The notes beneath the pieces were generated by a model. The model had not been told where the DNA came from and made no database searches. It saw nothing but the letters and a program-made list of their open reading frames with translations. A stretch of DNA of 64,000 nt from Flavobacterium sp. N2038. GTDB taxonomy: Bacteria > Bacteroidota > Bacteroidia > Flavobacteriales > Flavobacteriaceae. The DNA lies in assembly GCF_025947185.1 (NCBI RefSeq), contig NZ_CP110001.1:1488001-1552000 (forward strand). Direction: 5' to 3'. The position numbers and the translations under genes are program-made. Below, one piece after another: positions 1-64,000 of the stretch. Position 1 is the stretch's first letter; the number at the start of each line of letters is the position of its first letter.

Positions 1-3000
1 ACTGTCAGAGATGCAGCCGGTCTGTCTCTTCCCGGAGTTAATGTACTGGAAAAAGGCACAAAAAACGGTGTCTCTACAGATTTTGACGGGCGTTATAAGA
101 TCAAACTAACTAACCCAAAAGCAATCCTGACTTTTTCGTTCATCGGATTTAAATCAACTGAGGTTTCTGCTTCCGGAAAAAATAAAGTTGATGCTGTTTT
201 ACAGGAAGATTCTAATAATCTGAATGAAGTTGTTGTAATTGGTTATGGAACAGCAAAGAAAGGAGATTTAACCGGAGCAATTTCGACTTTATCAGGTAAT
301 GAAGTTAGAAAAACGCCAATTGCAAATGTGGCAGAAGCTTTAACTGGCCGTATTGCGGGTGTACAAGTGATATCTTCAGAGGGCTCACCAGACTCTGAAA
401 TCAAAATTAGAATTCGTGGTGGTGGATCGCTGACTCAGGATAGTTCGCCATTAATCATTGTTGACGGATTTCCTGTAAATAGTTTAAATGATATATCGCC
501 TTCAGATATTGAAACATATACCACTTTAAAAGATGCTTCGTCTACTGCTATTTATGGTTCAAGAGGAGCAAACGGAGTTATTTTAGTAACAACAAAATCA
601 GGTAAAGACGGGAAAATTGCTGTAAACTTTAATATGTTTTACGGTATGAAAAAGATGGCTGAAGAGATTGATGTTCTTGAGCCGGAAGATTTTGTTAAAT
701 GGCAGTATGAATATGCTTTGCTGGCTAAAAAACAAGATTCGTATGAAAAATATTTTGGCAACTGGCAGGATTATGATATGTACAAAGGAGTAAAAGGAGA
801 TAATTGGCAGAAACAAATCTACGGTCGCACCGGAGAAGTACAAAGCCGTGATTTAGGAATTAGAGGTGGTACAGAGAAAGCTAATTTTAACTTTAACTAC
901 GCACATTACGATGAAAAGGCGATTATGCTGGGGTCTGATTTTAAGAGAGACAACTTATCTCTTGCTTTAAAAAGTAAAGCCAGTGACAAGATTGATCTTG
1001 CTTTCACAATGCGTTATTCTAATACAGAAATTAACGGAGGAGGAGCGAATGAACAAAATGAGTTTTCATCAAATGACTCCCGCTTAAGACATGCTGTTGG
1101 ATATTCGCCAATTCCAATGCCGGGATTGACTACCGATGATACTGACGAGGCAGTTTCGGGTTATCTTATAAATCCGTTCGTATCTGTAGCAGATAATGAT
1201 CGTCAGCAGCTTAGAAAAAACTTTAATATGCTTGGAAGTTTTTCATGGAAACTAACAGATAAACTGGTTTTTAAAACAGACTTGGGTTTAAATAATTACA
1301 GTAATTTAGATTACCGTTTTTACGGACGTACTACTTATTATGTGGCAAATAAACCTTCAGGAGCTTTGCAGGGAATGCCGGCTATTATTATTACGGACAG
1401 AAAAGATGTAACATTTAGAAATGCCAATACCCTGAATTATGATTTCAAAAAGACATTAGGAGACAATCATAATTTAAAAGTACTTGTTGGAGAAGAAATG
1501 ATCGATACAGAACGAAATGAAGCAACTTCTGTAGTGCAGGGATTACCTAAGTTTTTTGATTTTTCTCAGGCTCAAAAGCTTACCTCACAAGGAACACCAA
1601 TTGTGTTTGATAATTTCTATTTTCCGGATGATAAATTGTTGTCATTCTTTGGTCGTGTAAATTATGACTTTAAAGATCGTTATATATTTTCAGCAACCTA
1701 CCGTGCCGATGGTTCCAGTAAGTTTTTAGGAGACAATAAATGGGGATTCTTCCCGGCTGCTGCTGCTGCGTGGAAAATTTCAGAAGAAAGCTTTTTGAAA
1801 AATGTAGATTGGTTAAGCTCACTGAAAATACGATTTAGTTATGGTGAGGCAGGAAATAATAATATCCCGACAGGTCAGACTGTTCAGAATTTTCAATCAG
1901 GTCAGTCTGCATGGATTAATGGGGTAAGTAATTATTGGGCTACATCGCCGGTAATGGCTAATCCTGATTTGAAATGGGAAACAACTGTAACTCAAAACCT
2001 TGGTTTAGATTTTGATTTTTTCAAAAACCGTATCAATGGTTCATTCGAATTCTATAAAAATAAAACAAAAGATCTTCTGATTAATTTTCCTGTAGCGGGT
2101 TCCGGATATGAGACACAATACAGAAACATGGGAGAAACGCAAAACACAGGATTTGAGGCAACTTTGAATGTTACAGCAATACAGAAAAAAGACTATGGTT
2201 TAAACTTCTCATTTAATGTCGGAATAAATAAAAACCGAATCAACTCACTTGGAGTAATGAATGATTTTACAGTTTCAAGTTCTTGGAACAGTGATATTGT
2301 TGGAGATTATTTAGTAGCAGTAGGGCAGTCTATCGGTACCATGTACGGATACAAAAGCGACGGACGCTATGAGGTTTCTGATTTTGATTATGATGGTTCA
2401 AAATACACCTTAAAATCTGGTTTGGTAAACAGTTCAGGTGTAGTAGGAAGTGTACAGCCAGGTTATATGAAATTGAAAGATTTGAATGGCGATAATGTAG
2501 TAGACTCAAAAGATCTTACCATAATTGGTAATTCAAATCCAAAATACAATGGTGGTTTTATTATTAATGGTAATGTTTACGGTTTTGATCTTTCGGCTTC
2601 ATTTAACTACAGTGTAGGAAATGATATTTATAATGCTAATAAAGTAGAGTTTACATCTTCTACTCCAAGAGGTCAGTATAGAAATCTAAGTTCAGAAATG
2701 GCAGATGGTCAGAGATGGACAAATTTAAATCCAACAAGCGGTCAATTAGTTACAGATCCTGCAGAGTTAACAGCCTTAAATGCTAATACAACAATGTGGT
2801 CACCATACATGAGTCGTTTTGTAACATCAGACTGGGCAATTGAGGATGGCTCTTTTTTAAGACTTAATACACTTACTTTAGGTTATACCACTCCGGAATC
2901 ATTTACTTCTGCAGCTGGTATTGCTAAATTGAGGTTTTACCTGACAGCAACAAATGTTTTTCTTATTACCAACTACTCAGGGCCAGATCCTGAAGTTTCA

Positions 3001-3093
3001 ACAAGAAGAAAAACGCCGCTTACACCGGGTGTAGATTATTCAGCTTATCCGCGCAGCAGACAGTTGGTTTTTGGTTTAAACCTTAATTTTTAA
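1..3093 (+). CDS. SusC-family TonB-dependent outer-membrane receptor (5' end outside the window)
   Basis: The reading frame is open from base 1, so the signal peptide and gene start lie upstream; the Met codon at 328 is internal. The visible 1030 codons begin in a carboxypeptidase-D-like beta-sandwich (about codons 1-65, with DFDGRYKI and SFIGFKS). A TonB-box region NEVVVIGYGT follows at about codons 74-84, then a plug with ALTGRIAGV and the IRIRGGGSL / SSTAIYGSRGANGVILVTTK motifs, then a long 22-strand-type barrel ending in aromatic Phe (LNLNF), the usual outer-membrane insertion signal. In this family SusC forms the energised channel under the SusD lid and imports oligosaccharides. The SusD gene starts 17 bp downstream, so the two are cotranscribed. 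The substrate cannot be read from the sequence. Confidence 0.95.
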   Translation, partial: TVRDAAGLSLPGVNVLEKGTKNGVSTDFDGRYKIKLTNPKAILTFSFIGFKSTEVSASGKNKVDAVLQEDSNNLNEVVVIGYGTAKKGDLTGAISTLSGNEVRKTPIANVAEALTGRIAGVQVISSEGSPDSEIKIRIRGGGSLTQDSSPLIIVDGFPVNSLNDISPSDIETYTTLKDASSTAIYGSRGANGVILVTTKSGKDGKIAVNFNMFYGMKKMAEEIDVLEPEDFVKWQYEYALLAKKQDSYEKYFGNWQDYDMYKGVKGDNWQKQIYGRTGEVQSRDLGIRGGTEKANFNFNYAHYDEKAIMLGSDFKRDNLSLALKSKASDKIDLAFTMRYSNTEINGGGANEQNEFSSNDSRLRHAVGYSPIPMPGLTTDDTDEAVSGYLINPFVSVADNDRQQLRKNFNMLGSFSWKLTDKLVFKTDLGLNNYSNLDYRFYGRTTYYVANKPSGALQGMPAIIITDRKDVTFRNANTLNYDFKKTLGDNHNLKVLVGEEMIDTERNEATSVVQGLPKFFDFSQAQKLTSQGTPIVFDNFYFPDDKLLSFFGRVNYDFKDRYIFSATYRADGSSKFLGDNKWGFFPAAAAAWKISEESFLKNVDWLSSLKIRFSYGEAGNNNIPTGQTVQNFQSGQSAWINGVSNYWATSPVMANPDLKWETTVTQNLGLDFDFFKNRINGSFEFYKNKTKDLLINFPVAGSGYETQYRNMGETQNTGFEATLNVTAIQKKDYGLNFSFNVGINKNRINSLGVMNDFTVSSSWNSDIVGDYLVAVGQSIGTMYGYKSDGRYEVSDFDYDGSKYTLKSGLVNSSGVVGSVQPGYMKLKDLNGDNVVDSKDLTIIGNSNPKYNGGFIINGNVYGFDLSASFNYSVGNDIYNANKVEFTSSTPRGQYRNLSSEMADGQRWTNLNPTSGQLVTDPAELTALNANTTMWSPYMSRFVTSDWAIEDGSFLRLNTLTLGYTTPESFTSAAGIAKLRFYLTATNVFLITNYSGPDPEVSTRRKTPLTPGVDYSAYPRSRQLVFGLNLNF

Positions 3094-3110
3094 TTTAAAA
3101 CTTATCAGCA

Positions 3111-4934
3111 ATGAAACATAAAATAATTATAGCAGGACTAATTATTGCGGGCCTTTTTAGCTCTTGCCAGGAAGACTATCTTGATGCTCCCGCAAAATCA
3201 ACACTAGATGAAGCATTGATTTTTTCTGACCCCGGAATGGCCAAAAGTGCAGTTGATGGAATTAAAATACCATTTGGAGATCAGAATGGACATCGTGGAA
3301 GATTCCTTTCGTATTACGGATTCAATACAGATGTAGAGTGGTTCAATTCTTCAGAATCAACTTCTGATGATAAACCGGCATTGAGTGTTTATGATGCGAA
3401 ATCTACTAATAGTCAAATGGATTTTGATGCACCGCCTACGGGAGGTGGTAATCCATGGACTTCTATGTATTCAGGAATTGAGCGTGCTAATATTTGTATT
3501 AGAGGTTTGCGTCAGTATGGAGATCCAAGGCCGGGAACAGAGTTGGGATATCTTTTGGGAGAAGCCTTAACACTACGCGCCATTTATTATGCCGATTTAA
3601 CAAAAGCTCATGGAGATGTTCCAGCACGCTTTGAACCAGTAACTTCTGCGACTATTTATTTGCCAAAATCAAATCGTGATGTAATCTACAAACAGATTAT
3701 TAGTGATTTGGGCGAGGCTGCTACATTGGTTCCGTGGCCAAATGAAACTACTGCAACAAGTAGTGTAGAAAGAGTAAATAAAGCGTTTGTAAAAGGATTA
3801 CGTGCTCGTTTGGCATTGGTAGCATCGGGATTTCAGCAATATCCTGATGGAGTTAGAAGAAGTAGTGACCCTGAATTATCAGTTGCCAATATGTATGCAC
3901 TGGCATTGGCAGAAACGCGTTCTGTTATTGCAAGTGGAACGGCTCATTTAGAAACTACATTTGAAACATTGTGGAAAAAGTACAATCAGGAAAATATACA
4001 AGCAGGTGGAGAATCTTTATGGGAAATTCCTTTTGGAGATGGTAGAGGAAGAATGTTATTCAGCTTTGCAGTTAAACATGCAGCGAATGATCAGTTTCAT
4101 GCCAACGGAAATAATCGTGGTGGTACTGCCGGACCTTTGCCTTTTATTTTCTATGATTATGATCAACAAGATACACGTAGAGATGTTACATGTGTACCTT
4201 ATACTTATGGAACCCCTGTAAATGGAATTGCGAAACAAGAATTGGCAGTAATAAATAAATGGTGTTTTGGTAAATACCGTTATGAGTGGATGACCCGCAG
4301 AGTTACTTCAGACAATGATGACGGAGTTAATAAAATTTATATGCGTTATGCTGAGGTTCTTTTAATAGCTGCCGAAACGGCAAACGAATTAGAAGGTCCT
4401 GGTGCTGCTGCTCCATATCTTAAAGAAATAAGAAGAAGAGCATTTCCGGCAGCATCTCATGGAGAAAAAGTAGACAATTATGTAGGTCAGTTGACTAGTA
4501 AAGAAGCAATGTTTAATGCGATTGTCAATGAAAATAAATATGAGTTTACAGGAGAAATGGAGCGTAAACAAGCCCTTATTCGTTGGAATTTATTGAAAAT
4601 AAAACTAGACGAAGCAAAACAAAAAATGTTTGATTTACAGTCCCGTTCAGGAGATTATGCAACTGTACCGGTTAATTTATATTATAAATATAAAGAAGAT
4701 AACCAAACGCTAATTATCTATGGTTTAAACAGAGGAGAAAATACAAATCCGGGTGTAGATTATACTTTTTATGTAGACAGCAAAGGTGCAGGTGCATGGA
4801 ACGTTCTTACAGAAAGTAAAATAAACTCACTGTATAAGTTAGGTGTAGATCCTAATACGAGACAATTTTGGCCAATCTGGCAAAAAGTAATCAATGCAAG
4901 TAACGGACAGTTAGTTAACGATTACGGTTATTAA
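3111..4934 (+). CDS. SusD/RagB-family nutrient-binding lipoprotein
   Basis: 607 residues. A lipoprotein signal peptide ends in LFSSC with the lipidated Cys at residue 19, followed by QEDYLDAP, typical of mature SusD N-termini. The helical TPR-like N-terminal half contains ERANICIRGLRQ and the GEALTLRAIYYADL helix that is conserved in RagB/SusD proteins. The C-terminal half contains RYAEVLLIAAET and the KYEFTGEMERKQALIRW segment, also family hallmarks. SusD proteins sit on the cell surface, bind glycan and close the SusC channel. The gene lies between the SusC partner and a 38-bp gap before the next lipoprotein, so the three probably form one operon. Confidence 0.95.
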   Translation: MKHKIIIAGLIIAGLFSSCQEDYLDAPAKSTLDEALIFSDPGMAKSAVDGIKIPFGDQNGHRGRFLSYYGFNTDVEWFNSSESTSDDKPALSVYDAKSTNSQMDFDAPPTGGGNPWTSMYSGIERANICIRGLRQYGDPRPGTELGYLLGEALTLRAIYYADLTKAHGDVPARFEPVTSATIYLPKSNRDVIYKQIISDLGEAATLVPWPNETTATSSVERVNKAFVKGLRARLALVASGFQQYPDGVRRSSDPELSVANMYALALAETRSVIASGTAHLETTFETLWKKYNQENIQAGGESLWEIPFGDGRGRMLFSFAVKHAANDQFHANGNNRGGTAGPLPFIFYDYDQQDTRRDVTCVPYTYGTPVNGIAKQELAVINKWCFGKYRYEWMTRRVTSDNDDGVNKIYMRYAEVLLIAAETANELEGPGAAAPYLKEIRRRAFPAASHGEKVDNYVGQLTSKEAMFNAIVNENKYEFTGEMERKQALIRWNLLKIKLDEAKQKMFDLQSRSGDYATVPVNLYYKYKEDNQTLIIYGLNRGENTNPGVDYTFYVDSKGAGAWNVLTESKINSLYKLGVDPNTRQFWPIWQKVINASNGQLVNDYGY

Positions 4935-4971
4935 ACTGAAATAATTAGTAGTAATTTATAAGATATTTATT

Positions 4972-6540
4972 ATGAAAGCAAAATATATATTTAAAGGTTT
5001 AATAGCGGCCTTATTAATAGCCTTTACAATTTCTGGTTGTGAAAGTTTTAATGAAGAGTTATTGACTGATATTGGAGCAGACAGAGCATTTTCTCCAATT
5101 GGCCTTACGACAAAAGTTAGAAATCAAACGACGGTTGAATTAAACTGGACCGTAAATGAAGAGGCTGATCATTATGTAGTTGAATTTAGTGCAGATGATA
5201 AGGAATTTAAAACGATTTATAAAACTATAAATGTAGCGCCTAAAGAACTGCCGGTATCAGTACAATTAGAAGGAGAAACGACTTATTCAATCAGAGTAAA
5301 AGCGGTGAGCGCAACAGGTTTAGACGACTCTAAATGGACAGTTACTACCGCAACGACATTGACAGAGCAGATTTTCTTCCCGGTTCAGGATGCAGATATT
5401 GAGGCAAAGCAAGTTACTTTAAGATGGACACCAAATAGCAACGTAACACAAATTACTGTAGCTCCGGGTGATATTACTCATGTTATTACAGCTGCCGAAA
5501 AAACTGCCGGAGTTGCTGTTGTTACGGGACTTACGGGAGAAACAAATTATACAGCGACTTTATTGAATGGTACAAAGAAAAGAGGTGTCGTTACTTTTAA
5601 AACCGGAATTGATATCGGAACCGGGATTTTGGTTAAACCGGAAGACGATTTAAATGCAAAAATAGCAGAGTCACCAGCCAATTCTGTTTTGGTTTTAATG
5701 CCGGGAGATTATAAAGCATTTACTGGTGAAATAGTTTTAAACAAACCAATTACCATACGCGGATTACGTCCTGGAGATAAACCAAAATTACATGTGAGAT
5801 TTACGGCAAATGTTGGAATGACAAGTCTTTCATTAATTGATTTGGAATCAGAAGGATCAGGAGTTGGAGACACAAACTTTATTACTATTTCAGGAGCAAG
5901 TACTACTTATAATGATATATTAATTAGCGGTTGTTATATTCATGATTACTTACGAGCCTTAGTTTACGGAAATGCAAGTGCAGCAAAATTAGCATCATTT
6001 ACAGTAGACAATAGTATCGTTAAAAATGTAAATACAAATGCTCAGGCAGATTTTATAGATTTCAGAAATACGTATGTTGCAAATATAACAGTGAAGAACA
6101 GCACATTTGATTCTTGTTCTGTTGGACGTGATTTTGTCAGAGCAGATGCTGTAGCTCCTGCCAATGGTTTCTCAGGAACTGGTTTAACCACTACAGTATT
6201 AATTGACAGTTGTACTTTGTATAAGGTATCAAACACCGCAGCGCCAAAAAGAATTTTATACGTTCGTTTTGCAACAAATGCATCGACAGTAAGAAATACG
6301 CTTATTACAAATACAACGGCAATTTATACCAATCAGCCAACTACAGTTATGCCTGTATTTAGTAAAAATTACTATTTCGCGGCGCCAAGTTTTATCGATT
6401 CGGCAATTACAAATAATAAAATCGATTCTTCGGCTACGACAGCAGATCCGCAGTTTGTAAATGCGGCCGAAGGAAACTTTACCGTTAAAAACCAAACCAT
6501 GATCGACAATAAAATTGGAGATCCGCGTTGGATAAAATAA
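4972..6540 (+). CDS. Surface lipoprotein with FN3 domains and DUF4957/DUF5123-type beta-helix
   Basis: 522 residues. The lipobox is TISGC with Cys23. Residues about 40-130 look like a fibronectin type III domain (VELNWTVNEEADHYVVEFS ... TYSIRVKAVS), and about 135-210 like a second, more divergent one. From about 225 onward there are short repeating beta-strands rich in N, S and T (LISGCYIHDY, TVKNSTFDSC, TVRNTLITN), as in right-handed parallel beta-helices of the pectate-lyase type. The end, TADPQFVNAAEGNFTV then IGDPRW, matches the C-terminal DUF5123 pattern. Third position in a susCD operon usually means a surface glycan-binding protein. A pectinolytic activity is possible, but I see no diagnostic catalytic residues, so binding is the safer call. 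Confidence 0.85.
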   Translation: MKAKYIFKGLIAALLIAFTISGCESFNEELLTDIGADRAFSPIGLTTKVRNQTTVELNWTVNEEADHYVVEFSADDKEFKTIYKTINVAPKELPVSVQLEGETTYSIRVKAVSATGLDDSKWTVTTATTLTEQIFFPVQDADIEAKQVTLRWTPNSNVTQITVAPGDITHVITAAEKTAGVAVVTGLTGETNYTATLLNGTKKRGVVTFKTGIDIGTGILVKPEDDLNAKIAESPANSVLVLMPGDYKAFTGEIVLNKPITIRGLRPGDKPKLHVRFTANVGMTSLSLIDLESEGSGVGDTNFITISGASTTYNDILISGCYIHDYLRALVYGNASAAKLASFTVDNSIVKNVNTNAQADFIDFRNTYVANITVKNSTFDSCSVGRDFVRADAVAPANGFSGTGLTTTVLIDSCTLYKVSNTAAPKRILYVRFATNASTVRNTLITNTTAIYTNQPTTVMPVFSKNYYFAAPSFIDSAITNNKIDSSATTADPQFVNAAEGNFTVKNQTMIDNKIGDPRWIK

Positions 6541-6558
6541 TTTTTATAGTTAGTTTTA

Positions 6559-6594
6559 AAAGGGATGCAGCAATTATACTGCATCCCTTTTTTA
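6559..6594 (+). terminator. Rho-independent terminator after the sus operon
   Basis: A GC-richer hairpin (gggatgcag, 8-nt loop, ctgcatccc) is followed by a run of T. It starts 19 bp after the stop of the third sus gene and ends the operon. Confidence 0.9.
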
Positions 6595-6652
6595 TTTACA
6601 GAAATAAAAAAATGAAAATCTTTAAAATCTGCAAATTCGGTTTTTTAAAATA

Positions 6653-7225
6653 TTATTCAATTTCCAAATCAAACTTCTCCAGTAAGCCTGCTAAAGCGGT
6701 ATGAGAGACTTTTGTTTTTTTAATTTTGTTTTCTGAAGGATCAAAAGTATAATTGCGCGAAGTTCTAAAATCTGTTTTTTCCAGATTGCATTCCACGAAA
6801 GTGGCATTAGACAAGTCGCAGTTTTTAAAAAGTGACAAAGACAAATCTGTATTCGAGAAATCAACATCTTTTAAAGAACAATCTATAAAACTCGTTTTCT
6901 TTAGTTTCTTATAAATGAAAGTGGAATAATCTAACAGACAATCCTCAAAATTCATTGAAAACAAAAAACTGTTGCTGGCACTAAAGTCTAAACCCATTAA
7001 TTTACAGCCAATAAACTGAATGTTTTTTAATCCGGTATTGGTGAGAATTGCCAGTGAAATATTGCAGTTTTTAAAAGTAGAATCTAAGAAATCATTATAA
7101 CTTAAATCGCTTTTAGAGAAGTTACAATTGATAAATTCACAATTGACAAATTCGGTGTGCGATAAGCTTTGATCCGAATAATCAATGGTATCAAAAGTTC
7201 TGTTTTGATAGAGTTTTATTTCCAT
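6653..7225 (-). CDS. Pentapeptide-repeat protein
   Basis: 190 residues, ATG start. Most of the chain follows the A(D/N)LXX-type five-residue period with Phe or Leu in the centre: FVNCEFINCNFSKSDLSYND, SFIDCSLKDVDFSNTDL, LFKNCDLSNATFVECNLEKT. This predicts a right-handed quadrilateral beta-helix. The C-terminal segment NYTFDPSENKIKKTKVSH followed by ALAGLLEKFDLEIE resembles the dimerising tail of McbG/Qnr-like gyrase-protecting proteins, which end in a similar helix. The resemblance is structural; protection of gyrase is an inference. A small unknown gene lies 34 bp upstream on the same strand, so the two are probably cotranscribed. Confidence 0.88.
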   Translation of the reverse strand: MEIKLYQNRTFDTIDYSDQSLSHTEFVNCEFINCNFSKSDLSYNDFLDSTFKNCNISLAILTNTGLKNIQFIGCKLMGLDFSASNSFLFSMNFEDCLLDYSTFIYKKLKKTSFIDCSLKDVDFSNTDLSLSLFKNCDLSNATFVECNLEKTDFRTSRNYTFDPSENKIKKTKVSHTALAGLLEKFDLEIE

Positions 7226-7259
7226 GTTGTAAAAAGAAAGAGGATAATGAAATTGGGTT

Positions 7260-7460
7260 TTATTCTAATTCGATACAGTCAAAAAAACCGTTGTTTAGTA
7301 CTAAATCGGTTATTTCGGTTTCGCTGTCGATTCTTAAAATATTATCACAATCTTCAAGGTCAAAATTCCACTTAGAATTTGGGATTAATTGATAAAGTAA
7401 AGTTGAAGCCGATTCTAATTTAGAGTGATTATCAACGGAAGTTTTAAAAACATAAATCAT
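7260..7460 (-). CDS. Small conserved-looking protein, HMA-like pattern without CXXC
   Basis: 66 residues from the ATG at 7460; an upstream in-frame TTG at 7484 would add eight residues and is less likely. The sequence MIYVFKTSVDN ... NFDLEDCDNILRI ... ITDLVLNNGFFDCIELE follows a beta-alpha-beta-beta-alpha-beta spacing like ferredoxin-like or heavy-metal-associated folds, but has no metal-binding CXXC. It is similar over its length to the 69-residue protein at 14117-14326: both have (F/Y)KT.V near the start, a central NFDL(E/K)D followed by L(R/K)I, and a C-terminal GF..C. Function unknown. It precedes the pentapeptide-repeat gene. Confidence 0.65.
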   Translation of the reverse strand: MIYVFKTSVDNHSKLESASTLLYQLIPNSKWNFDLEDCDNILRIDSETEITDLVLNNGFFDCIELE

Positions 7461-7531
7461 AATTTGCACTTTTTGAAGCGACAAATTTCTGAAAAATGTA
7501 TTCCTTTTTATTAGGATACTATAATCAATAA

Positions 7532-8452
7532 TTAGGATTTATCAATCATTTTTCGATATTGTACAGGAGAAGTACCTTCATGTTTTTTGAAAAAACGACT
7601 AAAGTAAGATTGATCCTCCATGCCAACCTCAGCAGCAATTTCGCCTACAGAAAGAGTGGTCTGATACAATAAATATTTGGCTTCTAGTAATATGGTCTCA
7701 TCAATCCATGTTGCTGCAGATTTTCCTGTTGTACGCTTTACAGATTTGTTTAAATGATTTGGAGTTACATTCAACAATGAAGCATAATAACTTACCTGAT
7801 GCTGTGTTTTAACAGTCTGATAGATTAACTCCTTAAATCTATTCGTAATCGTTTCCGCAGCTGTTGAGTTTTTGGACGGTTTTACCTTATTTTTATTCAT
7901 TTCATAGAATAATGCGATCAGGTAAGCCTGTACAATATTCAGATTGGCAACTGTCGTTTCTGTATATTCTTTTTGTAATCGTTTTAAAATAGAAGTTACC
8001 AAAGAAACATCTTCGGTAGGAATGGTTGTTTTAGGATATCCGGAAACTTTTAAGAAATCAAAATCATTAAGCATTTCCCTATTGCCATATTTGCCAATTA
8101 AAACCTCAGGATGAAATTGACAAATGTAGCCGTTATGTGTATTGTTTATGTTCTCTAATGAAAAAACCTGTTCGGCTGCCACCACCATAATTTCATTTGC
8201 AACAGTCTCATATTCTTCGTGTCCCACTTTCATTTTATGAGATCCTGACTCAACAAATATTAAAGTATGGCAACTGTGTTTTGATGGCGGAACCGGATGA
8301 CGCAACTTCATTATCTCTTCTGTTTTTAAACAAAAGAAATGGTCTGAATTGGACTTGAAAAGCAAATGCATCGGATTATCTTCTCCCAGAAATTTCTCGC
8401 GGAATCCTTTTGCTTCATACGTTTTTATTTTTTCGGCAATCTTTGTCTTCAT
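7532..8452 (-). CDS. AraC-family transcriptional regulator
   Basis: 306 residues, ATG start. The N-terminal half is cupin-like (about 40-150; HTLIFVESGSHKM, NEIMVVAAEQVFSLEN). The C-terminal 100 residues hold the two helix-turn-helix motifs of AraC/XylS proteins: YYASLLNVTPNHLNKSVKR and LSVGEIAAEVGMEDQSYFSR, then FFKKHEGTSPVQYR, the family signature. It acts as a cytoplasmic DNA-binding activator or repressor with an unknown ligand. The start codon lies 2 bp after the stop of the upstream CHAT-like gene, so the two are cotranscribed and possibly translationally coupled. Confidence 0.92.
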   Translation of the reverse strand: MKTKIAEKIKTYEAKGFREKFLGEDNPMHLLFKSNSDHFFCLKTEEIMKLRHPVPPSKHSCHTLIFVESGSHKMKVGHEEYETVANEIMVVAAEQVFSLENINNTHNGYICQFHPEVLIGKYGNREMLNDFDFLKVSGYPKTTIPTEDVSLVTSILKRLQKEYTETTVANLNIVQAYLIALFYEMNKNKVKPSKNSTAAETITNRFKELIYQTVKTQHQVSYYASLLNVTPNHLNKSVKRTTGKSAATWIDETILLEAKYLLYQTTLSVGEIAAEVGMEDQSYFSRFFKKHEGTSPVQYRKMIDKS

Positions 8453-8454
8453 GC

Positions 8455-9018
8455 TTAATAATACAATCTAAAATCAAGTAATTTGCAAAGGGCATAGTGC
8501 TTTTGGTATAATTCTTCGACTACTTCGGTCAAGTCATCATTTTCCTGATATAAACTAAAAAAAGCTTTATCAATAGTACTGCAGCTGGCTATTTTATTAT
8601 AAGAAGATCCATAGCCGGAAATGGCGCGTGCACCGGTAATATCAAGAAAATATTGCGCTTCATCATCGTTGAGGTCTAATCGTTTTTTGTTGGCAAAATG
8701 AATAATTTTACCTTTCATTTTCCCTTCAAAAAGTTCGGCAATTTCTTCAAGACTATAATAATAATCATGAAGGCAAATATTGTTTTCCTGCCCGGGCATT
8801 ACCAGATAAATAATTTCATAATCTTTAAAATTATGATCTTCATAAAGTAACACAGTCAGACTTTCTTCGAGGCCCTCAATGGTATCACAAGTTTTATGAA
8901 TACTGGCGATTCCCTGATCAATTGCAATTTCTTCCAGATTTTTAACCACATCAGTATTCGTAATTTTATCTACATCCTGAACGCCTTCGAGACAGAAAAT
9001 AAATTTTTCATTATCCAT
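8455..9018 (-). CDS. CHAT/caspase-like protein (DUF6642-like), catalytic dyad apparently lost
   Basis: 187 residues, ATG start. The opening KFIFCLEGV, the middle YSLEEIAELFEGKMKGKIIHF and the later FLDITGARAISGYG match the pattern I remember for small CHAT-like (caspase-fold) proteins such as DUF6642. In those relatives the strand before the middle motif ends in a catalytic His-Gly and the one after IIHF carries Ser-Cys. Here those places read VMPGQ and ANKKRL, so neither the His nor the Cys is present. The fold assignment is from memory and inference. If correct, this is a pseudoenzyme that may sense or scaffold. It is the first gene of a two-gene unit with the AraC regulator. Confidence 0.6.
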   Translation of the reverse strand: MDNEKFIFCLEGVQDVDKITNTDVVKNLEEIAIDQGIASIHKTCDTIEGLEESLTVLLYEDHNFKDYEIIYLVMPGQENNICLHDYYYSLEEIAELFEGKMKGKIIHFANKKRLDLNDDEAQYFLDITGARAISGYGSSYNKIASCSTIDKAFFSLYQENDDLTEVVEELYQKHYALCKLLDFRLYY

Positions 9019-9068
9019 ACAAATATCTTTTTGATTTCTTCTGTTTGTGGTAGAAATTTGGTTTTAGA

Positions 9069-9076
9069 CAAAAGTA
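9069..9076 (-). promoter_or_regulatory. Candidate -7 element for the CHAT-like/AraC unit
   Basis: On the minus strand this reads TACTTTTG, which fits the Bacteroidota -7 consensus TAnnTTTG, about 50 bp before the first start codon. No clear TTG -33 element is visible, so the call is tentative. Confidence 0.4.
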
Positions 9077-9142
9077 TTTTTTTATAAGGTAAAACTGTTG
9101 TTTTATTGGGATTTTAACTTGTTTTTAGGGATTGACTAAAGT

Positions 9143-9409
9143 TTAAAAATGCAAAGATGCAGACTGTTTGGTATAGCTCATAATAGAAGAGCTCTGAACT
9201 TTGCTAATATTTGGGTTATCAGGTAGTTTTAGAATTAAATCATTAAAAGCTTCCGGGTTTTTTACTACAACTTTTAAAACATAATCAAAAAATCCAACTG
9301 TTATAGTACCTTCAACAATTTTTTGCAGAGCAGCAACTTGTGTTGAGGATTTTTCCGCAAGTTTTAAACGTTGACTATTTAATGAACAATTCGGTTTCGG
9401 TTTCTCAAT
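9143..9409 (-). pseudogene. Lrp/AsnC-family regulator, C-terminal fragment
   Basis: The minus-strand frame from 9409 to the stop at 9143 has no start codon in a suitable place but encodes a recognisable RAM/Lrp C-terminal domain: IVEGTITVGFFDYVLKVVV, then FNDLILKLPDNPNISKVQSS and IMSYTKQSASLHF. In Lrp proteins this corresponds to the G-x-yDYlLkV strand and the SS strand that end the ligand-binding domain. The N-terminal helix-turn-helix and the start of the domain are missing; a stop codon precedes the fragment. It is a gene remnant. The sequence between it and the DUF4249 gene (about 9410-9610) holds only short broken frames. Confidence 0.75.
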
Positions 9410-9611
9410 TCATACACGATGGAATTGTTAATATTTATGAAAGAATGTCAAGCAAAGAAAACTCTAAGCTTGATTAGGATAATTCTATTCGCAAATCTTA
9501 TTTGGAGGTCCATATTTGAATTAAGAAGTAAAGGGAAATAGTTAAAAATGAGTTCTGAAATTCGCAAGGTGATTGGAGATGTATTAACTTTTCAGAGTTT
9601 GCCGGAAAAAA

Positions 9612-9641
9612 AATCGGAACAAAATCTCTTTTGTTCCGATT
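9612..9641. terminator. Perfect 13-bp hairpin, terminator for the DUF4249 operon
   Basis: Arms aatcggaacaaaa and ttttgttccgatt with a 4-nt loop, preceded on the plus strand by a run of A, which becomes a U tail for minus-strand transcripts. It lies about 60 bp past the end of the minus-strand DUF4249 gene. Confidence 0.85.
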
Positions 9642-9699
9642 CAATCAATTTTATATTGCTAATCCAGTCAGTCTTTTTGTGAAAACTTACTATATGTTT

Positions 9700-10539
9700 T
9701 TACTTTACTAAATAAGAAACGGTATCTGCTTCGCATAGTCTAAAATAACCAAAGGCAAAATTATTGGCATCAGAAGTATTTATAATATTGCCTCTAATGT
9801 TTCCTGGCGGAACAAGGAATGGATTTGCGCTCGAAGCTTCTAAAATTAATTTCCAGTAATTGAAGAAGTTTTTAGAAACGCCTCTATGGGTAATTTTTAC
9901 AGTATTTCCAGCTTTCATATCCTGATCAGAAAATCTTGTACTGATTTCGTTTCCGTTATAAAATTCATCATTAGTAATCTCATATTGTGGATAAATCAGA
10001 AAGTCACTTTGATAATCTGTAACATAAAAATTAACCTGATCTGCTGGATCATTGTAATAAAAAGTTAGTTCTATAACATCTTTTCCTCCAAAATCGGGAA
10101 CGATATTTTGTTCAATTTTATTAATCGGAGTTGCCGAAGTTAACTTTTCTATTGCAGTAAAACTTTGCCCTTCTGTAGTAATAAACAACTTGTAATCCAT
10201 ATCAATGACAGGAACAAAATTGGTGCATTTATAAACTCCTGCTTCGGTTTCATTAAAGGTAAAAACATCTCCGCTGGTATTTTCAACTCTTACTTGTGCA
10301 CCCGAAACTTTTGGTGTAGAACCGCTGTAATATGGAGCCGTTTTACTGATTTTTATAGTTTGTTCATTTCCTGTCGTTCCTTTTTTCCAGAGGATTTCGG
10401 CATCGACAACCAATTTGGTTTCGCCAGTTTCCAGATCCAGATTGACCACATCTTCGCAAGAAGCAAAAGAAAAAACAAAAAGAAGACTTATTAATGCCAG
10501 TGCTCTGTTTATTATCGTGTATTTTTTCAATTTATTCAT
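9700..10539 (-). CDS. DUF4249-family outer-membrane-associated lipoprotein
   Basis: 279 residues from the ATG at 10539. An upstream in-frame start at 10626 would lie inside the receptor gene and would push the lipoprotein signal far from the N-terminus, so it is rejected. The lipobox is SFASC (Cys28), followed by EDVVNLDL, typical of DUF4249. The mature part has an Ig-like beta domain (SGAQVRVENTSGDVFTF, ETEAGVYKCTNF) and ends near FAFGYFRLCE, the family's usual C-terminal block. DUF4249 genes usually follow a TonB receptor, as here: the receptor stop at 10544 is 4 bp before this start. It probably assists uptake at the outer membrane. Confidence 0.88.
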   Translation of the reverse strand: MNKLKKYTIINRALALISLLFVFSFASCEDVVNLDLETGETKLVVDAEILWKKGTTGNEQTIKISKTAPYYSGSTPKVSGAQVRVENTSGDVFTFNETEAGVYKCTNFVPVIDMDYKLFITTEGQSFTAIEKLTSATPINKIEQNIVPDFGGKDVIELTFYYNDPADQVNFYVTDYQSDFLIYPQYEITNDEFYNGNEISTRFSDQDMKAGNTVKITHRGVSKNFFNYWKLILEASSANPFLVPPGNIRGNIINTSDANNFAFGYFRLCEADTVSYLVK

Positions 10540-10543
10540 AGCA

Positions 10544-13162
10544 TTAAAATTTAAAATTATAAGAAACCCCAGGTACAATTCCGAAAATAGAAAGCCTTCT
10601 GGTTTCATTTGCTCCTGTATCTTCATTGGTTGTAAAACTCATAGAAGCTGCATTTTTTCTGTTGTATATATTGTAAAGGCTAAATACCCAATAGCTTTGC
10701 CATCCTTTCTTTTTGTCTGGTTTTGGTGTGTATGTAGCCGCAACATCTAAGTGATGAAAAAGCGGTAATCTGTTTTCGTTTCTCAAAGAATAATTCGGAA
10801 TATGAATGCCTCCCATTTCATAATATCCATTTGCATACGTTACCGGCTGTCCAGACTGTAAAGTGAAATTTCCATTAAAAGACCATTTCGGATTCAGTTC
10901 GTAACTTCCAACAATGCTCAGATTGTGCAGTTTGTCATATCCTGATAAATACCAGTTGCCATTTGCAATTCCTGGTTCTTCAGGAGTTCTTCCAGGCGTT
11001 TTTTGTTCAGCTCTAGATAAAGTATAGGAAATCCATCCGGTAAAAACGCCAGTATTTTTTCTGAATAACAATTCCATTCCATACGATCTGGCTTTTCCGT
11101 TTAAAATAACCTGCTCAATATTGTTGTTAGCCAAAACATCAGCGCCATCAATATAATCAATACGATTTTGTACATTTTTATAAAATAACTCGGTTTCTAA
11201 AGAGTAATCGCCGTCTTTGAAGTTTCTAAAATACCCCATCGCATACTGATCCAAAAGCTGAGGTCTGGTAAAAGGTCCGCTTGGAGTCCAGATGCTCATT
11301 GGCAGCGGAGACTGTGTGTTTGATAAAATATGAATGTATTGCGCCATTCTGTTGTAACTCGCTTTTATAGAATTTTCATCGTTAAAGGCATAAGACAAAG
11401 CTGCTCGAGGCTCAAAATTATTAAACTTGCTGATGGTTTTTCCTTTTCCGTATGAAATGCTTCCATTTGGCGTTCCTTCCTCATAAATTTTATATAAAGG
11501 ATTGTATACAACCGCCTGACCATTTTCGTATGTACTTATGGTTTCGTCTCCTAAACGATAAAACATGCTATAACGAAGTCCGTAACGGAAGTTCAGTTTC
11601 TCTGTAATCTGATTTTCAAAATCAACAAAAGCAGAAGCCTCTAATGCATATTTTTTATCCAATTGCATATAATTAAACTGAGAATCTGAAGAAGTTGGCT
11701 GTACAACTCCGGGATTGAAATTGTAATACAAACCATCAATACCATAATTGATTTTGAACTTTTCAGATTGCTGGAAATTCCAATTGTATTTCAATCCATA
11801 ACTTTGAATGTTGCTGTCCCATTTAAAACTTTCAATCGGAATTTCTAGATTAAATCTATAATCACTGTAGAAAGTAGATAAATTGCTGTTTAAGCGATCA
11901 GAAAATTTATGTTTCCAGCTTAAAATACCCATTGCGCTTCCGTAAGTACTTGCAAAACGATCGCTGATGTCGAATATATCATTTCCGAAGTAACCAGAAA
12001 AAGACAGCGAATTTTTAGCATTAAAACGATAATTCAACTTAGCATTCAAATCATAAAACATGGCAGAATTATTATTGTCGGCCAGTTTCATAAACAAATG
12101 TGCATACGAAGCACGTCCTGAAAGTATAAACGAACCTTTTTCTTTTTCTAAAGGTCCTTGAACCAGTAATCGGCTAGAGATTAAACCAATTCCTCCATTT
12201 ACTTTGTATTCTTCAAAATCTCCTGTCTGTTGGGTAACATCTAGAACAGAAGAAACACGCCCGCCATATTTAGAAGGAATTCCTCCTTTATACAAATCTA
12301 AACCATTAACAATATCAGCATTAAAAATAGAAAAGAACCCAAACATATGCGAATCTGCATAAACAGGAGCGCCATCCAAAAGAATTAAATTTTGATCGGC
12401 AGCACCTCCGCGGACATTAAATCCCGAAGAGGCCTCTCCTGCATTGGTAACTCCAGGAAGAGTCAAAATCGATTTTAAAGGATCTGGCTCACCCATTGCA
12501 ACAGGGATTTTTTTAATTTCCTGCATTGACAGCTTGTTAACACTCATTTGAGTATTTTTAATATCAACAGCTTTATTGTTCGTCACAATAACTTCTCCCA
12601 ATTGCTGGCTGTCAGAATCGATGTTGAAATTCACTTTGGTATCGTCTGAAACAGAAACTCGTTTCTCTTCATTTTTAAATCCAACGTAACTAACCTGAAC
12701 AGTATAACTTCCGTTTGGGACATCAATATTATATTTTCCGTTAACATCTGTTACAACCCCTGTTTCCAGTTCTTTAATATAAATATTGGCACCAATAACG
12801 GGCTGTCTTTCATCATCATAAACGTGACCGGTTAGCTTGCTTTTTTTTTTGGCAGGTTTTGTTGTCTGAGATTTCTGCTTCACAAAAATATTACTGCCCA
12901 CTATAGAAAATTGTACAGATGAGGTTAGATTTAATTCAGTAATAAGTTTGTCAACTTCTACATTCTTAAAAGTGCTTTTTTTATTAAAATACTTTTTATT
13001 GGTGTCAATCTGATCGGTAAAAGCAAATTTAAAATCGGTTTGACTTTCAATTTGTTTGAAGAATTCTTTTAAAGTTACATTTTGATCAACAGTTACCGTA
13101 ACCTTCTGTGCAGACACACACAAACTGAATAAAAAAAAGCATGCTGAAATTATATGCTTCAT
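10544..13162 (-). CDS. TonB-dependent receptor with N-terminal STN signalling domain
   Basis: 872 residues, ATG start. A signal peptide (MKHIISACFFLFSLCVSAQ) precedes an STN domain at about 20-90 (VTLKEFFKQIESQTDFKFAF ... LTSSVQFSIVGSNIFV), which in FecA-type receptors contacts the anti-sigma factor. A carboxypeptidase-D-like domain follows at about 108-185, then the TonB-box region LGEVIVTNN, a plug (SGFNVRGGAADQNLILLDGAPVY) and the barrel ending in NFKF. With the upstream sigma factor and FecR it forms a cell-surface signalling circuit, and with DUF4249 an uptake module. The ligand is not evident; many such receptors with DUF4249 act on siderophores or peptides. Confidence 0.92.
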   Translation of the reverse strand: MKHIISACFFLFSLCVSAQKVTVTVDQNVTLKEFFKQIESQTDFKFAFTDQIDTNKKYFNKKSTFKNVEVDKLITELNLTSSVQFSIVGSNIFVKQKSQTTKPAKKKSKLTGHVYDDERQPVIGANIYIKELETGVVTDVNGKYNIDVPNGSYTVQVSYVGFKNEEKRVSVSDDTKVNFNIDSDSQQLGEVIVTNNKAVDIKNTQMSVNKLSMQEIKKIPVAMGEPDPLKSILTLPGVTNAGEASSGFNVRGGAADQNLILLDGAPVYADSHMFGFFSIFNADIVNGLDLYKGGIPSKYGGRVSSVLDVTQQTGDFEEYKVNGGIGLISSRLLVQGPLEKEKGSFILSGRASYAHLFMKLADNNNSAMFYDLNAKLNYRFNAKNSLSFSGYFGNDIFDISDRFASTYGSAMGILSWKHKFSDRLNSNLSTFYSDYRFNLEIPIESFKWDSNIQSYGLKYNWNFQQSEKFKINYGIDGLYYNFNPGVVQPTSSDSQFNYMQLDKKYALEASAFVDFENQITEKLNFRYGLRYSMFYRLGDETISTYENGQAVVYNPLYKIYEEGTPNGSISYGKGKTISKFNNFEPRAALSYAFNDENSIKASYNRMAQYIHILSNTQSPLPMSIWTPSGPFTRPQLLDQYAMGYFRNFKDGDYSLETELFYKNVQNRIDYIDGADVLANNNIEQVILNGKARSYGMELLFRKNTGVFTGWISYTLSRAEQKTPGRTPEEPGIANGNWYLSGYDKLHNLSIVGSYELNPKWSFNGNFTLQSGQPVTYANGYYEMGGIHIPNYSLRNENRLPLFHHLDVAATYTPKPDKKKGWQSYWVFSLYNIYNRKNAASMSFTTNEDTGANETRRLSIFGIVPGVSYNFKF

Positions 13163-13192
13163 GAAATTTTGTATTTTTGAATATTATTAAAT

Positions 13193-13211
13193 GGATAACT
13201 TTGTGTTATCC
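13193..13211. other. Small inverted repeat in the receptor leader
   Basis: ggataac, 5-nt spacer, gttatcc, about 30-50 bp before the receptor start. It could be an mRNA leader hairpin or an operator; the sequence does not decide. Confidence 0.4.
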
Positions 13212-13261
13212 TGACTATAAGGAGGATGTGTAGTTTCGCGGCTTACATCCTTTTTTCTTTT

Positions 13262-14104
13262 CTATTGAAAAGTAATCTGTTTTAAATCTTCATTTATTTC
13301 AAAGTTTAGGTTATACATTTCTGATATTAATTGAACAATTGTTTTTAAATCTTCTTTCTTGTTGATTCTGATTGTGATTTTCTGGTTTAGATTTTCTGCC
13401 GGAATAATAACTTTGTATCCGTAGTTTTCTTCAATGTAATTGCTTAAAGCAGATAAGTTTTCATTGTCAAAATCTTTAAATCGGCTAAATTCAACTACTG
13501 AAGCAGTTGGGTTTGCATACGTAAATTTCTCTCCCGGTTTTAAAATCCATTTTTGATCCTGACCTTTTACATTCATCTGAACACTTCCTTCATAAAGCTC
13601 AACTGTTACTTCTTTTTTCTCAGATTCTTTTATAGTAAACGAAGTTCCTAGAACTGTAGTGGTGGTCTCATCACAAAAAACCTGAAAAGGATGTTGCTTA
13701 TCTTTTTTTACTTTAAAATAAGCTTCACCAATAAGTTCAATTTTTCGGTTTAAGGCAAAATTGTTGGCATAAGAAATTTTAGAATTCGGGCTTAATTCTA
13801 TTTTGGAACTATCAGGCAGGACAACATATTTAATTTTTGTTGTAGTGTTTTCAATTACATTTTCGGTAAGAATAACATGCTCTGATTGAGGTTTGTTGTT
13901 AAAGTAAATTCCGGTTCCTATACCAGCAAAAAGTAAAATTGCCGCTGCGGCAGCATAACGCCATGGTTTAAAAACTCTTTTATTTTTTGCAAAAGTTTGC
14001 GAATGGAATTGTTTCCAGGAATCTTCCTTTATGTTATCAGAATGGGAGAGGGGAGTCTCATTCCATAACTTTTCAAAATCATTGTCTAATTTTTCCTTAT
14101 CCAT
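13262..14104 (-). CDS. FecR-family anti-sigma factor
   Basis: 280 residues, ATG start. Residues 1-45 are the charged cytoplasmic sigma-binding part (MDKEKLDNDFEKLWNETP). One membrane segment lies at about 48-66 (YAAAAAILLFAGIGTGIYF). The periplasmic FecR domain at about 90-195 has VLPDSSKIELSPNSKISY, LIGEAYFKVKKDKQHPFQVF and VLGTSFTI, and the C-terminal part (about 205-280) matches the DUF4974 domain common in Bacteroidota FecR. It holds the ECF sigma factor until the STN domain of the receptor signals. The gene lies between the sigma gene and the receptor gene, separated from the former by the small ORF at 14117-14326. Confidence 0.93.
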   Translation of the reverse strand: MDKEKLDNDFEKLWNETPLSHSDNIKEDSWKQFHSQTFAKNKRVFKPWRYAAAAAILLFAGIGTGIYFNNKPQSEHVILTENVIENTTTKIKYVVLPDSSKIELSPNSKISYANNFALNRKIELIGEAYFKVKKDKQHPFQVFCDETTTTVLGTSFTIKESEKKEVTVELYEGSVQMNVKGQDQKWILKPGEKFTYANPTASVVEFSRFKDFDNENLSALSNYIEENYGYKVIIPAENLNQKITIRINKKEDLKTIVQLISEMYNLNFEINEDLKQITFQ

Positions 14105-14116
14105 GTTTTTTGTGTA

Positions 14117-14326
14117 TTAAACTATTTGGCAGTGAAATCCCTGTTTGTTAAAAACACCATAAACCATTTCTTTAATATCCCGATTGGTTTCGATTTTTAA
14201 ATTTCGCTCCTGATCTTTTAAATCAAAATTTATAATACAATCGGAAATAATGAACTGCAAAAGAACTGCAATTTTGTTTGCATCTTTTTTTGTTCTGACA
14301 TTTGTTTTATACGCTTCAATATGCAT
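14117..14326 (-). CDS. Small unknown protein inserted between ECF sigma and FecR
   Basis: 69 residues, ATG start, 12 bp before the FecR gene and 46 bp after the sigma gene, all on the minus strand. MHIEAYKTNVRTKKDANK ... NFDLKDQERNLKIETNRDI ... FNKQGFHCQIV shows alternating strands and helices like a ferredoxin-like/HMA fold without a CXXC. It is a paralogue of the 66-residue protein at 7260-7460 (shared KT.V, NFDL(E/K)D, L(R/K)I, GF..C). Its position suggests a part in the signalling circuit, but no function is known to me. Confidence 0.75.
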   Translation of the reverse strand: MHIEAYKTNVRTKKDANKIAVLLQFIISDCIINFDLKDQERNLKIETNRDIKEMVYGVFNKQGFHCQIV

Positions 14327-14372
14327 TTTATGTTCTCGTTTTTATAGATAACAAACGAGAATTGAAAAGTTC

Positions 14373-14894
14373 CTAATGCTCCGCGATTTTTTTTCGAATA
14401 AATTTACTGGCAAGATAAATATGATTGGCAATGGTCTTTTCAGAAAGATCCGTAATTTCTGCAATCTCCTTGTAACTAAGGTTCTCCAGTTTGTGTAAAG
14501 TAAATATTTTTTGTTGTTGCTCCGGCAGCTGATTAATGAAGTTGTATAATTTTTCTTTTCTGTCGTCAAAAATTCCGGAATCAGATTCCTCCTGTGCAAT
14601 ATCAACCTGAAAAGGATCAAGCTGAACTATTTTGTTTTCTCTGTTAATGTGATTGATGATGATGTTTTTGCAGATTGTAAACAATTGTTTGTCAAACAAA
14701 ACATCTTCATTAAGTAATTCTCTTTTATTGTAAAGTCTTAAAAAACTCTCCTGAACAAAATCTTCGGGAGTGAGAACAGTAAAGTTAAATCGTCTGGCAA
14801 TATTGGTAAGTTTGTCGTAGTAATTGAAGTATACTTCTTTAAAAGCTGCTTCATTACCTTTTTTTAAACTTAAAATAAACTTTTTATTGTCCAT
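14373..14894 (-). CDS. ECF (sigma-70 family) sigma factor, FecI-like
   Basis: 173 residues, ATG start. Region 2 spans about 10-80 (AAFKEVYFNYYDKLTNIARR, EDFVQESFLRLYNKRE, KQLFTICKNIIINHINRE). Region 4 spans about 110-165 (LPEQQQKIFTLHKLENLSYK then EIAEITDLSEKTIANHIYLA), a standard helix-turn-helix for the -35/-33 element. It is the first gene of the cluster followed by a small ORF, FecR, the STN receptor and DUF4249, so it most likely drives the receptor genes. No sigma region 3 is present, as expected for ECF proteins. Confidence 0.95.
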   Translation of the reverse strand: MDNKKFILSLKKGNEAAFKEVYFNYYDKLTNIARRFNFTVLTPEDFVQESFLRLYNKRELLNEDVLFDKQLFTICKNIIINHINRENKIVQLDPFQVDIAQEESDSGIFDDRKEKLYNFINQLPEQQQKIFTLHKLENLSYKEIAEITDLSEKTIANHIYLASKFIRKKIAEH

Positions 14895-15065
14895 AACGAA
14901 AATATAGCAACTAGTTTTTTACTAGTCTAAACTCATTGGTTTCAATATTATTGTACTAAAAAACAGACTGTTTTTAAATTACGAGTGTTATAAGTTGCAA
15001 AGAACCGTAATTTAATTGTAAGATTAGACGTAGTTGACTAAGAAATGTTACAATTGTTACAAATA

Positions 15066-15099
15066 AAAAATCCTTAGACTTTTCGGTTTAAGGATTTTT
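15066..15099 (-). terminator. Terminator after the small gene at 15121
   Basis: Hairpin aaaaatcctta / taaggattttt with A- and T-rich flanks, about 20 bp beyond the minus-strand stop. Confidence 0.75.
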
Positions 15100-15120
15100 G
15101 TTTTTAAAATATAATTTGAT

Positions 15121-15378
15121 CTATTTCTCCTGTTCTAATTTATCTGCATCAGAAATCTGATCCAATATATTGGTTTGATTTGGCGAAATATAATTTTTGT
15201 TTTCAACAGCGTTTTCTTTTTTAAACAAAAGGTCTAAGGCATTATATAGTTTTAATAAAACATCTTTGTCTGCTTTTTCGATTTCTAAAGCAGTATTAAA
15301 ATTAAAAACATAATTATTCGAATTGCGTACTTCTACTTTTATCGTTTTTGATGTGATTTTAAATTTAACTATATCCAT
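15121..15378 (-). CDS. Small hypothetical protein
   Basis: 85 residues, ATG start. N-terminal strands (MDIVKFKITSKTIKVEVRNS) are followed by a helix (ADKDVLLKLYNALDLLFKKE) and a polar tail. No signal peptide or membrane segment. I do not recognise a family. It lies alone between a terminator and the tRNA-Met terminator, on the same strand as the tRNA, with codon use like its neighbours. Confidence 0.55.
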   Translation of the reverse strand: MDIVKFKITSKTIKVEVRNSNNYVFNFNTALEIEKADKDVLLKLYNALDLLFKKENAVENKNYISPNQTNILDQISDADKLEQEK

Positions 15379-15451
15379 GCTGTTTCTAAATTACTTTGTT
15401 TGCAAAACGCTAATTTAATAAAGTTCTGCGCTAAACAAAGAGTTATTTTAA

Positions 15452-15487
15452 ATAAAAAACCCCTAAACATTGCTGTTTAAGGGTTTT
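15452..15487 (-). terminator. Terminator downstream of tRNA-Met
   Basis: Hairpin aaaacccctaaaca / tgtttaaggggtttt; on the minus strand it ends in a U run, directly after the tRNA gene. Confidence 0.85.
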
Positions 15488-15495
15488 ACCTTTTG

Positions 15496-15569
15496 TAGCG
15501 AGGACGGGAGTTGAACCCGTGACCTCAGGGTTATGAATCCTGCGCTCTAACCAACTGAGCTACCTCGCC
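15496..15569 (-). tRNA. tRNA-Met (CAT anticodon)
   Basis: 74 nt on the minus strand fold into a cloverleaf. The acceptor stem GGCGAGG pairs with CCTCGCT (one G-U), then discriminator A. The D arm begins GCTCAGTTGG, the anticodon loop is TTCATAA, and the T arm is CGGG-TTCAACT-CCCG. CAT with this body fits elongator Met rather than initiator, since pair 1-72 is formed; a lysidine-modified Ile-CAT reading is less likely but not excluded. The CCA end is not encoded. Confidence 0.93.
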
Positions 15570-15719
15570 TGGACTGCTATCATGAATTCCTGATTGCGGG
15601 TGCAAAGATAGAAATATTATTAAAGCATACAAGCATAAAATGAAGAAAAAAAAATATTTTTAAAAATGCATTGTTTTCGGACATATATTCTTATATTTCG
15701 AAAAAATTAAAAGTAGCAC

Positions 15720-16112
15720 ATGGATCAAAAAATACGTTACGAAATCGAGTTTCCGATCAATTCTTCGCCGCAATTATTGTATCAATATATATCAACACCT
15801 TCAGGTTTGTCAGAATGGTTTGCAGACAATGTAAATTCAAGAGGCGAATTTTTCACTTTTATTTGGAATGACTCGCAGGAAAAAGCGCGTTTAGCATCTA
15901 AGAAAACAGGTGAGAAAGTAAAATTTAAATGGGTTGATGAAAGCAGTAAGGATACTGAATACTTTTTTGAATTGCATATTTTAGTTGATGAGTTAACTAA
16001 AGATGTGTCATTAATGGTAGTTGATTTTGCCGAAAAAGAAGAAGTAGGTGAGGCTAAACAATTGTGGGAGAATCAAATTTCAGACTTAAAACATCTTATA
16101 GGATCTGTTTAG
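15720..16112 (+). CDS. START-like domain protein
   Basis: 130 residues, ATG start. The opening KIRYEIEFPINSSPQLLYQY, then STPSGLSEWFADNV and the later VKFKWVDES...FFELHI match the SRPBCC/START-like (AHSA1-type) fold, in which a helix-grip beta-sheet encloses a hydrophobic cavity. Small Bacteroidota members of this type are single-domain cytoplasmic proteins of unknown ligand. It lies between the tRNA (opposite strand) and the class IV aminotransferase, and its transcript probably ends at the hairpin at 16141-16166. Confidence 0.85.
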   Translation: MDQKIRYEIEFPINSSPQLLYQYISTPSGLSEWFADNVNSRGEFFTFIWNDSQEKARLASKKTGEKVKFKWVDESSKDTEYFFELHILVDELTKDVSLMVVDFAEKEEVGEAKQLWENQISDLKHLIGSV

Positions 16113-16132
16113 TAAAAGTCTATTATATAACT

Positions 16133-16140
16133 TATATTTG
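16133..16140 (+). promoter_or_regulatory. -7 promoter element of the class IV aminotransferase gene
   Basis: TATATTTG fits TAnnTTTG exactly and ends 26 bp before the start codon. It directly abuts the hairpin that terminates the upstream gene. No TTG is present at the -33 position. Confidence 0.6.
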
Positions 16141-16166
16141 CCCTGAACAAAATTCAGGGTTTTTTT
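16141..16166 (+). terminator. Terminator of the START gene, fused to the next leader
   Basis: ccctgaa, 4-nt loop, ttcaggg, then seven T residues that run into the ATG of the next gene at 16167. The upstream transcript can end here, while the downstream promoter sits immediately 5' of the hairpin. Confidence 0.8.
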
Positions 16167-17003
16167 ATGATCAATTTTAACGGAAACATCGGACTAGAAG
16201 AAAATGTATTAACTCAGAATCGTGCATTTTTGTACGGCGATGGCGTTTTTGAAACAGTAAAAATTATCAACAACAAAGTTTTGTTTCTTGAGGATCATTA
16301 TTTTAGATTAATGGCTTCTATGCGTGTAGTTAGAATGGAAATTCCGATGAATTTTACCATGGAATATTTTGAAGAACAAATCTTAAACCTTGTTCAGCAA
16401 AAAAATATTGCTTCTTCAGCCAGAGCACGTATTACTGTTTTTAGAAAAAATGGAGGATTATATTTGCCACAAACCAATGAAGTGTCATTTTTAATTCATG
16501 CGACATCTCTGGGAAACACTTCTTATGTGTTAAATACAGCTGAATACGAAGTTGATTTATATAAAGATTTCTATGTAACCAAGCAGTTGTTATCGTCTAT
16601 TAAAACGACTAACAAGATGATTAATGTTACCGGAAGTATATTTGCTAATGAGAATGGTTTAGCAAACTGTATTTTGTTGAACGATAGTAAAAATGTTGTT
16701 GAGGCTTTACAAGGGAATTTATTTATGGTTGTTGGAAAAAAGCTGGTAACACCCCCAATTTCAGAAGGTTGTTTAAACGGAATTATGCGCAAGCAGATTT
16801 TGGCTCTTGCAAAGAAAATGGAAACTATAGAAGTAGTTGAAGAAGTAATTTCGCCTTTTGATCTTCAAAAAGCTGATGAATTATTTCTGACCAATGTAAT
16901 CATGGGGATACAGTCGATAACTAAATATCGAAAAAAAGAGTTTACAAGTAATCTGGCTCAGTTATTAGTACAGAAATTAAATGAATCCATATCTGAAAAT
17001 TAA
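16167..17003 (+). CDS. Class IV PLP aminotransferase (aminodeoxychorismate lyase / branched-chain type)
   Basis: 278 residues, ATG start. Fold type IV signatures are present: FLYGDGVFETVKI near residue 22, SSIKTTNKMIN with the likely PLP-binding Lys at about 146, and ALQGNLFMVVGKKLVTPPIS followed by GCLNGIMRKQIL. The length and the short N-terminus fit 4-amino-4-deoxychorismate lyase (PabC, folate synthesis) better than branched-chain aminotransferase (about 300-360 residues), but I cannot separate the two by eye. The gene overlaps the convergent yqgE gene by 4 bp. Confidence 0.85.
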   Translation: MINFNGNIGLEENVLTQNRAFLYGDGVFETVKIINNKVLFLEDHYFRLMASMRVVRMEIPMNFTMEYFEEQILNLVQQKNIASSARARITVFRKNGGLYLPQTNEVSFLIHATSLGNTSYVLNTAEYEVDLYKDFYVTKQLLSSIKTTNKMINVTGSIFANENGLANCILLNDSKNVVEALQGNLFMVVGKKLVTPPISEGCLNGIMRKQILALAKKMETIEVVEEVISPFDLQKADELFLTNVIMGIQSITKYRKKEFTSNLAQLLVQKLNESISEN

Positions 17004-17012
17004 TTCAGATAT
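16989..17012. terminator. Bidirectional hairpin made from two overlapping stop codons
   Basis: atatctgaa, 6-nt loop aattaa, ttcagatat. The loop contains the stop codons of both convergent genes (plus-strand TAA at 17001-17003, minus-strand stop at 17000-17002). T runs are short, so efficiency is uncertain. Confidence 0.55.
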
Positions 17013-17560
17013 GGGTTTTCAGGTGCGTTCGACCAAATAAGGTAATCACCGCCAAGCTCAATAATTTGTTCTTTCCAAAAATGAGTGGTCGATTTGCCAA
17101 TAATCTTGTTTTTGTAATTATTATCAGCAATGATCCAGGAGTTTCCCTGCATTTCATTTTCTAGCTGATTTTCATCCCAACCGGTATAGCCTAAGAAAAA
17201 ACGAATATTATTTTTGCTAATAGATCCGTCATTTATTAAGTCCTTTGTTGACTCAAAATCTCCGCCCCAATAAATTCCATTAGAAATCTCGACACTATTC
17301 GGGATCAGTTCTGGAATATTGTGAATGAAATACAGATTGTCCTGTTCAACAGGTCCTCCATTGTATATTTTAAAGTTGGCCTCAATCTCCGGAATTAAGT
17401 CATTAATAGTATATTTTAATGGTTTATTAATGATAAAACCTATTGATCCTTCTTTGTTATGGTCTGCTAATAATATTACCGATCTGTTAAAAGATAAATC
17501 TCCAATTATTGAAGGCTCGGCAATAAGCAGGTGTCCTTTTTTTAATTTTTCTGAAATCAT
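17000..17560 (-). CDS. YqgE/AlgH family protein
   Basis: 186 residues from the ATG at 17560 (MISEKLKKGHLLIAEPSI), where family homology begins; upstream in-frame starts would add an unrelated 33-residue extension overlapping the HU terminator. Family motifs: GHLLIAEPSIIGDLSFNRSV, GSIGFIINKPL, YNGGPVEQDNLYF, RFFLGYTGWDENQLENE and DYLIWSNAPENPYLN. YqgE/AlgH are cytoplasmic proteins of unclear biochemical role, once proposed as alginate regulators. Convergent with the aminotransferase gene. Confidence 0.93.
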   Translation of the reverse strand: MISEKLKKGHLLIAEPSIIGDLSFNRSVILLADHNKEGSIGFIINKPLKYTINDLIPEIEANFKIYNGGPVEQDNLYFIHNIPELIPNSVEISNGIYWGGDFESTKDLINDGSISKNNIRFFLGYTGWDENQLENEMQGNSWIIADNNYKNKIIGKSTTHFWKEQIIELGGDYLIWSNAPENPYLN

Positions 17561-17629
17561 ACGGCTACAATTTTTATTAAATTTAGTCATAAAAAAATTA
17601 AAATCCCAAATAAAATCGTTAAAGCGCAT

Positions 17630-17656
17630 AAAAAAACCCTCCATAAGGAGGGTTTT
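17630..17656 (-). terminator. Terminator of the HU gene
   Basis: Hairpin aaaccctcc-ataa-ggagggttt, followed on the minus strand by a long U run, 30 bp past the HU stop. Confidence 0.9.
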
Positions 17657-17687
17657 CATTATAATATAAGTTTAGAGAACTTGTTGA

Positions 17688-17960
17688 TTAGTTCACTGCA
17701 CCTTCTAATTCAGCTCCAGCTTTAAATTTTACTACGTTTTTAGCAGCAATTTTGATAGTTTTTCCTGTTTGAGGATTTCTACCATCTCTAGCAGCTCTCG
17801 CAGAAACTGACCAAGATCCGAAACCTACTAATGAAATTCTTCCGCCTTTTTTCAAAGTAGTTCCTACATTTCCTAAAAATGACTCTAAAGCTAATTTTGC
17901 CGCAGCTTTTGTGATTCCTGCATCAGCAGCGATAGCATCGATTAATTCTGATTTGTTCAT
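17688..17960 (-). CDS. HU-family nucleoid DNA-binding protein
   Basis: 90 residues, ATG start. It has the complete HU/IHF fold: MNKSELIDAIAADAGITKAA in the helical part, GRISLVGFGSWSV in the body, and the arm RDGRNPQTGKTIKIAAKNVVK with the DNA-intercalating Pro in NPQTG. It bends and compacts DNA as a homodimer or heterodimer. It has its own consensus promoter and terminator and is monocistronic. Confidence 0.97.
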   Translation of the reverse strand: MNKSELIDAIAADAGITKAAAKLALESFLGNVGTTLKKGGRISLVGFGSWSVSARAARDGRNPQTGKTIKIAAKNVVKFKAGAELEGAVN

Positions 17961-18004
17961 AATAATTAGTTATTAATTGTTGGTTAAAAAAAAATGTTAA
18001 TACA

Positions 18005-18034
18005 CAAATTTAGTAGGAAATCCGTTGCGTGCAA
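18005..18034 (-). promoter_or_regulatory. Promoter of the HU gene
   Basis: On the minus strand: TTG (18032-18034), 19-nt spacer, TAAATTTG (18005-18012), which fits the Bacteroidota sigma-A consensus exactly. It lies 45 bp before the start codon. Confidence 0.85.
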
Positions 18035-18141
18035 GCGTTTTCCATAAATTTAGCTAGAATTGTTAATAACTTGCTTTTTTTTGTTCATAAAGCAGGTTGT
18101 TTATCGATCAAAATCAGGTAGAAACCCCTGTTTTACTGAGC

Positions 18142-19089
18142 TTAATACACCTTTGCGCTATCAGAAAAAGTGATGCCGTTAAGTAATTCTGCAACCTGCA
18201 TTCTTTTTTTTCCGGGCAATTGTAAACTTAAAAGCTGAATGAAGCCTTCTTTGATAGCAATTTTGATTTCTTTTTTACTGCTAATTAAACTTCCGGTTTC
18301 ATAAGAATGAGCTTCCGGAACCAGTTTTGCTTCATATATTTTTACATTCAATTCTTCATTTTTATCCTTCAAAAAACACCATGCTGCCGGATAAGGACTT
18401 AAACCACGAATCAGATTATTGATTTCATCACCAGATTTTGTCCAGTCAATTTTACAGTTGTCCTTATTTAGCTTGTATGCAGTTTTAATATCTTCATTAT
18501 CTTCCTGAATTGTAGTGGTTACATTTCCGTTTTCAATAACTTTTAAAGTATCAATAACGGTTGTGCTTCCTAAATTCATCAGACGGTCATGTAATTGTCC
18601 TGCATTTTCTGTGGGCTCGATTGCAATTTCTGAGTTTAAAATCATAGCACCAGTGTCAATTTTATCATCAATAAAAAAGGTAGTAACACCGGTTTTGGTT
18701 TCCCCATTTATAATAGCCCAGTTTATCGGAGCTGCACCACGATAATTAGGCAACAAAGAAGCATGAAGATTAAAGGTTCCCAGACTCGGCATTTCCCAGA
18801 CTACTTTTGGCAGCATTCTAAAAGCGACAACAATTTGAAGATTTGCGTTTAAGGCTTTTAATTCTGCCAGAAAGTTTTCGTCTTTTAGATTAGTTGGTTG
18901 TAATAGTGTCAGATTATTTGCTAAAGCGTATTCCTTTACTGCCGAATATTTTATTTTTTGTCCGCGTCCAGCTGGTTTATCTGCAGCTGTGATAACACCA
19001 ACAACCTCGTAATTGTTTTTAAGAATGGTATCCAGAATGCCAACAGCAAATTCGGGAGTTCCCATGAATATAATTCGTAATTTTTCCAT
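18142..19089 (-). CDS. fmt: Methionyl-tRNA formyltransferase
   Basis: 315 residues, ATG start. It catalyses formylation of Met-tRNAi with 10-formyl-tetrahydrofolate, for translation initiation. Visible motifs: RIIFMGTPEFAVGIL at the start, FNLHASLLPNYRGAAPINWA with the catalytic Asn/His region, INGETKTGVTTFFIDDKIDTGAMI with the conserved Asp, and the C-terminal OB-like domain (DWTKSGDEINNLIRGLSPYP, LLPGKKRM-type end). It directly follows recQ: the stop of recQ and this ATG share one base (TAATG), which favours translational coupling. Confidence 0.97.
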   Translation of the reverse strand: MEKLRIIFMGTPEFAVGILDTILKNNYEVVGVITAADKPAGRGQKIKYSAVKEYALANNLTLLQPTNLKDENFLAELKALNANLQIVVAFRMLPKVVWEMPSLGTFNLHASLLPNYRGAAPINWAIINGETKTGVTTFFIDDKIDTGAMILNSEIAIEPTENAGQLHDRLMNLGSTTVIDTLKVIENGNVTTTIQEDNEDIKTAYKLNKDNCKIDWTKSGDEINNLIRGLSPYPAAWCFLKDKNEELNVKIYEAKLVPEAHSYETGSLISSKKEIKIAIKEGFIQLLSLQLPGKKRMQVAELLNGITFSDSAKVY

Positions 19090-20984
19090 TATGATTTTAA
19101 AGTATATTTATTATTCGCTAAAATAACGATATGATTGTTTTCTAATAATTCCTGAAGTACCAAAAGGATATCGCCTGTATCTAATTTTATCTGATTCTGA
19201 ATTTCTCGCGAAGTCAGAGCAGTCGCTTTCAAAAGATGCAGAATTTTATCTGCAATAGAATCTGCTTCGGTGATTTTTCCTTTTTGAGTAATACAATAAG
19301 AGCAGACACCACAATTCGCTTTACTCTCTTCGCCAAAATAATCGAGAACCAGTCTGTTTTTACACGTTTTGTCTTCCTTAATATAATATAACACAGAAGA
19401 AAGCTGATCTCTTTTAAGCTTGTTTTGTTTTTCCAGATATTTAGAAATCCGGTTTATAGTCAAATCATCTTCGCGAACTTCATTAAACAAAATTGTTGCG
19501 TCGTTATTTTTAGACTTGTATTCAATGATTTCTTTTTCTTTTAGTTTTTCTAAAAGTGTCGAAACCTGCTCTTCTGTATGATTGGATTTTTTAGCAATGA
19601 GCGAAAGATTCAGTGGGGTTTTCATTTCGTGAACTCCCGGATAGGTTCTTAGAATCGCCAGAATAATTTCCTCGTCATTCGGATTCAGACTCATGTAGCG
19701 AATTACTTCTTTCGATTCAATTAAAAACTGCATCGTAACTTTTTCTGAAAATTCCTGAGACATCGTGATAATTCCCTGTTGATTCAAAAACTGCAAAGCA
19801 TTATAAGTTTTTAAAGTAGGGAAGTCATATTTATTGCAAAAATGATTCATCTTAAAAGAATACGAATCGTCCAAACCTTCGCCATAGGCAATCTGAAAAT
19901 AATTGCAGAGCTTAACATACATGGTTTTTAGGAATTTTTTGTCAGGAAGAATGCTTAAAAATTGCTGTTCGGTCTGGTTGGCATCGGAGTTATTAAACAA
20001 CAAAACCGAAAAAGCTTTTTCGCCATTTCGTCCTGCTCTTCCCGATTCCTGATAGTAATTCTCTAAGTTTTCGGGCAATTGTGTATGAATAACGGTTTTA
20101 ACATTGTCTTTGTCAATTCCCATTCCAAATGCATTTGTCGCTACAATAACCTGTGCTTGTTCCGACATCCACAATTGCATATTCTTGTCTTTTTCCTGAG
20201 ATGAAAGCCCTCCGTGATAATACGTGGCGCTAAAACCTAATGACTGCAATTGTGTTGAGATATTCAGGCAGGATTTTCTGTTTCGGACATATATAATAGA
20301 GGGCTGAGGATTTTTCTTTAAAATCTGCTCAATGCGATACAATTTGTCTTCAATTTCAAATACCATGTAAGCAATATTCTTTCTCTCAAAAGACTGCTGA
20401 AAAAGTTTAACATCTTTTAAACCCAGCTCGGTTTTAATGTCTTCAACAACCCTTGGAGTTGCCGTCGCGGTTAAAGCTAAAAATGGAATCTTAGGAAAGA
20501 ATTTTTTAAGTTCAGAAATTTTTAAGTAAGCCGGTCTGAAATCGTGACCCCATTGAGAAACACAATGCGCTTCGTCTATAGCAATTAAATTGATAGGAAG
20601 ATTTTTAATACGCTCCAGAATCCAGTCTGATTGTAAACGCTCCGGTGATAGATAAAGAAATTTGTAATTTCCAAATTGGCAGTTGTCCAGAAGATCAATA
20701 ATCTCTTCTGTGTGAATTCCGCCCGTAAGGGCAATCGCTTTTATATCTCTTTTTTGCAAATTCGCCACCTGATCCTTCATCAAAGCAATCAAAGGTGAAA
20801 CCACAAGACAAATTCCTTCACGCATCATGGACGGAACCTGAAAGCAAATTGATTTTCCGCCCCCTGTTGGTAAAAGCGCAAAAGTATCCTGACCCTCTAA
20901 TACTGAATCAATAATTTCCTTTTGCAAAGGACGAAAACTTTCATGTTTCCAGTATTTTAAAAGAATCTCTTGTGCTTCCTGCAT
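19089..20984 (-). CDS. recQ: RecQ-family ATP-dependent DNA helicase
   Basis: 631 residues from the ATG at 20984 (MQEAQEILLKYW); an in-frame TTG six bases upstream is the alternative. SF2 helicase motifs: SFRPLQKEII, LLPTGGGKSICFQVP (Walker A), AIDEAHCVSQWGHDFRP (DEAH box), LALTATAT, YYQESGRAGRNG. The RQC zinc-binding Cys set appears at about 545-570 (CKNRLVLDYFGEE, CGVCSYC). There is no HRDC domain; the C-terminus is a short winged-helix-like part (LTSREIQNQIKLDTGDILLV). It unwinds DNA in recombination and replication repair. Confidence 0.95.
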   Translation of the reverse strand: MQEAQEILLKYWKHESFRPLQKEIIDSVLEGQDTFALLPTGGGKSICFQVPSMMREGICLVVSPLIALMKDQVANLQKRDIKAIALTGGIHTEEIIDLLDNCQFGNYKFLYLSPERLQSDWILERIKNLPINLIAIDEAHCVSQWGHDFRPAYLKISELKKFFPKIPFLALTATATPRVVEDIKTELGLKDVKLFQQSFERKNIAYMVFEIEDKLYRIEQILKKNPQPSIIYVRNRKSCLNISTQLQSLGFSATYYHGGLSSQEKDKNMQLWMSEQAQVIVATNAFGMGIDKDNVKTVIHTQLPENLENYYQESGRAGRNGEKAFSVLLFNNSDANQTEQQFLSILPDKKFLKTMYVKLCNYFQIAYGEGLDDSYSFKMNHFCNKYDFPTLKTYNALQFLNQQGIITMSQEFSEKVTMQFLIESKEVIRYMSLNPNDEEIILAILRTYPGVHEMKTPLNLSLIAKKSNHTEEQVSTLLEKLKEKEIIEYKSKNNDATILFNEVREDDLTINRISKYLEKQNKLKRDQLSSVLYYIKEDKTCKNRLVLDYFGEESKANCGVCSYCITQKGKITEADSIADKILHLLKATALTSREIQNQIKLDTGDILLVLQELLENNHIVILANNKYTLKS

Positions 20985-21048
20985 GGCCAAAGTGTTAAAG
21001 TTAAAAATTTAGAAATCAGTTTCTAGTTTTGCAACTTTAAACCCGCCA

Positions 21049-21582
21049 CTAAATTTTATCTAAGATATAAAGAATTCTGTTTTCAACTGTATCTTTTGGA
21101 ACCTCAATTAAATCGTAACCATATTTCTTATAGGTTTCAATAAGGTGATCCTGAATTTCTAATGCTTGTTCAAAATTTTCATAACGCTCTGTGTCGCTTT
21201 GGTAAATTTCTTCCCAAGGGGGTAAAATAAAAGTTTTAGAATATTTAAAATCCTCACAAGCTTTTGTAAAATGCTCCGGATATTCATCACCAATATAATC
21301 CATATAAGCTACAACATCTGGAATTCCTCTGTCTATAAAAACTACATTGTCCGGCTCTTCTTTGGCATTTTTAAATTGCTGAATACGACCTTCCAGTAAC
21401 ATTTCGCTAAACAATAAAGGCTCTTCCAAAAACAATTGGTCAATGCCTCGTTGCTGTGCTTCGAGTGTAACTTGTCTTGAAATTTCAGGGTAACAGCAGT
21501 AGCCACGAGCCACTAATTCGTTAATAAGCGTAGATTTTCCTGTACCAGGACCGCCAAGGAGAACTATGATTTCTTTTTGCAC
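21049..21582 (-). CDS. AAA-family ATPase / nucleoside-kinase-like P-loop protein
   Basis: 177 residues from the GTG at 21582 (VQKEIIVLLGGPGTGKST). An earlier TTG at 21603 overlaps the presumed -7 element, so the GTG start is preferred. The Walker A is GGPGTGKST. A Walker-B-like VVFIDRGIPDV follows at about 98-108, and DHLIETYKKYGYDLIEVPK near the end is typical of NadR/thymidylate-kinase-like P-loop ATPases. Substrate unknown. Confidence 0.85.
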   Translation of the reverse strand: MQKEIIVLLGGPGTGKSTLINELVARGYCCYPEISRQVTLEAQQRGIDQLFLEEPLLFSEMLLEGRIQQFKNAKEEPDNVVFIDRGIPDVVAYMDYIGDEYPEHFTKACEDFKYSKTFILPPWEEIYQSDTERYENFEQALEIQDHLIETYKKYGYDLIEVPKDTVENRILYILDKI

Positions 21583-21600
21583 TATTCTAAAAATAAAGCG

Positions 21601-21608
21601 CAAATTTA
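21601..21608 (-). promoter_or_regulatory. -7 element of the P-loop ATPase gene
   Basis: Minus-strand TAAATTTG ends 19 bases before the GTG start codon, implying a very short leader. No clear -33 TTG. Confidence 0.5.
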
Positions 21609-21671
21609 CCTAAACTTATTTATAATTAAAAAGAATATTTACTAGAAGCGAAAGATTTGATGTTTTTGGAC

Positions 21672-21778
21672 TGAGCTGGACTAAAGTCCAGCTCTACAAT
21701 ATTGGTTCATTCCTTCGGAATTTTAAAAAGAGCCATAGGCTCGTTAAATCTTGTAGGGCTGGACTTTAGTCCAGTCTG
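21672..21778. repeat. Inverted palindromic intergenic repeat (ctggactaaagtccag type)
   Basis: Two palindromic halves, gagctggact-aa-agtccagctc (21673-21694) and ctggactttagtccag (21759-21774), are also inverted copies of each other, including the flanking ctctacaa / ttgtaggg. About 50 bp with ttccttcggaa lies between. It is a REP/MITE-like element in the 282-bp gap between two minus-strand genes. Nothing else is seen in the gap. Confidence 0.8.
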
Positions 21779-21864
21779 GAATGCGTATTTTTAGAATGTG
21801 TGAAAATTTTTAAATTTTGCAGGAAATTGAAATGTTATTTTTGAATTTTGGTTTGCCAAATTTC

Positions 21865-22782
21865 TTACTCACAAAATAAATACTTCCCAGGATCCTTGCT
21901 ATTTTTATTAGAAGGAATAATCAAATGCGATTGGAATTTCTTTTCTTTCAAAACATCATTTACAAAATCGAGGACATATTGCTGTCCCTGATGAAAAAGA
22001 TAACCGGAGAATTCATGTCCTCCTCCACAGAAAGTAATCAGTTCAATATCTTTATGTAAATCCTGCATCTGATTATAAACGGCATAAGAACCAAAAAGAA
22101 TCAGCCATCCTGAAGCATTTGTTGGGCACGAGCGATGTGACCCTGCGCCATAAGGAACCGTGTCATCATTATTTCCGTGCGCCAGTAACATTGGAATTGC
22201 TTTTTCTTTGGTAATTAAATTAATATCCTGAATAGCCCCCGAACCTCCAATAAAACCTTTGTATTTGAAATTTTCCGGCAAATTATTTTTATATAAATTC
22301 ATTAATTTATAATCCCAAAATGAGGCGTGAAAACCGATTTCGGCCCCGGCACTAATTCCGGAAATAAAGATTTTTGAAGTATCGAGATTGTATTTTTCGG
22401 CGTTTTCAATTAAATAAGAAGTTGCCTGCCACATATCACTCACGCCAATCTGAATGGCTTTTATTTTTTCGGTCAAAGTGCCTTTACAGCCAAAATCTTT
22501 CCCTTTCATGTATAAACTGTACGAAATGCTGGCAACGGCATAGCCATTTTGTGCCATAAAGATCCCAAATTCTTTCTCGCTTGTTCGTTCGCCACCAGAG
22601 AATCCTCCACCAAAAGCAAACATAATTAATGGAGTTTTTTCTCCCGTTTTTTTCTTTGGCAGATATAAATCTAAATCCAGTTTTAGTGTGTCATTCTGAA
22701 AATAAGTTAAGGTTTTGATTTCCTGTGCCTGGTTGTTGTAAAAAGTGAAAACAGTGAAGAGTAAGAAGATAATTTTTTTCAT
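21865..22782 (-). CDS. Secreted alpha/beta-hydrolase (esterase/dienelactone hydrolase-like)
   Basis: 305 residues from the ATG at 22782, where a signal peptide (MKKIIFLLFTVFTFYNNQAQ) begins; the in-frame extension upstream lacks one. The oxyanion region is FAFGGGFSGGERTS, the nucleophile elbow is ISGISAGAEIGF (GxSxG), the acidic residue lies in AHGNNDDTVPYG and the His in CGGGHEFSGY. This complete catalytic triad supports a periplasmic or secreted carboxylesterase or peptidase. The substrate is unknown. It is monocistronic, with intergenic repeats on both sides. Confidence 0.88.
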   Translation of the reverse strand: MKKIIFLLFTVFTFYNNQAQEIKTLTYFQNDTLKLDLDLYLPKKKTGEKTPLIMFAFGGGFSGGERTSEKEFGIFMAQNGYAVASISYSLYMKGKDFGCKGTLTEKIKAIQIGVSDMWQATSYLIENAEKYNLDTSKIFISGISAGAEIGFHASFWDYKLMNLYKNNLPENFKYKGFIGGSGAIQDINLITKEKAIPMLLAHGNNDDTVPYGAGSHRSCPTNASGWLILFGSYAVYNQMQDLHKDIELITFCGGGHEFSGYLFHQGQQYVLDFVNDVLKEKKFQSHLIIPSNKNSKDPGKYLFCE

Positions 22783-22869
22783 TGCAATATGTTTTGATTT
22801 CTCAATTCCGATAGTTGTCGGAAGCAAATCGGAGAAGATTCAAATATAAAGGTTTGTCGTGAATTTTAA

Positions 22870-23000
22870 TTAATCAGGAGGTAGTAAATTTAGTGAACTA
22901 AGATTTTCAAATGTAATTAGTGTAAATTAGTGAAATTCGTGGCGAAAAACGGACTGTTTTTTCACAAGAAAAAATCTAAAATCTAAAAACCAAAATCTGA
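22870..23000. repeat. Degenerate intergenic repeat DNA before DUF493
   Basis: Contains the gtaaattagtgaaattcgtggc motif, a relative of the gccacgaattacac-type repeat also seen near 25490 and 50400, and a short A-rich tract of aaatctaaaa units. No gene is visible in the 256-bp gap. Confidence 0.5.
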
Positions 23001-23011
23001 AAGCAAAAGCG

Positions 23012-23019
23012 TATATTTG
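23012..23019 (+). promoter_or_regulatory. -7 element of the DUF493/DUF4290/murA operon
   Basis: TATATTTG fits TAnnTTTG, ending 19 bp before the DUF493 start; no clear TTG at -33. Confidence 0.55.
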
Positions 23020-23038
23020 CGTTTATTTTTAATTACGA

Positions 23039-23335
23039 ATGGAGAACGATAAAGAAAAAAATACAGCCGAATTTTACGAAAGATTAAAAGTCGAATTAGA
23101 TAATGCAAATACTTGGCCTGCAGAATATTTGTATAAATTTATTGTGCCAACAGTTGCAGATAACGTAGAGCGTGTTGAAAAAGCTTTTGACGGTATGGGA
23201 GCTGTTATTAAAACAACTAAATCTAAAACGGGTAAATTTACCAGTGTTTCTGTTGATGTTACAATGCATAGCTCTGATGCTGTTATTGGTAAATACAAAG
23301 AAGTTTCTACAATAGAAGGTATAGTTTCATTATAA
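23039..23335 (+). CDS. DUF493 (YbeD-like) protein
   Basis: 98 residues, ATG start. The ferredoxin-like pattern WPAEYLYKFIVPTVADNVER ... FTSVSVDVTMHSSDAVIGKY matches DUF493/YbeD, a small ACT-like fold of unknown role; E. coli YbeD is linked to lipoate metabolism only by gene position. It is the first gene of an operon with the DUF4290 gene 3 bp downstream and murA after that. Confidence 0.88.
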   Translation: MENDKEKNTAEFYERLKVELDNANTWPAEYLYKFIVPTVADNVERVEKAFDGMGAVIKTTKSKTGKFTSVSVDVTMHSSDAVIGKYKEVSTIEGIVSL

Positions 23336-23338
23336 CTT

Positions 23339-24058
23339 ATGAACGAAAAATATAAAAAAGAGAACGCCAACGACGTCGTATTTAATTTAGAATATAATTC
23401 TGAAAGACAGCGTTTATTAATTCCGGAGTATGGTCGTCATTTGCAAAAACTGATTGATCAGGCAACTGTTATTGAAGATGCTGAAACACGTAATAAGGCA
23501 GCAAAGTACATTATACAGGTAATGGGGAGTTTAAATCCGCATTTACGAGATGTACCCGATTTTCAGCATAAATTATGGGATCAGCTTTTTATTATGTCTG
23601 ATTTTAAATTAGATGTAGAATCGCCATATCCAATTCCGTCAAGAGATGTTTTGCAGTTAAAACCAGATGTTTTACAATACCCGCAAAATTTTCCAAAATA
23701 CCGATTTTATGGTAATAACATCAAATATATGATTGATGTTGCCAATAAATGGGAAGAAGGTGAGATGAAAAACGCTTTGGTTTTGGTTATTGCAAACCAT
23801 ATGAAAAAATCATTCTTAAGCTGGAACAAAGACACGGTAAAAGATGATGTAATTTTCGAACATTTATATGAATTATCCGGAGGAAAGATCAATTTATTAC
23901 AAAGCACAGAAGAGCTTTTGAATACAACCGATCTTATGCGCACAAATAAACGCATGTCAAACAAAATTTCACCTGCCGGACAGCCGAAAATTCAAAACAA
24001 CAAGAACAACAATAAAGGCGGTAAAAAGCCTTTTCAAAAAAATAATAATCAGAAATAA
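23339..24058 (+). CDS. DUF4290-family protein
   Basis: 239 residues, ATG start. A helical, soluble protein restricted to Bacteroidota as far as I know; VFNLEYNSERQRLLIPEYGR and LWDQLFIMSDFKLDVESPYP are its recognisable blocks. The C-terminal 30 residues are disordered and rich in Asn and Lys (KNNNKGGKKPFQKNN), suggesting nucleic-acid or ribosome contact. Function is unknown. Its place between DUF493 and murA is common in flavobacteria. Confidence 0.85.
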   Translation: MNEKYKKENANDVVFNLEYNSERQRLLIPEYGRHLQKLIDQATVIEDAETRNKAAKYIIQVMGSLNPHLRDVPDFQHKLWDQLFIMSDFKLDVESPYPIPSRDVLQLKPDVLQYPQNFPKYRFYGNNIKYMIDVANKWEEGEMKNALVLVIANHMKKSFLSWNKDTVKDDVIFEHLYELSGGKINLLQSTEELLNTTDLMRTNKRMSNKISPAGQPKIQNNKNNNKGGKKPFQKNNNQK

Positions 24059-24163
24059 AAAAAGTTGCTAAGTGTCTAAGATACTAAGTTGCTAAGTTTT
24101 TTTATAAAGATAAAAAGCTTAATGCCTTAGAACCTTTGTAACTCAGAACCTTAAAAAAGATCT
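24059..24163. repeat. Intergenic repeat of the gctaagg/ccttag family
   Basis: The 105-bp gap before murA holds agttgctaagtgtctaag-like units and, inverted, ccttagaacctttg/actcagaacctt. The same units make up the outer arms at 42607-42786. No gene is visible. Confidence 0.65.
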
Positions 24164-25477
24164 ATGGGAATTTTTAAAATCGAAGGAGGAACTCCTTTAA
24201 AAGGAGAAATCACTCCACAAGGAGCAAAAAATGAGGCATTACAAATTTTATGTGCCGTGCTTCTAACGGGAGAGAAAGTAAAAATTAATAATATTCCTGA
24301 TATTATAGACATCAATAAATTAATCACTTTGTTGGGTAATTTAGGGGTGAAAATTCAACGCAATGAACCGGGTTCAATCACTTTTCAGGCTGATGAGGTT
24401 AATGTTGGATATTTAGAAACAGAAGCTTTCAAAAAAGAAGGCGGAGCTCTTCGTGGTTCTATTATGATTGTTGGGCCGCTTTTGGCTCGTTTCGGAAAAG
24501 GATATATCCCAAAACCAGGAGGAGATAAAATTGGCCGTCGTAGATTAGATACACATTTTGAAGGTTTTATTAACCTTGGAGCAAAATTCAGATATAACAG
24601 AGAAGATCACTTTTACGGAGTAGAATCTCCGGCTGAGGGATTGAAAGGAACAGATATGCTTTTAGACGAAGCATCTGTAACTGGCACTGCAAACATTGTA
24701 ATGGCTGCTGTTTTAGCAAAAGGAACAACAACTGTTTATAATGCTGCTTGTGAGCCTTACTTACAGCAGTTATGTAAAATGTTGAACTCTATGGGGGCAA
24801 AAATCACAGGAGTTGGTTCTAACTTATTAACTATTGAAGGTGTTGAAAGCCTTGGTGGATGTGAGCACAGAATTTTACCTGACATGATCGAAATTGGTTC
24901 CTGGATTGGTCTTGCAGCTATGACAAAAAGTGAAATTACGATCAAAAATGTAAGCTGGGAAAACTTAGGTTTGATTCCAAATACATTTAGAAAATTGGGT
25001 ATTACAATCGAAAAACGTAACGACGATATTTACATTCCGGCTCATAAAGACGGATATGAAGTAAAAACAGATATCGATGGTTCTATTCTGACAATTGCAG
25101 ATGCACCATGGCCTGGATTTACACCAGATTTATTAAGTATTGTTTTGGTTGTGGCAACTCAGGCAAAAGGAGATGTTTTAATTCACCAAAAAATGTTTGA
25201 AAGCCGTTTGTTCTTTGTAGATAAATTAATCGATATGGGAGCAAAAATTATGTTATGTGACCCGCACAGAGCTGTGGTTATGGGGCATAATTTTGAATCT
25301 CAATTGAAAGCAACGACAATGTCATCTCCTGATATTCGAGCAGGAATTTCATTATTGATCGCAGCGCTTTCTGCAAAAGGAACAAGTACGATTCAAAATA
25401 TTGAACAAATTGACCGTGGATACGAGCGTATCGATGAGCGCTTAAGAGCAATCGGCGCAAAAATCGTGAGAGCGTAA
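24164..25477 (+). CDS. murA: UDP-N-acetylglucosamine 1-carboxyvinyltransferase
   Basis: 437 residues, ATG start. It transfers enolpyruvate from PEP to UDP-GlcNAc, the first committed step of peptidoglycan synthesis. Motifs: GGTPLKGEITPQGAKNEALQ with the catalytic Lys-Asn pair, GPLLARFGKGYIPKPGGDKIG, and DIRAGISLLIAALSAKG at the C-terminal end of the fold. In the loop the residue equal to E. coli Cys115 (PGGC) is Asp (PGGD). Asp at this place is known to make MurA enzymes insensitive to fosfomycin, so resistance can be expected from sequence. Last gene of the operon. Confidence 0.96.
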   Translation: MGIFKIEGGTPLKGEITPQGAKNEALQILCAVLLTGEKVKINNIPDIIDINKLITLLGNLGVKIQRNEPGSITFQADEVNVGYLETEAFKKEGGALRGSIMIVGPLLARFGKGYIPKPGGDKIGRRRLDTHFEGFINLGAKFRYNREDHFYGVESPAEGLKGTDMLLDEASVTGTANIVMAAVLAKGTTTVYNAACEPYLQQLCKMLNSMGAKITGVGSNLLTIEGVESLGGCEHRILPDMIEIGSWIGLAAMTKSEITIKNVSWENLGLIPNTFRKLGITIEKRNDDIYIPAHKDGYEVKTDIDGSILTIADAPWPGFTPDLLSIVLVVATQAKGDVLIHQKMFESRLFFVDKLIDMGAKIMLCDPHRAVVMGHNFESQLKATTMSSPDIRAGISLLIAALSAKGTSTIQNIEQIDRGYERIDERLRAIGAKIVRA

Positions 25478-25489
25478 ATTAAGAGTTAG

Positions 25490-25640
25490 CCACGACACGA
25501 GCGAAAGCGAACTGGCGAAGCAATTAACGAATTACACAAAATTATCATTGTGTTTTATTGCACTATTTTTTTTGAATAAAATTTCGGAAGTTATAATTAG
25601 TTTAATTCGTGATCCCGATAGCTATCGGGAGTGGCAAAAA
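25490..25640. repeat. Intergenic repeats between murA and the cation-efflux gene
   Basis: Contains the gccacgacacgagcgaaagc / gaattacac motif family and an 18-nt perfect palindrome tcccgatagctatcggga at 25613-25630. No gene in the 178-bp gap. Confidence 0.65.
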
Positions 25641-25655
25641 AATAAATGTCTTTAA

Positions 25656-26531
25656 ATGACAAACGAACAAAAAGCTATAAAAGCTACTATTTTTAGTATA
25701 GCCGGAAACACCTGCTTAGCCCTTGTAAAAGGCTTAGCAGGTTTTTTTGGCAATTCTTATGCCTTGATTGCAGATGCAATCGAGTCGACAACCGATATTT
25801 TTTCGTCTTGTCTGGTCTTATTCGGAATCAAGTATTCTAATAAACCAGCAGATGAAAATCATCCTTATGGTCATGGTCGTGCAGAGCCTTTAATTACTTT
25901 TTTGGTAGTTGGATTTTTAATTACTTCAGCAACTATTATTGGTTACGAAAGTATTGCCAATATTGGTACTTCACACGAGTTGCCAAAATCCTGGACATTG
26001 TATGTTTTAGGAGCTATTATTGTTTGGAAAGAATATTCATTTCGATTGGTTATGAAACGAAGCAGGCAAACAAACAGTTCTTCTCTAGCTGCTGATGCAT
26101 GGCATCATCGTAGTGATGCTATAACTTCTGTAGCAGCGTTTATTGGAATTACGATTGCGCTGGTTATGGGTAAAGGTTATGAATCTGCAGATGACTGGGC
26201 TGCACTTTTTGCTGCTTTTTTTATTCTTTATAACAGTTATAAAATTTTCAGACCTGCACTTGGTGAAATCATGGATGAAAATTTAAATGATGATCTGGTT
26301 GAAGAAATTCGAGTTAAAGCATTATTGGTACCGGGAATTCTTGGAACTGAAAAATGTTTTATTCGTAAAGCAGGAATGCGTTATCACGTAGATCTTCATG
26401 CAATAGTTTCGGCTAAAATATCGGTGAAAGAAGGACATGAATTGTCGCACAAACTACAAGATAAATTAAAAGAAGAAATTCCTGAGCTCGGAAATGTTTT
26501 GATTCATATTGAGCCAGATGATTATCACTGA
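25656..26531 (+). CDS. Cation diffusion facilitator (CDF) family transporter
   Basis: 291 residues, ATG start. Six membrane segments are likely in the first 200 residues. The metal-site motifs of the family are DAIESTTDIFSS in TM2 and DAWHHRSDAITS in TM5 (HxxxD), with HPYGHGRAEPL after TM2. The C-terminal cytoplasmic ferredoxin-like domain (about 205-291) ends in GNVLIHIEPDDYH. CDF proteins export Zn2+, Fe2+, Mn2+ or Co2+ by proton antiport; the metal cannot be read here. Confidence 0.93.
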   Translation: MTNEQKAIKATIFSIAGNTCLALVKGLAGFFGNSYALIADAIESTTDIFSSCLVLFGIKYSNKPADENHPYGHGRAEPLITFLVVGFLITSATIIGYESIANIGTSHELPKSWTLYVLGAIIVWKEYSFRLVMKRSRQTNSSSLAADAWHHRSDAITSVAAFIGITIALVMGKGYESADDWAALFAAFFILYNSYKIFRPALGEIMDENLNDDLVEEIRVKALLVPGILGTEKCFIRKAGMRYHVDLHAIVSAKISVKEGHELSHKLQDKLKEEIPELGNVLIHIEPDDYH

Positions 26532-26625
26532 GAAAGAGGTTCAGAGTTGCAAAGGTTAAATGGGACAAAGGTTTTTTTGTTATGTAAACTCTTTTACTGT
26601 TTTAAACTTTGATAAAGATTGAAAT

Positions 26626-26669
26626 AAAAAATCCGTTTATTCTTTAAGAGAGAGTAAACGGATTTTTTT
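26626..26669. terminator. Bidirectional terminator between the CDF gene and the DUF5686 gene
   Basis: Arms aaaaaatccgttta and taaacggattttttt with a 15-nt loop, lying between convergent genes. Confidence 0.85.
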
Positions 26670-26755
26670 ATGTGATAAAGTGTGGCAGTTCGAGCGAAGT
26701 CGAGAACCTTACAAGTGTTTAGACTTTGTTCCGCTGAACCTTTGCAACTTTGTGC

Positions 26756-29245
26756 CTAGTCTAGAACATTCAAAATCTTCAAACCAAATACAACGCCATT
26801 TTGCTGAATTCCGCTTTGGTACGAATGAACATAATCAATACGAAATACTTTTAATTTTCCAAAGCCTAAGTTGTCTAAGCCGACTGTAAATTCAGAATAA
26901 GGCTTTTTATCCGGAATTGCCAAAGCGTGAAATCCTAGATTCATTGTTGATTTTAATAGATTAATCAGCGGAATTTTATTGGTTACAAATCCCATGTCAT
27001 TATGTTCCAGATGCATTTCGAAATAGCTGTCATTTGTACTGTTGGCATAATATGGCATTAAATTAAAGACGTTCAAATAACGATCACTTGTTCCGATATG
27101 AGTTTGGTTTCCGTTGAAATGTCTGTAATCTATAAAAGCAATATTTTCGGCATTAAAGAATTTTCCGGCTCTGAAATTCATTCCCAAAACACCTTTATTA
27201 TTTAAAGCTAAATCATATTGTACAGAGGCACCGATTCTTTCAAATTCATATTTTTTCTCGCTTGCTGCAAATGCTTTTTCAAAAGCCAGAAAAACAGTTG
27301 GATACTTTTCATTTTTTACATTAAACCTCCCATCAGGTCTTGAAATATATTTGTTTCCAAAATTGATTCGGGCGGTCAAAGCGGTTTTAAATAAATGATG
27401 TTGATCAAAAGCCGGAGTTGTAAAATCATTTGGTGCCAGCGGATTGTTGGAGGAATAGATGTCATCTTTTTTAAAGAAAGAATAATCCGTTGTGTTAAAC
27501 AATGACTTTCGTTGTTCATAAGCAATTCTGGCATTTAAATTTACTCCATTAGCAACATCTTGTCCGTAATTAATTTGAGCGAATTCCAGATTGTATAATT
27601 TCATGTAATTATCTTTAAAAAATAAAGAACTTATGGAATTGACAAATTTGCTGATTGGTTCTGCACCATTAAACTGCGCCGTTTTTGTACCTCCCGAAGC
27701 CGAGAGTGAAGCATAATTAATGGTGTTGAATCGATGGCTGAATTCGCCTGTTACGCGCAAACGCTCATCAGAAAATCCATAATTGAAAGTCGTGCTTATT
27801 GTAGTACTTTTTCCTTCCTCTTCATTCCATTTTTTAAAAGAAAATCCAGAATCCAGATTAAATCCCTGAACAGTATTAAAACTCAAAGAACTCAGATTTA
27901 GTAAGCCTTTATATTCAAAAGAGTGTTTTTTGAACGTATTTTTATATTCATAACCCATTATAACATCCCATACTTTAAACTTATTGCTTTTAGCATCGAT
28001 AGAGTCAGTATATTTTTGAGACTTTCTAATGGTTTGTAAACTGTCTTTTTTAGTATAATCATTGCTTTCTTCGATGGTCAGTGGAATTGGACGTATTTGA
28101 TTCCAGAATGCATCATCTTTTTTATTGGCATTTGGTTCAAAAGCTACAATTTCATTTGTAAAAGTTTTCTTTTCAAAAGAAGATGGAAACTCATAATTGG
28201 AATAAACATAATTGAATTTTCCGGAGAACTTTACTCCAAAAGCACCAGCATTAAAAGAAAGCGTTTGAGCGTTTTTTGACCAGATTTTATTTTTTACATT
28301 GTAGCTAAAACTTTGTTTCAGGTTCATTACTTCAGTAAATTCGTTTTTCATTCTGTAGCCTTTTATATCTAGGTCTACAGCATAAATCGCAAAACTATCA
28401 TCAACGATATAAATGTAACCTTCAAAAACGGGTTCTTTATCCCGTTTTGGAGTTACCTTTATCTTATAAATCTGTTGATTGTTGTCGTCAAAAAAAGTGC
28501 CTTCAAGCTTGTATTTGTAGTAATTGAAAGCGTTATCAGCGATAGGAGAGATGAGATTAATATTGAATTCTAAAGTATTGTCATAAAAATCATAAGTCGA
28601 TAAAGTCGCGGTATTATAACTGAATCCTTTGTTGTTTCCGGAAACTTTTGATGCAATGATTTTTTCTTTTAGTTTTTCTGGTTTTTCAAAAGAAATCTTA
28701 GAAATGGTCTCTGACAGATATAAAATACCGGTTCCGGTGGAGTCTAAATTTGAAGCCATTTCGTCACCGATATCGACCTTTAATCCCATTATTTTCTTTG
28801 GAAGATCTTTTATTTTGAACATTCCTTTTGAGTAAAAATCAGCTGTGTAACGGGCTGTTTTTTCAGCATTGTCTTTCTTGTTTGCAATAGCACTTTTTAT
28901 AATTGCATTGGCAGGATTGTTTTTGGGATCAATAATGACTTCATTTAAAGCAAAACTTTCTTCCTGCATTACAATATTTAGGGTAACTGTTTTTGAATCT
29001 GAGGCAACAGTTGATTTTTGAGTTTTAAAACCCAGATATTGAAAAATGATTTTGTTTTTACCAATCTCTTTTACATTAAGTTGGTATTTTCCCTGATCAT
29101 TTGAAGTGGTTCCGCTATAGGTGTTTTCTTCAAAAACAGAAACAAAAGGTAACGGATTTCCTTTTTCATCGGTAATCGTGCCTTTGATTTGTGCAAAGTT
29201 TGAAAGAGAAAAAAATAAAAAGGCGAGTAGAGTATAGTTTTTCAT
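26756..29245 (-). CDS. DUF5686 protein with N-terminal carboxypeptidase-like domain
   Basis: 829 residues from the ATG at 29245; an upstream GTG would add six residues outside the signal peptide. The signal peptide MKNYTLLAFLFFSLSNFAQ is followed by a carboxypeptidase-D-like domain at about 20-105 (IKGTITDEKGNPLPFVSVFE, IIFQYLGFKTQ). The remainder (DPKNNPANAIIKSAIANKKD, AIYAVDLDIKGYRM and a beta-strand-rich C-terminal half) matches DUF5686, an outer-membrane barrel-like family found in Bacteroidota. Unlike TonB receptors there is no plug or RGG motif. Function unknown; a structural or transport role at the outer membrane is inferred. Confidence 0.88.
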   Translation of the reverse strand: MKNYTLLAFLFFSLSNFAQIKGTITDEKGNPLPFVSVFEENTYSGTTSNDQGKYQLNVKEIGKNKIIFQYLGFKTQKSTVASDSKTVTLNIVMQEESFALNEVIIDPKNNPANAIIKSAIANKKDNAEKTARYTADFYSKGMFKIKDLPKKIMGLKVDIGDEMASNLDSTGTGILYLSETISKISFEKPEKLKEKIIASKVSGNNKGFSYNTATLSTYDFYDNTLEFNINLISPIADNAFNYYKYKLEGTFFDDNNQQIYKIKVTPKRDKEPVFEGYIYIVDDSFAIYAVDLDIKGYRMKNEFTEVMNLKQSFSYNVKNKIWSKNAQTLSFNAGAFGVKFSGKFNYVYSNYEFPSSFEKKTFTNEIVAFEPNANKKDDAFWNQIRPIPLTIEESNDYTKKDSLQTIRKSQKYTDSIDAKSNKFKVWDVIMGYEYKNTFKKHSFEYKGLLNLSSLSFNTVQGFNLDSGFSFKKWNEEEGKSTTISTTFNYGFSDERLRVTGEFSHRFNTINYASLSASGGTKTAQFNGAEPISKFVNSISSLFFKDNYMKLYNLEFAQINYGQDVANGVNLNARIAYEQRKSLFNTTDYSFFKKDDIYSSNNPLAPNDFTTPAFDQHHLFKTALTARINFGNKYISRPDGRFNVKNEKYPTVFLAFEKAFAASEKKYEFERIGASVQYDLALNNKGVLGMNFRAGKFFNAENIAFIDYRHFNGNQTHIGTSDRYLNVFNLMPYYANSTNDSYFEMHLEHNDMGFVTNKIPLINLLKSTMNLGFHALAIPDKKPYSEFTVGLDNLGFGKLKVFRIDYVHSYQSGIQQNGVVFGLKILNVLD

Positions 29246-29315
29246 GAAAGTGGTTTCTCTCACAAAAATAAAATAAGTTAAATCTGAGCTTATTAATAAT
29301 TTGTTAAATAACGTT

Positions 29316-29729
29316 TTACAAAAAAGACTGAATGGCTAGTTCGTAGCTTTTTAACCCGAAGCCTAAAATAACACCTTTTGCATTTCCTGATAGATACGAT
29401 TGATGTCTGAAGCTTTCGCGTGCATAAGTATTTGAAATATGAACTTCGATTACGGGAGTTGTAACCGCTTTCATTGCATCGCCCAAACCTATAGAAGTGT
29501 GAGTATAAGCACCGGCATTTAAAATAATTCCATCAAAAGTAAAACCGCATTCCTGAATTTTCCCAATCAATTCGCCTTCAATATTGCTTTGATAATAAGA
29601 AAGTTCTATGTTTGGAAATTTTTGCTGCAACGTTTCAAAATAATCTTCAAAAGTCTGGCTTCCGTATACTTCCGGTTCTCTTTTTCCTAAAAGATTTAAA
29701 TTGGGGCCGTTGATGATGCAGATTTTCAT
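29316..29729 (-). CDS. aroQ: 3-dehydroquinate dehydratase, type II
   Basis: 137 residues, ATG start. It converts 3-dehydroquinate to 3-dehydroshikimate in the shikimate pathway as a dodecamer. All catalytic blocks are present: INGPNLNLLGKREPEVYG with the flexible loop Arg and Tyr, ILNAGAYTHTSIGLGDA, and VIEVHISNTYARESFRHQSY with the conserved His and Arg. Length is typical. It lies between a terminator and the DUF5686 gene, all on the minus strand. Confidence 0.97.
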   Translation of the reverse strand: MKICIINGPNLNLLGKREPEVYGSQTFEDYFETLQQKFPNIELSYYQSNIEGELIGKIQECGFTFDGIILNAGAYTHTSIGLGDAMKAVTTPVIEVHISNTYARESFRHQSYLSGNAKGVILGFGLKSYELAIQSFL

Positions 29730-29803
29730 ATTTTAAATTATTTATATTGAAATATTGACATTGCTATTGGTTTTTGCAATTGTCATTGTATGCTGTAAAA
29801 ATA

Positions 29804-29835
29804 AAAAAACCGTTCTATATAATAGAACGGTTTTT
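29804..29835 (-). terminator. Terminator of the beta-barrel gene at 29857
   Basis: Arms aaaaaccgttcta / tagaacggttttt with A/T flanks; 20 bp past the minus-strand stop. Confidence 0.88.
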
Positions 29836-29856
29836 ATAAAAGTATGTGAAATTCTT

Positions 29857-30423
29857 TTAGAACATGAATCCTGCTGATAATTGAACTACAGAGTTTCTAA
29901 TATCGGCATGCGAAGAAACATCTGTTAATCCTAAACTATAGCGACCTTGTACAAATATGCTTTTGGTAATTTTTAATCCTAGACCTGCATTAAGAGCAAA
30001 ATCAAAAGTATTGGCATCTTCGAAATCTACTTTATTTTTTTGACTTAATAAAAATGAAGCTTGTGGTCCAACTTCTAAACTTAATGATTTTGTCACATAG
30101 ATTTTAGCCATTACAGGAATAGACAAATAAGCTAATTCATTTTTGAAATCTTCTTGTGCATCAGCAAATTTATAAGTTGCTCCCTGTGTAGAATATAAAA
30201 GCTCTGGCTGAATAGCAAATTTTTCTAATAATTTTACTTCTGCAACTACACCAACATGGTAGCTTGTAATTCCATCTTTATCAAATGCTACACCGTCTAA
30301 TGATGCATCTCCAGGTTGACTTGCAAAGTTAACCCCTGCTTTAACTCCAAATTGTAATAATTGTGCATGTAACGTAGCTGATGTTGCAAGGCAAAATGCA
30401 GCCACTAAAAATATCTTTTTCAT
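29857..30423 (-). CDS. Small outer-membrane beta-barrel (PorT/OMP_b-brl-2 type), copy 1
   Basis: 188 residues, ATG start. Signal peptide MKKIFLVAAFCLATSATLHAQ. Alternating strands follow: FGVKAGVNFAS, HVGVVAEVKLLEKFAIQPELLYS, LAYLSIPVMAKIYVT, SLEVGPQASFL, NAGLGLKI, VQGRYSLGLTDV, and a terminal Phe. This matches the 8-strand outer-membrane barrels common in flavobacteria. It resembles the two genes at 31006 and 31742, with the strand motif F/V AE(V/I)K(L/V)(L/I)E(K/R)(F/L)(A/S)IQPE(L/F)L(Y/F)S in all three. Function unknown. Confidence 0.88.
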   Translation of the reverse strand: MKKIFLVAAFCLATSATLHAQLLQFGVKAGVNFASQPGDASLDGVAFDKDGITSYHVGVVAEVKLLEKFAIQPELLYSTQGATYKFADAQEDFKNELAYLSIPVMAKIYVTKSLSLEVGPQASFLLSQKNKVDFEDANTFDFALNAGLGLKITKSIFVQGRYSLGLTDVSSHADIRNSVVQLSAGFMF

Positions 30424-31005
30424 AAAAAGGTTTTTAAAAATTGGTATTATAAAATGTTATCTACAGTTCAAAACTACATTTTTTTAGATTTATTGTTTTA
30501 TAACTTTCTTTATATAATTATTAAAATTGGCACTTTTTAGGTTGTATTATGGCAGTAAAAGTTTGGTGTTTCTTTTTAATTGTTTGAAAATCAGCGGATT
30601 ATTTGTAATCTAATTCTGTCTTATTTAATTGAACTCTTTTCTGTTTTCAATTATTTTTTAATCAGTATAATCTTATTTTTAGATTTAAAATGAAGAATAT
30701 AAATAATATAAAAAGTTGTTTGTGTTTACTTGTGATGGTTTTGTCAATACTCATAATAAAGCGTGAAGTTAGGTCATTATGGATAACAGAAAAATAGTTG
30801 ATGAGTTTGATTTCTATTTAGTTAAGAGAAAAATTAGTGCGAGGTATGTCTGGAAAAGTTTAGGAATAAATTATTTGATGTTGTAAAAGAATTTTAAGCA
30901 ATATTTGGCTTGTTCAGGGTACTAATTTTTTTGTTAAAATAAAAATGTTTTTTAAGAAGTATATTTTTATATTTGGCTCATTAATTTAACCCAAAACAAA
31001 TTAGA
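30424..31005. other. 582-bp AT-rich gap, no convincing gene
   Basis: Divergent promoters for the flanking barrel genes are expected here. Two very short plus-strand frames exist: 30690-30797 (35 codons, with a hydrophobic start) and one beginning ATGGATAACAG at about 30779 (34 codons). Neither has supporting features, so they are not annotated as genes. Confidence 0.5.
30968..30975 (+). promoter_or_regulatory. -7 element of the beta-barrel gene at 31006
   Basis: TATATTTG, ending 30 bp before the start codon. No clear -33. Confidence 0.55.
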
Positions 31006-31584
31006 ATGAAAAAAATTATTTTATCTGCCATTGCTATTATGGCTTTTGCATTCTCAAATGCTCAGGAAACAAGATTCGGTATTAAAGGAGGTTTAAATAT
31101 TACAACTTTTGCAGGTGGGAATTATTGGGATGCTAACTCTTTAGTTGGCTTTCAAGTTGGTGGTTTTGCTGAAATTAAAGTTATCGAAAGATTATCTATA
31201 CAGCCAGAGCTGTTATTTTCTACTCAAGGAGCCAGAATTGAGTTAGCTGGAAACAATGATTTTGATACAAAACTAAATTATATTAACGTTCCTGTTTTAG
31301 CAAAGTTTTATATTACAAAGCAATTTACTGCTGAAGCTGGACCACAATTAGGATTTTTAGTTTCTGCTAAAAGTGATGGAGAAGATGTTAAAGATGGTTT
31401 CAAATCAGTTGATACAGGATTTAATTTAGGACTTGGATACAACTTTACGGATAATTTCTCAGTTGGAGCTCGTTATACTATAGGTTTGTCAAATATCGCA
31501 GATAATGATGCAGATACTTGGGATGAATATTATGATAGCCCAAAAAACAGTGTTTTTGCTATAACTGCAGCATATAAATTCTAA
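31006..31584 (+). CDS. Small outer-membrane beta-barrel, copy 2
   Basis: 192 residues, ATG start. Signal peptide MKKIILSAIAIMAFAFSNAQ followed by the barrel strands FGIKGGLNITTF, FQVGGFAEIKVIERLSIQPE, LNYINVPVLAKFYITKQFTA and EAGPQLGFLVSAKSDGEDVKD, NLGLGYNFTDNFSVGARYTI, AAYKF. It is a close paralogue of the next gene (both have SAK.. GEDV and YNFT(D/E)N(F/I)SVGARYTIGL), so a tandem duplication is likely. It has its own -7 element and terminator. Confidence 0.9.
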   Translation: MKKIILSAIAIMAFAFSNAQETRFGIKGGLNITTFAGGNYWDANSLVGFQVGGFAEIKVIERLSIQPELLFSTQGARIELAGNNDFDTKLNYINVPVLAKFYITKQFTAEAGPQLGFLVSAKSDGEDVKDGFKSVDTGFNLGLGYNFTDNFSVGARYTIGLSNIADNDADTWDEYYDSPKNSVFAITAAYKF

Positions 31585-31607
31585 TCTGAATTTTAAAATA
31601 TTTCTTG

Positions 31608-31636
31608 AACCTTCCTGATTCAGGAAGGTTTTTTTT
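31608..31636 (+). terminator. Terminator of barrel copy 2
   Basis: aaccttcctg, loop att, caggaaggtt and eight T. Almost identical to the one at 32350-32377. Confidence 0.92.
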
Positions 31637-31710
31637 ATGCTAGTTCTTACTTGCTTAGCGCTTTACAAAACTTTAATCTATTAATAATGTAATCGTTATA
31701 GGTTAATTCT

Positions 31711-31718
31711 TATATTTG
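31711..31718 (+). promoter_or_regulatory. -7 element of the beta-barrel gene at 31742
   Basis: TATATTTG, ending 23 bp before the start codon. Confidence 0.55.
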
Positions 31719-31741
31719 ATACTTAACTTTAATTTAAAGAA

Positions 31742-32326
31742 ATGAAAAGAATTATTTTAGTAACAATCGTACTTATGGCATTTGGATTTACAAACGCACA
31801 ATCGACCAGATATGGTGTGAAAGGAGGCTTGAATGTTTCTGGTATAACAGGTTATGCTGAAGACACAAAAACTTTAATAGGTTTTCATGTTGGAGGTTTT
31901 GCAGAAATAAAAGTTATTGAAAAATTAGCTATTCAGCCTGAATTTTTGTTTTCTACACAAGGAACAGTAATTGAGGGCTTCAACGGAGATTCTAATACTA
32001 CTGTAAAAGTGAATTATTTAAATATTCCGGTTTTAGCTAAATATTCTATTTCAAATGCTTTTACTGTTGAAGCGGGACCACAAATTGGGTTTTTATTATC
32101 TGCTAAAACCAGAGGTGAGGATGTTAGTGATCTTTATAAATCAACAGATTTTGGTTTCAATTTAGGATGTGGATATAATTTTACGGAAAATATTTCTGTA
32201 GGTGCTCGTTACACAATTGGTCTAACAGATGTTAATGATGCTTCTGATGAATCTCTATATCCGGATTTGTATAATGCAAGTTTTAAAAATAGCAATTTTG
32301 CATTGTCATTGGCATATAAATTTTAA
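31742..32326 (+). CDS. Small outer-membrane beta-barrel, copy 3
   Basis: 194 residues, ATG start. Signal peptide MKRIILVTIVLMAFGFTNAQ. Strands YGVKGGLNVSGI, FHVGGFAEIKVIEKLAIQPE, VNYLNIPVLAKYSISNAFTV, EAGPQIGFLLSAKTRGEDVS, NLGCGYNFTENISVGARYTI, SLAYKF. The nearest relative is the gene 158 bp upstream, including its terminator sequence, so the two arose by duplication. One Cys (NLGCGY) is unlike its sister. Function unknown. Confidence 0.9.
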   Translation: MKRIILVTIVLMAFGFTNAQSTRYGVKGGLNVSGITGYAEDTKTLIGFHVGGFAEIKVIEKLAIQPEFLFSTQGTVIEGFNGDSNTTVKVNYLNIPVLAKYSISNAFTVEAGPQIGFLLSAKTRGEDVSDLYKSTDFGFNLGCGYNFTENISVGARYTIGLTDVNDASDESLYPDLYNASFKNSNFALSLAYKF

Positions 32327-32349
32327 TATTTAATTCAGCATATTTTTAA

Positions 32350-32377
32350 AACCTTCCTAATTCAGGAAGGTTTTTTT
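32350..32377 (+). terminator. Terminator of barrel copy 3
   Basis: aaccttcct, 5-nt loop, aggaaggtt then a T run; a sequence twin of the terminator at 31608-31636. Confidence 0.92.
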
Positions 32378-32405
32378 ATGCTTAAAAATGTTTTACTTTG
32401 TAAAT

Positions 32406-33302
32406 ATGAAATGGAATAATTATATAAAAGATTATCAGTCGTATCTGCGCATAGAAAGAGGTTTGTCTAAAAACACGATCGAAAATTATAGTTTTGATAT
32501 TGAGCGATTGTGCCTTTTTTTAGAGACGAATCAGATGGATGTTTCTCCTGTAAAAATTAAGGACGAAACAGTACAGGAATTTATATATGCGGTTTCAAAA
32601 GAAGTAAATCCAAGATCGCAGGCTCGTATTATATCCGGACTTAAAAGTTTTTTTAATTATTTGGTTTTTGAAGATTACAGAAACGACAATCCATTAGAAT
32701 TAATTGAGACGCCAAAAACAGGACGTAAATTACCGGATACTTTGGCAGTAAGCGAAATTGATGCGCTTATTGCCGCGATTGATTTAAGCACAAATGAAGG
32801 TGAGCGAAACAGAGCAATACTCGAAACCTTGTATGGATGTGGTTTGAGGGTTTCAGAATTAATTTCACTTAAAATATCGGATCTGTTTTTTGAAGAAGGT
32901 TTTGTCAAAATTACCGGTAAAGGAAACAAAGAACGATTTGTTCCCATTGGAAAATTAACTAAAAAGTATATTGAGATTTACAAAAATGAAATTCGTTCTA
33001 ATTTAATTATTAAAAAGGGTTTTGAAGATACTTTGTTTTTAAACAGAAGAGGTAATCAGCTTACACGGGCTATGATATTTACAATTATTAAAGATCTGGC
33101 TGTTAAAGTAGGACTGAAGAAAAATATTAGTCCGCATACACTTCGTCATTCTTTTGCAACTCATTTATTAGAAAATGGTGCAGACTTAAGATCAATACAG
33201 TTAATGTTAGGTCATGAGTCGATTACAACTACAGAAATTTACGTGCATTTAGACAGAAGTTTCTTAAAAGAAGTGATGTATTCATTTCACCCTCGAAAAT
33301 AA
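32406..33302 (+). CDS. xerD: Tyrosine recombinase XerD
   Basis: 298 residues from the ATG at 32406 (MKWNNYIKDYQSYLRIERGLSK); the in-frame ATG at 32388 would add six residues next to the upstream terminator and is less likely. N-terminal SAM-like core-binding domain (about 1-95). The catalytic domain has the full set: GCGLRVSELISL (Arg), GKGNKERFVPIG (Lys), SPHTLRHSFATHLLENGAD (His-x-x-Arg), MLGHESITTTEIYVHL (His and the nucleophile Tyr). Length and motifs fit the chromosome-dimer-resolving Xer pair rather than a phage integrase. XerC or XerD cannot be told apart with certainty by eye. Confidence 0.9.
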   Translation: MKWNNYIKDYQSYLRIERGLSKNTIENYSFDIERLCLFLETNQMDVSPVKIKDETVQEFIYAVSKEVNPRSQARIISGLKSFFNYLVFEDYRNDNPLELIETPKTGRKLPDTLAVSEIDALIAAIDLSTNEGERNRAILETLYGCGLRVSELISLKISDLFFEEGFVKITGKGNKERFVPIGKLTKKYIEIYKNEIRSNLIIKKGFEDTLFLNRRGNQLTRAMIFTIIKDLAVKVGLKKNISPHTLRHSFATHLLENGADLRSIQLMLGHESITTTEIYVHLDRSFLKEVMYSFHPRK

Positions 33303-33442
33303 TTTTTTTGAGAGCAGGCATTTTTATTTCAAAAATTAATATATTGTATGATATTTTCTATTAAAGGTAAATAAAATCGACAAACTGCATTTTTTTACTT
33401 TTATCCTGTTTTAATGATCGAATTTGCTAAAAAAGGTAATGT

Positions 33443-34963
33443 ATGGTTTTTGATTTATATGGAAATGAAGATTGCTTAGAAGTAAATAATTTTTATAAAA
33501 AATTATTGGCTGAAATGCCCGATTTGCTTTTTCAGTTTGTAATAGATAAAGACAATAATTACTCTTTTCCGCTTGTTAGCAAATCAGCTGATGATATTTT
33601 TGAGATTTCTGCAACAGAGTTTACCAACGAAATTAAATTTATTATCTACGACCGAATTTTTCCCGACGATAGAAATTTCTTTTTTGAGACTTTAGTTACG
33701 GCACGAAAGGAAATAAAACCATGGGAAATTGAGTTTAGGGCTGTCTTACCCAAAAAAGGTTTGCGATGGTTTAAGGTTTCCTGTAAAACGGAAAAATCTC
33801 CAGATGAACGAGTGAGTTTTTTTGGGCATGTTTCTGATATCACAGATTTAAAGGATAAAGAAGAAAAACTTCGTATCTCTGAAGAGCGTTTTCAGTTTGC
33901 CCTTGATGCTTCTACTGTCGGGATCTGGGATTGGAATATGGTGACCAACAGTGTTTTTTACTCTTCACTTTCATTGAAAATTTTGGAATTAGAATCAACA
34001 GATATTTTTGATGATCCTGAACGCTGGGATAAAATTGTTCATCCGGATGATCTGCCCAAATATTACTCAGACATCCATGAACATTTTGATAATAAGATTC
34101 CGTATTACGAAAATTATCATCGTGTAATGACTTCGAGCGGACACTATAAATGGATTCTTGATCGCGGTAAAGTAATTGAGCGCGATGAAAATGGAAAACC
34201 TTTGCGGGTTATCGGAACTCATACCGATGTGTCTTTGCAGAAAGAAAAAGAATTGGAGCTGATAAAAACAATGAAATTGTACAGCGATCAGAATAGTAGG
34301 TTGCTGAATTTTTCGCATATAGTTTCGCATAACTTAAATACGCAGGCCGGTAATATAAAATCTATTTTGGATTTTATCGATGCCGATGTTGATAAACAAA
34401 CTGTAAGTGAGATGTTGGTGCATTTACGAACTGTTTCGAATGATTTGAATGACACTATTTTAAATCTAACGCAGATTGTAAAGACTCAAAGTAATATCAA
34501 TATTTCGGTCGTTCCTTTGAAACTTTGTGAATATATCGATAAAACAATCTCGACAATCAAAGGATTTGATAAACGTAAGCATGTTACGATGATTAATAAC
34601 GTGCCCAATTATCTGACTATTAATTTTAATCCGGCTTATCTTGAGAGTGTTTTACTGAATTTTACAACTAATGCTATAAAATATGCGCATCCTGATCGTG
34701 ATCCTTTGATTATTTTTGATTTTGCAATTGAGCCGGACGGTTATAAATCATTAAAAATTACAGATAACGGTTTGGGGATCGATTTAGCTATTCATGGCGA
34801 TCTTTTATTCGGAATGTACAAAACCTTTCATAAACATGAAGAAGCTCGCGGAATTGGCTTGTATATTACCAGAAATCAAATTGAAGCGATGAAAGGAACT
34901 ATTAAAGTAGAAAGTGAGGTTGGAGTAGGAACCAGTTTTAAAATTATCTTTGGAGATTTGTAA
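33443..34963 (+). CDS. Orphan PAS-domain sensor histidine kinase
   Basis: 506 residues, ATG start, no membrane segment, so cytoplasmic. First PAS-like domain at about 15-135 (WFKVSCKTEKSPDERVSFFG then HVSDIT), second at about 145-270 (RFQFALDASTVGIWDWNM, HPDDLPKYYSDIHEHF, VIGTHTDVS). The dimerisation box is LLNFSHIVSHNLNTQAGNI with the phospho-acceptor His at about 295. The ATPase part has LESVLLNFTTNAIKYAHP (N box), ITDNGLGID (G1) and RGIGLYITRNQIEAMKGTI (G2). No response-regulator gene is adjacent. The output partner is unknown. Confidence 0.92.
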   Translation: MVFDLYGNEDCLEVNNFYKKLLAEMPDLLFQFVIDKDNNYSFPLVSKSADDIFEISATEFTNEIKFIIYDRIFPDDRNFFFETLVTARKEIKPWEIEFRAVLPKKGLRWFKVSCKTEKSPDERVSFFGHVSDITDLKDKEEKLRISEERFQFALDASTVGIWDWNMVTNSVFYSSLSLKILELESTDIFDDPERWDKIVHPDDLPKYYSDIHEHFDNKIPYYENYHRVMTSSGHYKWILDRGKVIERDENGKPLRVIGTHTDVSLQKEKELELIKTMKLYSDQNSRLLNFSHIVSHNLNTQAGNIKSILDFIDADVDKQTVSEMLVHLRTVSNDLNDTILNLTQIVKTQSNINISVVPLKLCEYIDKTISTIKGFDKRKHVTMINNVPNYLTINFNPAYLESVLLNFTTNAIKYAHPDRDPLIIFDFAIEPDGYKSLKITDNGLGIDLAIHGDLLFGMYKTFHKHEEARGIGLYITRNQIEAMKGTIKVESEVGVGTSFKIIFGDL

Positions 34964-34982
34964 AACGGTTTTTAAGGATGAT

Positions 34983-35028
34983 AAAAACAAATAAGGCTAT
35001 CTAATTAAAGATAGCCTTATTTGTTTTT
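34983..35028. terminator. Bidirectional terminator, perfect 20-bp stem
   Basis: 20-nt arms (34983-35002 and 35009-35028) pair without mismatch around a 6-nt loop, with A and T runs at the ends. It serves the kinase gene and the convergent rny gene. Confidence 0.93.
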
Positions 35029-35042
35029 ATGTTTTAGAGGTT

Positions 35043-36605
35043 TTATTTAGCAATATTAACTGCTCTTGTTTCTCTAATTACGGTCACTTTTACCTGACCT
35101 GGATAAGTCATTTCTGTTTGGATTTTTTGTGAAATCTCGAATGAAAGATTTGCTGCATTGTCATCAGAAACTTTTTCGCTTTCTACAATTACACGAAGTT
35201 CTCTACCAGCCTGAATTGCATAAGCATTTTTTACTCCAGAGAAACCATATGCAACTTCTTCAAGGTCTTTCAAACGCTGAATATATGAATCCAGTACCTG
35301 ACGTCTCGCGCCTGGTCTTGCTCCTGAAATTGCATCACAAACCTGAATAATTGGAGATAATAATGATTTCATTTCGATTTCGTCGTGGTGAGCTCCAATT
35401 GCATTACATACTTCTTCTTTTTCACCATATTTCTCAGCCCATTGCATACCTAATAATGCGTGAGGAAGATCGCTTTCTGTATCTGGAACTTTACCAATAT
35501 CGTGTAATAAACCAGCTCTTTTGGCTAATTTTACATTAAGCCCTAATTCTGCAGCCATAATACCACAAAGCTTAGAAACTTCTCTTGAGTGCTGTAATAA
35601 GTTTTGTCCGTAAGAAGAACGGTATTTCATTCTACCTACAACTTTAATCAATTCCGGGTGTAAACCATGAATTCCTAAGTCGATTACAGTACGCTTACCA
35701 ACTTCAATGATTTCGTCATCAATTTGTTTAGCTGTTTTTGCAACAACTTCTTCAATTCTTGCTGGGTGAATACGTCCATCGGTCACTAATTTGTGTAATG
35801 ACAAACGAGCAATTTCTCTACGAACAGGATCAAAACAAGAAAGGATAATAGCTTCTGGTGTGTCGTCAACAATGATTTCAACTCCTGTAGCAGCTTCCAA
35901 AGCTCTAATGTTACGACCTTCACGACCAATAATTCTACCTTTTACATCATCAGACTCAATGTTAAAAACAGAAACGCAATTTTCAACTGCTTCTTCTGTT
36001 CCAACTCTTTGAATGGTATTGATGATGATTTTTTTAGCTTCTTGTTGCGCTGTAAGTTTTGCCTCTTCAATAGTGTCCTGAATATGAGACATTGCTTTGC
36101 TTTTAGCTTCGGCTTTTAAACCTTCTACTAATTGCTCTTTTGCTTCATCTGCAGAAAGCCCTGAGATTACTTCTAATTGCTGTAACTGACTTTTGTGAAG
36201 TTTGTCAACTTCACTTTGTTTTTTGTCTAAAACTTCAATTTTGTTGTTGTATTCTTGTGTTTTAGCTTCAAAATCATCATTTACTTTTTTAGCTTTAGAA
36301 AGCTCATTTGAAACTTGAGATTCTTTATCGCGAACGCGTTTTTCTACTTCAGCAACTTTTTTGTCTCTTGCTAAAATAACTTGTTCGTGCTCAGATTTTA
36401 ATTCGATAAAACGTTCTTTTGCCTGAAGGATCTTATCTTTTTTGATATTTTCGGCCTCTAAATTGGCGTCTTTTAAAATTGAAGCAGCCTCTTTTTTAGC
36501 GTTTTTGATTAAATTAGAAATATTACTTTTCTCGATAATTTTAGCTATTGCAAAACCTGCTGCAATACCCACAATACCTGAAATAATGATCGTTATTATG
36601 TCCAT
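35043..36605 (-). CDS. rny: Ribonuclease Y
   Basis: 520 residues, ATG start. N-terminal membrane anchor (about 3-22, [19 protein letters not shown]), long coiled coil (about 25-190), KH domain (about 210-275, [20 protein letters not shown]), and HD domain with [10 protein letters not shown] (about 370) for metal-dependent phosphodiesterase activity. It is an endoribonuclease that starts mRNA decay at the inner membrane. Length matches the family. It follows zapA and the 6S-like RNA gene on the same strand. Confidence 0.97.
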
Positions 36606-36625
36606 GTTTGTTAAAATTTATATAT

Positions 36626-36789
36626 AAAAAAGCCTACATTAATTGCTTGTATAAACTCGTAAAGACAAGTTTTGAGCTAACTCACTGTTCAAGTTTCCCA
36701 GCCAAAGGAGGGCATACTATAGTAGTGACGATTCGCTCATTCTAAATTGTTAGTGTTGAGTTTACCAATTGTGAACTAATGTAGGCAGT
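36626..36789 (-). ncRNA. ssrS: 6S-like RNA (SsrS)
   Basis: The minus-strand transcript folds into one long rod closed by GCCTACATTA pairing with TAATGTAGGC, followed by a run of U. Nested inner helices line up in order: TAAACTC/GAGTTTA, TGAGC/GCTCA, TCACT/AGTGA, enclosing a central open region and a terminal hairpin region. This is the shape of 6S RNA, which mimics an open promoter and binds RNA polymerase holoenzyme. The position right after zapA is also the place of ssrS in enterobacteria. Ends are set from the terminal helix and the U run. Confidence 0.8.
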
Positions 36790-36812
36790 ATCTTAGTTTT
36801 TGTAAAGAACGT

Positions 36813-37106
36813 TTAGTTTTCGAGATATTGATCTAAAAGCAAATTTAAATTTTTAATTCTTTCGATAGTTTTATTTCCATCGATTGCGTTGTCAATTTGT
36901 TTTTGTTCCACTTGTGATGCAAATTGCAGGGCACACATGGCCAGTACATCTTGCTTGTCGCGAACGGCATAACTTTCTTCGAATTGCTTAATCATAGCAT
37001 CAATTTTTTTTGAAGCACTTCTTAGTCCCTCTTCCTGAGATGGTTCAACCGTTAATGGGTAAACTCTGTCTGCAATTGATATTTTGATTTTAAGCTTTCC
37101 GTCCAT
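36813..37106 (-). CDS. zapA: Cell division protein ZapA
   Basis: 97 residues, ATG start. The N-terminal beta part is KLKIKISIADRVYPLTVEPSQ followed by EEGLRSASKKIDAMIKQFEE, then a coiled-coil tail, as in ZapA. It bundles FtsZ filaments at the Z ring. The upstream 96-residue coiled-coil gene ends 5 bp before this start, and the 6S-like RNA lies just downstream. Confidence 0.92.
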   Translation of the reverse strand: MDGKLKIKISIADRVYPLTVEPSQEEGLRSASKKIDAMIKQFEESYAVRDKQDVLAMCALQFASQVEQKQIDNAIDGNKTIERIKNLNLLLDQYLEN

Positions 37107-37111
37107 GTTTC

Positions 37112-37402
37112 CTAATCTGATAGTTGTGCTATACAGTGATCAATTTCGCGAATTAATGAATTTATTTTAAGCTTTGTCTCTCTCTTATTATTGTCGCTGC
37201 CGAGCAACGAATTGGCTATTTTTAGTGTTTCATATTGCTTTTTCAAAGCTTCAATTTCTTCAGATTGTTTCTGGATAATTTGAACAGCTTTGGTTAATTC
37301 TAATTGTAAAACCTGATTGTTTTTCTCCAGACCTTTTGATTTCTCAAATAGCCTCTGGACTTTATATTCAAGAGTATCAATTATTTCGGCAATTACACTC
37401 AT
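37112..37402 (-). CDS. Small coiled-coil protein upstream of zapA
   Basis: 96 residues, ATG start. Nearly all coiled coil with heptad-spaced Leu/Ile: EIIDTLEYKVQRLFEKSKGL, VLQLELTKAVQIIQKQSEEI, then KINSLIREIDHCIAQL. No signal or membrane part. Bacteroidota often have such a gene before zapA; a divisome partner comparable to ZapB is plausible but is only inference from position and shape. Confidence 0.75.
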   Translation of the reverse strand: MSVIAEIIDTLEYKVQRLFEKSKGLEKNNQVLQLELTKAVQIIQKQSEEIEALKKQYETLKIANSLLGSDNNKRETKLKINSLIREIDHCIAQLSD

Positions 37403-37572
37403 TATAAATCCTATTCATTACTTAATCATACAAAGTTAGTATTCCTTTTTATTAATGCAATTTTTTATCGATTTTTTTACATTAAAAATAGGTAAGTTTC
37501 TGAAATTTAATTATTTGTGTTTTTGTGGGTTAACTCTCGGTTTTTCCCTGTTAATTTTTTATCTTAGCAAAA

Positions 37573-39264
37573 ATGTTAGTTATGAAATTCTCCGTATTTG
37601 CCTTTTTGTGTTGTCATTTTATTTTCGCTCAGACACAATATCCTAAAGATTATTTTCGCCCGCCATTAGATATTCCAATGCAGCTTTCAGGAAATTTCGG
37701 TGAATTAAGGCCGAATCATTTTCATGCGGGGTTTGATTTAAAAACAAATCAAAGAGAAGGATTAAATGTGTATGCGATTGCTGACGGATATGTATCGAGA
37801 ATAAAAATTTCGACTTTTGGAAACGGAAAGTGTATCTACATAACCCATCCAAACGGGTATACTTCTGTTTATGGCCATTTACAAACTACGCTTGGTCCAA
37901 TTCAGGAATATGTAACAAAAAATCATTACAAAGAGAAAGCTTATGAAATTGAAATGTTTCCAAAACCAGATGAACTCCCGGTTACAAAGGGACAATTGAT
38001 AGCACTTTCCGGAAATACAGGATCTTCAGAAGGGCCGCATTTACACTTTGAAATTCGGGATACAAAAACTGAATTTGTAATTAATCCGATCTTTTTTGGT
38101 TTTGATAAAAATATTAAAGACACTAAAAAGCCAACTTTATCCAGTTTGTATGTGTATCCATTAGATAATTCAGTGGTAAATTTGTCAAAACAACCTTTGT
38201 TGCTTAATCTGACTTTACAAAAGGATGGGACGTATCTTGCCGGAAAAGTAAAGGCAAATGGAAAAATAGGGTTTGGAATTAATGCAATTGATACTGATGA
38301 TGTTTCGTTTAATAAAAATGGCGTTTTTAATGTTTCGACTTTTTTAAACGGAAATCAGAATTACAATTACCAGTTTAATACCTATTCGTTTGATGAAATG
38401 CGTTATATAAATGCTTTTATTGATTATTCGAGGTATAAAAAGACAAGTCAGCGTGTGCAAAAACTCTTTATGAAAACTCCTTTTGCTTTGAGTATCATTA
38501 AAACAGATTCGTTAAGAGGAATAATTACGGCTCAGCCAAATCTGGCTTCTTCGTATAGAATTGAAGTTTCTGATTATTATGGAAATTTAAATTCCGTTAC
38601 AGTTCCAATCGAATATGATAACGCAACTCCGCTTGTAGCACCTGAACCCACTACATCTAAATATTTTGTCAGGTATAATAAAGACACCAACTTTGAAAAA
38701 GATAATATGTCTGTTTTCTTTCCTGCCAAAACATTCTATGAGGATTTTAATATGAATTTTGATGTCAAGAATAATAAAATCTTCATTCATGATGATACGG
38801 TTCCGGTGCATTCAAATTTTACAATTACTATAAAAGACGATTCTTATCCAGAAGACTTACGTGATAAACTCTATATAGGAAAAGGGAATAGTTATAATGG
38901 TACAATCAGAAAAGGAGATGTTTTTACTGCCAAAGCAAAAATTTTAGGGCAATACGGATTGGTTCTGGATACCATTGCTCCGGTTATAAAAATAACGAAA
39001 CCGGTTGAAGGAAAATGGATTAGTGAGCAAAAGAAAATTGAGTTTGTTATTAGCGATGCATCATCCGGAATTAAATCATACAATGGGTATTTAAATGGAA
39101 ATTGGGTTTTATTTGAATATGAGAATAAAAACAGAAAAATTACACATACTTTTGATAATCAGTTTTTAGTAGAAGGTGAAAATACACTGAAAATTGAAGT
39201 AGTTGATAATGTAGGAAATTCTGCTATCTTTGAGACTAAATTTTTCAGAAGTCAACAAAAATAA
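37573..39264 (+). CDS. Secreted M23-family metallopeptidase
   Basis: 563 residues from the ATG at 37573; the ATG at 37582 (MKFSVFAFLCCHFIFAQ) is an equally good signal-peptide start. The LytM/M23 zinc site is complete and lies near the N-terminus: HFHAGFDLK, GHLQ and GPHLHFEIRD, all within about residues 48-170. The rest (about 390 residues) is beta-rich Ig-like sequence (APVIKITKPVEGKWISEQKK, FVISDASSGIKSY, LKIEVVDNVGN). It probably cuts peptidoglycan cross-links or extracellular peptides. The next gene, a TonB-receptor-like protein, starts 11 bp downstream, so the two are coexpressed. Confidence 0.92.
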   Translation: MLVMKFSVFAFLCCHFIFAQTQYPKDYFRPPLDIPMQLSGNFGELRPNHFHAGFDLKTNQREGLNVYAIADGYVSRIKISTFGNGKCIYITHPNGYTSVYGHLQTTLGPIQEYVTKNHYKEKAYEIEMFPKPDELPVTKGQLIALSGNTGSSEGPHLHFEIRDTKTEFVINPIFFGFDKNIKDTKKPTLSSLYVYPLDNSVVNLSKQPLLLNLTLQKDGTYLAGKVKANGKIGFGINAIDTDDVSFNKNGVFNVSTFLNGNQNYNYQFNTYSFDEMRYINAFIDYSRYKKTSQRVQKLFMKTPFALSIIKTDSLRGIITAQPNLASSYRIEVSDYYGNLNSVTVPIEYDNATPLVAPEPTTSKYFVRYNKDTNFEKDNMSVFFPAKTFYEDFNMNFDVKNNKIFIHDDTVPVHSNFTITIKDDSYPEDLRDKLYIGKGNSYNGTIRKGDVFTAKAKILGQYGLVLDTIAPVIKITKPVEGKWISEQKKIEFVISDASSGIKSYNGYLNGNWVLFEYENKNRKITHTFDNQFLVEGENTLKIEVVDNVGNSAIFETKFFRSQQK

Positions 39265-39275
39265 AAACCAAGTCA

Positions 39276-41738
39276 TTGAAGGTAAACAGAATAATATTCG
39301 CTTTTCTTTTTCTATTTTTTACAAGTTTTTCATTTGCCCAAAGTGCACATGTTAAAGGAATTATTTTAGATAATGCAAATCATCCTGTCTCAAATGTCAA
39401 TATATCAGCAGGAAAAAACAGCACACAATCTGATACAAATGGTTTTTTTGAAATAGAAGTGGTTTCAAATAAAAAAGCCTCGATAATTTTTACTCATATT
39501 TCGTTAAAAATGATAAGCCTGACAGTGAGTTTAAAACCAAACGAGATTTTTGTTTTTAATCCTGTTATGAATAACTCGGAAGAACAGATGGGCGAAGTTT
39601 TTGTCTCTTCTAAAAACAAAAAACGTGTTCAGGGAATTGTTACTGTTGATGCCGGAACGATAAAAAAAATTCCCGGTGCAAATGCCGGAATCGAGAATAT
39701 TCTTAAAACACTTCCGGGAGTAAATTCAAATAACGAACTGAGCACGCAATACGCTGTTCGAGGCGGGAATTATGACGAAAATTTAGTGTATGTAAACGAA
39801 GTTGAAGTCTATCGTCCTTTTCTGATTCGTTCGGGACAACAAGAAGGTTTAAGTTTTACCAATACAGATTTAGTACAAAACGTTGATTTTTCGGCGGGTG
39901 GATTTCAGGCTAAATTTGGGGATAAATTGTCTTCTGTTTTAGATATTACCTATAGAAAGCCAACTCAGTTTGGAGCAGCTTTTGAAGCGAGTTTTTTAGG
40001 CGGAAGTGCAGCAGTTGATCTTGTTTCTAAAAATAAAAAATGGTCGGCCGTTACTGGAATTCGTTACAGAAATAACAGTCTTTTGGTGAATAGTCAGGAT
40101 ACTGAAACCAATTATACACCAACTTTTGCAGATATTCAGACGAATATTAATTATGATATTTCAGAAAAATGGCAGATAAGTTTTTTAGGAAATATTTCTG
40201 AGAATAAATATTTGTACCAGCCCTTAACCCGTCAGACAAAATTTGGTACAATCGATCAGCCAATGGCGCTTGCTGTTTATTACGAAGGTCAGGAAAAAGA
40301 TAAATATGATACTTATTTTGGGGCTTTAAAAACAACTTATGCGGTGTCGCCAAGTTTGACTTTAAAACTAATTGGTTCTTTATTTCATACAACAGAACAG
40401 GAACATTTTGATATTCTGGCGCAATATCGTTTAGGAAATGTTGATGAAGAAGGGAATACTGAAAATATTGATTTTACACGCGGAATTGGTTCACAGCTCA
40501 ATCATGCACGAAATGATCTGGATGCCTTAATTGCGAATGCAGAAATTAAAGGTTTTAAAGAATGGCTAAATGACAGTCAACTGGAATTTGGTTTAAAATA
40601 TACCAGAGAATCTATTCGGGATCGTGTTGTAGAGTGGGAGGTGATTGATTCGGCCGGATTCTCAATTAATCCGCCGCTTGTAATTTTACCTAAAAACAAT
40701 CAGCCGTATCAGCCATATACAGGGCCATTATTGCCTTATCAGGATGTTCGTGCAACAAATTTTAATACGATAAACAGATTTTCAGGATATGCGCAATTTA
40801 ATAAGAAATCAGAATTAGGGTCAAATCAGATTTGGTATCATCTTGGAGCCCGTTTTCAGAGTTGGAATGTTTCCGGTGCCTCAGTCGAAGGTAAAAATCA
40901 GATTGTGGTGAGTCCGCGTGGTCAGTTTGCGATTAAACCGGACTGGGATATGGATATGGTTTTCAGGATTTCCGGAGGATTGTATCATCAGCCTCCTTTT
41001 TATAGGGAATTGCGTGACTTAAATGGTGTTGTGAATCCTAATGTGAAAGCACAGGAATCGGTACACATTGTCTTAGGCAACGATTACAATTTTAAAATGT
41101 GGAATCGTCCTTTTAAATGGGTTACAGAAGTGTATTATAAGTCACTTTCAGATGTAAATGTGTATTCGATTGATAATGTACGAATTCGTTACATTGCCAA
41201 TAATAATGCAAAAGCATACGCACAAGGTTTTGATTTTAGATTGAACGGCGAATTTGTTCCGGGAACCGAATCGTGGGTAAGTTTTGGATATTTGAAAACC
41301 GAAGAAAATTATGAAAATAAAGGATATATCGCCCGACCAACAGATCAGCGTTTGAAATTTGCGATGCTGTTTCAGGATTATATGCCAAATATACCAAGTG
41401 TAAAACTGTATCTGAATTTAGTTTATAATACTGGTTTGCCAGGCGGCGCACCGGCTTACTCGGATCCTTATTTGTATCAAAACAGGTTAAACGATTACAG
41501 AAGAGTTGATGTTGGGTTTGCCAAAGTTTTTGTAGACGCGAGCAATCAAAGCACTAAAAAAAGCTGGTTGAAAAACTTTAAAGAGTTATCTCTGGGATTG
41601 GAAATTTATAATCTGTTTAATAATCAAAATGCCATCACGAATACCTGGGTTCGTGATGTCTATTCTAAAAATGAATATGCGATTCCAAATTATATGACTT
41701 CCAGAGTTTTTAATGTTAAGTTGAATGCGAGGTTGTAA
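39276..41738 (+). CDS. TonB-dependent receptor with carboxypeptidase-like domain
   Basis: 820 residues, apparently starting at TTG (39276), since no ATG precedes the signal peptide (KVNRIIFAFLFLFFTSFSFAQ) in this frame. The carboxypeptidase-like domain spans about 25-100 (KGIILDNANHPVSNVNISAG). The plug at about 115-240 has IENILKTLPGVNSNNELSTQ then YAVRGGNYDENLVYVNEVEV (RGG motif). The barrel ends in VKLNARL rather than the usual Phe. No STN domain, so it is a plain uptake or structural receptor. Its coupling to an M23 peptidase may point to peptide uptake. Confidence 0.9.
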   Translation: MKVNRIIFAFLFLFFTSFSFAQSAHVKGIILDNANHPVSNVNISAGKNSTQSDTNGFFEIEVVSNKKASIIFTHISLKMISLTVSLKPNEIFVFNPVMNNSEEQMGEVFVSSKNKKRVQGIVTVDAGTIKKIPGANAGIENILKTLPGVNSNNELSTQYAVRGGNYDENLVYVNEVEVYRPFLIRSGQQEGLSFTNTDLVQNVDFSAGGFQAKFGDKLSSVLDITYRKPTQFGAAFEASFLGGSAAVDLVSKNKKWSAVTGIRYRNNSLLVNSQDTETNYTPTFADIQTNINYDISEKWQISFLGNISENKYLYQPLTRQTKFGTIDQPMALAVYYEGQEKDKYDTYFGALKTTYAVSPSLTLKLIGSLFHTTEQEHFDILAQYRLGNVDEEGNTENIDFTRGIGSQLNHARNDLDALIANAEIKGFKEWLNDSQLEFGLKYTRESIRDRVVEWEVIDSAGFSINPPLVILPKNNQPYQPYTGPLLPYQDVRATNFNTINRFSGYAQFNKKSELGSNQIWYHLGARFQSWNVSGASVEGKNQIVVSPRGQFAIKPDWDMDMVFRISGGLYHQPPFYRELRDLNGVVNPNVKAQESVHIVLGNDYNFKMWNRPFKWVTEVYYKSLSDVNVYSIDNVRIRYIANNNAKAYAQGFDFRLNGEFVPGTESWVSFGYLKTEENYENKGYIARPTDQRLKFAMLFQDYMPNIPSVKLYLNLVYNTGLPGGAPAYSDPYLYQNRLNDYRRVDVGFAKVFVDASNQSTKKSWLKNFKELSLGLEIYNLFNNQNAITNTWVRDVYSKNEYAIPNYMTSRVFNVKLNARL

Positions 41739-41880
41739 TGGACTGAATTTATTGTTAAAAGACAATTTTTTGGTTCTAAAGAAGTTTTTATAAATAGAAT
41801 TTCTGAAATTACTAAGATTCATAAAACCGGAAATTACAATCAAAAATAGTATATTTGATATTCTAATATAATTGCCATAA

Positions 41881-42603
41881 ATGAAAAACTGTCTAAAATA
41901 TATTGCCTTAGTAATTATCGGAACTGTAGTGAGTTGTAAAGATGAAGCTCAAAAACCGAAGGTAATTTATGATGCTGCCAATAAAGGACGTGTTGTAGCA
42001 AAAACGGATTCGACGCAAATAGAAGTTGCTGATTTGCCTATTCAAATGGAGGGGACGAATTATTTAATTCATCCTGTTGGAGATTTGCGCGTTTTTGAAA
42101 AAGGAACTAAAGCCCGTTATGGATCATCAAGTGTAAACGACGTAAGTTTTACGATTTCTAATTTGGGAGATAATGAAATTACGGGATATTTGCAGAATTT
42201 AAAATTTCAGAAAGTAGATTCAGATTCGATTCGCCCTTTGTCAGATAAACCAGTTTTAATTTTAACGGCTACTTATTTAAAAACTGTAGCAGATAAAACT
42301 TCAAATAAAGTAATGGTTTATACTTTGACAGATTCTGATACAAATAAAGACGGAAAAATAGATACCGGAGATATTAAAACGTTATACTTAAGCGATATCA
42401 GCGGAGAGAATTTTACCAAAGTCTCACCAGATCTTCAGGAACTGGTAGACTGGAGTTTGATAGAGTCTAAAAATCGTTTGTATTTCAGAACAATTGAAGA
42501 CACAAATCAAAATGGTCAATTTGATAAAAATGATGTTTTGCATTATAATTATATAGACTTAGCTTCTAAAAAATGGGAAGTTAAAAGTTATAAACCTATT
42601 TAA
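41881..42603 (+). CDS. Lipoprotein with calcium-loop-like motifs
   Basis: 240 residues, ATG start. Lipobox IGTVVSC with Cys at 19. Two acidic loops resemble EF-hand or dockerin-type calcium sites: DTNKDGKIDTGDI (about 157-169) and DTNQNGQFDKNDV (about 211-223). The rest is beta-rich. No family recognised. It stands alone after the TonB receptor (143-bp gap). Confidence 0.75.
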   Translation: MKNCLKYIALVIIGTVVSCKDEAQKPKVIYDAANKGRVVAKTDSTQIEVADLPIQMEGTNYLIHPVGDLRVFEKGTKARYGSSSVNDVSFTISNLGDNEITGYLQNLKFQKVDSDSIRPLSDKPVLILTATYLKTVADKTSNKVMVYTLTDSDTNKDGKIDTGDIKTLYLSDISGENFTKVSPDLQELVDWSLIESKNRLYFRTIEDTNQNGQFDKNDVLHYNYIDLASKKWEVKSYKPI

Positions 42604-42606
42604 GTT

Positions 42607-42786
42607 GCTAAGGTTCTGAGATTCTAAGTTTTTTTAGCCACAGATTACACAGATTAAAAGGATTTTTTTTGCATAATCTTTATACATATAAAAAGCCCTT
42701 TAAAAATTAATATTTAATTTTTAAAGGGCTTTTTATATGTATAAAGATTTGAAAATCTTAGAATCTTAGAATCTCAGAACCTTAGC
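42607..42786. repeat. Nested perfect inverted repeat (22-bp outer and 36-bp inner arms)
   Basis: Outer arms 42607-42628 and 42765-42786 are perfect inverted copies (gctaaggttctgagattcta..). Inner arms 42675-42710 and 42714-42749 are perfect over 36 bp with a 3-nt loop. The inner arm includes aaaagcccttta and acts as a bidirectional terminator for the convergent genes. See findings. Confidence 0.95.
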
Positions 42787-42790
42787 ACCT

Positions 42791-43492
42791 TTATATCAAT
42801 ATATCACTTTCCAGATCTGATTTTTCAATCTCGAAACCAAAACCCAAGCGTTCAACCAGTTCAATTACCAGTTTTTTGTACCAGTTTTCGGATTTTGGAT
42901 GAATGTATATTTTCTCAATTAGCTGATTGATGTCTACATTGATTTTTAGGCCATCATTTAATTTAATGTCGCTTTTTGAAGTGTCACTCAGAATTCGGAC
43001 TTCTCTTTCGTATTGAAAACTTTTTCTTTTAAATAAAAAGGGAAAGAATAAATCATTAAACGGAATGTATTCTTTTTTATAATCGATATAGTTTACTTCG
43101 CCAATATACTGGTCAAAATTATTTTCCGGTCTTACTGCTTTTTGCAGTCTTCCAATTGTAGATTGAATAGCTAATCCTTCGTTGTTTTTTGTAAAGATTT
43201 GCCACATGGCAAATGACTCATACTCGTTGATATGCCAGCTGCTTATGGCAACTTTTTCCCGATGTGTTTTGTAGTAGTTTAAAAATTCAGGATTATCTGC
43301 CGCCAGTTTTTTGATCTCTTCGTAAGTCGGTTCGCTAAAAGTGCCTTCGTACTGATCTTCAAACTTGTCAGAACGTGACATGAATAGCTTTTTTGAAAGT
43401 AAAAGATCAAGGAATTTAGATAAGTCAAGGTATTTCCAGACAATGGTATTTGGATCGTCTGGTAGTTTTATGTTGGGGTTGTTAAGATACAT
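42791..43492 (-). CDS. DUF2971-family protein
   Basis: 233 residues, ATG start. KYLDLSKFLDLLLSKKLFMS, DKFEDQYEG, VAISSWHINEYESFAMWQIF and RKSFQYEREVRIL match the DUF2971 pattern (LYF.R.D.F.D..EG; CWS....ES..MW..Y; YE.E.R). These soluble proteins are often found in defence or mobile regions, but have no known activity to me. Here it lies beside a palindromic repeat and upstream of nothing obvious. Function unknown. Confidence 0.85.
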   Translation of the reverse strand: MYLNNPNIKLPDDPNTIVWKYLDLSKFLDLLLSKKLFMSRSDKFEDQYEGTFSEPTYEEIKKLAADNPEFLNYYKTHREKVAISSWHINEYESFAMWQIFTKNNEGLAIQSTIGRLQKAVRPENNFDQYIGEVNYIDYKKEYIPFNDLFFPFLFKRKSFQYEREVRILSDTSKSDIKLNDGLKINVDINQLIEKIYIHPKSENWYKKLVIELVERLGFGFEIEKSDLESDILI

Positions 43493-43499
43493 TTCAGGA

Positions 43500-43620
43500 A
43501 GAGTTACAGGATTTATTCTTTAACTAACCTAAAGTTATAAAAATAAACACAGATTAAAGAAATTAAACTTAGTTTTAATATTTCCTTAATCTGTGTAAAA
43601 TAGTTGTGGTCTTTTGGAGA
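43500..43620. repeat. Inverted repeat in the gap before the ABC exporter
   Basis: acacagattaa and ttaatctgtgt lie as imperfect inverted copies around a short A/T-rich spacer, with gttgtgg-type flanks, between two minus-strand genes. A structured non-coding repeat; no gene. Confidence 0.5.
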
Positions 43621-43623
43621 ATC

Positions 43624-45453
43624 TTAAGATTCGAAAGATTGCATCGTTACCAGTTTATTATAAGTTCCGTTGTGAGCAATTAGTTCTTCGTGTGTGCCTT
43701 GTTCGACGATTCTTCCTTTTTGCATCACCACAATCACATCTGCTTTTTGAATGGTAGAAAGTCTGTGTGCAATTACAATCGAAGTTCTGTTTTGCATCAT
43801 GTTTTCTAAAGCGACCTGAACAAATTTTTCACTTTCGGTATCTAATGCAGAAGTTGCTTCGTCCAAAATCATGATCGGAGGATTTTTTAATACCGCTCGT
43901 GCAATAGAAAGACGTTGTTTTTGTCCGCCCGATAGTTTGTTTCCACTGTCACCAATATTAGTGTAAATCCCTTGTGGTAATTCATTAACAAACTCATAAG
44001 CATTGGCAATTTTCAATGCTTCAATAATTTCATCATCAGTTGCATCTAATTTTCCTAAAGAAATATTTGCTTTAATGGTGTCATTAAACAAAATGCTATC
44101 CTGAGTAACCAATCCCATTAGGCTACGCAATGATTGCAAATTCATGTCTTTAATATTGATATTATCAATCGAAATTGTTCCGTCGTTTACATCATAGAAA
44201 CGAGTCAATAAGTTTGCAATTGTACTTTTTCCACTTCCGGACTGGCCAACAAGCGCAACAGTTTGCCCTTTTTTAATTTGAAGTGAAAAGTCTTTCAGAA
44301 CTGTTTCGTCTTCATATTTAAAATTGATATTCTGAATATTAATATTGTTGTCGAAAGTTGTTTTCTCAATTGCATTTTCTTTTGAAACGATAGTGTTTTC
44401 CTGTTCTAAAATCTCAAGAACACGTTCAGCAGCAGCGTTTCCTCTTTTTACTCCATAAGAAGCTTTAGAGATGGCTTTTGCAGGTGTCAGAATATTATAA
44501 GCTAATCCCATGTAGGCTATAAATGCGGCGCCTTCTAAAGTTTTGTCTATCAAAACCATTTGACCTCCGTACCAAAGTAATATAGCAATTACTGTAATTC
44601 CCATAAACTCACTTGCCGGTGAAGCTAAATTCTGGCGATTTCCAATACTATTAGATAAGGTGAAAAAGCGTTCTGTAGAATTTTGAAAAACGGTATTGAA
44701 ATAATTCTCGGCATTATATCCTTTAACAACTTTCAGGCCTCCGATAGTTTCTTCGATAGTAGATAAAAAAGCGCCTTGTTCTTGTTGTGCTTTACTGGAT
44801 TGTTTTTTTAGTTGTTTTCCGATTAACGAAATAATATATCCGGAAACGGGAATAAAAATAAAAACAAACAAAGTTAGTTTGGCACTAATAATCAGCATGG
44901 TGCTTATGGTGAAAATAATCGTTAAAGGCTCTTTTACGATAAGCTCAAGAATGGCTAAAAAGGAATTTTGTACCTCATTTACATCGGCAGAAATTCTCGA
45001 AATTACATCTCCTTTTCTTTTTTCAGAGTAAAATGCTAAGGGAAGTTCAAGTGTTTTTTTGTACAAAGCATTTCGCATGTCTTTTAAAACTCCGTTTCGT
45101 AAAAAGTTAATAAAAAACATTGCCAGATAATCGGCTAAGTTTTTTAATAAAAAGATCGAAATTATGATTGCCACCATTACAGATAAAATATAACCCGATT
45201 CGTGGGTTCCTTTTGTAGTTGTAATGTAATAGCTTAAATAGTTTTCGCCGTATTCTTTAAGTCCTAATATTCCGGTGTAAACGGGTTTAATAGTGTTTGC
45301 TTTTGTTTTGTCAAATAAAACCTGAAGCATTGGTATTAGGGCTACAAACGAAAGTGTGCTGAAAAGGGCATACAAAACATTGAAAAAGATGTTTAAGAAT
45401 GCGTATTTTTTATACGGATATATAAAAGGAACTATTTTTTTGAAATTACTCAT
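43624..45453 (-). CDS. MsbA-like ABC exporter (fused permease and ATPase)
   Basis: 609 residues, ATG start. Six membrane helices lie in about 15-320. NBD from about 365: Walker A GQSGSGKST, Q-loop GLVTQDSILFN, signature LSGGQKQRLSIARA, Walker B PIMILDEATSALD, H-loop IAHRLST. The layout is the type IV exporter of lipid A, lipid-linked glycans or drugs. It may export lipid A core or a glycolipid. The start codon overlaps the stop of the upstream DUF1016 gene (ATGA). Confidence 0.92.
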   Translation of the reverse strand: MSNFKKIVPFIYPYKKYAFLNIFFNVLYALFSTLSFVALIPMLQVLFDKTKANTIKPVYTGILGLKEYGENYLSYYITTTKGTHESGYILSVMVAIIISIFLLKNLADYLAMFFINFLRNGVLKDMRNALYKKTLELPLAFYSEKRKGDVISRISADVNEVQNSFLAILELIVKEPLTIIFTISTMLIISAKLTLFVFIFIPVSGYIISLIGKQLKKQSSKAQQEQGAFLSTIEETIGGLKVVKGYNAENYFNTVFQNSTERFFTLSNSIGNRQNLASPASEFMGITVIAILLWYGGQMVLIDKTLEGAAFIAYMGLAYNILTPAKAISKASYGVKRGNAAAERVLEILEQENTIVSKENAIEKTTFDNNINIQNINFKYEDETVLKDFSLQIKKGQTVALVGQSGSGKSTIANLLTRFYDVNDGTISIDNINIKDMNLQSLRSLMGLVTQDSILFNDTIKANISLGKLDATDDEIIEALKIANAYEFVNELPQGIYTNIGDSGNKLSGGQKQRLSIARAVLKNPPIMILDEATSALDTESEKFVQVALENMMQNRTSIVIAHRLSTIQKADVIVVMQKGRIVEQGTHEELIAHNGTYNKLVTMQSFES

Positions 45454-46490
45454 TTTTTATTGATGTTGTTTTCTGCAATGGCAATTGCTCTTTCGAGTTT
45501 TTCCAGCAATAATTTTTTTTCCGGTAATTGTGTTAAATAAGCTGAAACTTTGATTTGTTCATCATTGTCAAGCATTAAATAATTAATTTGTTCAGGAGAT
45601 TTTTCACTGCACAAAATTAATCCAATTGGTTTGTTTTCACCTTCTTTTTGTTCGTTTTTCTCTAGCCAGCGGAGATAGAGTTCCATTTGGCCTTTATAGG
45701 AAGCTTTAAATTTTCCAAGTTTTAAATCAATAGCAACCAATCGACGCAGGCCTCGGTGGTAAAAAAGTAAATCGATGTAAAAATCTTCATCATCAATTGT
45801 TATTCTCTTTTGACGGGCAAGAAAAGCAAATTCGCTGCCTATTTCTGTTATAAAATTTTGGAGCTGAGCTAAGATTGTACTTTCTAAATCTTTCTCGGAA
45901 TAGCTGTCATGTAATCCTAAAAAGTCTAAAAAATAAGGATCGCGAAATGTCAAATCAGCGGTAATTTGTTTTTCGTTTTTTAATAAAGCTAAGTCTTTAA
46001 TTATGGTTTCTTCAGGCTTTTTGCTAATTGCAGTTCTTTCAAAAAGCATGCTGTCAATTCGTTCTTGTAAGGTTCGTACACTCCAGCGTTCATGAATACT
46101 CATTTGGATGTAGAACTCACGTTTTATATTGTTTTCAATATAAATTAGATTTCGGATATGAGACCAACTCAATTTTGCACACAGTGTGTGCAAAATTGTA
46201 AAGTCTTCAATTGTAGTGTTAAGTTTAACAAAGCTTTGTAGATTTCTTTTGTTAAAGCCAATTCCATATTTATTAGTTAATGCAATGCTTAAAGCTGGAA
46301 TTATTTTCTTTCCGTAATCCGCTCTATCGTTTTTTAGAATTTCATCATTGATGCTTTTTCCTATTTTCCAATATAAAAGCGTTAATTCCTGATTAACTGT
46401 TTTGGCGACAAAATGACGAGTCTGATCTATTAGTCCAATTATTGAATCTAATAGTTCGGGCTTGTCATTTGTGTCCAGTTTGTCACTCAT
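45450..46490 (-). CDS. YhcG/DUF1016-family PD-(D/E)XK nuclease
   Basis: 346 residues, ATG start. N-terminal DUF1016_N part (about 10-150; LLYWKIGKSINDEIL, GFNKRNLQSFVKL, LSWSHIRNLI) and C-terminal nuclease domain (about 190-320; FYIDLLFYHRGLRRLVAID, then LKLGKFKASYKGQMELYL), in which D, D and K of the PD-(D/E)XK site are visible. Members of this family often move with mobile elements or restriction clusters. Here it sits in a housekeeping operon: 1 bp after the phosphoglucomutase stop, and it overlaps the ABC exporter start. Confidence 0.88.
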   Translation of the reverse strand: MSDKLDTNDKPELLDSIIGLIDQTRHFVAKTVNQELTLLYWKIGKSINDEILKNDRADYGKKIIPALSIALTNKYGIGFNKRNLQSFVKLNTTIEDFTILHTLCAKLSWSHIRNLIYIENNIKREFYIQMSIHERWSVRTLQERIDSMLFERTAISKKPEETIIKDLALLKNEKQITADLTFRDPYFLDFLGLHDSYSEKDLESTILAQLQNFITEIGSEFAFLARQKRITIDDEDFYIDLLFYHRGLRRLVAIDLKLGKFKASYKGQMELYLRWLEKNEQKEGENKPIGLILCSEKSPEQINYLMLDNDEQIKVSAYLTQLPEKKLLLEKLERAIAIAENNINKK

Positions 46491-46491
46491 T

Positions 46492-48222
46492 TTATGAATT
46501 CAATTGCATATCTGCAATGATATTTTGTATCTTTTGATCTAGGAAACTTTCAGCTTCAGTAAAGTCTGAAACCGATTCTATTTCAGCATTTACACTAATG
46601 TAGAATTTGATTTTTGGTTCTGTTCCGCTTGGTCGTGCACAAATTTTAGTTCCGTCTTCTGTATAATAAATCAATACATTAGATTTCGGAATGTCCATTA
46701 CGGATTCTTCATTAGTCAATAAGTTTAATGCAGTAGAAGATTGATAATCTTCAACCATAATTACGCGCTGACCGTTGATTTCTTTCAAAGGATTCTGACG
46801 TAAATTGATCATCATTTGGTTGATTTCTTCTAAACCTTCCATGCCTTTTTTAGTTAAAGAAACTAGATGTTCTTTATAGAAGCCGTTTTCAACATAAAGT
46901 TGTAAAAGTTCTTTGTAAACAGAGCTTCCGGCAGCTTTTGCCTGTGCAGCGACTTCGCATATTAATAAAGTTGCAGCAACAGCATCTTTATCTCTAACAG
47001 CATCACCAACCATAAAGCCAAAGCTTTCTTCACCACCACCAATAAATTGAAGTTCAGGAAAATCTTTGATCATTTTAGCAATCCATTTAAAACCTGTCAA
47101 TCCAACTTTACATTCAACACCATAGCTTGATGCTAATTCCATCATCATTGGAGTTGAAACGATTGTTGAACCTACGAATTGTTTTCCGTTAATTTTTCCG
47201 GCTTTTTTCCATTGCTGCAATAAGAAAGAAGTCATTAAAATCATGGTTTGATTCCCATTCAGTAAGATCATTTTACCATCATTATTTCTAACAGCAACAC
47301 CTAAACGGTCACAATCAGGATCTGTACCCACTACAATGTCAGAATTTGTTTTATCTGCCAAAGCCAAAGCCATTGTCAATGCTTCCGGCTCTTCCGGATT
47401 CGGAGATTTTACTGTTGGGAAATCTCCATCTGGGATGGCTTGTTCAGGAACAATGTGGACATTTTTGTAACCAGCCTGTGATAAGGTATCTGGAATAGAT
47501 TTTATTGAAGTTCCGTGCAATGATGTAAAAACAATTTGTAAGTTGTCTTTGGCTTCTGCAGGGGTATTAAAACTTGCATTCTCGATAGACGATTTTATAA
47601 AAGCCTTGTCAATATCAGTATCAATATATTTAATCAGGCTTTCGTTTGCGTCAAATTTAATTTTGTCGTAGCTTAAATTTTCAATTACATTAATAATTGC
47701 AGCATCTTGAGGAGGAACAATCTGACCTCCGTCTTGCCAATATACTTTATAGCCGTTGTATTCCGGTGGATTGTGAGAAGCTGTCAAAACGATTCCGCAT
47801 TGACATCCTAAATATTTAAGTGCAAAAGATAATTCCGGAGTAGGTCTTAAATCTGAAAACAAATAAACCTGAATTCCATTTGCAGAGAAAACATCAGCAA
47901 CAACCTTTGCCAAAGTATTGCTGTTATGACGACAATCGTAAGCAATAACAACTTTTAAAGTTTCATTTGGAAAAACCTCATGTAAATAATTAGATAATCC
48001 CTGCGTATTTTTTCCAAGAGTATATTTGTTGATTCTATTGTTTCCAACACCCATAACGCCACGCATACCACCAGTTCCAAACTCCAGGTTTTTGTAAAAA
48101 CTCTCTTCCAGTTCTTTTGGAGAGGTAGTCATTAATTCCTTAACGGCAGCTTGTGTGTCCTGATCAAACGTTGGTGTTAACCATTCGTTGACTGCGTTTA
48201 ATATATTAGGAGCTATATTCAT
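46492..48222 (-). CDS. Phospho-sugar mutase (phosphoglucomutase/phosphomannomutase)
   Basis: 576 residues, ATG start. Four-domain alpha-D-phosphohexomutase: active-site Ser in TASHNPPEYNGYKVYW, metal loop GTDPDCDRLGVAVR, sugar-binding GGGEESFGFMVGDAVRDKD, phosphate-binding RPSGTEPKIKFYI. It interconverts the 1- and 6-phosphates of glucose or mannose for polysaccharide and envelope synthesis. It is the first gene of the operon PGM / DUF1016 / ABC exporter. Confidence 0.95.
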   Translation of the reverse strand: MNIAPNILNAVNEWLTPTFDQDTQAAVKELMTTSPKELEESFYKNLEFGTGGMRGVMGVGNNRINKYTLGKNTQGLSNYLHEVFPNETLKVVIAYDCRHNSNTLAKVVADVFSANGIQVYLFSDLRPTPELSFALKYLGCQCGIVLTASHNPPEYNGYKVYWQDGGQIVPPQDAAIINVIENLSYDKIKFDANESLIKYIDTDIDKAFIKSSIENASFNTPAEAKDNLQIVFTSLHGTSIKSIPDTLSQAGYKNVHIVPEQAIPDGDFPTVKSPNPEEPEALTMALALADKTNSDIVVGTDPDCDRLGVAVRNNDGKMILLNGNQTMILMTSFLLQQWKKAGKINGKQFVGSTIVSTPMMMELASSYGVECKVGLTGFKWIAKMIKDFPELQFIGGGEESFGFMVGDAVRDKDAVAATLLICEVAAQAKAAGSSVYKELLQLYVENGFYKEHLVSLTKKGMEGLEEINQMMINLRQNPLKEINGQRVIMVEDYQSSTALNLLTNEESVMDIPKSNVLIYYTEDGTKICARPSGTEPKIKFYISVNAEIESVSDFTEAESFLDQKIQNIIADMQLNS

Positions 48223-48341
48223 GTTAAATGTCTTTTTAATAATTGTTTTCTAATTAAAGATAAGTTTTTCTATCTGAGCTATATTTTTTTCTGTCTAAAG
48301 GAGTCAGAAAAAGAATGTCGTTCCTTAGGGCTGACCTTCCG

Positions 48342-49298
48342 TTAAAAATTAACCTCGCGGGCTACTTTATATCGTGCTTCGTTACTTTTAGTTCGTAAAA
48401 TAATTTCACCCAGGAATCCTGCTAAAAATAATTGAGTTCCCAAAACCATTGTGGTTAGAGCAATATAAAACCACGGATTGCTGGTTACTAAATTGTATTT
48501 CATTCCGGTATACATATGGTATAGTTTTGAAACTCCAATATACCCTGCGGCTAAAAATCCGATAATAAACATAATGGAACCCATAGCACCAAATAAGTGC
48601 ATAGGTCTTTTTCCGAATCTTGATAAAAACCAAATTGTAATTAAATCCAGAAACCCGTTTATAAAACGTTCCATTCCAAATTTAGTTTCACCGTATTTTC
48701 TTGCCTGATGAATTACTACTTTTTCACCAATTTTTCCGAAACCGGCATTTTTTGCCAAAACCGGAATGTATCGGTGCATTTCGCCAGAAACCTCAATGTT
48801 TTTTACTACTACATTTTTGTACGCTTTTAATCCGCAATTAAAATCGTTTAACTCAACGCCGGAAGTTTTTCTTGCAGCCCAGTTAAATAATTTCGAAGGA
48901 AGATTTTTTGCGACAACAGAGTCGTAACGTTTCTTTTTCCATCCCGAAACTAAATCAAATTTTTCTTTGATAATCATTTCATATAGTTCCGGAATTTCAT
49001 CCGGACTATCTTGTAAATCGGCATCCATAGTAATAATCACGTCGCCTTTTGCTTTTGCAAAACCAGCATGTAATGCTTGTGATTTTCCAAAGTTTTTCAT
49101 GAAACGAATCCCTTTTACATTTGGGTTTTCGTTAGAAAAACTTTCAATAATGTTCCAGGAATCATCTGTACTTCCATCATCTACAAAAATGATTTCATAA
49201 GAGTAATTGTTAGATTGCATCACTTTAATAATCCACGAATAGAGTTCTTTAAGTGATTCCTCCTCGTTTAGAAGCGGTATAAGTATAGATAAATTCAT
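48342..49298 (-). CDS. Family 2 glycosyltransferase (polyprenyl-phosphate glycosyltransferase type)
   Basis: 318 residues, ATG start. The GT2 catalytic domain at about 1-210 has LSILIPLLNEEESLKEL, IFVDDGSTDDSW and ITMDADLQDSPDEIPEL (DxD). Two C-terminal membrane helices at about 235-300 (LFGAMGSIMFIIGFLAAGYI, IALTTMVLGTQLFLAGFL) match GtrB/ArnC-like enzymes that load a sugar onto undecaprenyl phosphate. It follows the DUF4199 gene by 8 bp. Confidence 0.92.
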   Translation of the reverse strand: MNLSILIPLLNEEESLKELYSWIIKVMQSNNYSYEIIFVDDGSTDDSWNIIESFSNENPNVKGIRFMKNFGKSQALHAGFAKAKGDVIITMDADLQDSPDEIPELYEMIIKEKFDLVSGWKKKRYDSVVAKNLPSKLFNWAARKTSGVELNDFNCGLKAYKNVVVKNIEVSGEMHRYIPVLAKNAGFGKIGEKVVIHQARKYGETKFGMERFINGFLDLITIWFLSRFGKRPMHLFGAMGSIMFIIGFLAAGYIGVSKLYHMYTGMKYNLVTSNPWFYIALTTMVLGTQLFLAGFLGEIILRTKSNEARYKVAREVNF

Positions 49299-49306
49299 TT
49301 ATTTTT

Positions 49307-49837
49307 TTATTCTTGAGTAGTTTTGCTTTTAAAAAATGCTGCGAATATTAATCCGAAAATGGCACTAACCACGATAGCAAAAACAGATCCTTTTAGTAAT
49401 TCAAAAGTAGAGTATGGATTACTTTCCTTCATTTTTGCAATTGCCTCGTTGATTACTGAAGCTGGAGATCCAAATTTCTGCATCATATTAGCAGTGTATT
49501 TTGCCATAATATCACTTAAAGTGTCTTTTGCTCCCGGATCAATAACATTAAAAAGAATAATATTAAAAGTTGTAGAAATTAAAATGCCAATTACAGCAGC
49601 TATAAAATAAGTGGTAAAAGCTTCTTTAAATGGGAAAACACCATTTAATTCTTTCTTGGTTTTAGACAGTAAAATAATACTGATAGTAACGCTTATCGCT
49701 ATACCTATAATGCCCATCCACCAAGCTGTGAATAAGTTTAAATCAACAGCATATATAGTAGCAGTCACCAATGCCGATGCAATTCCAATCATTACACCAT
49801 AAGTAATACCGTTCTTTTTTATAACTTCATTAATCAT
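49307..49837 (-). CDS. DUF4199 membrane protein
   Basis: 176 residues from the ATG at 49837 (MINEVIKKNGITYGVMIGIA), the point where family homology starts. Four membrane segments are visible: YGVMIGIASALVTATIYAV, FTAWWMGIIGIAISVTISII, FTTYFIAAVIGILISTTFNI, GSVFAIVVSAIFGLIFAAFF. Function unknown; cotranscribed with the glycosyltransferase and possibly linked to envelope glycolipids. Confidence 0.88.
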   Translation of the reverse strand: MINEVIKKNGITYGVMIGIASALVTATIYAVDLNLFTAWWMGIIGIAISVTISIILLSKTKKELNGVFPFKEAFTTYFIAAVIGILISTTFNIILFNVIDPGAKDTLSDIMAKYTANMMQKFGSPASVINEAIAKMKESNPYSTFELLKGSVFAIVVSAIFGLIFAAFFKSKTTQE

Positions 49838-49941
49838 ATTTCTATATGTTTTAAAATTAATCCACAAATATAGTAATTCCCACTATAATCGTAGATAAAA
49901 AAAGCTTTTGGAAATAAACTAAAAAAAAGTGGGCTAAGTAT

Positions 49942-49970
49942 TTGTTTATTAAAAAAGAATTGTAAATTTG
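49942..49970 (+). promoter_or_regulatory. Promoter of the L31 gene
   Basis: TTG (49942-49944), 18-nt spacer, TAAATTTG (49963-49970). The leader to the ATG is about 115 nt long, which is unusual here and may hold regulation. Confidence 0.8.
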
Positions 49971-50086
49971 CACACTCAAAAATAATTAAATTTTTAAACA
50001 AAAAAAGAGTAGTGTTGTTTACACCTTTTTCTAACCATGAAAAAGCTTCAGAATAAAAATGCTCTAAACAATAAATAAAAGAAAAG

Positions 50087-50341
50087 ATGAAAAAAGGAAT
50101 TCACCCAGAAAATTACAGATTAGTTGCATTTAAAGACATGTCAAATGACGAAGTTTTTATCACTAAATCTACTGCAGATACAAAAGAAACAATTGAAGTT
50201 GACGGAGTTGAGTATCCAGTTGTAAAAATGGAGATTTCTAGAACATCTCACCCTTTTTATACTGGTAAATCTAAACTTATCGATACTGCAGGACGTATTG
50301 ATAAATTCAAAACTAAATATGCAAAACACGCTAAAAAATAA
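50087..50341 (+). CDS. rpmE2: 50S ribosomal protein L31 type B
   Basis: 84 residues, ATG start. [20 protein letters not shown] and [20 protein letters not shown] are conserved L31 blocks. It has no Cys at all, so it is the zinc-free C-minus form (type B). It has its own promoter, long leader and terminator. Confidence 0.97.
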
Positions 50342-50360
50342 TAGCTGTTTTAAATTATAC

Positions 50361-50390
50361 AAAAGCCTTCCAATTTGGAAGGCTTTTTTT
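50361..50390 (+). terminator. Terminator of the L31 gene
   Basis: aaaagccttcca, 3-nt loop, tggaaggctttt and a T run, 20 bp past the stop. Confidence 0.93.
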
Positions 50391-50399
50391 ATGTGATAA

Positions 50400-50570
50400 T
50401 TTGTTAGCCACGACTCGACCAAAGGGACAGACGAAGTAATTCATGTATTATTTTATTCTAAATTATTAAAAGATAAAATTGCATTTTAAAATATACCCAG
50501 TGGTTTCAACCACGGGGTGCGTGGTACAGATATATTGCGTTCCATCGTTGAAACTACGGACTATGTTTTT
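50400..50570. repeat. Palindromic intergenic repeat (gtggtttcaaccac type)
   Basis: The 363-bp gap after L31 contains a gccacgactcg-type repeat near 50405 and, at 50495-50566, cccagtggtttcaaccacgg followed by an inverted relative, ccatcgttgaaactacgg. No gene seen. Confidence 0.7.
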
Positions 50571-50651
50571 TATTATAATTAAGAGCAATGTAATTATTCA
50601 TGAATTAATTGCTAACTACTAAAACAAGTTTAGTAAAAACATAAATATTTG

Positions 50652-50659
50652 TAACTTTG
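50652..50659 (+). promoter_or_regulatory. -7 element of the GlmU-like gene
   Basis: TAACTTTG fits TAnnTTTG, 45 bp before the start codon; weak -33. Confidence 0.5.
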
Positions 50660-50704
50660 ACCCTGATAACCAAATCAAGATTTTAACAAGTACAAATTTT
50701 ATTT

Positions 50705-51880
50705 ATGAATTATATTCTTTTTGACGGTCCCGTCCGGAATGCTTTATTACCTTTTACTTTTACAAGGCCGGTGGCTGATATCTTAATCGGGATTATGACG
50801 ATTCGTCAAAAATGGGAAGCCCGTTTAGGTTCTACTATAACTACAATTACTGAGGAATATCTTTCGGAAAAATTTCCGATGGTTGAATTGGAAGAAAACG
50901 TAATGATTAACGCAGCTTATTTGCCAAATGATACGCTTGCTGAAATGGTTTCTAATTTGAAGACAAATCAGGCGATTTTTAAGGGTGATGATGTAATTGC
51001 TTTTTTTACAACAGAGAATCAGGAGGAAGTTGATTTTGACTCTTATGAAATCATTCAGTATAATGATGATTGTTTGACGGTTGAACATAACTGGGATATT
51101 TTTTCTAAAAATGATGCTGCAATCCGAGCTGATTTTGCTTATCTGACAGAGGATAGAAAATCACAGCCAATTCCGAAAAGTGTTAATGTAATTGCGCCAG
51201 AAAATATATTTATAGAAGAAGGAGCAAAATTAGAGTTTGTTACGTTGAATGCTTCAAACGGACCTATATATATAGGTAAGAATTCTGAAATTATGGAAGG
51301 AACCGTAATTCGTGGGCCTTTTGCTTTATGTGAAAACGCCCAGGTAAAACTAAACGCCAAAGTTTATGGTGCTACCACAGTTGGTCCCGGATCAAGAATA
51401 GGAGGAGAGGTTAAGAATTCTGTGCTATTTGCCAATTCAAATAAAGGGCATGATGGTTTTTTGGGGGATTCTGTTTTAGGAGAATGGTGTAATATTGGTG
51501 CAGATTCAAATAATTCAAACCTGAAAAACAATTACGAAGAAGTGAAATTATGGAGCTATGAAACAGAAGGTTTTGCAAAAACCGGACTTCAATTTTGTGG
51601 TTTAATGATGGGAGATCACAGTAAATGTGGTATTAATACGATGTTTAATACCGGAACTGTTGTTGGGGTAAGTGCTAATATTTTTGGTTCAGGTTTTCCT
51701 CGTAATTTTGTTCCAAGTTTTTCTTGGGGCGGAGCAGCAGGATTTACTACTTATGTAACTAAAAAGGCTTTTGAAACAGCAAAGTTAGTTCTGAGTCGTA
51801 GAAATATCGAATTTGATGAAGTAGAAGCTTCTATTTTGCAGCATATTTTTGACGAAACTAAAAAATGGAGAAAAGATTAA
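50705..51880 (+). CDS. GlmU-like sugar-nucleotidyltransferase family protein
   Basis: 391 residues, ATG start. N-terminal half (about 1-180) resembles a degenerate nucleotidyltransferase (MNYILFDGPVRNALLPFTFT then RPVADILIGIMTIRQKWE); the C-terminal half is a left-handed beta-helix with hexapeptide-like repeats (IYIGKNSEIMEGTVIRGPFA, AKVYGATTVGPGSRIGGEVK, IGADSNNSN, FNTGTVVGVSANIFG). The N-terminal part lacks the usual GxGTRM signature loop, so classical uridylyltransferase activity is doubtful. It is a conserved Bacteroidota protein of unclear substrate. Confidence 0.85.
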   Translation: MNYILFDGPVRNALLPFTFTRPVADILIGIMTIRQKWEARLGSTITTITEEYLSEKFPMVELEENVMINAAYLPNDTLAEMVSNLKTNQAIFKGDDVIAFFTTENQEEVDFDSYEIIQYNDDCLTVEHNWDIFSKNDAAIRADFAYLTEDRKSQPIPKSVNVIAPENIFIEEGAKLEFVTLNASNGPIYIGKNSEIMEGTVIRGPFALCENAQVKLNAKVYGATTVGPGSRIGGEVKNSVLFANSNKGHDGFLGDSVLGEWCNIGADSNNSNLKNNYEEVKLWSYETEGFAKTGLQFCGLMMGDHSKCGINTMFNTGTVVGVSANIFGSGFPRNFVPSFSWGGAAGFTTYVTKKAFETAKLVLSRRNIEFDEVEASILQHIFDETKKWRKD

Positions 51881-51920
51881 TTAGATAATTAGTCAATTTG
51901 AAAATTAGATAATTTTTAGC

Positions 51921-51951
51921 AACCCGACAGGTTTTAAAAACCTGTCGGGTT
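51921..51951. repeat. Palindromic hairpin copy A (acccgacagg type)
   Basis: 31-bp perfect palindrome with 15-bp arms; identical core to the copy at 52054-52086. Its T-rich flank could also terminate the GlmU-like transcript. Confidence 0.9.
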
Positions 51952-52053
51952 TTGTTTTTTGCCACAGATAATAGGATTAGAAAGGATTTTTATAGTTCTT
52001 AAAGTAATAATCAGTGGTGAAATAAGATATAAATATCTTCTTTTTTAATAGCA

Positions 52054-52086
52054 AACCCGACAGGTTTTAAAAACCTGTCGGGTTTA
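52054..52086. repeat. Palindromic hairpin copy B (acccgacagg type)
   Basis: 33-bp perfect palindrome, the same 31-bp core as copy A plus one extra pair. It lies 17 bp past the minus-strand PepSY-like stop at 52103, so it may terminate that gene. Confidence 0.9.
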
Positions 52087-52102
52087 ATTTTTTAACCAAA
52101 AG

Positions 52103-52546
52103 CTATTTGTCAATTTTGCTAAAATCTCCTTTTAAGTTGAATTTTAACTCTAAGCCATTGGTTAGTTTTGTTTCATAACCAGAAGTTCCTAATTCTATTT
52201 TGGTTACTTTTTCTTTTGGAAAATTTGTTTTTACATAAGAAGCGATTTTTTTAGGAATTATGGAGGAAGGGATTTTAGAGCCTTTTGCATCAACTTCTTT
52301 CCAGTTTCCTTTTTTGTCAAACTCTATTTCGGTTTTATTGTCAAATTGAACTTTGTATTCTGTAGAGAGAATTTCTTTGTCTTCCAGTATGTAGCTCGGT
52401 TTTTTTGATCCAAAGTGAGTCTTTAAGAAAGTTTGAGCATTTGCTGGTAAAGCTTCTTTTTTTATTACGGTTTTTTGTGCATTTGCAGAAAATCCAAATA
52501 TTAATCCTGCAATTAGGGAAACAGTCAGTTTTAATTTCGTTTTCAT
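52103..52546 (-). CDS. PepSY-like secreted protein (DUF2874 type)
   Basis: 147 residues, ATG start. Signal peptide MKTKLKLTVSLIAGLIFGFSANAQ. Two repeats of a PepSY-like unit: ALPANAQTFLKTHFGSKKPS ... EYKVQFDNKTEIEFDKKGNW and IIPKKIASYVKTNFPKEKVT ... YETKLTNGLELKFNLKGDFS. These small periplasmic proteins resemble protease-inhibitor PepSY domains; activity unknown. Confidence 0.85.
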   Translation of the reverse strand: MKTKLKLTVSLIAGLIFGFSANAQKTVIKKEALPANAQTFLKTHFGSKKPSYILEDKEILSTEYKVQFDNKTEIEFDKKGNWKEVDAKGSKIPSSIIPKKIASYVKTNFPKEKVTKIELGTSGYETKLTNGLELKFNLKGDFSKIDK

Positions 52547-52650
52547 ATTTTGCTGATTTTTAAATTTTTATACAAGATAAGATTAAAAATTTAAAATAAG
52601 AAGAAAGCTGTCCGGTTTGATTTGTTGCGATTTAGAATTTAGCTTTATCA

Positions 52651-52726
52651 AATTATCTCATTGACACATTTTCTAATTAACACATTCTCAAAATTATCTA
52701 ATTATCTCATTGGCACATTATCTAAT
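52651..52726. repeat. Two near-identical 27-bp direct repeats before the ABC-F gene
   Basis: 52651-52677 and 52700-52726 differ at two positions (aattatctcattgacacatt and aattatctcattggcacatt starts). The second copy supplies the TTG of the ABC-F promoter. The 257-bp gap holds no gene. Confidence 0.75.
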
Positions 52727-52740
52727 TAAATCTATCTTTG
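52710..52740 (+). promoter_or_regulatory. Promoter of the ABC-F gene
   Basis: TTG (52710-52712), 20-nt spacer, TATCTTTG (52733-52740), 63 bp before the start. Confidence 0.7.
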
Positions 52741-52803
52741 CACCACAAAAAAAATGGGTGGTCAAATAAACGATTAACCGATTAAACAAATTAACAAAGA
52801 CAA

Positions 52804-54438
52804 ATGATTACAGTTAACGATATTTCGGTTCAGTTTGGCGGAACTACACTTTTTAGCGATGTTTCTTTTGCTATAAATGAAAATGATAAAATTGCCCTTA
52901 TGGGTAAAAATGGTGCGGGAAAATCGACACTTTTGAAAATAATTGCAGGTGAAAATAAACCTTCAACCGGAAGTATCTCAACTCCAAAAGATGCTGTTGT
53001 GGCTTATTTGCCTCAGCATTTATTAACAAAGGATGGTTCGACTGTAATGGAAGAGGCTTCAAAAGCTTTCGGCGAGATTTTTAAAATGAAAGCTGAAATT
53101 GACGAAATCAATGAGCAATTAACGGTTCGTACGGATTATGAAAGTGATGAATACATGAAACTGATCGAAAGAGTTTCTGACTTGAGTGAGAAGTTTTATG
53201 CTATTGAAGAAATAAATTACGAGGCTGAAGTTGAGAAGATTTTAGTAGGTCTTGGTTTTGAACGTGAAGATTTCGGCCGTCAAACGTCAGAATTTTCAGG
53301 AGGATGGAGAATGCGTATTGAATTGGCTAAAATCCTTTTGCAAAAACCGGATTTGATTTTGCTGGATGAGCCAACCAACCATATGGATATTGAAAGTATT
53401 CAATGGCTGGAAGAGTTTTTAGTGACTTCTGCAAAGGCAGTTGTGGTAATTTCGCACGATAGAGCGTTTGTTGATAATATTACAAATCGTACGATAGAAG
53501 TTACAATGGGAAGGATTTACGATTACAAAGCTAAATATTCTCATTATTTAGAATTAAGAAAAGACCGTCGTATTCATCAACAAAAAGCATACGATGAGCA
53601 ACAAAAAATGATTGCTGACAACAGGGCGTTTATTGATCGTTTTAAAGGAACTTTTTCTAAAACAGATGCGGTTCAGTCACGTGTGAAGATGTTGGAGAAA
53701 CTGGAAATTGTTCAGGTTGATGAAGTAGATACTTCTGCATTGCGTTTAAAATTCCCTCCGGCACCTCGTTCCGGGCAGTATCCTGTTATTGTAAAGGAAA
53801 TGTCAAAATCTTACGGAGATCATGTTGTCTTTAAAGATGCTAATATTGTTATCGAAAGAGGTCAGAAAGTTGCCTTTGTGGGTAAAAACGGAGAAGGAAA
53901 ATCGACCATGATCAAAGCGATTATGAAAGAAATCGGTGTTGACGAGGGTAGTGTAGAAATTGGTCATAATTCTCAAATTGGATATTTTGCCCAAAATCAG
54001 GCTTCTTTATTGGATGAAAATGCTACTATTTTTGAAACTATCGATAATATTGCTGTTGGAGATATCAGAACCCAAATTAAAAATATCTTAGGAGCATTTA
54101 TGTTTCAGGGAGATGATATTACCAAAAAAGTAAAAGTGCTTTCAGGTGGGGAAAAAACTCGTTTGGCAATGATTAAATTACTGTTGGAACCGGTAAACTT
54201 ATTAATTCTGGATGAGCCTTCGAATCACTTGGATATGAAGACTAAAGATATTATCAAAGATGCTTTACGTGATTTTGACGGAACTTTAATTCTTGTTTCT
54301 CACGACCGTGATTTCCTTGACGGATTAGCGACTAAGGTTTTTGAATTTGGAAACAAAAGAGTTAAAGAGCATTTTGAAGATGTTGCCGGATTCCTGGCGC
54401 ACAAAAAAATGGATTCTATGAGAGAGATAGAAAAGTAA
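52804..54438 (+). CDS. ABC-F family ATPase (translation factor / EttA-Uup type)
   Basis: 544 residues, ATG start. Two ABC domains without membrane parts: Walker A GKNGAGKST (about 36) and GKNGEGKST (about 360), signatures FSGGWRMRIELA and LSGGEKTRLAM, Walker B LILLDEPTNHMDIE and LLILDEPSNHLDMK. The linker KDRRIHQQKAYDEQQKMIAD lies between them, and a P-site-tRNA-interaction motif is expected there. ABC-F proteins act on the ribosome in translation control or antibiotic protection; the exact subfamily is not decided. Confidence 0.93.
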   Translation: MITVNDISVQFGGTTLFSDVSFAINENDKIALMGKNGAGKSTLLKIIAGENKPSTGSISTPKDAVVAYLPQHLLTKDGSTVMEEASKAFGEIFKMKAEIDEINEQLTVRTDYESDEYMKLIERVSDLSEKFYAIEEINYEAEVEKILVGLGFEREDFGRQTSEFSGGWRMRIELAKILLQKPDLILLDEPTNHMDIESIQWLEEFLVTSAKAVVVISHDRAFVDNITNRTIEVTMGRIYDYKAKYSHYLELRKDRRIHQQKAYDEQQKMIADNRAFIDRFKGTFSKTDAVQSRVKMLEKLEIVQVDEVDTSALRLKFPPAPRSGQYPVIVKEMSKSYGDHVVFKDANIVIERGQKVAFVGKNGEGKSTMIKAIMKEIGVDEGSVEIGHNSQIGYFAQNQASLLDENATIFETIDNIAVGDIRTQIKNILGAFMFQGDDITKKVKVLSGGEKTRLAMIKLLLEPVNLLILDEPSNHLDMKTKDIIKDALRDFDGTLILVSHDRDFLDGLATKVFEFGNKRVKEHFEDVAGFLAHKKMDSMREIEK

Positions 54439-54460
54439 TTTTTCTCTTAAAAACATAGTA

Positions 54461-54491
54461 AAGGCATAAGTTAAATCTTATGCCTTTTTTT
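54461..54491 (+). terminator. Terminator of the ABC-F gene
   Basis: aaggcataag, 6-nt loop, cttatgcctt, then T run; 23 bp past the stop. Confidence 0.9.
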
Positions 54492-54654
54492 ATGCCTTTA
54501 AATTAGTAGCTGTATTTTAATGCAATTTTTTTTACAGATTGTTTATTTTTTGTTACATTAGTATTACCCTTTTTTGTTTTAAGTTAATAGTTTTTTTTGA
54601 TTATAATTAAGAGGGGCACTTTTTAATCGATACTAAGTTTTTTTTTATAAGCCT

Positions 54655-55803
54655 ATGAGTAAATATTTACTTTTACGAATTGTTTTCATTCTTTTTATAG
54701 TACCATTTTTCATGAATGCTCAAACTTCCACAGCTTCAAATGATGACTCTGGAAATGGTATAAAATATCCTCAGTTTCAGTTTAAAGGACTCTTACAGGC
54801 CAGATATCTGGAAAGTTTTGGCGATAACATTGATGTTTTGGGGGTTCATCATTCTACAGGTGATGTTACTCAAAGCTCGTTTGATATTAAAAGAATGCGT
54901 GTTGGTTTAAATACTAAATTGAGTGAAGCGACAGAAGTTGTAATCTTGGTCAATTTAGCCGATTTTAAATCTGATACCAAAGGAAAGGTTTTGGAGAATG
55001 CTTACGGAAAATATACCTTTAGTAAATATATTGCTTTGACGGGAGGACAATTTAGGCCAGCTTTTGGTATTGAAGAATTGGTTCCTGTTGATATCATCAA
55101 ATCATTTGATTTCTCTAATCAATATTACGAATTTGGAAAAAATGGCTGGACGAGTTTCCAGATTGGTGCTTCTGCGACCGGTGCATTTGATATTGGTAAA
55201 TTTCCTTTTAATTATGCTTTTTCTGTTTTAAATGGGAACGGAAAAGATGTAGAAATGGATAAAGATAATGGGAAACAGTATTCTTCAAGAGTTGTTTTTG
55301 GGCTTTCAGAAAAGCATAAAATCAACCTGGGGTTAAATGGAGGTATCGGAAAAGTTTTCAAAGAAAAAGTTTATGCGGTCGGTGCAGATATTACGAGTGT
55401 CTTTCAATTGACTGATAAGTTTGCTTTTGACTTGCAGATTGAATACAAGCAAGGAACAAATCATAATTTGTATTTTTCTTTACCAGTTGATAAAAGAACG
55501 CCAAATGTTGATGATTATCAAATGCGAGGGGTTTATTTTCTGCCAAATCTAAGGTATGTGGTAAATTACCAAAAATTAACCGCTTTAGAATTTTCCTGCC
55601 GATATGAAACTTTTGATCCGAATTATAAAATTGATTCAAATGTTAGACAAACATACACTCCAATGGTTAGTCTCGAATTCGGAAAAGCTTATACAGGAAG
55701 AATAGAAGCCGGATTTCAAATCGACAACTATGACCATGATATTCCGGATACTTCAACTTATAGTAATAATTTGTTTTTAATTCAGTTGCAGCTCCGTCTA
55801 TAA
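54655..55803 (+). CDS. Porin (OprP/phosphate-selective porin type)
   Basis: 382 residues, ATG start. Signal peptide SKYLLLRIVFILFIVPFFMN ending in AQ. Beta-strand repeats of a 16-strand porin: FQFKGLLQARYLESFG, FDIKRMRVGLNTKLSEATEV, YGKYTFSKYIALTGGQFRPA, FSNQYYEFGKNGWTSFQIGA, and a C-terminal LQLRL. Such porins pass anions. The next gene (DASS transporter) starts 17 bp downstream, so outer- and inner-membrane steps of anion uptake are probably coupled. Confidence 0.88.
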   Translation: MSKYLLLRIVFILFIVPFFMNAQTSTASNDDSGNGIKYPQFQFKGLLQARYLESFGDNIDVLGVHHSTGDVTQSSFDIKRMRVGLNTKLSEATEVVILVNLADFKSDTKGKVLENAYGKYTFSKYIALTGGQFRPAFGIEELVPVDIIKSFDFSNQYYEFGKNGWTSFQIGASATGAFDIGKFPFNYAFSVLNGNGKDVEMDKDNGKQYSSRVVFGLSEKHKINLGLNGGIGKVFKEKVYAVGADITSVFQLTDKFAFDLQIEYKQGTNHNLYFSLPVDKRTPNVDDYQMRGVYFLPNLRYVVNYQKLTALEFSCRYETFDPNYKIDSNVRQTYTPMVSLEFGKAYTGRIEAGFQIDNYDHDIPDTSTYSNNLFLIQLQLRL

Positions 55804-55820
55804 TTTAACCTCTATTTATA

Positions 55821-57251
55821 ATGAAAGAAGTAAAGATTCTTCAAGCTCTGATAACACTGGTTGTCGGGGTAGTGATTTGGTTTATTCCAGCACCAGATGG
55901 TGTTGTAATTGAAGCCTGGCATTTGTTTGCGATTTTTGTAGCCACTATTTTAGGTATTATCCTCAAAGCTGCTCCTATGGGGACTATGTGTATGATTGCT
56001 ATTGCATTGACAGCTTTTTTACAGGTTTTGGCTCCCGGAGATGCCGGGAAATCAATTACTTTGGCGCTAAAAGGTTTTGGGGATAAAGTGATCTGGCTTA
56101 TTGGAATCTCATTTTTTATTGCGAGAGGATTTATAAAAACGGGTTTAGGAAACCGTATAGCTTTTTTGTTTATTCGAATATTCGGTAAAAGTTCACTTGG
56201 TTTGGCCTATGGTTTGGGTTTGGCAGATTTAGTTTTAGCGCCTGCGGTACCTAGTAATACAGCACGAGGAGGAGGGATTATTTATCCTATTATGAAATCG
56301 ATGTCAATGAGTTTTGGGTCAATGCCAGACCAGCCGGAGACACATCGAAAATTAGGAGCTTATCTTACTTTAAGTAGTTATAATGCCAATTTGATTGCGT
56401 CTTCGATGTTTTTGACAGGAACGGCAAGTAATCCGATGTGTCAAAAGTTTGCGCTTAATTTAGGAATTAAAATTAGTTGGATTTCGTGGGCAACTGCGGC
56501 AATCGTTCCAGGGTTGATTTCATTTTTTGTGATTCCGTTTGTGTTGTATAAAATTTATCCGCCTGAACTTAAAAATACAGGAGATGCACCGCAGATTGCA
56601 ATGCAGAAGCTAAAAGAAATGGGGCCAATTAGCCGTAATGAATGGATGATGCTTTTAACCTTTTTTATTTTGTTGGTTCTCTGGATGACAGGCGATCTTT
56701 TTTCTATCGATGCAACAACAACAGCATTTATTGGTTTAGTAATTTTGCTCTTAACTTCAGTTTTAACCTGGGATGATGTAAAAGCCGAAAAAGGAGCGTG
56801 GGATACTATTGTGTGGTTTTCTGTTCTGGTTATGATGGCCAGTTCCCTTAACGAATTAGGGTTTATTGGTTGGTTCAGTAATGTTGTAAAAGATGAAATT
56901 GGTGGTTTAAGCTGGCAAATGGCTTTTCCTATAATTATATTGGTATACTTTTTTAGTCATTATCTTTTTGCAAGTGCGACAGCGCATGTGGCAGCAATGT
57001 ATGCTGCTTTACTAGGAGTCGGGATTTCACTTGGAATTCCTGGTTTATTGTTGGCGTTTATGCTTGGTTTTGTTGGTTCAATTTATGGAACTTTAACGCA
57101 CTATGGCCACGGACCCGCACCAGTTTTCTTCGGAAGTGGGTATGTTGACCTGAAAAACTGGTGGGTAAAAGGGCTTATAACCGGATTGGTTATGCTTTTT
57201 ATTTACATGGCAATTGGAGGTTTGTGGCTCCGATTGATTGGTGATTTTTAG
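55821..57251 (+). CDS. DASS-family anion/dicarboxylate transporter (CitT-like)
   Basis: 476 residues, ATG start, about 12 membrane segments. The substrate-loop motif LADLVLAPAVPSNTARGGGI then IYPIMKS is the hallmark of CitT/TtdT-like DASS proteins, and SSYNANLIASSMFLTGTASN is the first SNT-like site. The second half has SATAHVAAMYAALLGVG. Members move citrate, tartrate, succinate or 2-oxoglutarate by antiport or Na+ symport. Cotranscribed with the porin. The stop overlaps the convergent GNAT-like gene by 4 bp. Confidence 0.92.
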   Translation: MKEVKILQALITLVVGVVIWFIPAPDGVVIEAWHLFAIFVATILGIILKAAPMGTMCMIAIALTAFLQVLAPGDAGKSITLALKGFGDKVIWLIGISFFIARGFIKTGLGNRIAFLFIRIFGKSSLGLAYGLGLADLVLAPAVPSNTARGGGIIYPIMKSMSMSFGSMPDQPETHRKLGAYLTLSSYNANLIASSMFLTGTASNPMCQKFALNLGIKISWISWATAAIVPGLISFFVIPFVLYKIYPPELKNTGDAPQIAMQKLKEMGPISRNEWMMLLTFFILLVLWMTGDLFSIDATTTAFIGLVILLLTSVLTWDDVKAEKGAWDTIVWFSVLVMMASSLNELGFIGWFSNVVKDEIGGLSWQMAFPIIILVYFFSHYLFASATAHVAAMYAALLGVGISLGIPGLLLAFMLGFVGSIYGTLTHYGHGPAPVFFGSGYVDLKNWWVKGLITGLVMLFIYMAIGGLWLRLIGDF

Positions 57252-57553
57252 ATCCTGATTCCCGGAGGTAGTAACTCTTTGTATTTTGGATTTTTTTTGA
57301 AAAATGCAACAATTTTTGGATGAATGGGAACTACTCTGAGTTTTTTCTCGATGTTAATTTCCATAATACTCTTTAATAAATTGTCAATTGTTTCCGGGTT
57401 TTCAAAGTTTTCAGGTGTGTTTATTTTGGTTAAGAAAATCTTCTTTTCCTGAAATGAATATTCAATTGTAATCGGTCCTTCCGGGGTCATGCTTTCGAAT
57501 TGTCGGGCAAAAGCATTGTCTTTAACTTCCATAGTAGTTTCAGTGGATTCCAT
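57248..57553 (-). CDS. GNAT-like (acetyltransf_CG/COG2388) protein, CoA motif lost
   Basis: 101 residues from the ATG at 57553 (MESTETTMEVKDNAFARQFE); in-frame codons further upstream would add 17 unrelated residues. DNAFARQFE ... GPITIEYSFQEKKIFLTKIN ... KLRVVPIHPKIVAFFKKNPK YKEL fits the short COG2388 N-acetyltransferase pattern (N..a.rFE; L.Y......I.l..T; kv.P.CpfV..y...hpeY). The pyrophosphate-binding GxG and the Cys of that family are not present (PENFENPET and PIHPKIV). An inactive or diverged relative is inferred. Confidence 0.6.
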   Translation of the reverse strand: MESTETTMEVKDNAFARQFESMTPEGPITIEYSFQEKKIFLTKINTPENFENPETIDNLLKSIMEINIEKKLRVVPIHPKIVAFFKKNPKYKELLPPGIRI

Positions 57554-57838
57554 AATTTGACATGTTTTTTTAGTAGGTACAAATGTTAATAGGTTTAGGG
57601 GCATTAACCCGGTTTAAAAACTTATCTAAGAATATTAAACGCGAGAGATTTGGAATGCAAAGGTAATCATTTGATTTTCAATATGGAGTTATTTTTTTTA
57701 AACAGTAGTAATAATGCTTATTTGTAATTTTATTTGTTTTAATCTGCAATTATGGTGTAAGATTTGCTGTGCATATAATTAAAAAAAGTAAATTTAACTG
57801 AAATTGAAAATCTGTAATTAAAATTCCTTTTCTAGCAA

Positions 57839-58495
57839 ATGAGTAAAATCCCTGTTTATTTTATGCCTGGTCTGGCAGCTAGTCCGGCCATTTTTGAGAG
57901 AATTAAATTAGATGAAACTGTTTTTGAAATGTTTCTGCTCGAATGGGAAATTCCCAAACCCAAAGAATCATTGTCGGATTACGCACTTAGAATTACTAAA
58001 AACATTAAACATGAGAACCCGGTTTTAATTGGGGTTTCTTTTGGTGGAATTCTGGTTCAGGAAATGGCAAAGCATATTCAGACCAGAAAAGTAATTATTA
58101 TTTCGAGTGTTAGAAGTAATGCTGAATTTCCGAGAAGAATGAAAATCGGAAAAACTACAAAAGCTTATAAGCTTATTCCGATGAAGCTGATTTTGAATGT
58201 AGAAAATCTGGCTAAATACTCTTTTGGAGAAAAAGTCAACAAACGAATTAAATTGTACGAGAAGTTTTTAGCGGTTCGTGATCTTAACTATTTACAATGG
58301 GCAGTAGAATCAGTAATTTTATGGGATAGAAATCAAATTGATGATAATGTAATACATATTCACGGCGATCAGGATGATGTTTTTCCTATAAAATATATTA
58401 ACAAATGCATTGTTGTAAAAGGAGGGACTCATATTATGATTCTCAATAAGTACAAATGGCTTAATGAGAATCTGCCTTCGATTATACTTGATTAA
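57839..58495 (+). CDS. Alpha/beta-hydrolase
   Basis: 218 residues, ATG start, no signal peptide, so cytoplasmic. PVYFMPGLAASPAIFERIKL (oxyanion strand), nucleophile elbow LIGVSFGGILVQEMA (GVSFGG), acid IHIHGDQDDVFPIKYI and His in VVKGGTHIMILNKYK. The triad Ser-Asp-His is complete. Substrate unknown. The 285-bp gap upstream is AT-rich and holds no visible gene. Confidence 0.88.
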   Translation: MSKIPVYFMPGLAASPAIFERIKLDETVFEMFLLEWEIPKPKESLSDYALRITKNIKHENPVLIGVSFGGILVQEMAKHIQTRKVIIISSVRSNAEFPRRMKIGKTTKAYKLIPMKLILNVENLAKYSFGEKVNKRIKLYEKFLAVRDLNYLQWAVESVILWDRNQIDDNVIHIHGDQDDVFPIKYINKCIVVKGGTHIMILNKYKWLNENLPSIILD

Positions 58496-58509
58496 ATTCC
58501 AATATTTAA

Positions 58510-58706
58510 AATCCCAAATTCCAATTCTTTGTGGGTTTATTAATCTTTATCAAAGTTTTAGGCTTTGACAAAGATCTATATGTAAAGATTTATGCACAAT
58601 CTTGTCATTTTGGCTGAAGGAAGAAATGACATTTGATGATAATTCCATTTAAAAAAAAACCCAAACTCCTTTTGGAATTTGGGATTTTATCCCGAGGCTT
58701 CGGGAT
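58510..58706. repeat. Inverted intergenic repeats between the hydrolase and TPR-like genes
   Basis: aaatcccaaattccaat near 58510 and ttggaatttgggatttt near 58673 are inverted copies about 160 bp apart. A further palindrome, atcccga-ggct-tcgggat, lies at 58689-58706. No gene. Confidence 0.65.
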
Positions 58707-58723
58707 TGTAATTTAAAAAATCG

Positions 58724-59239
58724 TTAGATTTTCTTCATTTGTTCTTTCATCATTGAGATTTGCTCTTTCAGCATTCCTTGTTTATCTAATTTCTTAGCTT
58801 CGTTCAATAAATTAGTCGCTTCAAGTTTTCTTCTTCGTGACATTGCCACTCCTGCAAGGTTTAATTTAGCTACAGCCAGGTCCATATCCATTGATAGTCC
58901 AAGCTCAATTGCTTTTTTAAAATGTTTCTCAGCCTGGTTGATATTGGTTTGAGATAACATAATTCCGTGTAAGTAGTTAAAATATCCTTGTTGTTTTCTT
59001 ACCAGTGCAGCTTCCGGATTTTTGATATATGCCAGCCAGCTTTTAGCTCCTTCAAAGTCTTGTTTTCTTAATTTAAGGAAAGCTAAAAGGATAAATTCAT
59101 TTTTAAAGTAAAGAAAAATTGGAATTGCAGTCAATAAAATAAGAAAGATTCCGTTTCCTATATTACTTTCTGTAAATTGCCAAATGCCCGCAACTACTAG
59201 AAGTCCGGCCAAAATAAGTTTAATATTTTTGTGAAACAT
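58724..59239 (-). CDS. Membrane-anchored TPR-like protein
   Basis: 171 residues from the ATG at 59239 (MFHKNIKLILAGLLVVAGIW); a longer frame reaching 59431 would overlap the rpmH promoter and start codon and is rejected. Two N-terminal membrane segments (about 6-20 and 28-45), then helices with TPR-like spacing (GYFNYLHGIMLSQTNINQAE, KHFKKAIELGLSMDMDLAVA, KLNLAGVAMSRRRKLEATNL). Such proteins act as assembly scaffolds; role unknown. Divergent from rpmH. Confidence 0.8.
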   Translation of the reverse strand: MFHKNIKLILAGLLVVAGIWQFTESNIGNGIFLILLTAIPIFLYFKNEFILLAFLKLRKQDFEGAKSWLAYIKNPEAALVRKQQGYFNYLHGIMLSQTNINQAEKHFKKAIELGLSMDMDLAVAKLNLAGVAMSRRRKLEATNLLNEAKKLDKQGMLKEQISMMKEQMKKI

Positions 59240-59303
59240 AATTATTGTAAATTTGTGATTGCAAATATAGTAAAATGAATTAAAAATATTTTTATTAAAG
59301 TAC

Positions 59304-59333
59304 TTGCCAGAAAAAAAAGTCTTTGTATATTTG
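59304..59333 (+). promoter_or_regulatory. Promoter of rpmH
   Basis: TTG (59304-59306), 19-nt spacer, TATATTTG (59326-59333). A textbook Bacteroidota sigma-A promoter, 73 bp before the start. Confidence 0.88.
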
Positions 59334-59406
59334 CACTCGGTTTTTGAGCAACGATATTCAAAAACAGAAAAACAGATATTAGATACCATTTTAAAGATAC
59401 AAAGCA

Positions 59407-59568
59407 ATGAGCAAAAGAACATTTCAACCATCGAAAAGAAAAAGAAGAAATAAGCACGGATTTATGGACAGAATGGCTTCTGCGAATGGAAGAAAAGTTC
59501 TGGCGCGTAGAAGAGCAAAAGGAAGACATAAATTAACTGTTTCTAGCGAGCCTAGACACAAAAAATAA
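59407..59568 (+). CDS. rpmH: 50S ribosomal protein L34
   Basis: 53 residues, ATG start. [20 protein letters not shown] begins it, and [20 protein letters not shown] is the conserved middle; both are typical L34. The usual rnpA neighbour is not here. Confidence 0.97.
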
Positions 59569-59587
59569 TGTTTGTATAAACATACAT

Positions 59588-59620
59588 AAGGCGATTACTT
59601 TTTTAGTATCGCCTTTTTTT
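59588..59620 (+). terminator. Terminator of rpmH
   Basis: aaggcgat, 12-nt loop, atcgcctt and a T run, 20 bp after the stop. Confidence 0.85.
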
Positions 59621-59635
59621 ATACCTTGTCGGTAA

Positions 59636-59643
59636 TAAATTTG
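59636..59643 (+). promoter_or_regulatory. -7 element of carB
   Basis: TAAATTTG fits TAnnTTTG, 71 bp before the start; the -33 position has no TTG. Confidence 0.5.
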
Positions 59644-59714
59644 TAACATTCTAGTTTCTAAAGCACTGTGAATGTTTTTTGAATACATTATAATAACTAC
59701 ACAATACATACAAA

Positions 59715-62570
59715 ATGCCTAAAGACACATCAATAAAATCCGTTTTAATAATAGGTTCAGGACCTATTGTTATTGGTCAAGCTTGCGAATTCGATTATGC
59801 GGGATCTCAATCTGCACGTTCGATTCGTGAAGAAGGAATTGAAGTTATTTTGATTAACTCGAACCCAGCAACTATTATGACCGACCCTTCTATGGCGGAT
59901 CATATTTATTTGAAACCATTAACTACAAAATCGATTATTGAAATTCTGAAGGAACATCCGCAAATTGACGCTGTTTTGCCAACTATGGGAGGACAAACAG
60001 CTCTGAACTTGTGTCTGGAAGCAGATGAAAAAGGAATTTGGCAGGATTTCGGAGTAAAATTAATTGGAGTTGATGTAAATGCCATTAATATTACAGAAGA
60101 CAGAGAGCAGTTTAAACAGCTTTTAGAAAAAATTAATGTACCAACTGCACCTGCAAAAACAGCTACTTCCTATTTAGAAGGTAAAGAAATTGCTCAGGAA
60201 TTTGGTTTCCCACTTGTAATTCGTCCTTCATTTACACTTGGTGGAACAGGAGCAGCAGTGGTTTACAAAAAAGAAGATTTTGATGAGCTTTTAACCAGAG
60301 GTCTTGAAGCATCACCAATTCACGAAGTTTTAATTGATAAAGCTTTGATGGGATGGAAAGAATACGAATTGGAACTTTTAAGAGATAAAAATGACAATGT
60401 TGTAATTATCTGTTCGATCGAAAATATGGATCCAATGGGAATTCATACCGGAGATTCGATCACAGTTGCACCAGCGATGACATTATCTGATACAACTTTC
60501 CAAAAATTACGTGACTACGCCATCTTAATGATGAGAAGTATTGGAAATTTTGCCGGAGGATGTAACGTACAATTCGCAGTTTCACCAGACGAAAAAGAAG
60601 ATATCGTAGCAATCGAGATTAACCCTCGTGTATCTCGTTCTTCTGCATTAGCATCTAAAGCGACAGGATATCCAATCGCTAAAATTGCTTCTAAACTGGC
60701 TTTAGGATATAACTTAGATGAATTACAAAATCAAATTACAAAATCTACTTCGGCTCTTTTTGAACCAACTTTAGATTATGTAATCGTAAAAATCCCACGT
60801 TGGAACTTTGATAAATTTGAAGGTGCTGACAGAACTCTTGGACTTCAGATGAAATCTGTTGGTGAGGTTATGGGGATCGGACGTTCTTTTCAGGAAGCTT
60901 TACACAAAGCGACTCAATCTTTGGAAATTAAGAGAAATGGAATAGGAGCGGACGGAAAAGGATATAAAAATTATGAACAAATTATCGAGAAACTAACTTT
61001 TGCAAGTTGGGATCGTGTTTTTGTAATTTATGATGCGATTGCAATGGGAATTCCGTTGAGCCGTATTCATGAAATCACAAAAATTGATATGTGGTTCTTA
61101 AAACAATACGAAGAGCTATATACTTTAGAAAAAGAAATTTCTAATTATAAAGTTTCAAATTTACCAAAAGAGTTATTGCTTGAAGCGAAACAAAAAGGTT
61201 TTGCCGACAGACAAATCGCTCATATGATGAACTGTCTGGAAAGTGAAGTACATACTTTGCGTATGGATATGAACATCAATCGTGTGTTTAAACTGGTAGA
61301 TACATGTGCGGCTGAGTTTAAAGCAAAAACACCTTATTACTATTCTACTTTTGAGGCTGAAATCGAAAAAGCAAATGGAGAGCGTTATGTAGATAACGAA
61401 AGTATTGTAACTGAGAAAAAGAAAATCATTGTTTTAGGTTCCGGACCAAACAGAATCGGACAAGGTATCGAGTTTGATTACTCTTGTGTTCACGGAGTTT
61501 TGGCTGCAAAAGAATGTGGTTATGAAACAATCATGATTAACTGTAATCCTGAAACAGTTTCAACAGATTTTGATACGGCTGATAAATTGTACTTCGAACC
61601 AGTTTTCTGGGAGCATATTTATGACATCATTCAGCATGAGAAACCAGAAGGTGTAATTGTACAGCTTGGTGGTCAGACTGCTTTGAAATTGGCTGAAAAA
61701 TTATCTAAATACGGCGTAAAAATAATCGGAACTAGTTTTGATGCGCTTGATTTAGCCGAAGACAGAGGTCGTTTCTCAGATTTATTGACAGAATTGCATA
61801 TTCCTTTCCCTAAATTCGGAATTGCTGAAACGGCAGACGAAGCTTCTGCTCTTGCAGATTCATTAGACTTCCCATTGTTAATTCGTCCTTCATATGTATT
61901 AGGAGGTCAGGGAATGAAAATTGTAATCAACAAAAAAGAATTAGAGGAGCACGTAATCAATTTATTGAAAACAATTCCTGGAAATAAATTACTTCTGGAT
62001 CATTATTTAGCCGGAGCAATTGAAGCTGAAGCTGATGCAATCTGTGATGCTGATGGAAATGTGTACATCATAGGAATTATGGAGCATATCGAACCTTGCG
62101 GAGTTCACTCTGGAGATAGTAATGCAACATTGCCTCCTTTTAACTTAGGAGAATTCGTGATGCAACAAATAAAAGACCATACTCATAAAATTGCAAGAGC
62201 ACTTAAAACAGTTGGTTTAATCAACATTCAATTTGCAATAAAAGATGATACAGTTTATATTATCGAAGCAAACCCAAGAGCTTCAAGAACGGTTCCGTTT
62301 ATTGCAAAAGCTTATGGAGAACCTTATGTAAACTATGCAACAAAAGTAATGTTAGGGCACAGTAAAGTAACAGACTTTGATTTTAATCCGCAATTAAAAG
62401 GATATGCGATCAAACAACCGGTTTTCTCTTTCAGTAAATTCCATAATGTAAACAAAGCGTTAGGACCAGAAATGAAATCAACAGGAGAAAGTATCTTGTT
62501 TATTGATGACCTAAAAGATGATCAATTCTACGAATTGTACTCTAGAAGAAAAATGTATTTGAGTAAATAA
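59715..62570 (+). CDS. carB: Carbamoyl-phosphate synthase large subunit, short form
   Basis: 951 residues, ATG start. It makes carbamoyl phosphate from glutamine-derived ammonia, bicarbonate and two ATP, for pyrimidine and arginine synthesis. First ATP-grasp half about 1-400 (KSVLIIGSGPIVIGQACEFD, LVIRPSFTLGGTGAAVVYKK, AIEINPRVSRSSALASKATG), oligomerisation part about 400-545, second ATP-grasp half about 550-935 (IIVLGSGPNRIGQGIEFDYS, LIRPSYVLGGQGMKI, IEANPRASRTVPFIAKA). The C-terminal MGS-like allosteric domain of about 130 residues found in E. coli CarB is absent; the protein ends at YSRRKMYLSK. The last 24 codons and the terminator are repeated at 63388-63525. Confidence 0.96.
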   Translation: MPKDTSIKSVLIIGSGPIVIGQACEFDYAGSQSARSIREEGIEVILINSNPATIMTDPSMADHIYLKPLTTKSIIEILKEHPQIDAVLPTMGGQTALNLCLEADEKGIWQDFGVKLIGVDVNAINITEDREQFKQLLEKINVPTAPAKTATSYLEGKEIAQEFGFPLVIRPSFTLGGTGAAVVYKKEDFDELLTRGLEASPIHEVLIDKALMGWKEYELELLRDKNDNVVIICSIENMDPMGIHTGDSITVAPAMTLSDTTFQKLRDYAILMMRSIGNFAGGCNVQFAVSPDEKEDIVAIEINPRVSRSSALASKATGYPIAKIASKLALGYNLDELQNQITKSTSALFEPTLDYVIVKIPRWNFDKFEGADRTLGLQMKSVGEVMGIGRSFQEALHKATQSLEIKRNGIGADGKGYKNYEQIIEKLTFASWDRVFVIYDAIAMGIPLSRIHEITKIDMWFLKQYEELYTLEKEISNYKVSNLPKELLLEAKQKGFADRQIAHMMNCLESEVHTLRMDMNINRVFKLVDTCAAEFKAKTPYYYSTFEAEIEKANGERYVDNESIVTEKKKIIVLGSGPNRIGQGIEFDYSCVHGVLAAKECGYETIMINCNPETVSTDFDTADKLYFEPVFWEHIYDIIQHEKPEGVIVQLGGQTALKLAEKLSKYGVKIIGTSFDALDLAEDRGRFSDLLTELHIPFPKFGIAETADEASALADSLDFPLLIRPSYVLGGQGMKIVINKKELEEHVINLLKTIPGNKLLLDHYLAGAIEAEADAICDADGNVYIIGIMEHIEPCGVHSGDSNATLPPFNLGEFVMQQIKDHTHKIARALKTVGLINIQFAIKDDTVYIIEANPRASRTVPFIAKAYGEPYVNYATKVMLGHSKVTDFDFNPQLKGYAIKQPVFSFSKFHNVNKALGPEMKSTGESILFIDDLKDDQFYELYSRRKMYLSK

Positions 62571-62631
62571 TCTCAGATTCTATTATAAAAGAAAAGCTCC
62601 AATGTAAATTGGAGCTTTTTTTATTAGGGTT
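62497..62631. repeat. Direct repeat copy 1 (end of carB plus terminator)
   Basis: About 135 bp, nearly identical to 63389-63525. It spans the last 24 codons of carB, the stop, the hairpin and a few bases after. Differences I see are two single-base changes and small changes in the T tract. Confidence 0.92.
62592..62619. terminator. Terminator of carB (copy 1 of a duplicated hairpin)
   Basis: Arms aaaagctccaat / attggagctttt with a 4-nt loop. It serves carB and, from the other side, the small ORF at 62624. Confidence 0.92.
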
Positions 62632-62770
62632 TGATCCTGACTATTTTGTTATCTTTAAGTATAACTAGTTCACTGTTTGATTTCTTTTTAAATTCAATTA
62701 ATTTTTCATAAACTTTACCCATCCCGTCAACAATTTTTTGTTGATTTAAGGATCTTTTATATTCTTTCAT
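62624..62770 (-). CDS. Small protein overlapping the zeta-like gene (candidate antitoxin)
   Basis: 48 residues, ATG start at 62770 inside the end of the zeta-like gene (14-bp overlap, different frame). It begins MKEYKRSLNQQKIVDGM, mostly helical and basic (VYEKLIEFKKKSNSELVIL). The stop codon lies in the T tract of the carB terminator. Antitoxin function is inferred only from the overlap with a toxin-like gene; classical zeta antitoxins (epsilon) lie upstream and are longer. Confidence 0.6.
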   Translation of the reverse strand: MKEYKRSLNQQKIVDGMGKVYEKLIEFKKKSNSELVILKDNKIVRIKP

Positions 62771-63341
62771 TCCAATATCTTTTTAAATTATAGAATTTAA
62801 TTTCACTTAAAATTTTGATTTCAGTTTCAAAAGATTTTTCAGCTATTAATTCGGGTATTCCGAATGAATTGTCAAAAATAAGCACTTCATCTACAATTTC
62901 AAGATAAATTTCGAAAAGGTTTTTAATTCCGTTTAGGTATCTGCGCTTTATAGTTTCTGTTTCGATGTTGTGACCTCCCTCTTTTACTCTCGTTTTAACT
63001 CTTTCAATTGCTAAATCAACCGTTTCAAGCCAAAAAAATAAAAGAGTGACGTTGTATTTTTCTTTTTTTGCCTGAATAATTTTTGATTTGTAACTTTTAG
63101 TTGCCAATGTAGTTTCAAAAGCAAAGGTCCGATTTCCATCTAAAAGTTCATGGATTCGATTTAGCATTATTCTTCCAGCTTCAAAAGATACTTTTTCAGG
63201 TTGAAAAGGAGATAGTCCTTTTGCAATTTCATCAGCATTTACAAACTCTTTACAATTTAAAATTTCTGGTAAAATAGTAAAGGAAGCAGTTGTTTTTCCT
63301 GCTCCATTACAACCTGAAATAATATAAAGATTTTTACTCAT
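62757..63341 (-). CDS. Zeta-toxin-like P-loop kinase
   Basis: 194 residues, ATG start. Walker A GCNGAGKTT (about 10-18), then FVNADEIAKGLSPFQPEKVS and EAGRIML (zeta-family substrate strand with the Asp), TFAFETTLATKSY (FETT motif), RVKTRVKEGGHNI (Arg-rich sensor) and a final VLIFDNSFGIPELI. Zeta toxins phosphorylate UDP-sugars and block cell-wall synthesis; this size is at the short end. No classical epsilon antitoxin is adjacent; a 48-codon gene overlaps its 3' end. The gene lies between two copies of the carB tail. Confidence 0.88.
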   Translation of the reverse strand: MSKNLYIISGCNGAGKTTASFTILPEILNCKEFVNADEIAKGLSPFQPEKVSFEAGRIMLNRIHELLDGNRTFAFETTLATKSYKSKIIQAKKEKYNVTLLFFWLETVDLAIERVKTRVKEGGHNIETETIKRRYLNGIKNLFEIYLEIVDEVLIFDNSFGIPELIAEKSFETEIKILSEIKFYNLKRYWNERI

Positions 63342-63387
63342 TCTTACAAAGGTAAAAAATAGCGGTCATAATTATTGTTTTTTTAGT

Positions 63388-63462
63388 ATGTTTATTGATG
63401 ACCTAAAAGACGATCAATTCTACGAATTGTACTCTAGAAGAAAAATGTATTTGAGTAAATAA
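63388..63462 (+). pseudogene. Fossil 3' end of carB
   Basis: The last 24 codons of carB (FIDDLKDDQFYELYSRRKMY then LSK and stop) are repeated here without the rest of the gene. Two changes are visible against the intact copy, one of them silent in the GAC/GAT codon. Confidence 0.9.
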
Positions 63463-63525
63463 TCTCAGATTCTATTCTAAAAGAAAAGCTCCAATGTAAA
63501 TTGGAGCTTTTCTTTATTTAGGGTT
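63389..63525. repeat. Direct repeat copy 2 (carB tail fossil plus terminator)
   Basis: Counterpart of 62497-62631. The two copies bracket the zeta-like/small-ORF cassette (about 760 bp). Confidence 0.92.
63484..63511. terminator. Copy 2 of the carB terminator hairpin
   Basis: The same aaaagctccaat / attggagctttt stem as at 62592-62619. It now lies 23 bp past the stop of the minus-strand gene at 63534 and terminates it. Confidence 0.88.
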
Positions 63526-63533
63526 ATAATTTT

Positions 63534-64000
63534 TTAGTTTGAAACATCATATCTATAACTGAAAGTACCATCAGTTACTTTTGTTGTAATAGGGTTTGAT
63601 GTGCTAACAGGTTTTGAATAATCTTCAACACAATTAAACGAGAATGTTCCTTTTACAGTTTTAGCATTTGTGTCAACTGCTGTTATTATCACATTACCTT
63701 CAACCGGATATTGAATATTGGTTCCTTTGCTGTTGTATGATATTTCTACCTGAGTTTTAGAAGCATCAAAAGAAGCTACTGTAATTGGGTATGTACCAAC
63801 TTTAAGATCACTTCTTTTAATTAAAATTCTAATTTCATCGATTAAAGTTTTTCTTCCCTGTAATTGGATATATTCTTTTTGTGGATAATAATCAAATAGG
63901 GGTTTAGTTGTGTAATCTGAAGCAAATGGATTATTCATTTCCCAAAGAGTTCCGTCAATTTTAGCAGTCATGGCAAATTTTGATGTAGAATCGGGTTTCT
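63534..64000 (-). CDS. DUF6252-like secreted protein (5' end outside the window)
   Basis: At least 155 codons are visible. The frame continues past the Met at 63971 through KPDSTSKFA to the right edge, so the start and probable lipoprotein signal lie beyond. MTAKIDGTLWEMNNPFASDY and the strands RILIKRSDLKVGTYPITVAS, GNVIITAVDTNAKTVKGTFS, VTDGTFSYRYDVSN fit DUF6252, a beta-sandwich family of Bacteroidota lipoproteins of unknown role. Assignment is by pattern and moderately sure. Confidence 0.7.
   Translation of the reverse strand, partial: KPDSTSKFAMTAKIDGTLWEMNNPFASDYTTKPLFDYYPQKEYIQLQGRKTLIDEIRILIKRSDLKVGTYPITVASFDASKTQVEISYNSKGTNIQYPVEGNVIITAVDTNAKTVKGTFSFNCVEDYSKPVSTSNPITTKVTDGTFSYRYDVSN

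What the first reader, a model, noticed from the sequence alone, without database searches (positions are those of the whole stretch)
62497..63525. Zeta-toxin-like cassette between two copies of the carB 3' end
About 135 bp covering the last codons of carB, its stop and its terminator occur twice in the same orientation (62497-62631 and 63389-63525). Between them lies a complete minus-strand unit: a zeta-toxin-like kinase overlapped by a 48-codon gene. The first copy is joined in frame to intact carB; the second is a fossil tail with two base changes. So the toxin unit either arrived with a replacement carB tail (as elements integrating at gene ends do) or was captured in a duplication. The repeat also gives each end its own terminator, so the cassette is insulated from carB. 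I know no described element with this structure.
Basis: partly seen in the sequence, partly recalled or inferred. Interest (0 to 1): 0.75.

Follow-up and report, generated by a model that had tools for sequence, protein, structure and literature searches.

The report
carB-tail landing site for toxin cassette
In a Flavobacterium genome, a predicted toxin-antitoxin gene pair lies between two copies of the last codons and terminator of the gene carB; related species carry the same duplicated carB end with this pair or with unrelated genes between the copies, so the end of carB likely acts as a repeated landing site for incoming DNA.

Summary
A carB tail of about 130 bp (62497-62631) recurs at 63389-63525 at 97-98% identity, with a zeta-like kinase gene and a conserved 48-codon gene between the copies. 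It is not an assembly error: five other species carry intact carB-zeta units, four with a flanking tail copy and one with a stub. Close relatives G049 and G006 have one tail, no cassette and the right-hand neighbours seen in G000 and G063. The five carB-site zetas compared form one clade, but their hosts are scattered on the carB tree. The wider finding: 20 of 388 Flavobacterium genomes have a detached carB tail, several behind unrelated genes (metalloprotease, dehydrogenase, SIR2, permease), up to three tails in a row; a murA control gave 0 of 192. In 19 of 22 aligned copies the tail ends at the terminator; its start varies. Some cargo genes are carB neighbours in other species. Best reading: recombination anchored in the conserved carB end adds a new end plus cargo and leaves the old tail behind. 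The gene pair also sits at other gene ends with duplicated tails. Closest known: insertion with long target duplication (restriction-modification genes, Helicobacter) and stacked immunity arrays (Vibrio). Toxicity, antitoxin function and recombination route are untested.

The parts
59715..62570 (+). carB, intact, 951 aa; host gene whose 3' end is duplicated
62497..62631 (+). tail copy T1: last 24 codons of carB, stop, terminator; runs into the stop codon of the 48-aa gene
62589..62622 (.). hairpin 1, predicted shared terminator of the converging carB and cassette genes
62624..62770 (-). 48-aa antitoxin-like gene; no Pfam, NCBIfam or PADLOC match; conserved after zeta in 79 of 80 named loci
62757..63341 (-). 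zeta-toxin-like P-loop kinase, 194 aa
63342..63388 (-). leader of the cassette (one promoter-like match 63349-63321, no more than chance allows) up to the junction with tail copy 2
63389..63525 (+). tail copy T2, fossil: about 24 carB codons, stop, terminator
63480..63515 (.). hairpin 2, lies between the cassette and the right-hand neighbour gene
63534..64000 (-). right neighbour (DUF6252 lipoprotein-like), cut by the window; its relatives are the first gene after a single carB tail in G049, G030, G101 and G120

Best explanation
The 3' end of carB is likely a landing site for foreign genes in Flavobacterium, and this zeta-like two-gene unit likely entered by recombination anchored in the conserved carB end, bringing its own last codons and terminator and leaving the old carB tail behind it as the second copy. 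Shown: the duplicated tail, relatives with one tail and no cassette, the same cassette at carB in several scattered species, and carB tails behind other cargos, sometimes three in a row. Inferred: one end of incoming DNA pairs with carB, the other end joins inside the resident carB tail without homology (homology-facilitated illegitimate recombination), so carB stays whole, the cargo lies behind the new end, and the old tail is pushed outward. Once flanked by two carB tails the unit has homology arms on both sides: it could enter any carB by homologous exchange and be lost cleanly by recombination between its tails, which would also keep the two tails of one genome alike. The two genes would act as a kinase toxin and its small inhibitor, which would favour keeping the unit. 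Toxicity and inhibition are untested.
For: Carriers at carB: intact in G000, G063, G116, G199 and G256 and in Flavobacterium sp. HJJ with only a tail-2 stub; remnants in G042 with two tails and in G089, 13 residues of the small gene; G368 has a remnant about 3 kb downstream. Empty sites: 28 of 30 carB loci with 1.5 kb downstream show no zeta hit, G089 with its stub among them; G049 and G006 have the right-hand neighbours of G000 and G063 directly after one tail. The five intact zetas compared form one clade (SH-aLRT 99*), yet the carB tree needs 7 changes of state for 8 carriers, 6 forced by starred branches, no more clustered than shuffled labels. Other cargo: 20 of 388 genomes with a carB match (six of these matches weak) have a detached carB tail, 18 on the same contig. 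Of 22 copies aligned at E under 1e-20 in 17 genomes, 19 end at +44 to +70 from the stop, while starts range from -60 to -574. By eye the terminator stems of T1 and an older copy differ in G105, G219, G270, G271 and G291. Cargo as carB neighbour elsewhere: a YiaA-family gene follows a single tail in 13 genomes, in nine of them as the first gene, and follows T2 in G256; a dehydrogenase is first in G112 and G141 and lies between tails in G219. G116 against G256: third-position differences 0.23-0.48 in nine upstream genes, 0.26 in carB, 0.067 in zeta, 0.04-0.18 in the next seven genes, then 0.44-0.48 in three: a shared block that starts at the carB end. Controls: detached murA tails 0 of 192 against carB 6 of 190 in the same draw; the tail of a LysE-family gene is duplicated in 1 of 142 genomes, the one with a cassette. 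No recombinase family in the 10 cargo proteins scanned (one search lists 24 from ten genomes).
Against: For the window's own cassette a donor origin of T1 cannot be shown: T1 and T2 share their terminator stem, and T2 is equally near G000's T1 and G049's tail. In 12 of the 17 genomes with aligned copies the terminator stems look alike, which also fits plain target duplication. T2 is nearest its own genome's T1 in G063, G199 and G256, tied in G000, not in G116 or G042. The coding part of most copies is too conserved to tell donor from recipient. G219, G112 and G141 lie in one supported carB clade, so the dehydrogenase may be native there and tail 2 the trace of an older event. [quoted passage not shown] Zeta and carB divergence agree for G000-G063 (0.35 and 0.33), so vertical descent with clean loss explains that clade without transfer. 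The shared G116/G256 block runs well past T2, so it does not show that the two tails alone served as arms. Three of 56 control genes also have flanking repeats.
Confidence: 0.57

Rival explanations
1. Insertion with long target duplication: the two-gene unit itself inserts between staggered breaks or by template switching and duplicates 40-250 bp of target, without donor carB DNA.
For: The unit has two-copy flanking repeats at other sites as well. Of 41 repeat-flanked cassettes, 28 remain after dropping 13 whose repeat occurs three or more times in the locus (L120 is kept, its third copy being a third carB tail); 19 of the 28 hold the 3' end of an intact neighbouring ORF, 0 of 28 a 5' end. Many repeats lie within about 20 bp of the small gene's end. 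The carB tails of one genome often resemble each other.
Against: Does not explain why carB carries many other cargos, why copies end at the terminator in 19 of 22 cases, or why the stems of T1 and an older copy differ in five genomes.
Confidence: 0.25
2. One old insertion at carB, inherited vertically and lost cleanly many times by recombination between the two tails; gene conversion keeps the tails alike.
For: One zeta clade; tail-2 junction about 100 bp before the stop in G199, G116 and G256 and a similar stub in sp. HJJ; zeta and carB divergence equal for G000-G063.
Against: Needs very many losses across the genus; zeta of G116 and G256 is far closer than the upstream genes; says nothing about the other cargos.
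Confidence: 0.1
3. Integrase-driven island: a tyrosine recombinase, now lost or acting in trans, uses the carB 3' end as attachment site.
For: Gene 3' ends are classical attachment sites (recalled general knowledge); the duplicated end restores the gene.
Against: No recombinase in the window cassette or in the 10 cargo proteins scanned; tail copies start at variable positions from -60 to -574, unlike a fixed core site; no carB tail at the far end of the G116/G256 block.
Confidence: 0.05
4. Assembly or duplication artefact.
For: A direct repeat near the window end could in principle be a misassembly.
Against: Single-contig genome, 99.59% complete; the same layout in other genomes with different right flanks.
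Confidence: 0.01

Closest known systems
Insertion with long target duplication of restriction-modification genes, Helicobacter pylori (Nobusato 2000; not read itself, seen through passages of PMC1643837 and PMC3031569)
   Same: A gene unit lies between long direct repeats of host DNA that a related genome holds once.
   Different: Here the unit is a zeta-like kinase pair; the repeat is mainly a gene 3' end; one host gene (carB) collects several cargos and stacks of tails.
Stacked orphan immunity-gene arrays behind type VI effector genes, Vibrio cholerae (PMC5361080, passages read)
   Same: One-sided homology at a conserved gene is proposed to add new cargo in front and push older remnants outward, giving an ordered array.
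   Different: Here the conserved anchor is a housekeeping biosynthesis gene that stays whole, the remnants are its own tails, and the cargo is unrelated from layer to layer.
Homology-facilitated illegitimate recombination (de Vries and Wackernagel 2002, not read; named in passages of PMC2884548 and in the abstract start of PMC3240628)
   Same: Homology at one end of the incoming DNA, illegitimate joining at the other.
   Different: Known from laboratory transformation and conjugation; here only the genomic footprint is seen.
Epsilon-zeta / PezAT toxin-antitoxin modules (PDB 1gvn, 2p5t)
   Same: Kinase of the zeta fold with a small partner gene next to it.
   Different: Here the kinase gene comes first (the usual antitoxin-first order is recalled); the partner is 48 aa with no recognised family, predicted as one helix plus a beta hairpin.

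Membership tests
Zeta_toxin (PF06414) | profile match over the curated cut-off | tested here: met
   33.4 bits against 22.3, residues 3-158
Zeta_toxin (PF06414) | P-loop kinase fold like PezT/zeta | tested here: met
   AlphaFold2 pLDDT 88.5; best PDB match PezT 2p5t E 7e-8, zeta 1gvn E 8e-7, AvrRxo1 structures and other kinases also match; no PDB sequence match up to E 1
Zeta_toxin (PF06414) | kinase activity that poisons the cell | not testable with these tools
   needs expression and assay
Type II toxin-antitoxin module | conserved small partner gene next to the toxin gene | tested here: met
   partner after zeta in 79 of 80 named loci, overlapping or abutting ORFs
Type II toxin-antitoxin module | partner neutralises the toxin | not testable with these tools
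   needs a co-expression rescue assay
Insertion with long target duplication | long direct repeats flanking the unit, no transposase in the unit | tested here: met
Insertion with long target duplication | empty site with one copy in a relative | tested here: met
   G049 and G006 at carB; G034 at the LysE-family gene
Insertion with long target duplication | both copies are the recipient's own sequence | tested here: inconclusive
   tails of one genome alike in several cases; stems of T1 and an older copy differ in five other genomes
Homology-facilitated illegitimate recombination | one homologous and one illegitimate joint | tested here: inconclusive
   fixed right edge and variable left edge fit; donor origin of T1 not proven
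Integrase-dependent genomic island | recombinase gene and fixed core site | tested here: not met
   none in the window cassette or in the 10 cargo proteins scanned; variable edges
Integron gene cassette | attC-type repeat shared by many cassettes | tested here: not met
   the window repeat is a carB tail in two copies; attC-like multi-copy repeats flank the pair in some other loci only
Minimal mobile element (Neisseria type; definition recalled, papers only listed) | same conserved genes on both flanks | tested here: not met
   right flanks differ among carB-zeta carriers

The most novel reading that the evidence does not exclude
Flavobacterium uses the end of a housekeeping gene as a homology-based attachment site: each cargo plus carB tail is a portable module that enters carB in other species by ordinary recombination, stacks in order of arrival, and leaves without a scar, an array system with no integrase.
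Probability: 0.3. Interest if true: 0.8.

Novelty: new variant of a known kind. Interest (0 to 1): 0.57.

Why it matters
If right, one conserved gene end gathers defence-type and other accessory genes without any mobile-element enzyme, and the fossil tails record the order of arrivals, so gene acquisition in a genus can be read layer by layer. It would extend insertion with long target duplication from restriction-modification genes to a toxin-antitoxin-like pair, and explain how tiny units spread among species and vanish without a scar.

Tried and rejected
Assembly error: rejected, because other genomes show the same layout. Transposon or IS: no transposase ORF in the unit; no obvious terminal inverted repeats, judged by eye only. 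Integron cassette at carB: rejected; L012, L127, L128, L134, L206, L230 and L006 carry repeats of three or more copies, in part attC-like, and were set aside. The integron-integrase profile gave no hit over its cut-off in 6 genomes, while all 14 control genomes also rang, so it was uninformative. Window repeat 31521/32263: tandem paralogous genes, not a cassette. T1 against T2 ancestry by nearest neighbour: too conserved to decide. G116-G256 as proof that the two tails served as arms: dropped, because the shared block runs on through a DISARM-like cluster. Phages: 4 records with distant hits; plasmids: 583 records, 582 under 60% identity, so no near carrier there. Rows left out of counts: tail hits with E above 1e-20 (G054, G113, G120, G030 and a second one in G368). 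Literature: in the listings seen (one search showed 20 of 7,681 papers) I saw no report of carB as such a site; the library is partial.
Full report
Observation. The direct repeat is present as described: 126 bp at 98% without gaps (62497-62622 and 63389-63514), 97.1% over 137 columns with two 1-base gaps. Copy 1 closes an intact 951-codon carB; copy 2 keeps about 24 carB codons, the stop and the hairpin terminator. Between them lie a 194-aa zeta-like gene and a 48-aa gene on the minus strand. Pfam gives Zeta_toxin over its cut-off; the small gene has no family.

The gene pair. In an alignment of 22 kinases the P-loop residues GCNGAGKT and many others are invariant. AlphaFold2 gives a confident kinase fold (pLDDT 88.5) whose best PDB matches are PezT, AvrRxo1 structures and zeta. 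The small gene follows the kinase in 79 of 80 named loci, nearly all Bacteroidota by title, overlapping or abutting it in most, and is predicted as one helix plus a hairpin. That is what a toxin with a downstream antitoxin would look like; activity is untested.

Distribution. Matches to the kinase occur in 121 of 398 Flavobacterium genomes; some are broken and the tally includes distant members of the family. At carB the unit is intact in G000 (the window's genome), G063, G116, G199 and G256, and in Flavobacterium sp. HJJ, where tail 2 is only a stub. Remnants lie at carB in G042 and G089. Of 30 carB loci with 1.5 kb downstream, 28 have no zeta hit, the stub-bearing G089 among them. G049 shows one tail followed by a relative of the window's right-hand neighbour gene, and G006 one tail followed by the genes of G063's right flank. 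The carB tree (48 genomes, last 160 bp left out) needs 7 changes of state for 8 carriers, 6 forced, and 165 of 500 shuffles are as low, whereas the five intact carB-site kinases compared are one clade. The tail-2 junction lies about 100 bp before the carB stop in G199, G116 and G256, with a similar stub in sp. HJJ. One founding association, then spread or loss, fits best.

carB as a general landing site. Tail searches found detached carB ends in 20 of 388 genomes that have a carB match (six of the 388 matches are weak): G000, G029, G042, G063, G105, G116, G199, G219, G223, G226, G256, G270, G271, G272, G291, G293, G317, G367, G368 and G370; in G226 and G317 the copy is on another contig. This is a lower bound: only genomes with a second hit were re-examined, and G028, G046, G159, G164, G168 and G250 were not counted, because their extra hits were whole or split ends on separate contigs. 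DNA alignment at E under 1e-20 gave 22 copies in 17 genomes; 19 end between +44 and +70 from the stop, the exceptions being G105 (+9), G219 (+20) and G271 (-1), while starts range from -60 to -574. G199, G256, G272, G223 and G370 have three tails counting carB's own. Cargo between tails includes a metalloprotease-like 811-aa protein, a dehydrogenase, a SIR2-like protein, a Schlafen-like protein, a PIN protein and a permease-like protein. A YiaA-family gene follows a single tail in 13 genomes, in nine as the first gene, and the second tail in G256; the dehydrogenase is the first carB neighbour in G112 and G141, which share a carB clade with G219. By eye the terminator stem of the newest tail differs from that of an older one in five genomes, and is alike in the other 12. 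A murA-tail control gave 0 detached tails in 192 genomes, its three extra hits lying in open frames of 422-448 codons, against 6 of 190 for carB in the same draw.

Evidence of exchange. Between F. weaverense and F. flabelliforme nine genes upstream of carB differ at 23-48% of third positions and carB at 26%, but zeta at 6.7% (13 of 195) and the next seven genes, among them DrmA, DrmB and a methyltransferase of a DISARM-like cluster, at 4-18%; the three genes beyond differ at 44-48%. The closely shared block begins at the carB end; it does not stop at tail 2.

The same pair elsewhere. Among 104 cassettes with enough flank, 30 have direct repeats (E under 1e-9) within 600 bp on both sides, against 3 of 56 control genes, one of which is a pair of paralogues. 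Adding named loci and removing two double entries leaves 41 repeat-flanked cassettes among at most 166. Thirteen have repeats present three or more times in the locus, some attC-like, and were dropped. Of the other 28, 19 repeats hold the 3' end of an intact neighbouring ORF and none a 5' end; the 19 include six carB and three hflX sites, and one ORF (L152, 83 aa) is doubtful. For the LysE-family site of G142 the end is duplicated in 1 of 142 genomes; G034 has the end and the flank 22 bp apart without a cassette, while G035 and G043 have other DNA there.

Mechanism. A conserved gene end as anchor, with an illegitimate joint inside the resident tail, explains the fixed right edge (the terminator, where likeness downstream of carB ends), the variable left edge, the unlike terminators and the foreign neighbours. 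It is the geometry proposed for Vibrio immunity arrays (PMC5361080, passages read). Tails of one genome are often each other's nearest match, which later exchange between the two copies would produce. For the window itself this last step is inference, since its two tails are too alike to assign to donor and recipient.

Verdict. A real and recurrent arrangement; a new variant of insertion with long target duplication. The toxin-antitoxin reading is likely from anatomy but untested.

Noticed in passing
L012, L127, L128, L134, L206, L230, L006: The kinase pair lies between 125-230 bp repeats present in three or more copies per locus, in L012 and L127 with TAAC...GTT-like ends; some of these look like chromosomal integron arrays.
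   Followed up: partly
L271 / L272 (G116, G256): A DISARM-like cluster (DrmB, DrmA, methyltransferase) lies a few kb downstream of carB and is shared at low divergence by two otherwise diverged species.
   Followed up: partly
L137 (G199): carB - zeta unit - tail - about 2.9 kb of other genes - zeta 5' fragment (39 codons) - third tail: apparently a second event joined inside an earlier zeta copy.
   Followed up: partly
window 59715-62570: CarB matches the large-subunit profiles only to about position 920 of 1052-1058, so the C-terminal part of the profile is missing; frames of similar length occur in the other genomes.
   Followed up: no
window 31521-32377: Tandem paralogous genes of 192 and 194 codons with 70% similar 115-bp ends.
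   Followed up: yes
L279, L280 (G035, G043): At the LysE-family gene end other DNA of about 0.7-1 kb sits where G142 has the cassette.
   Followed up: no
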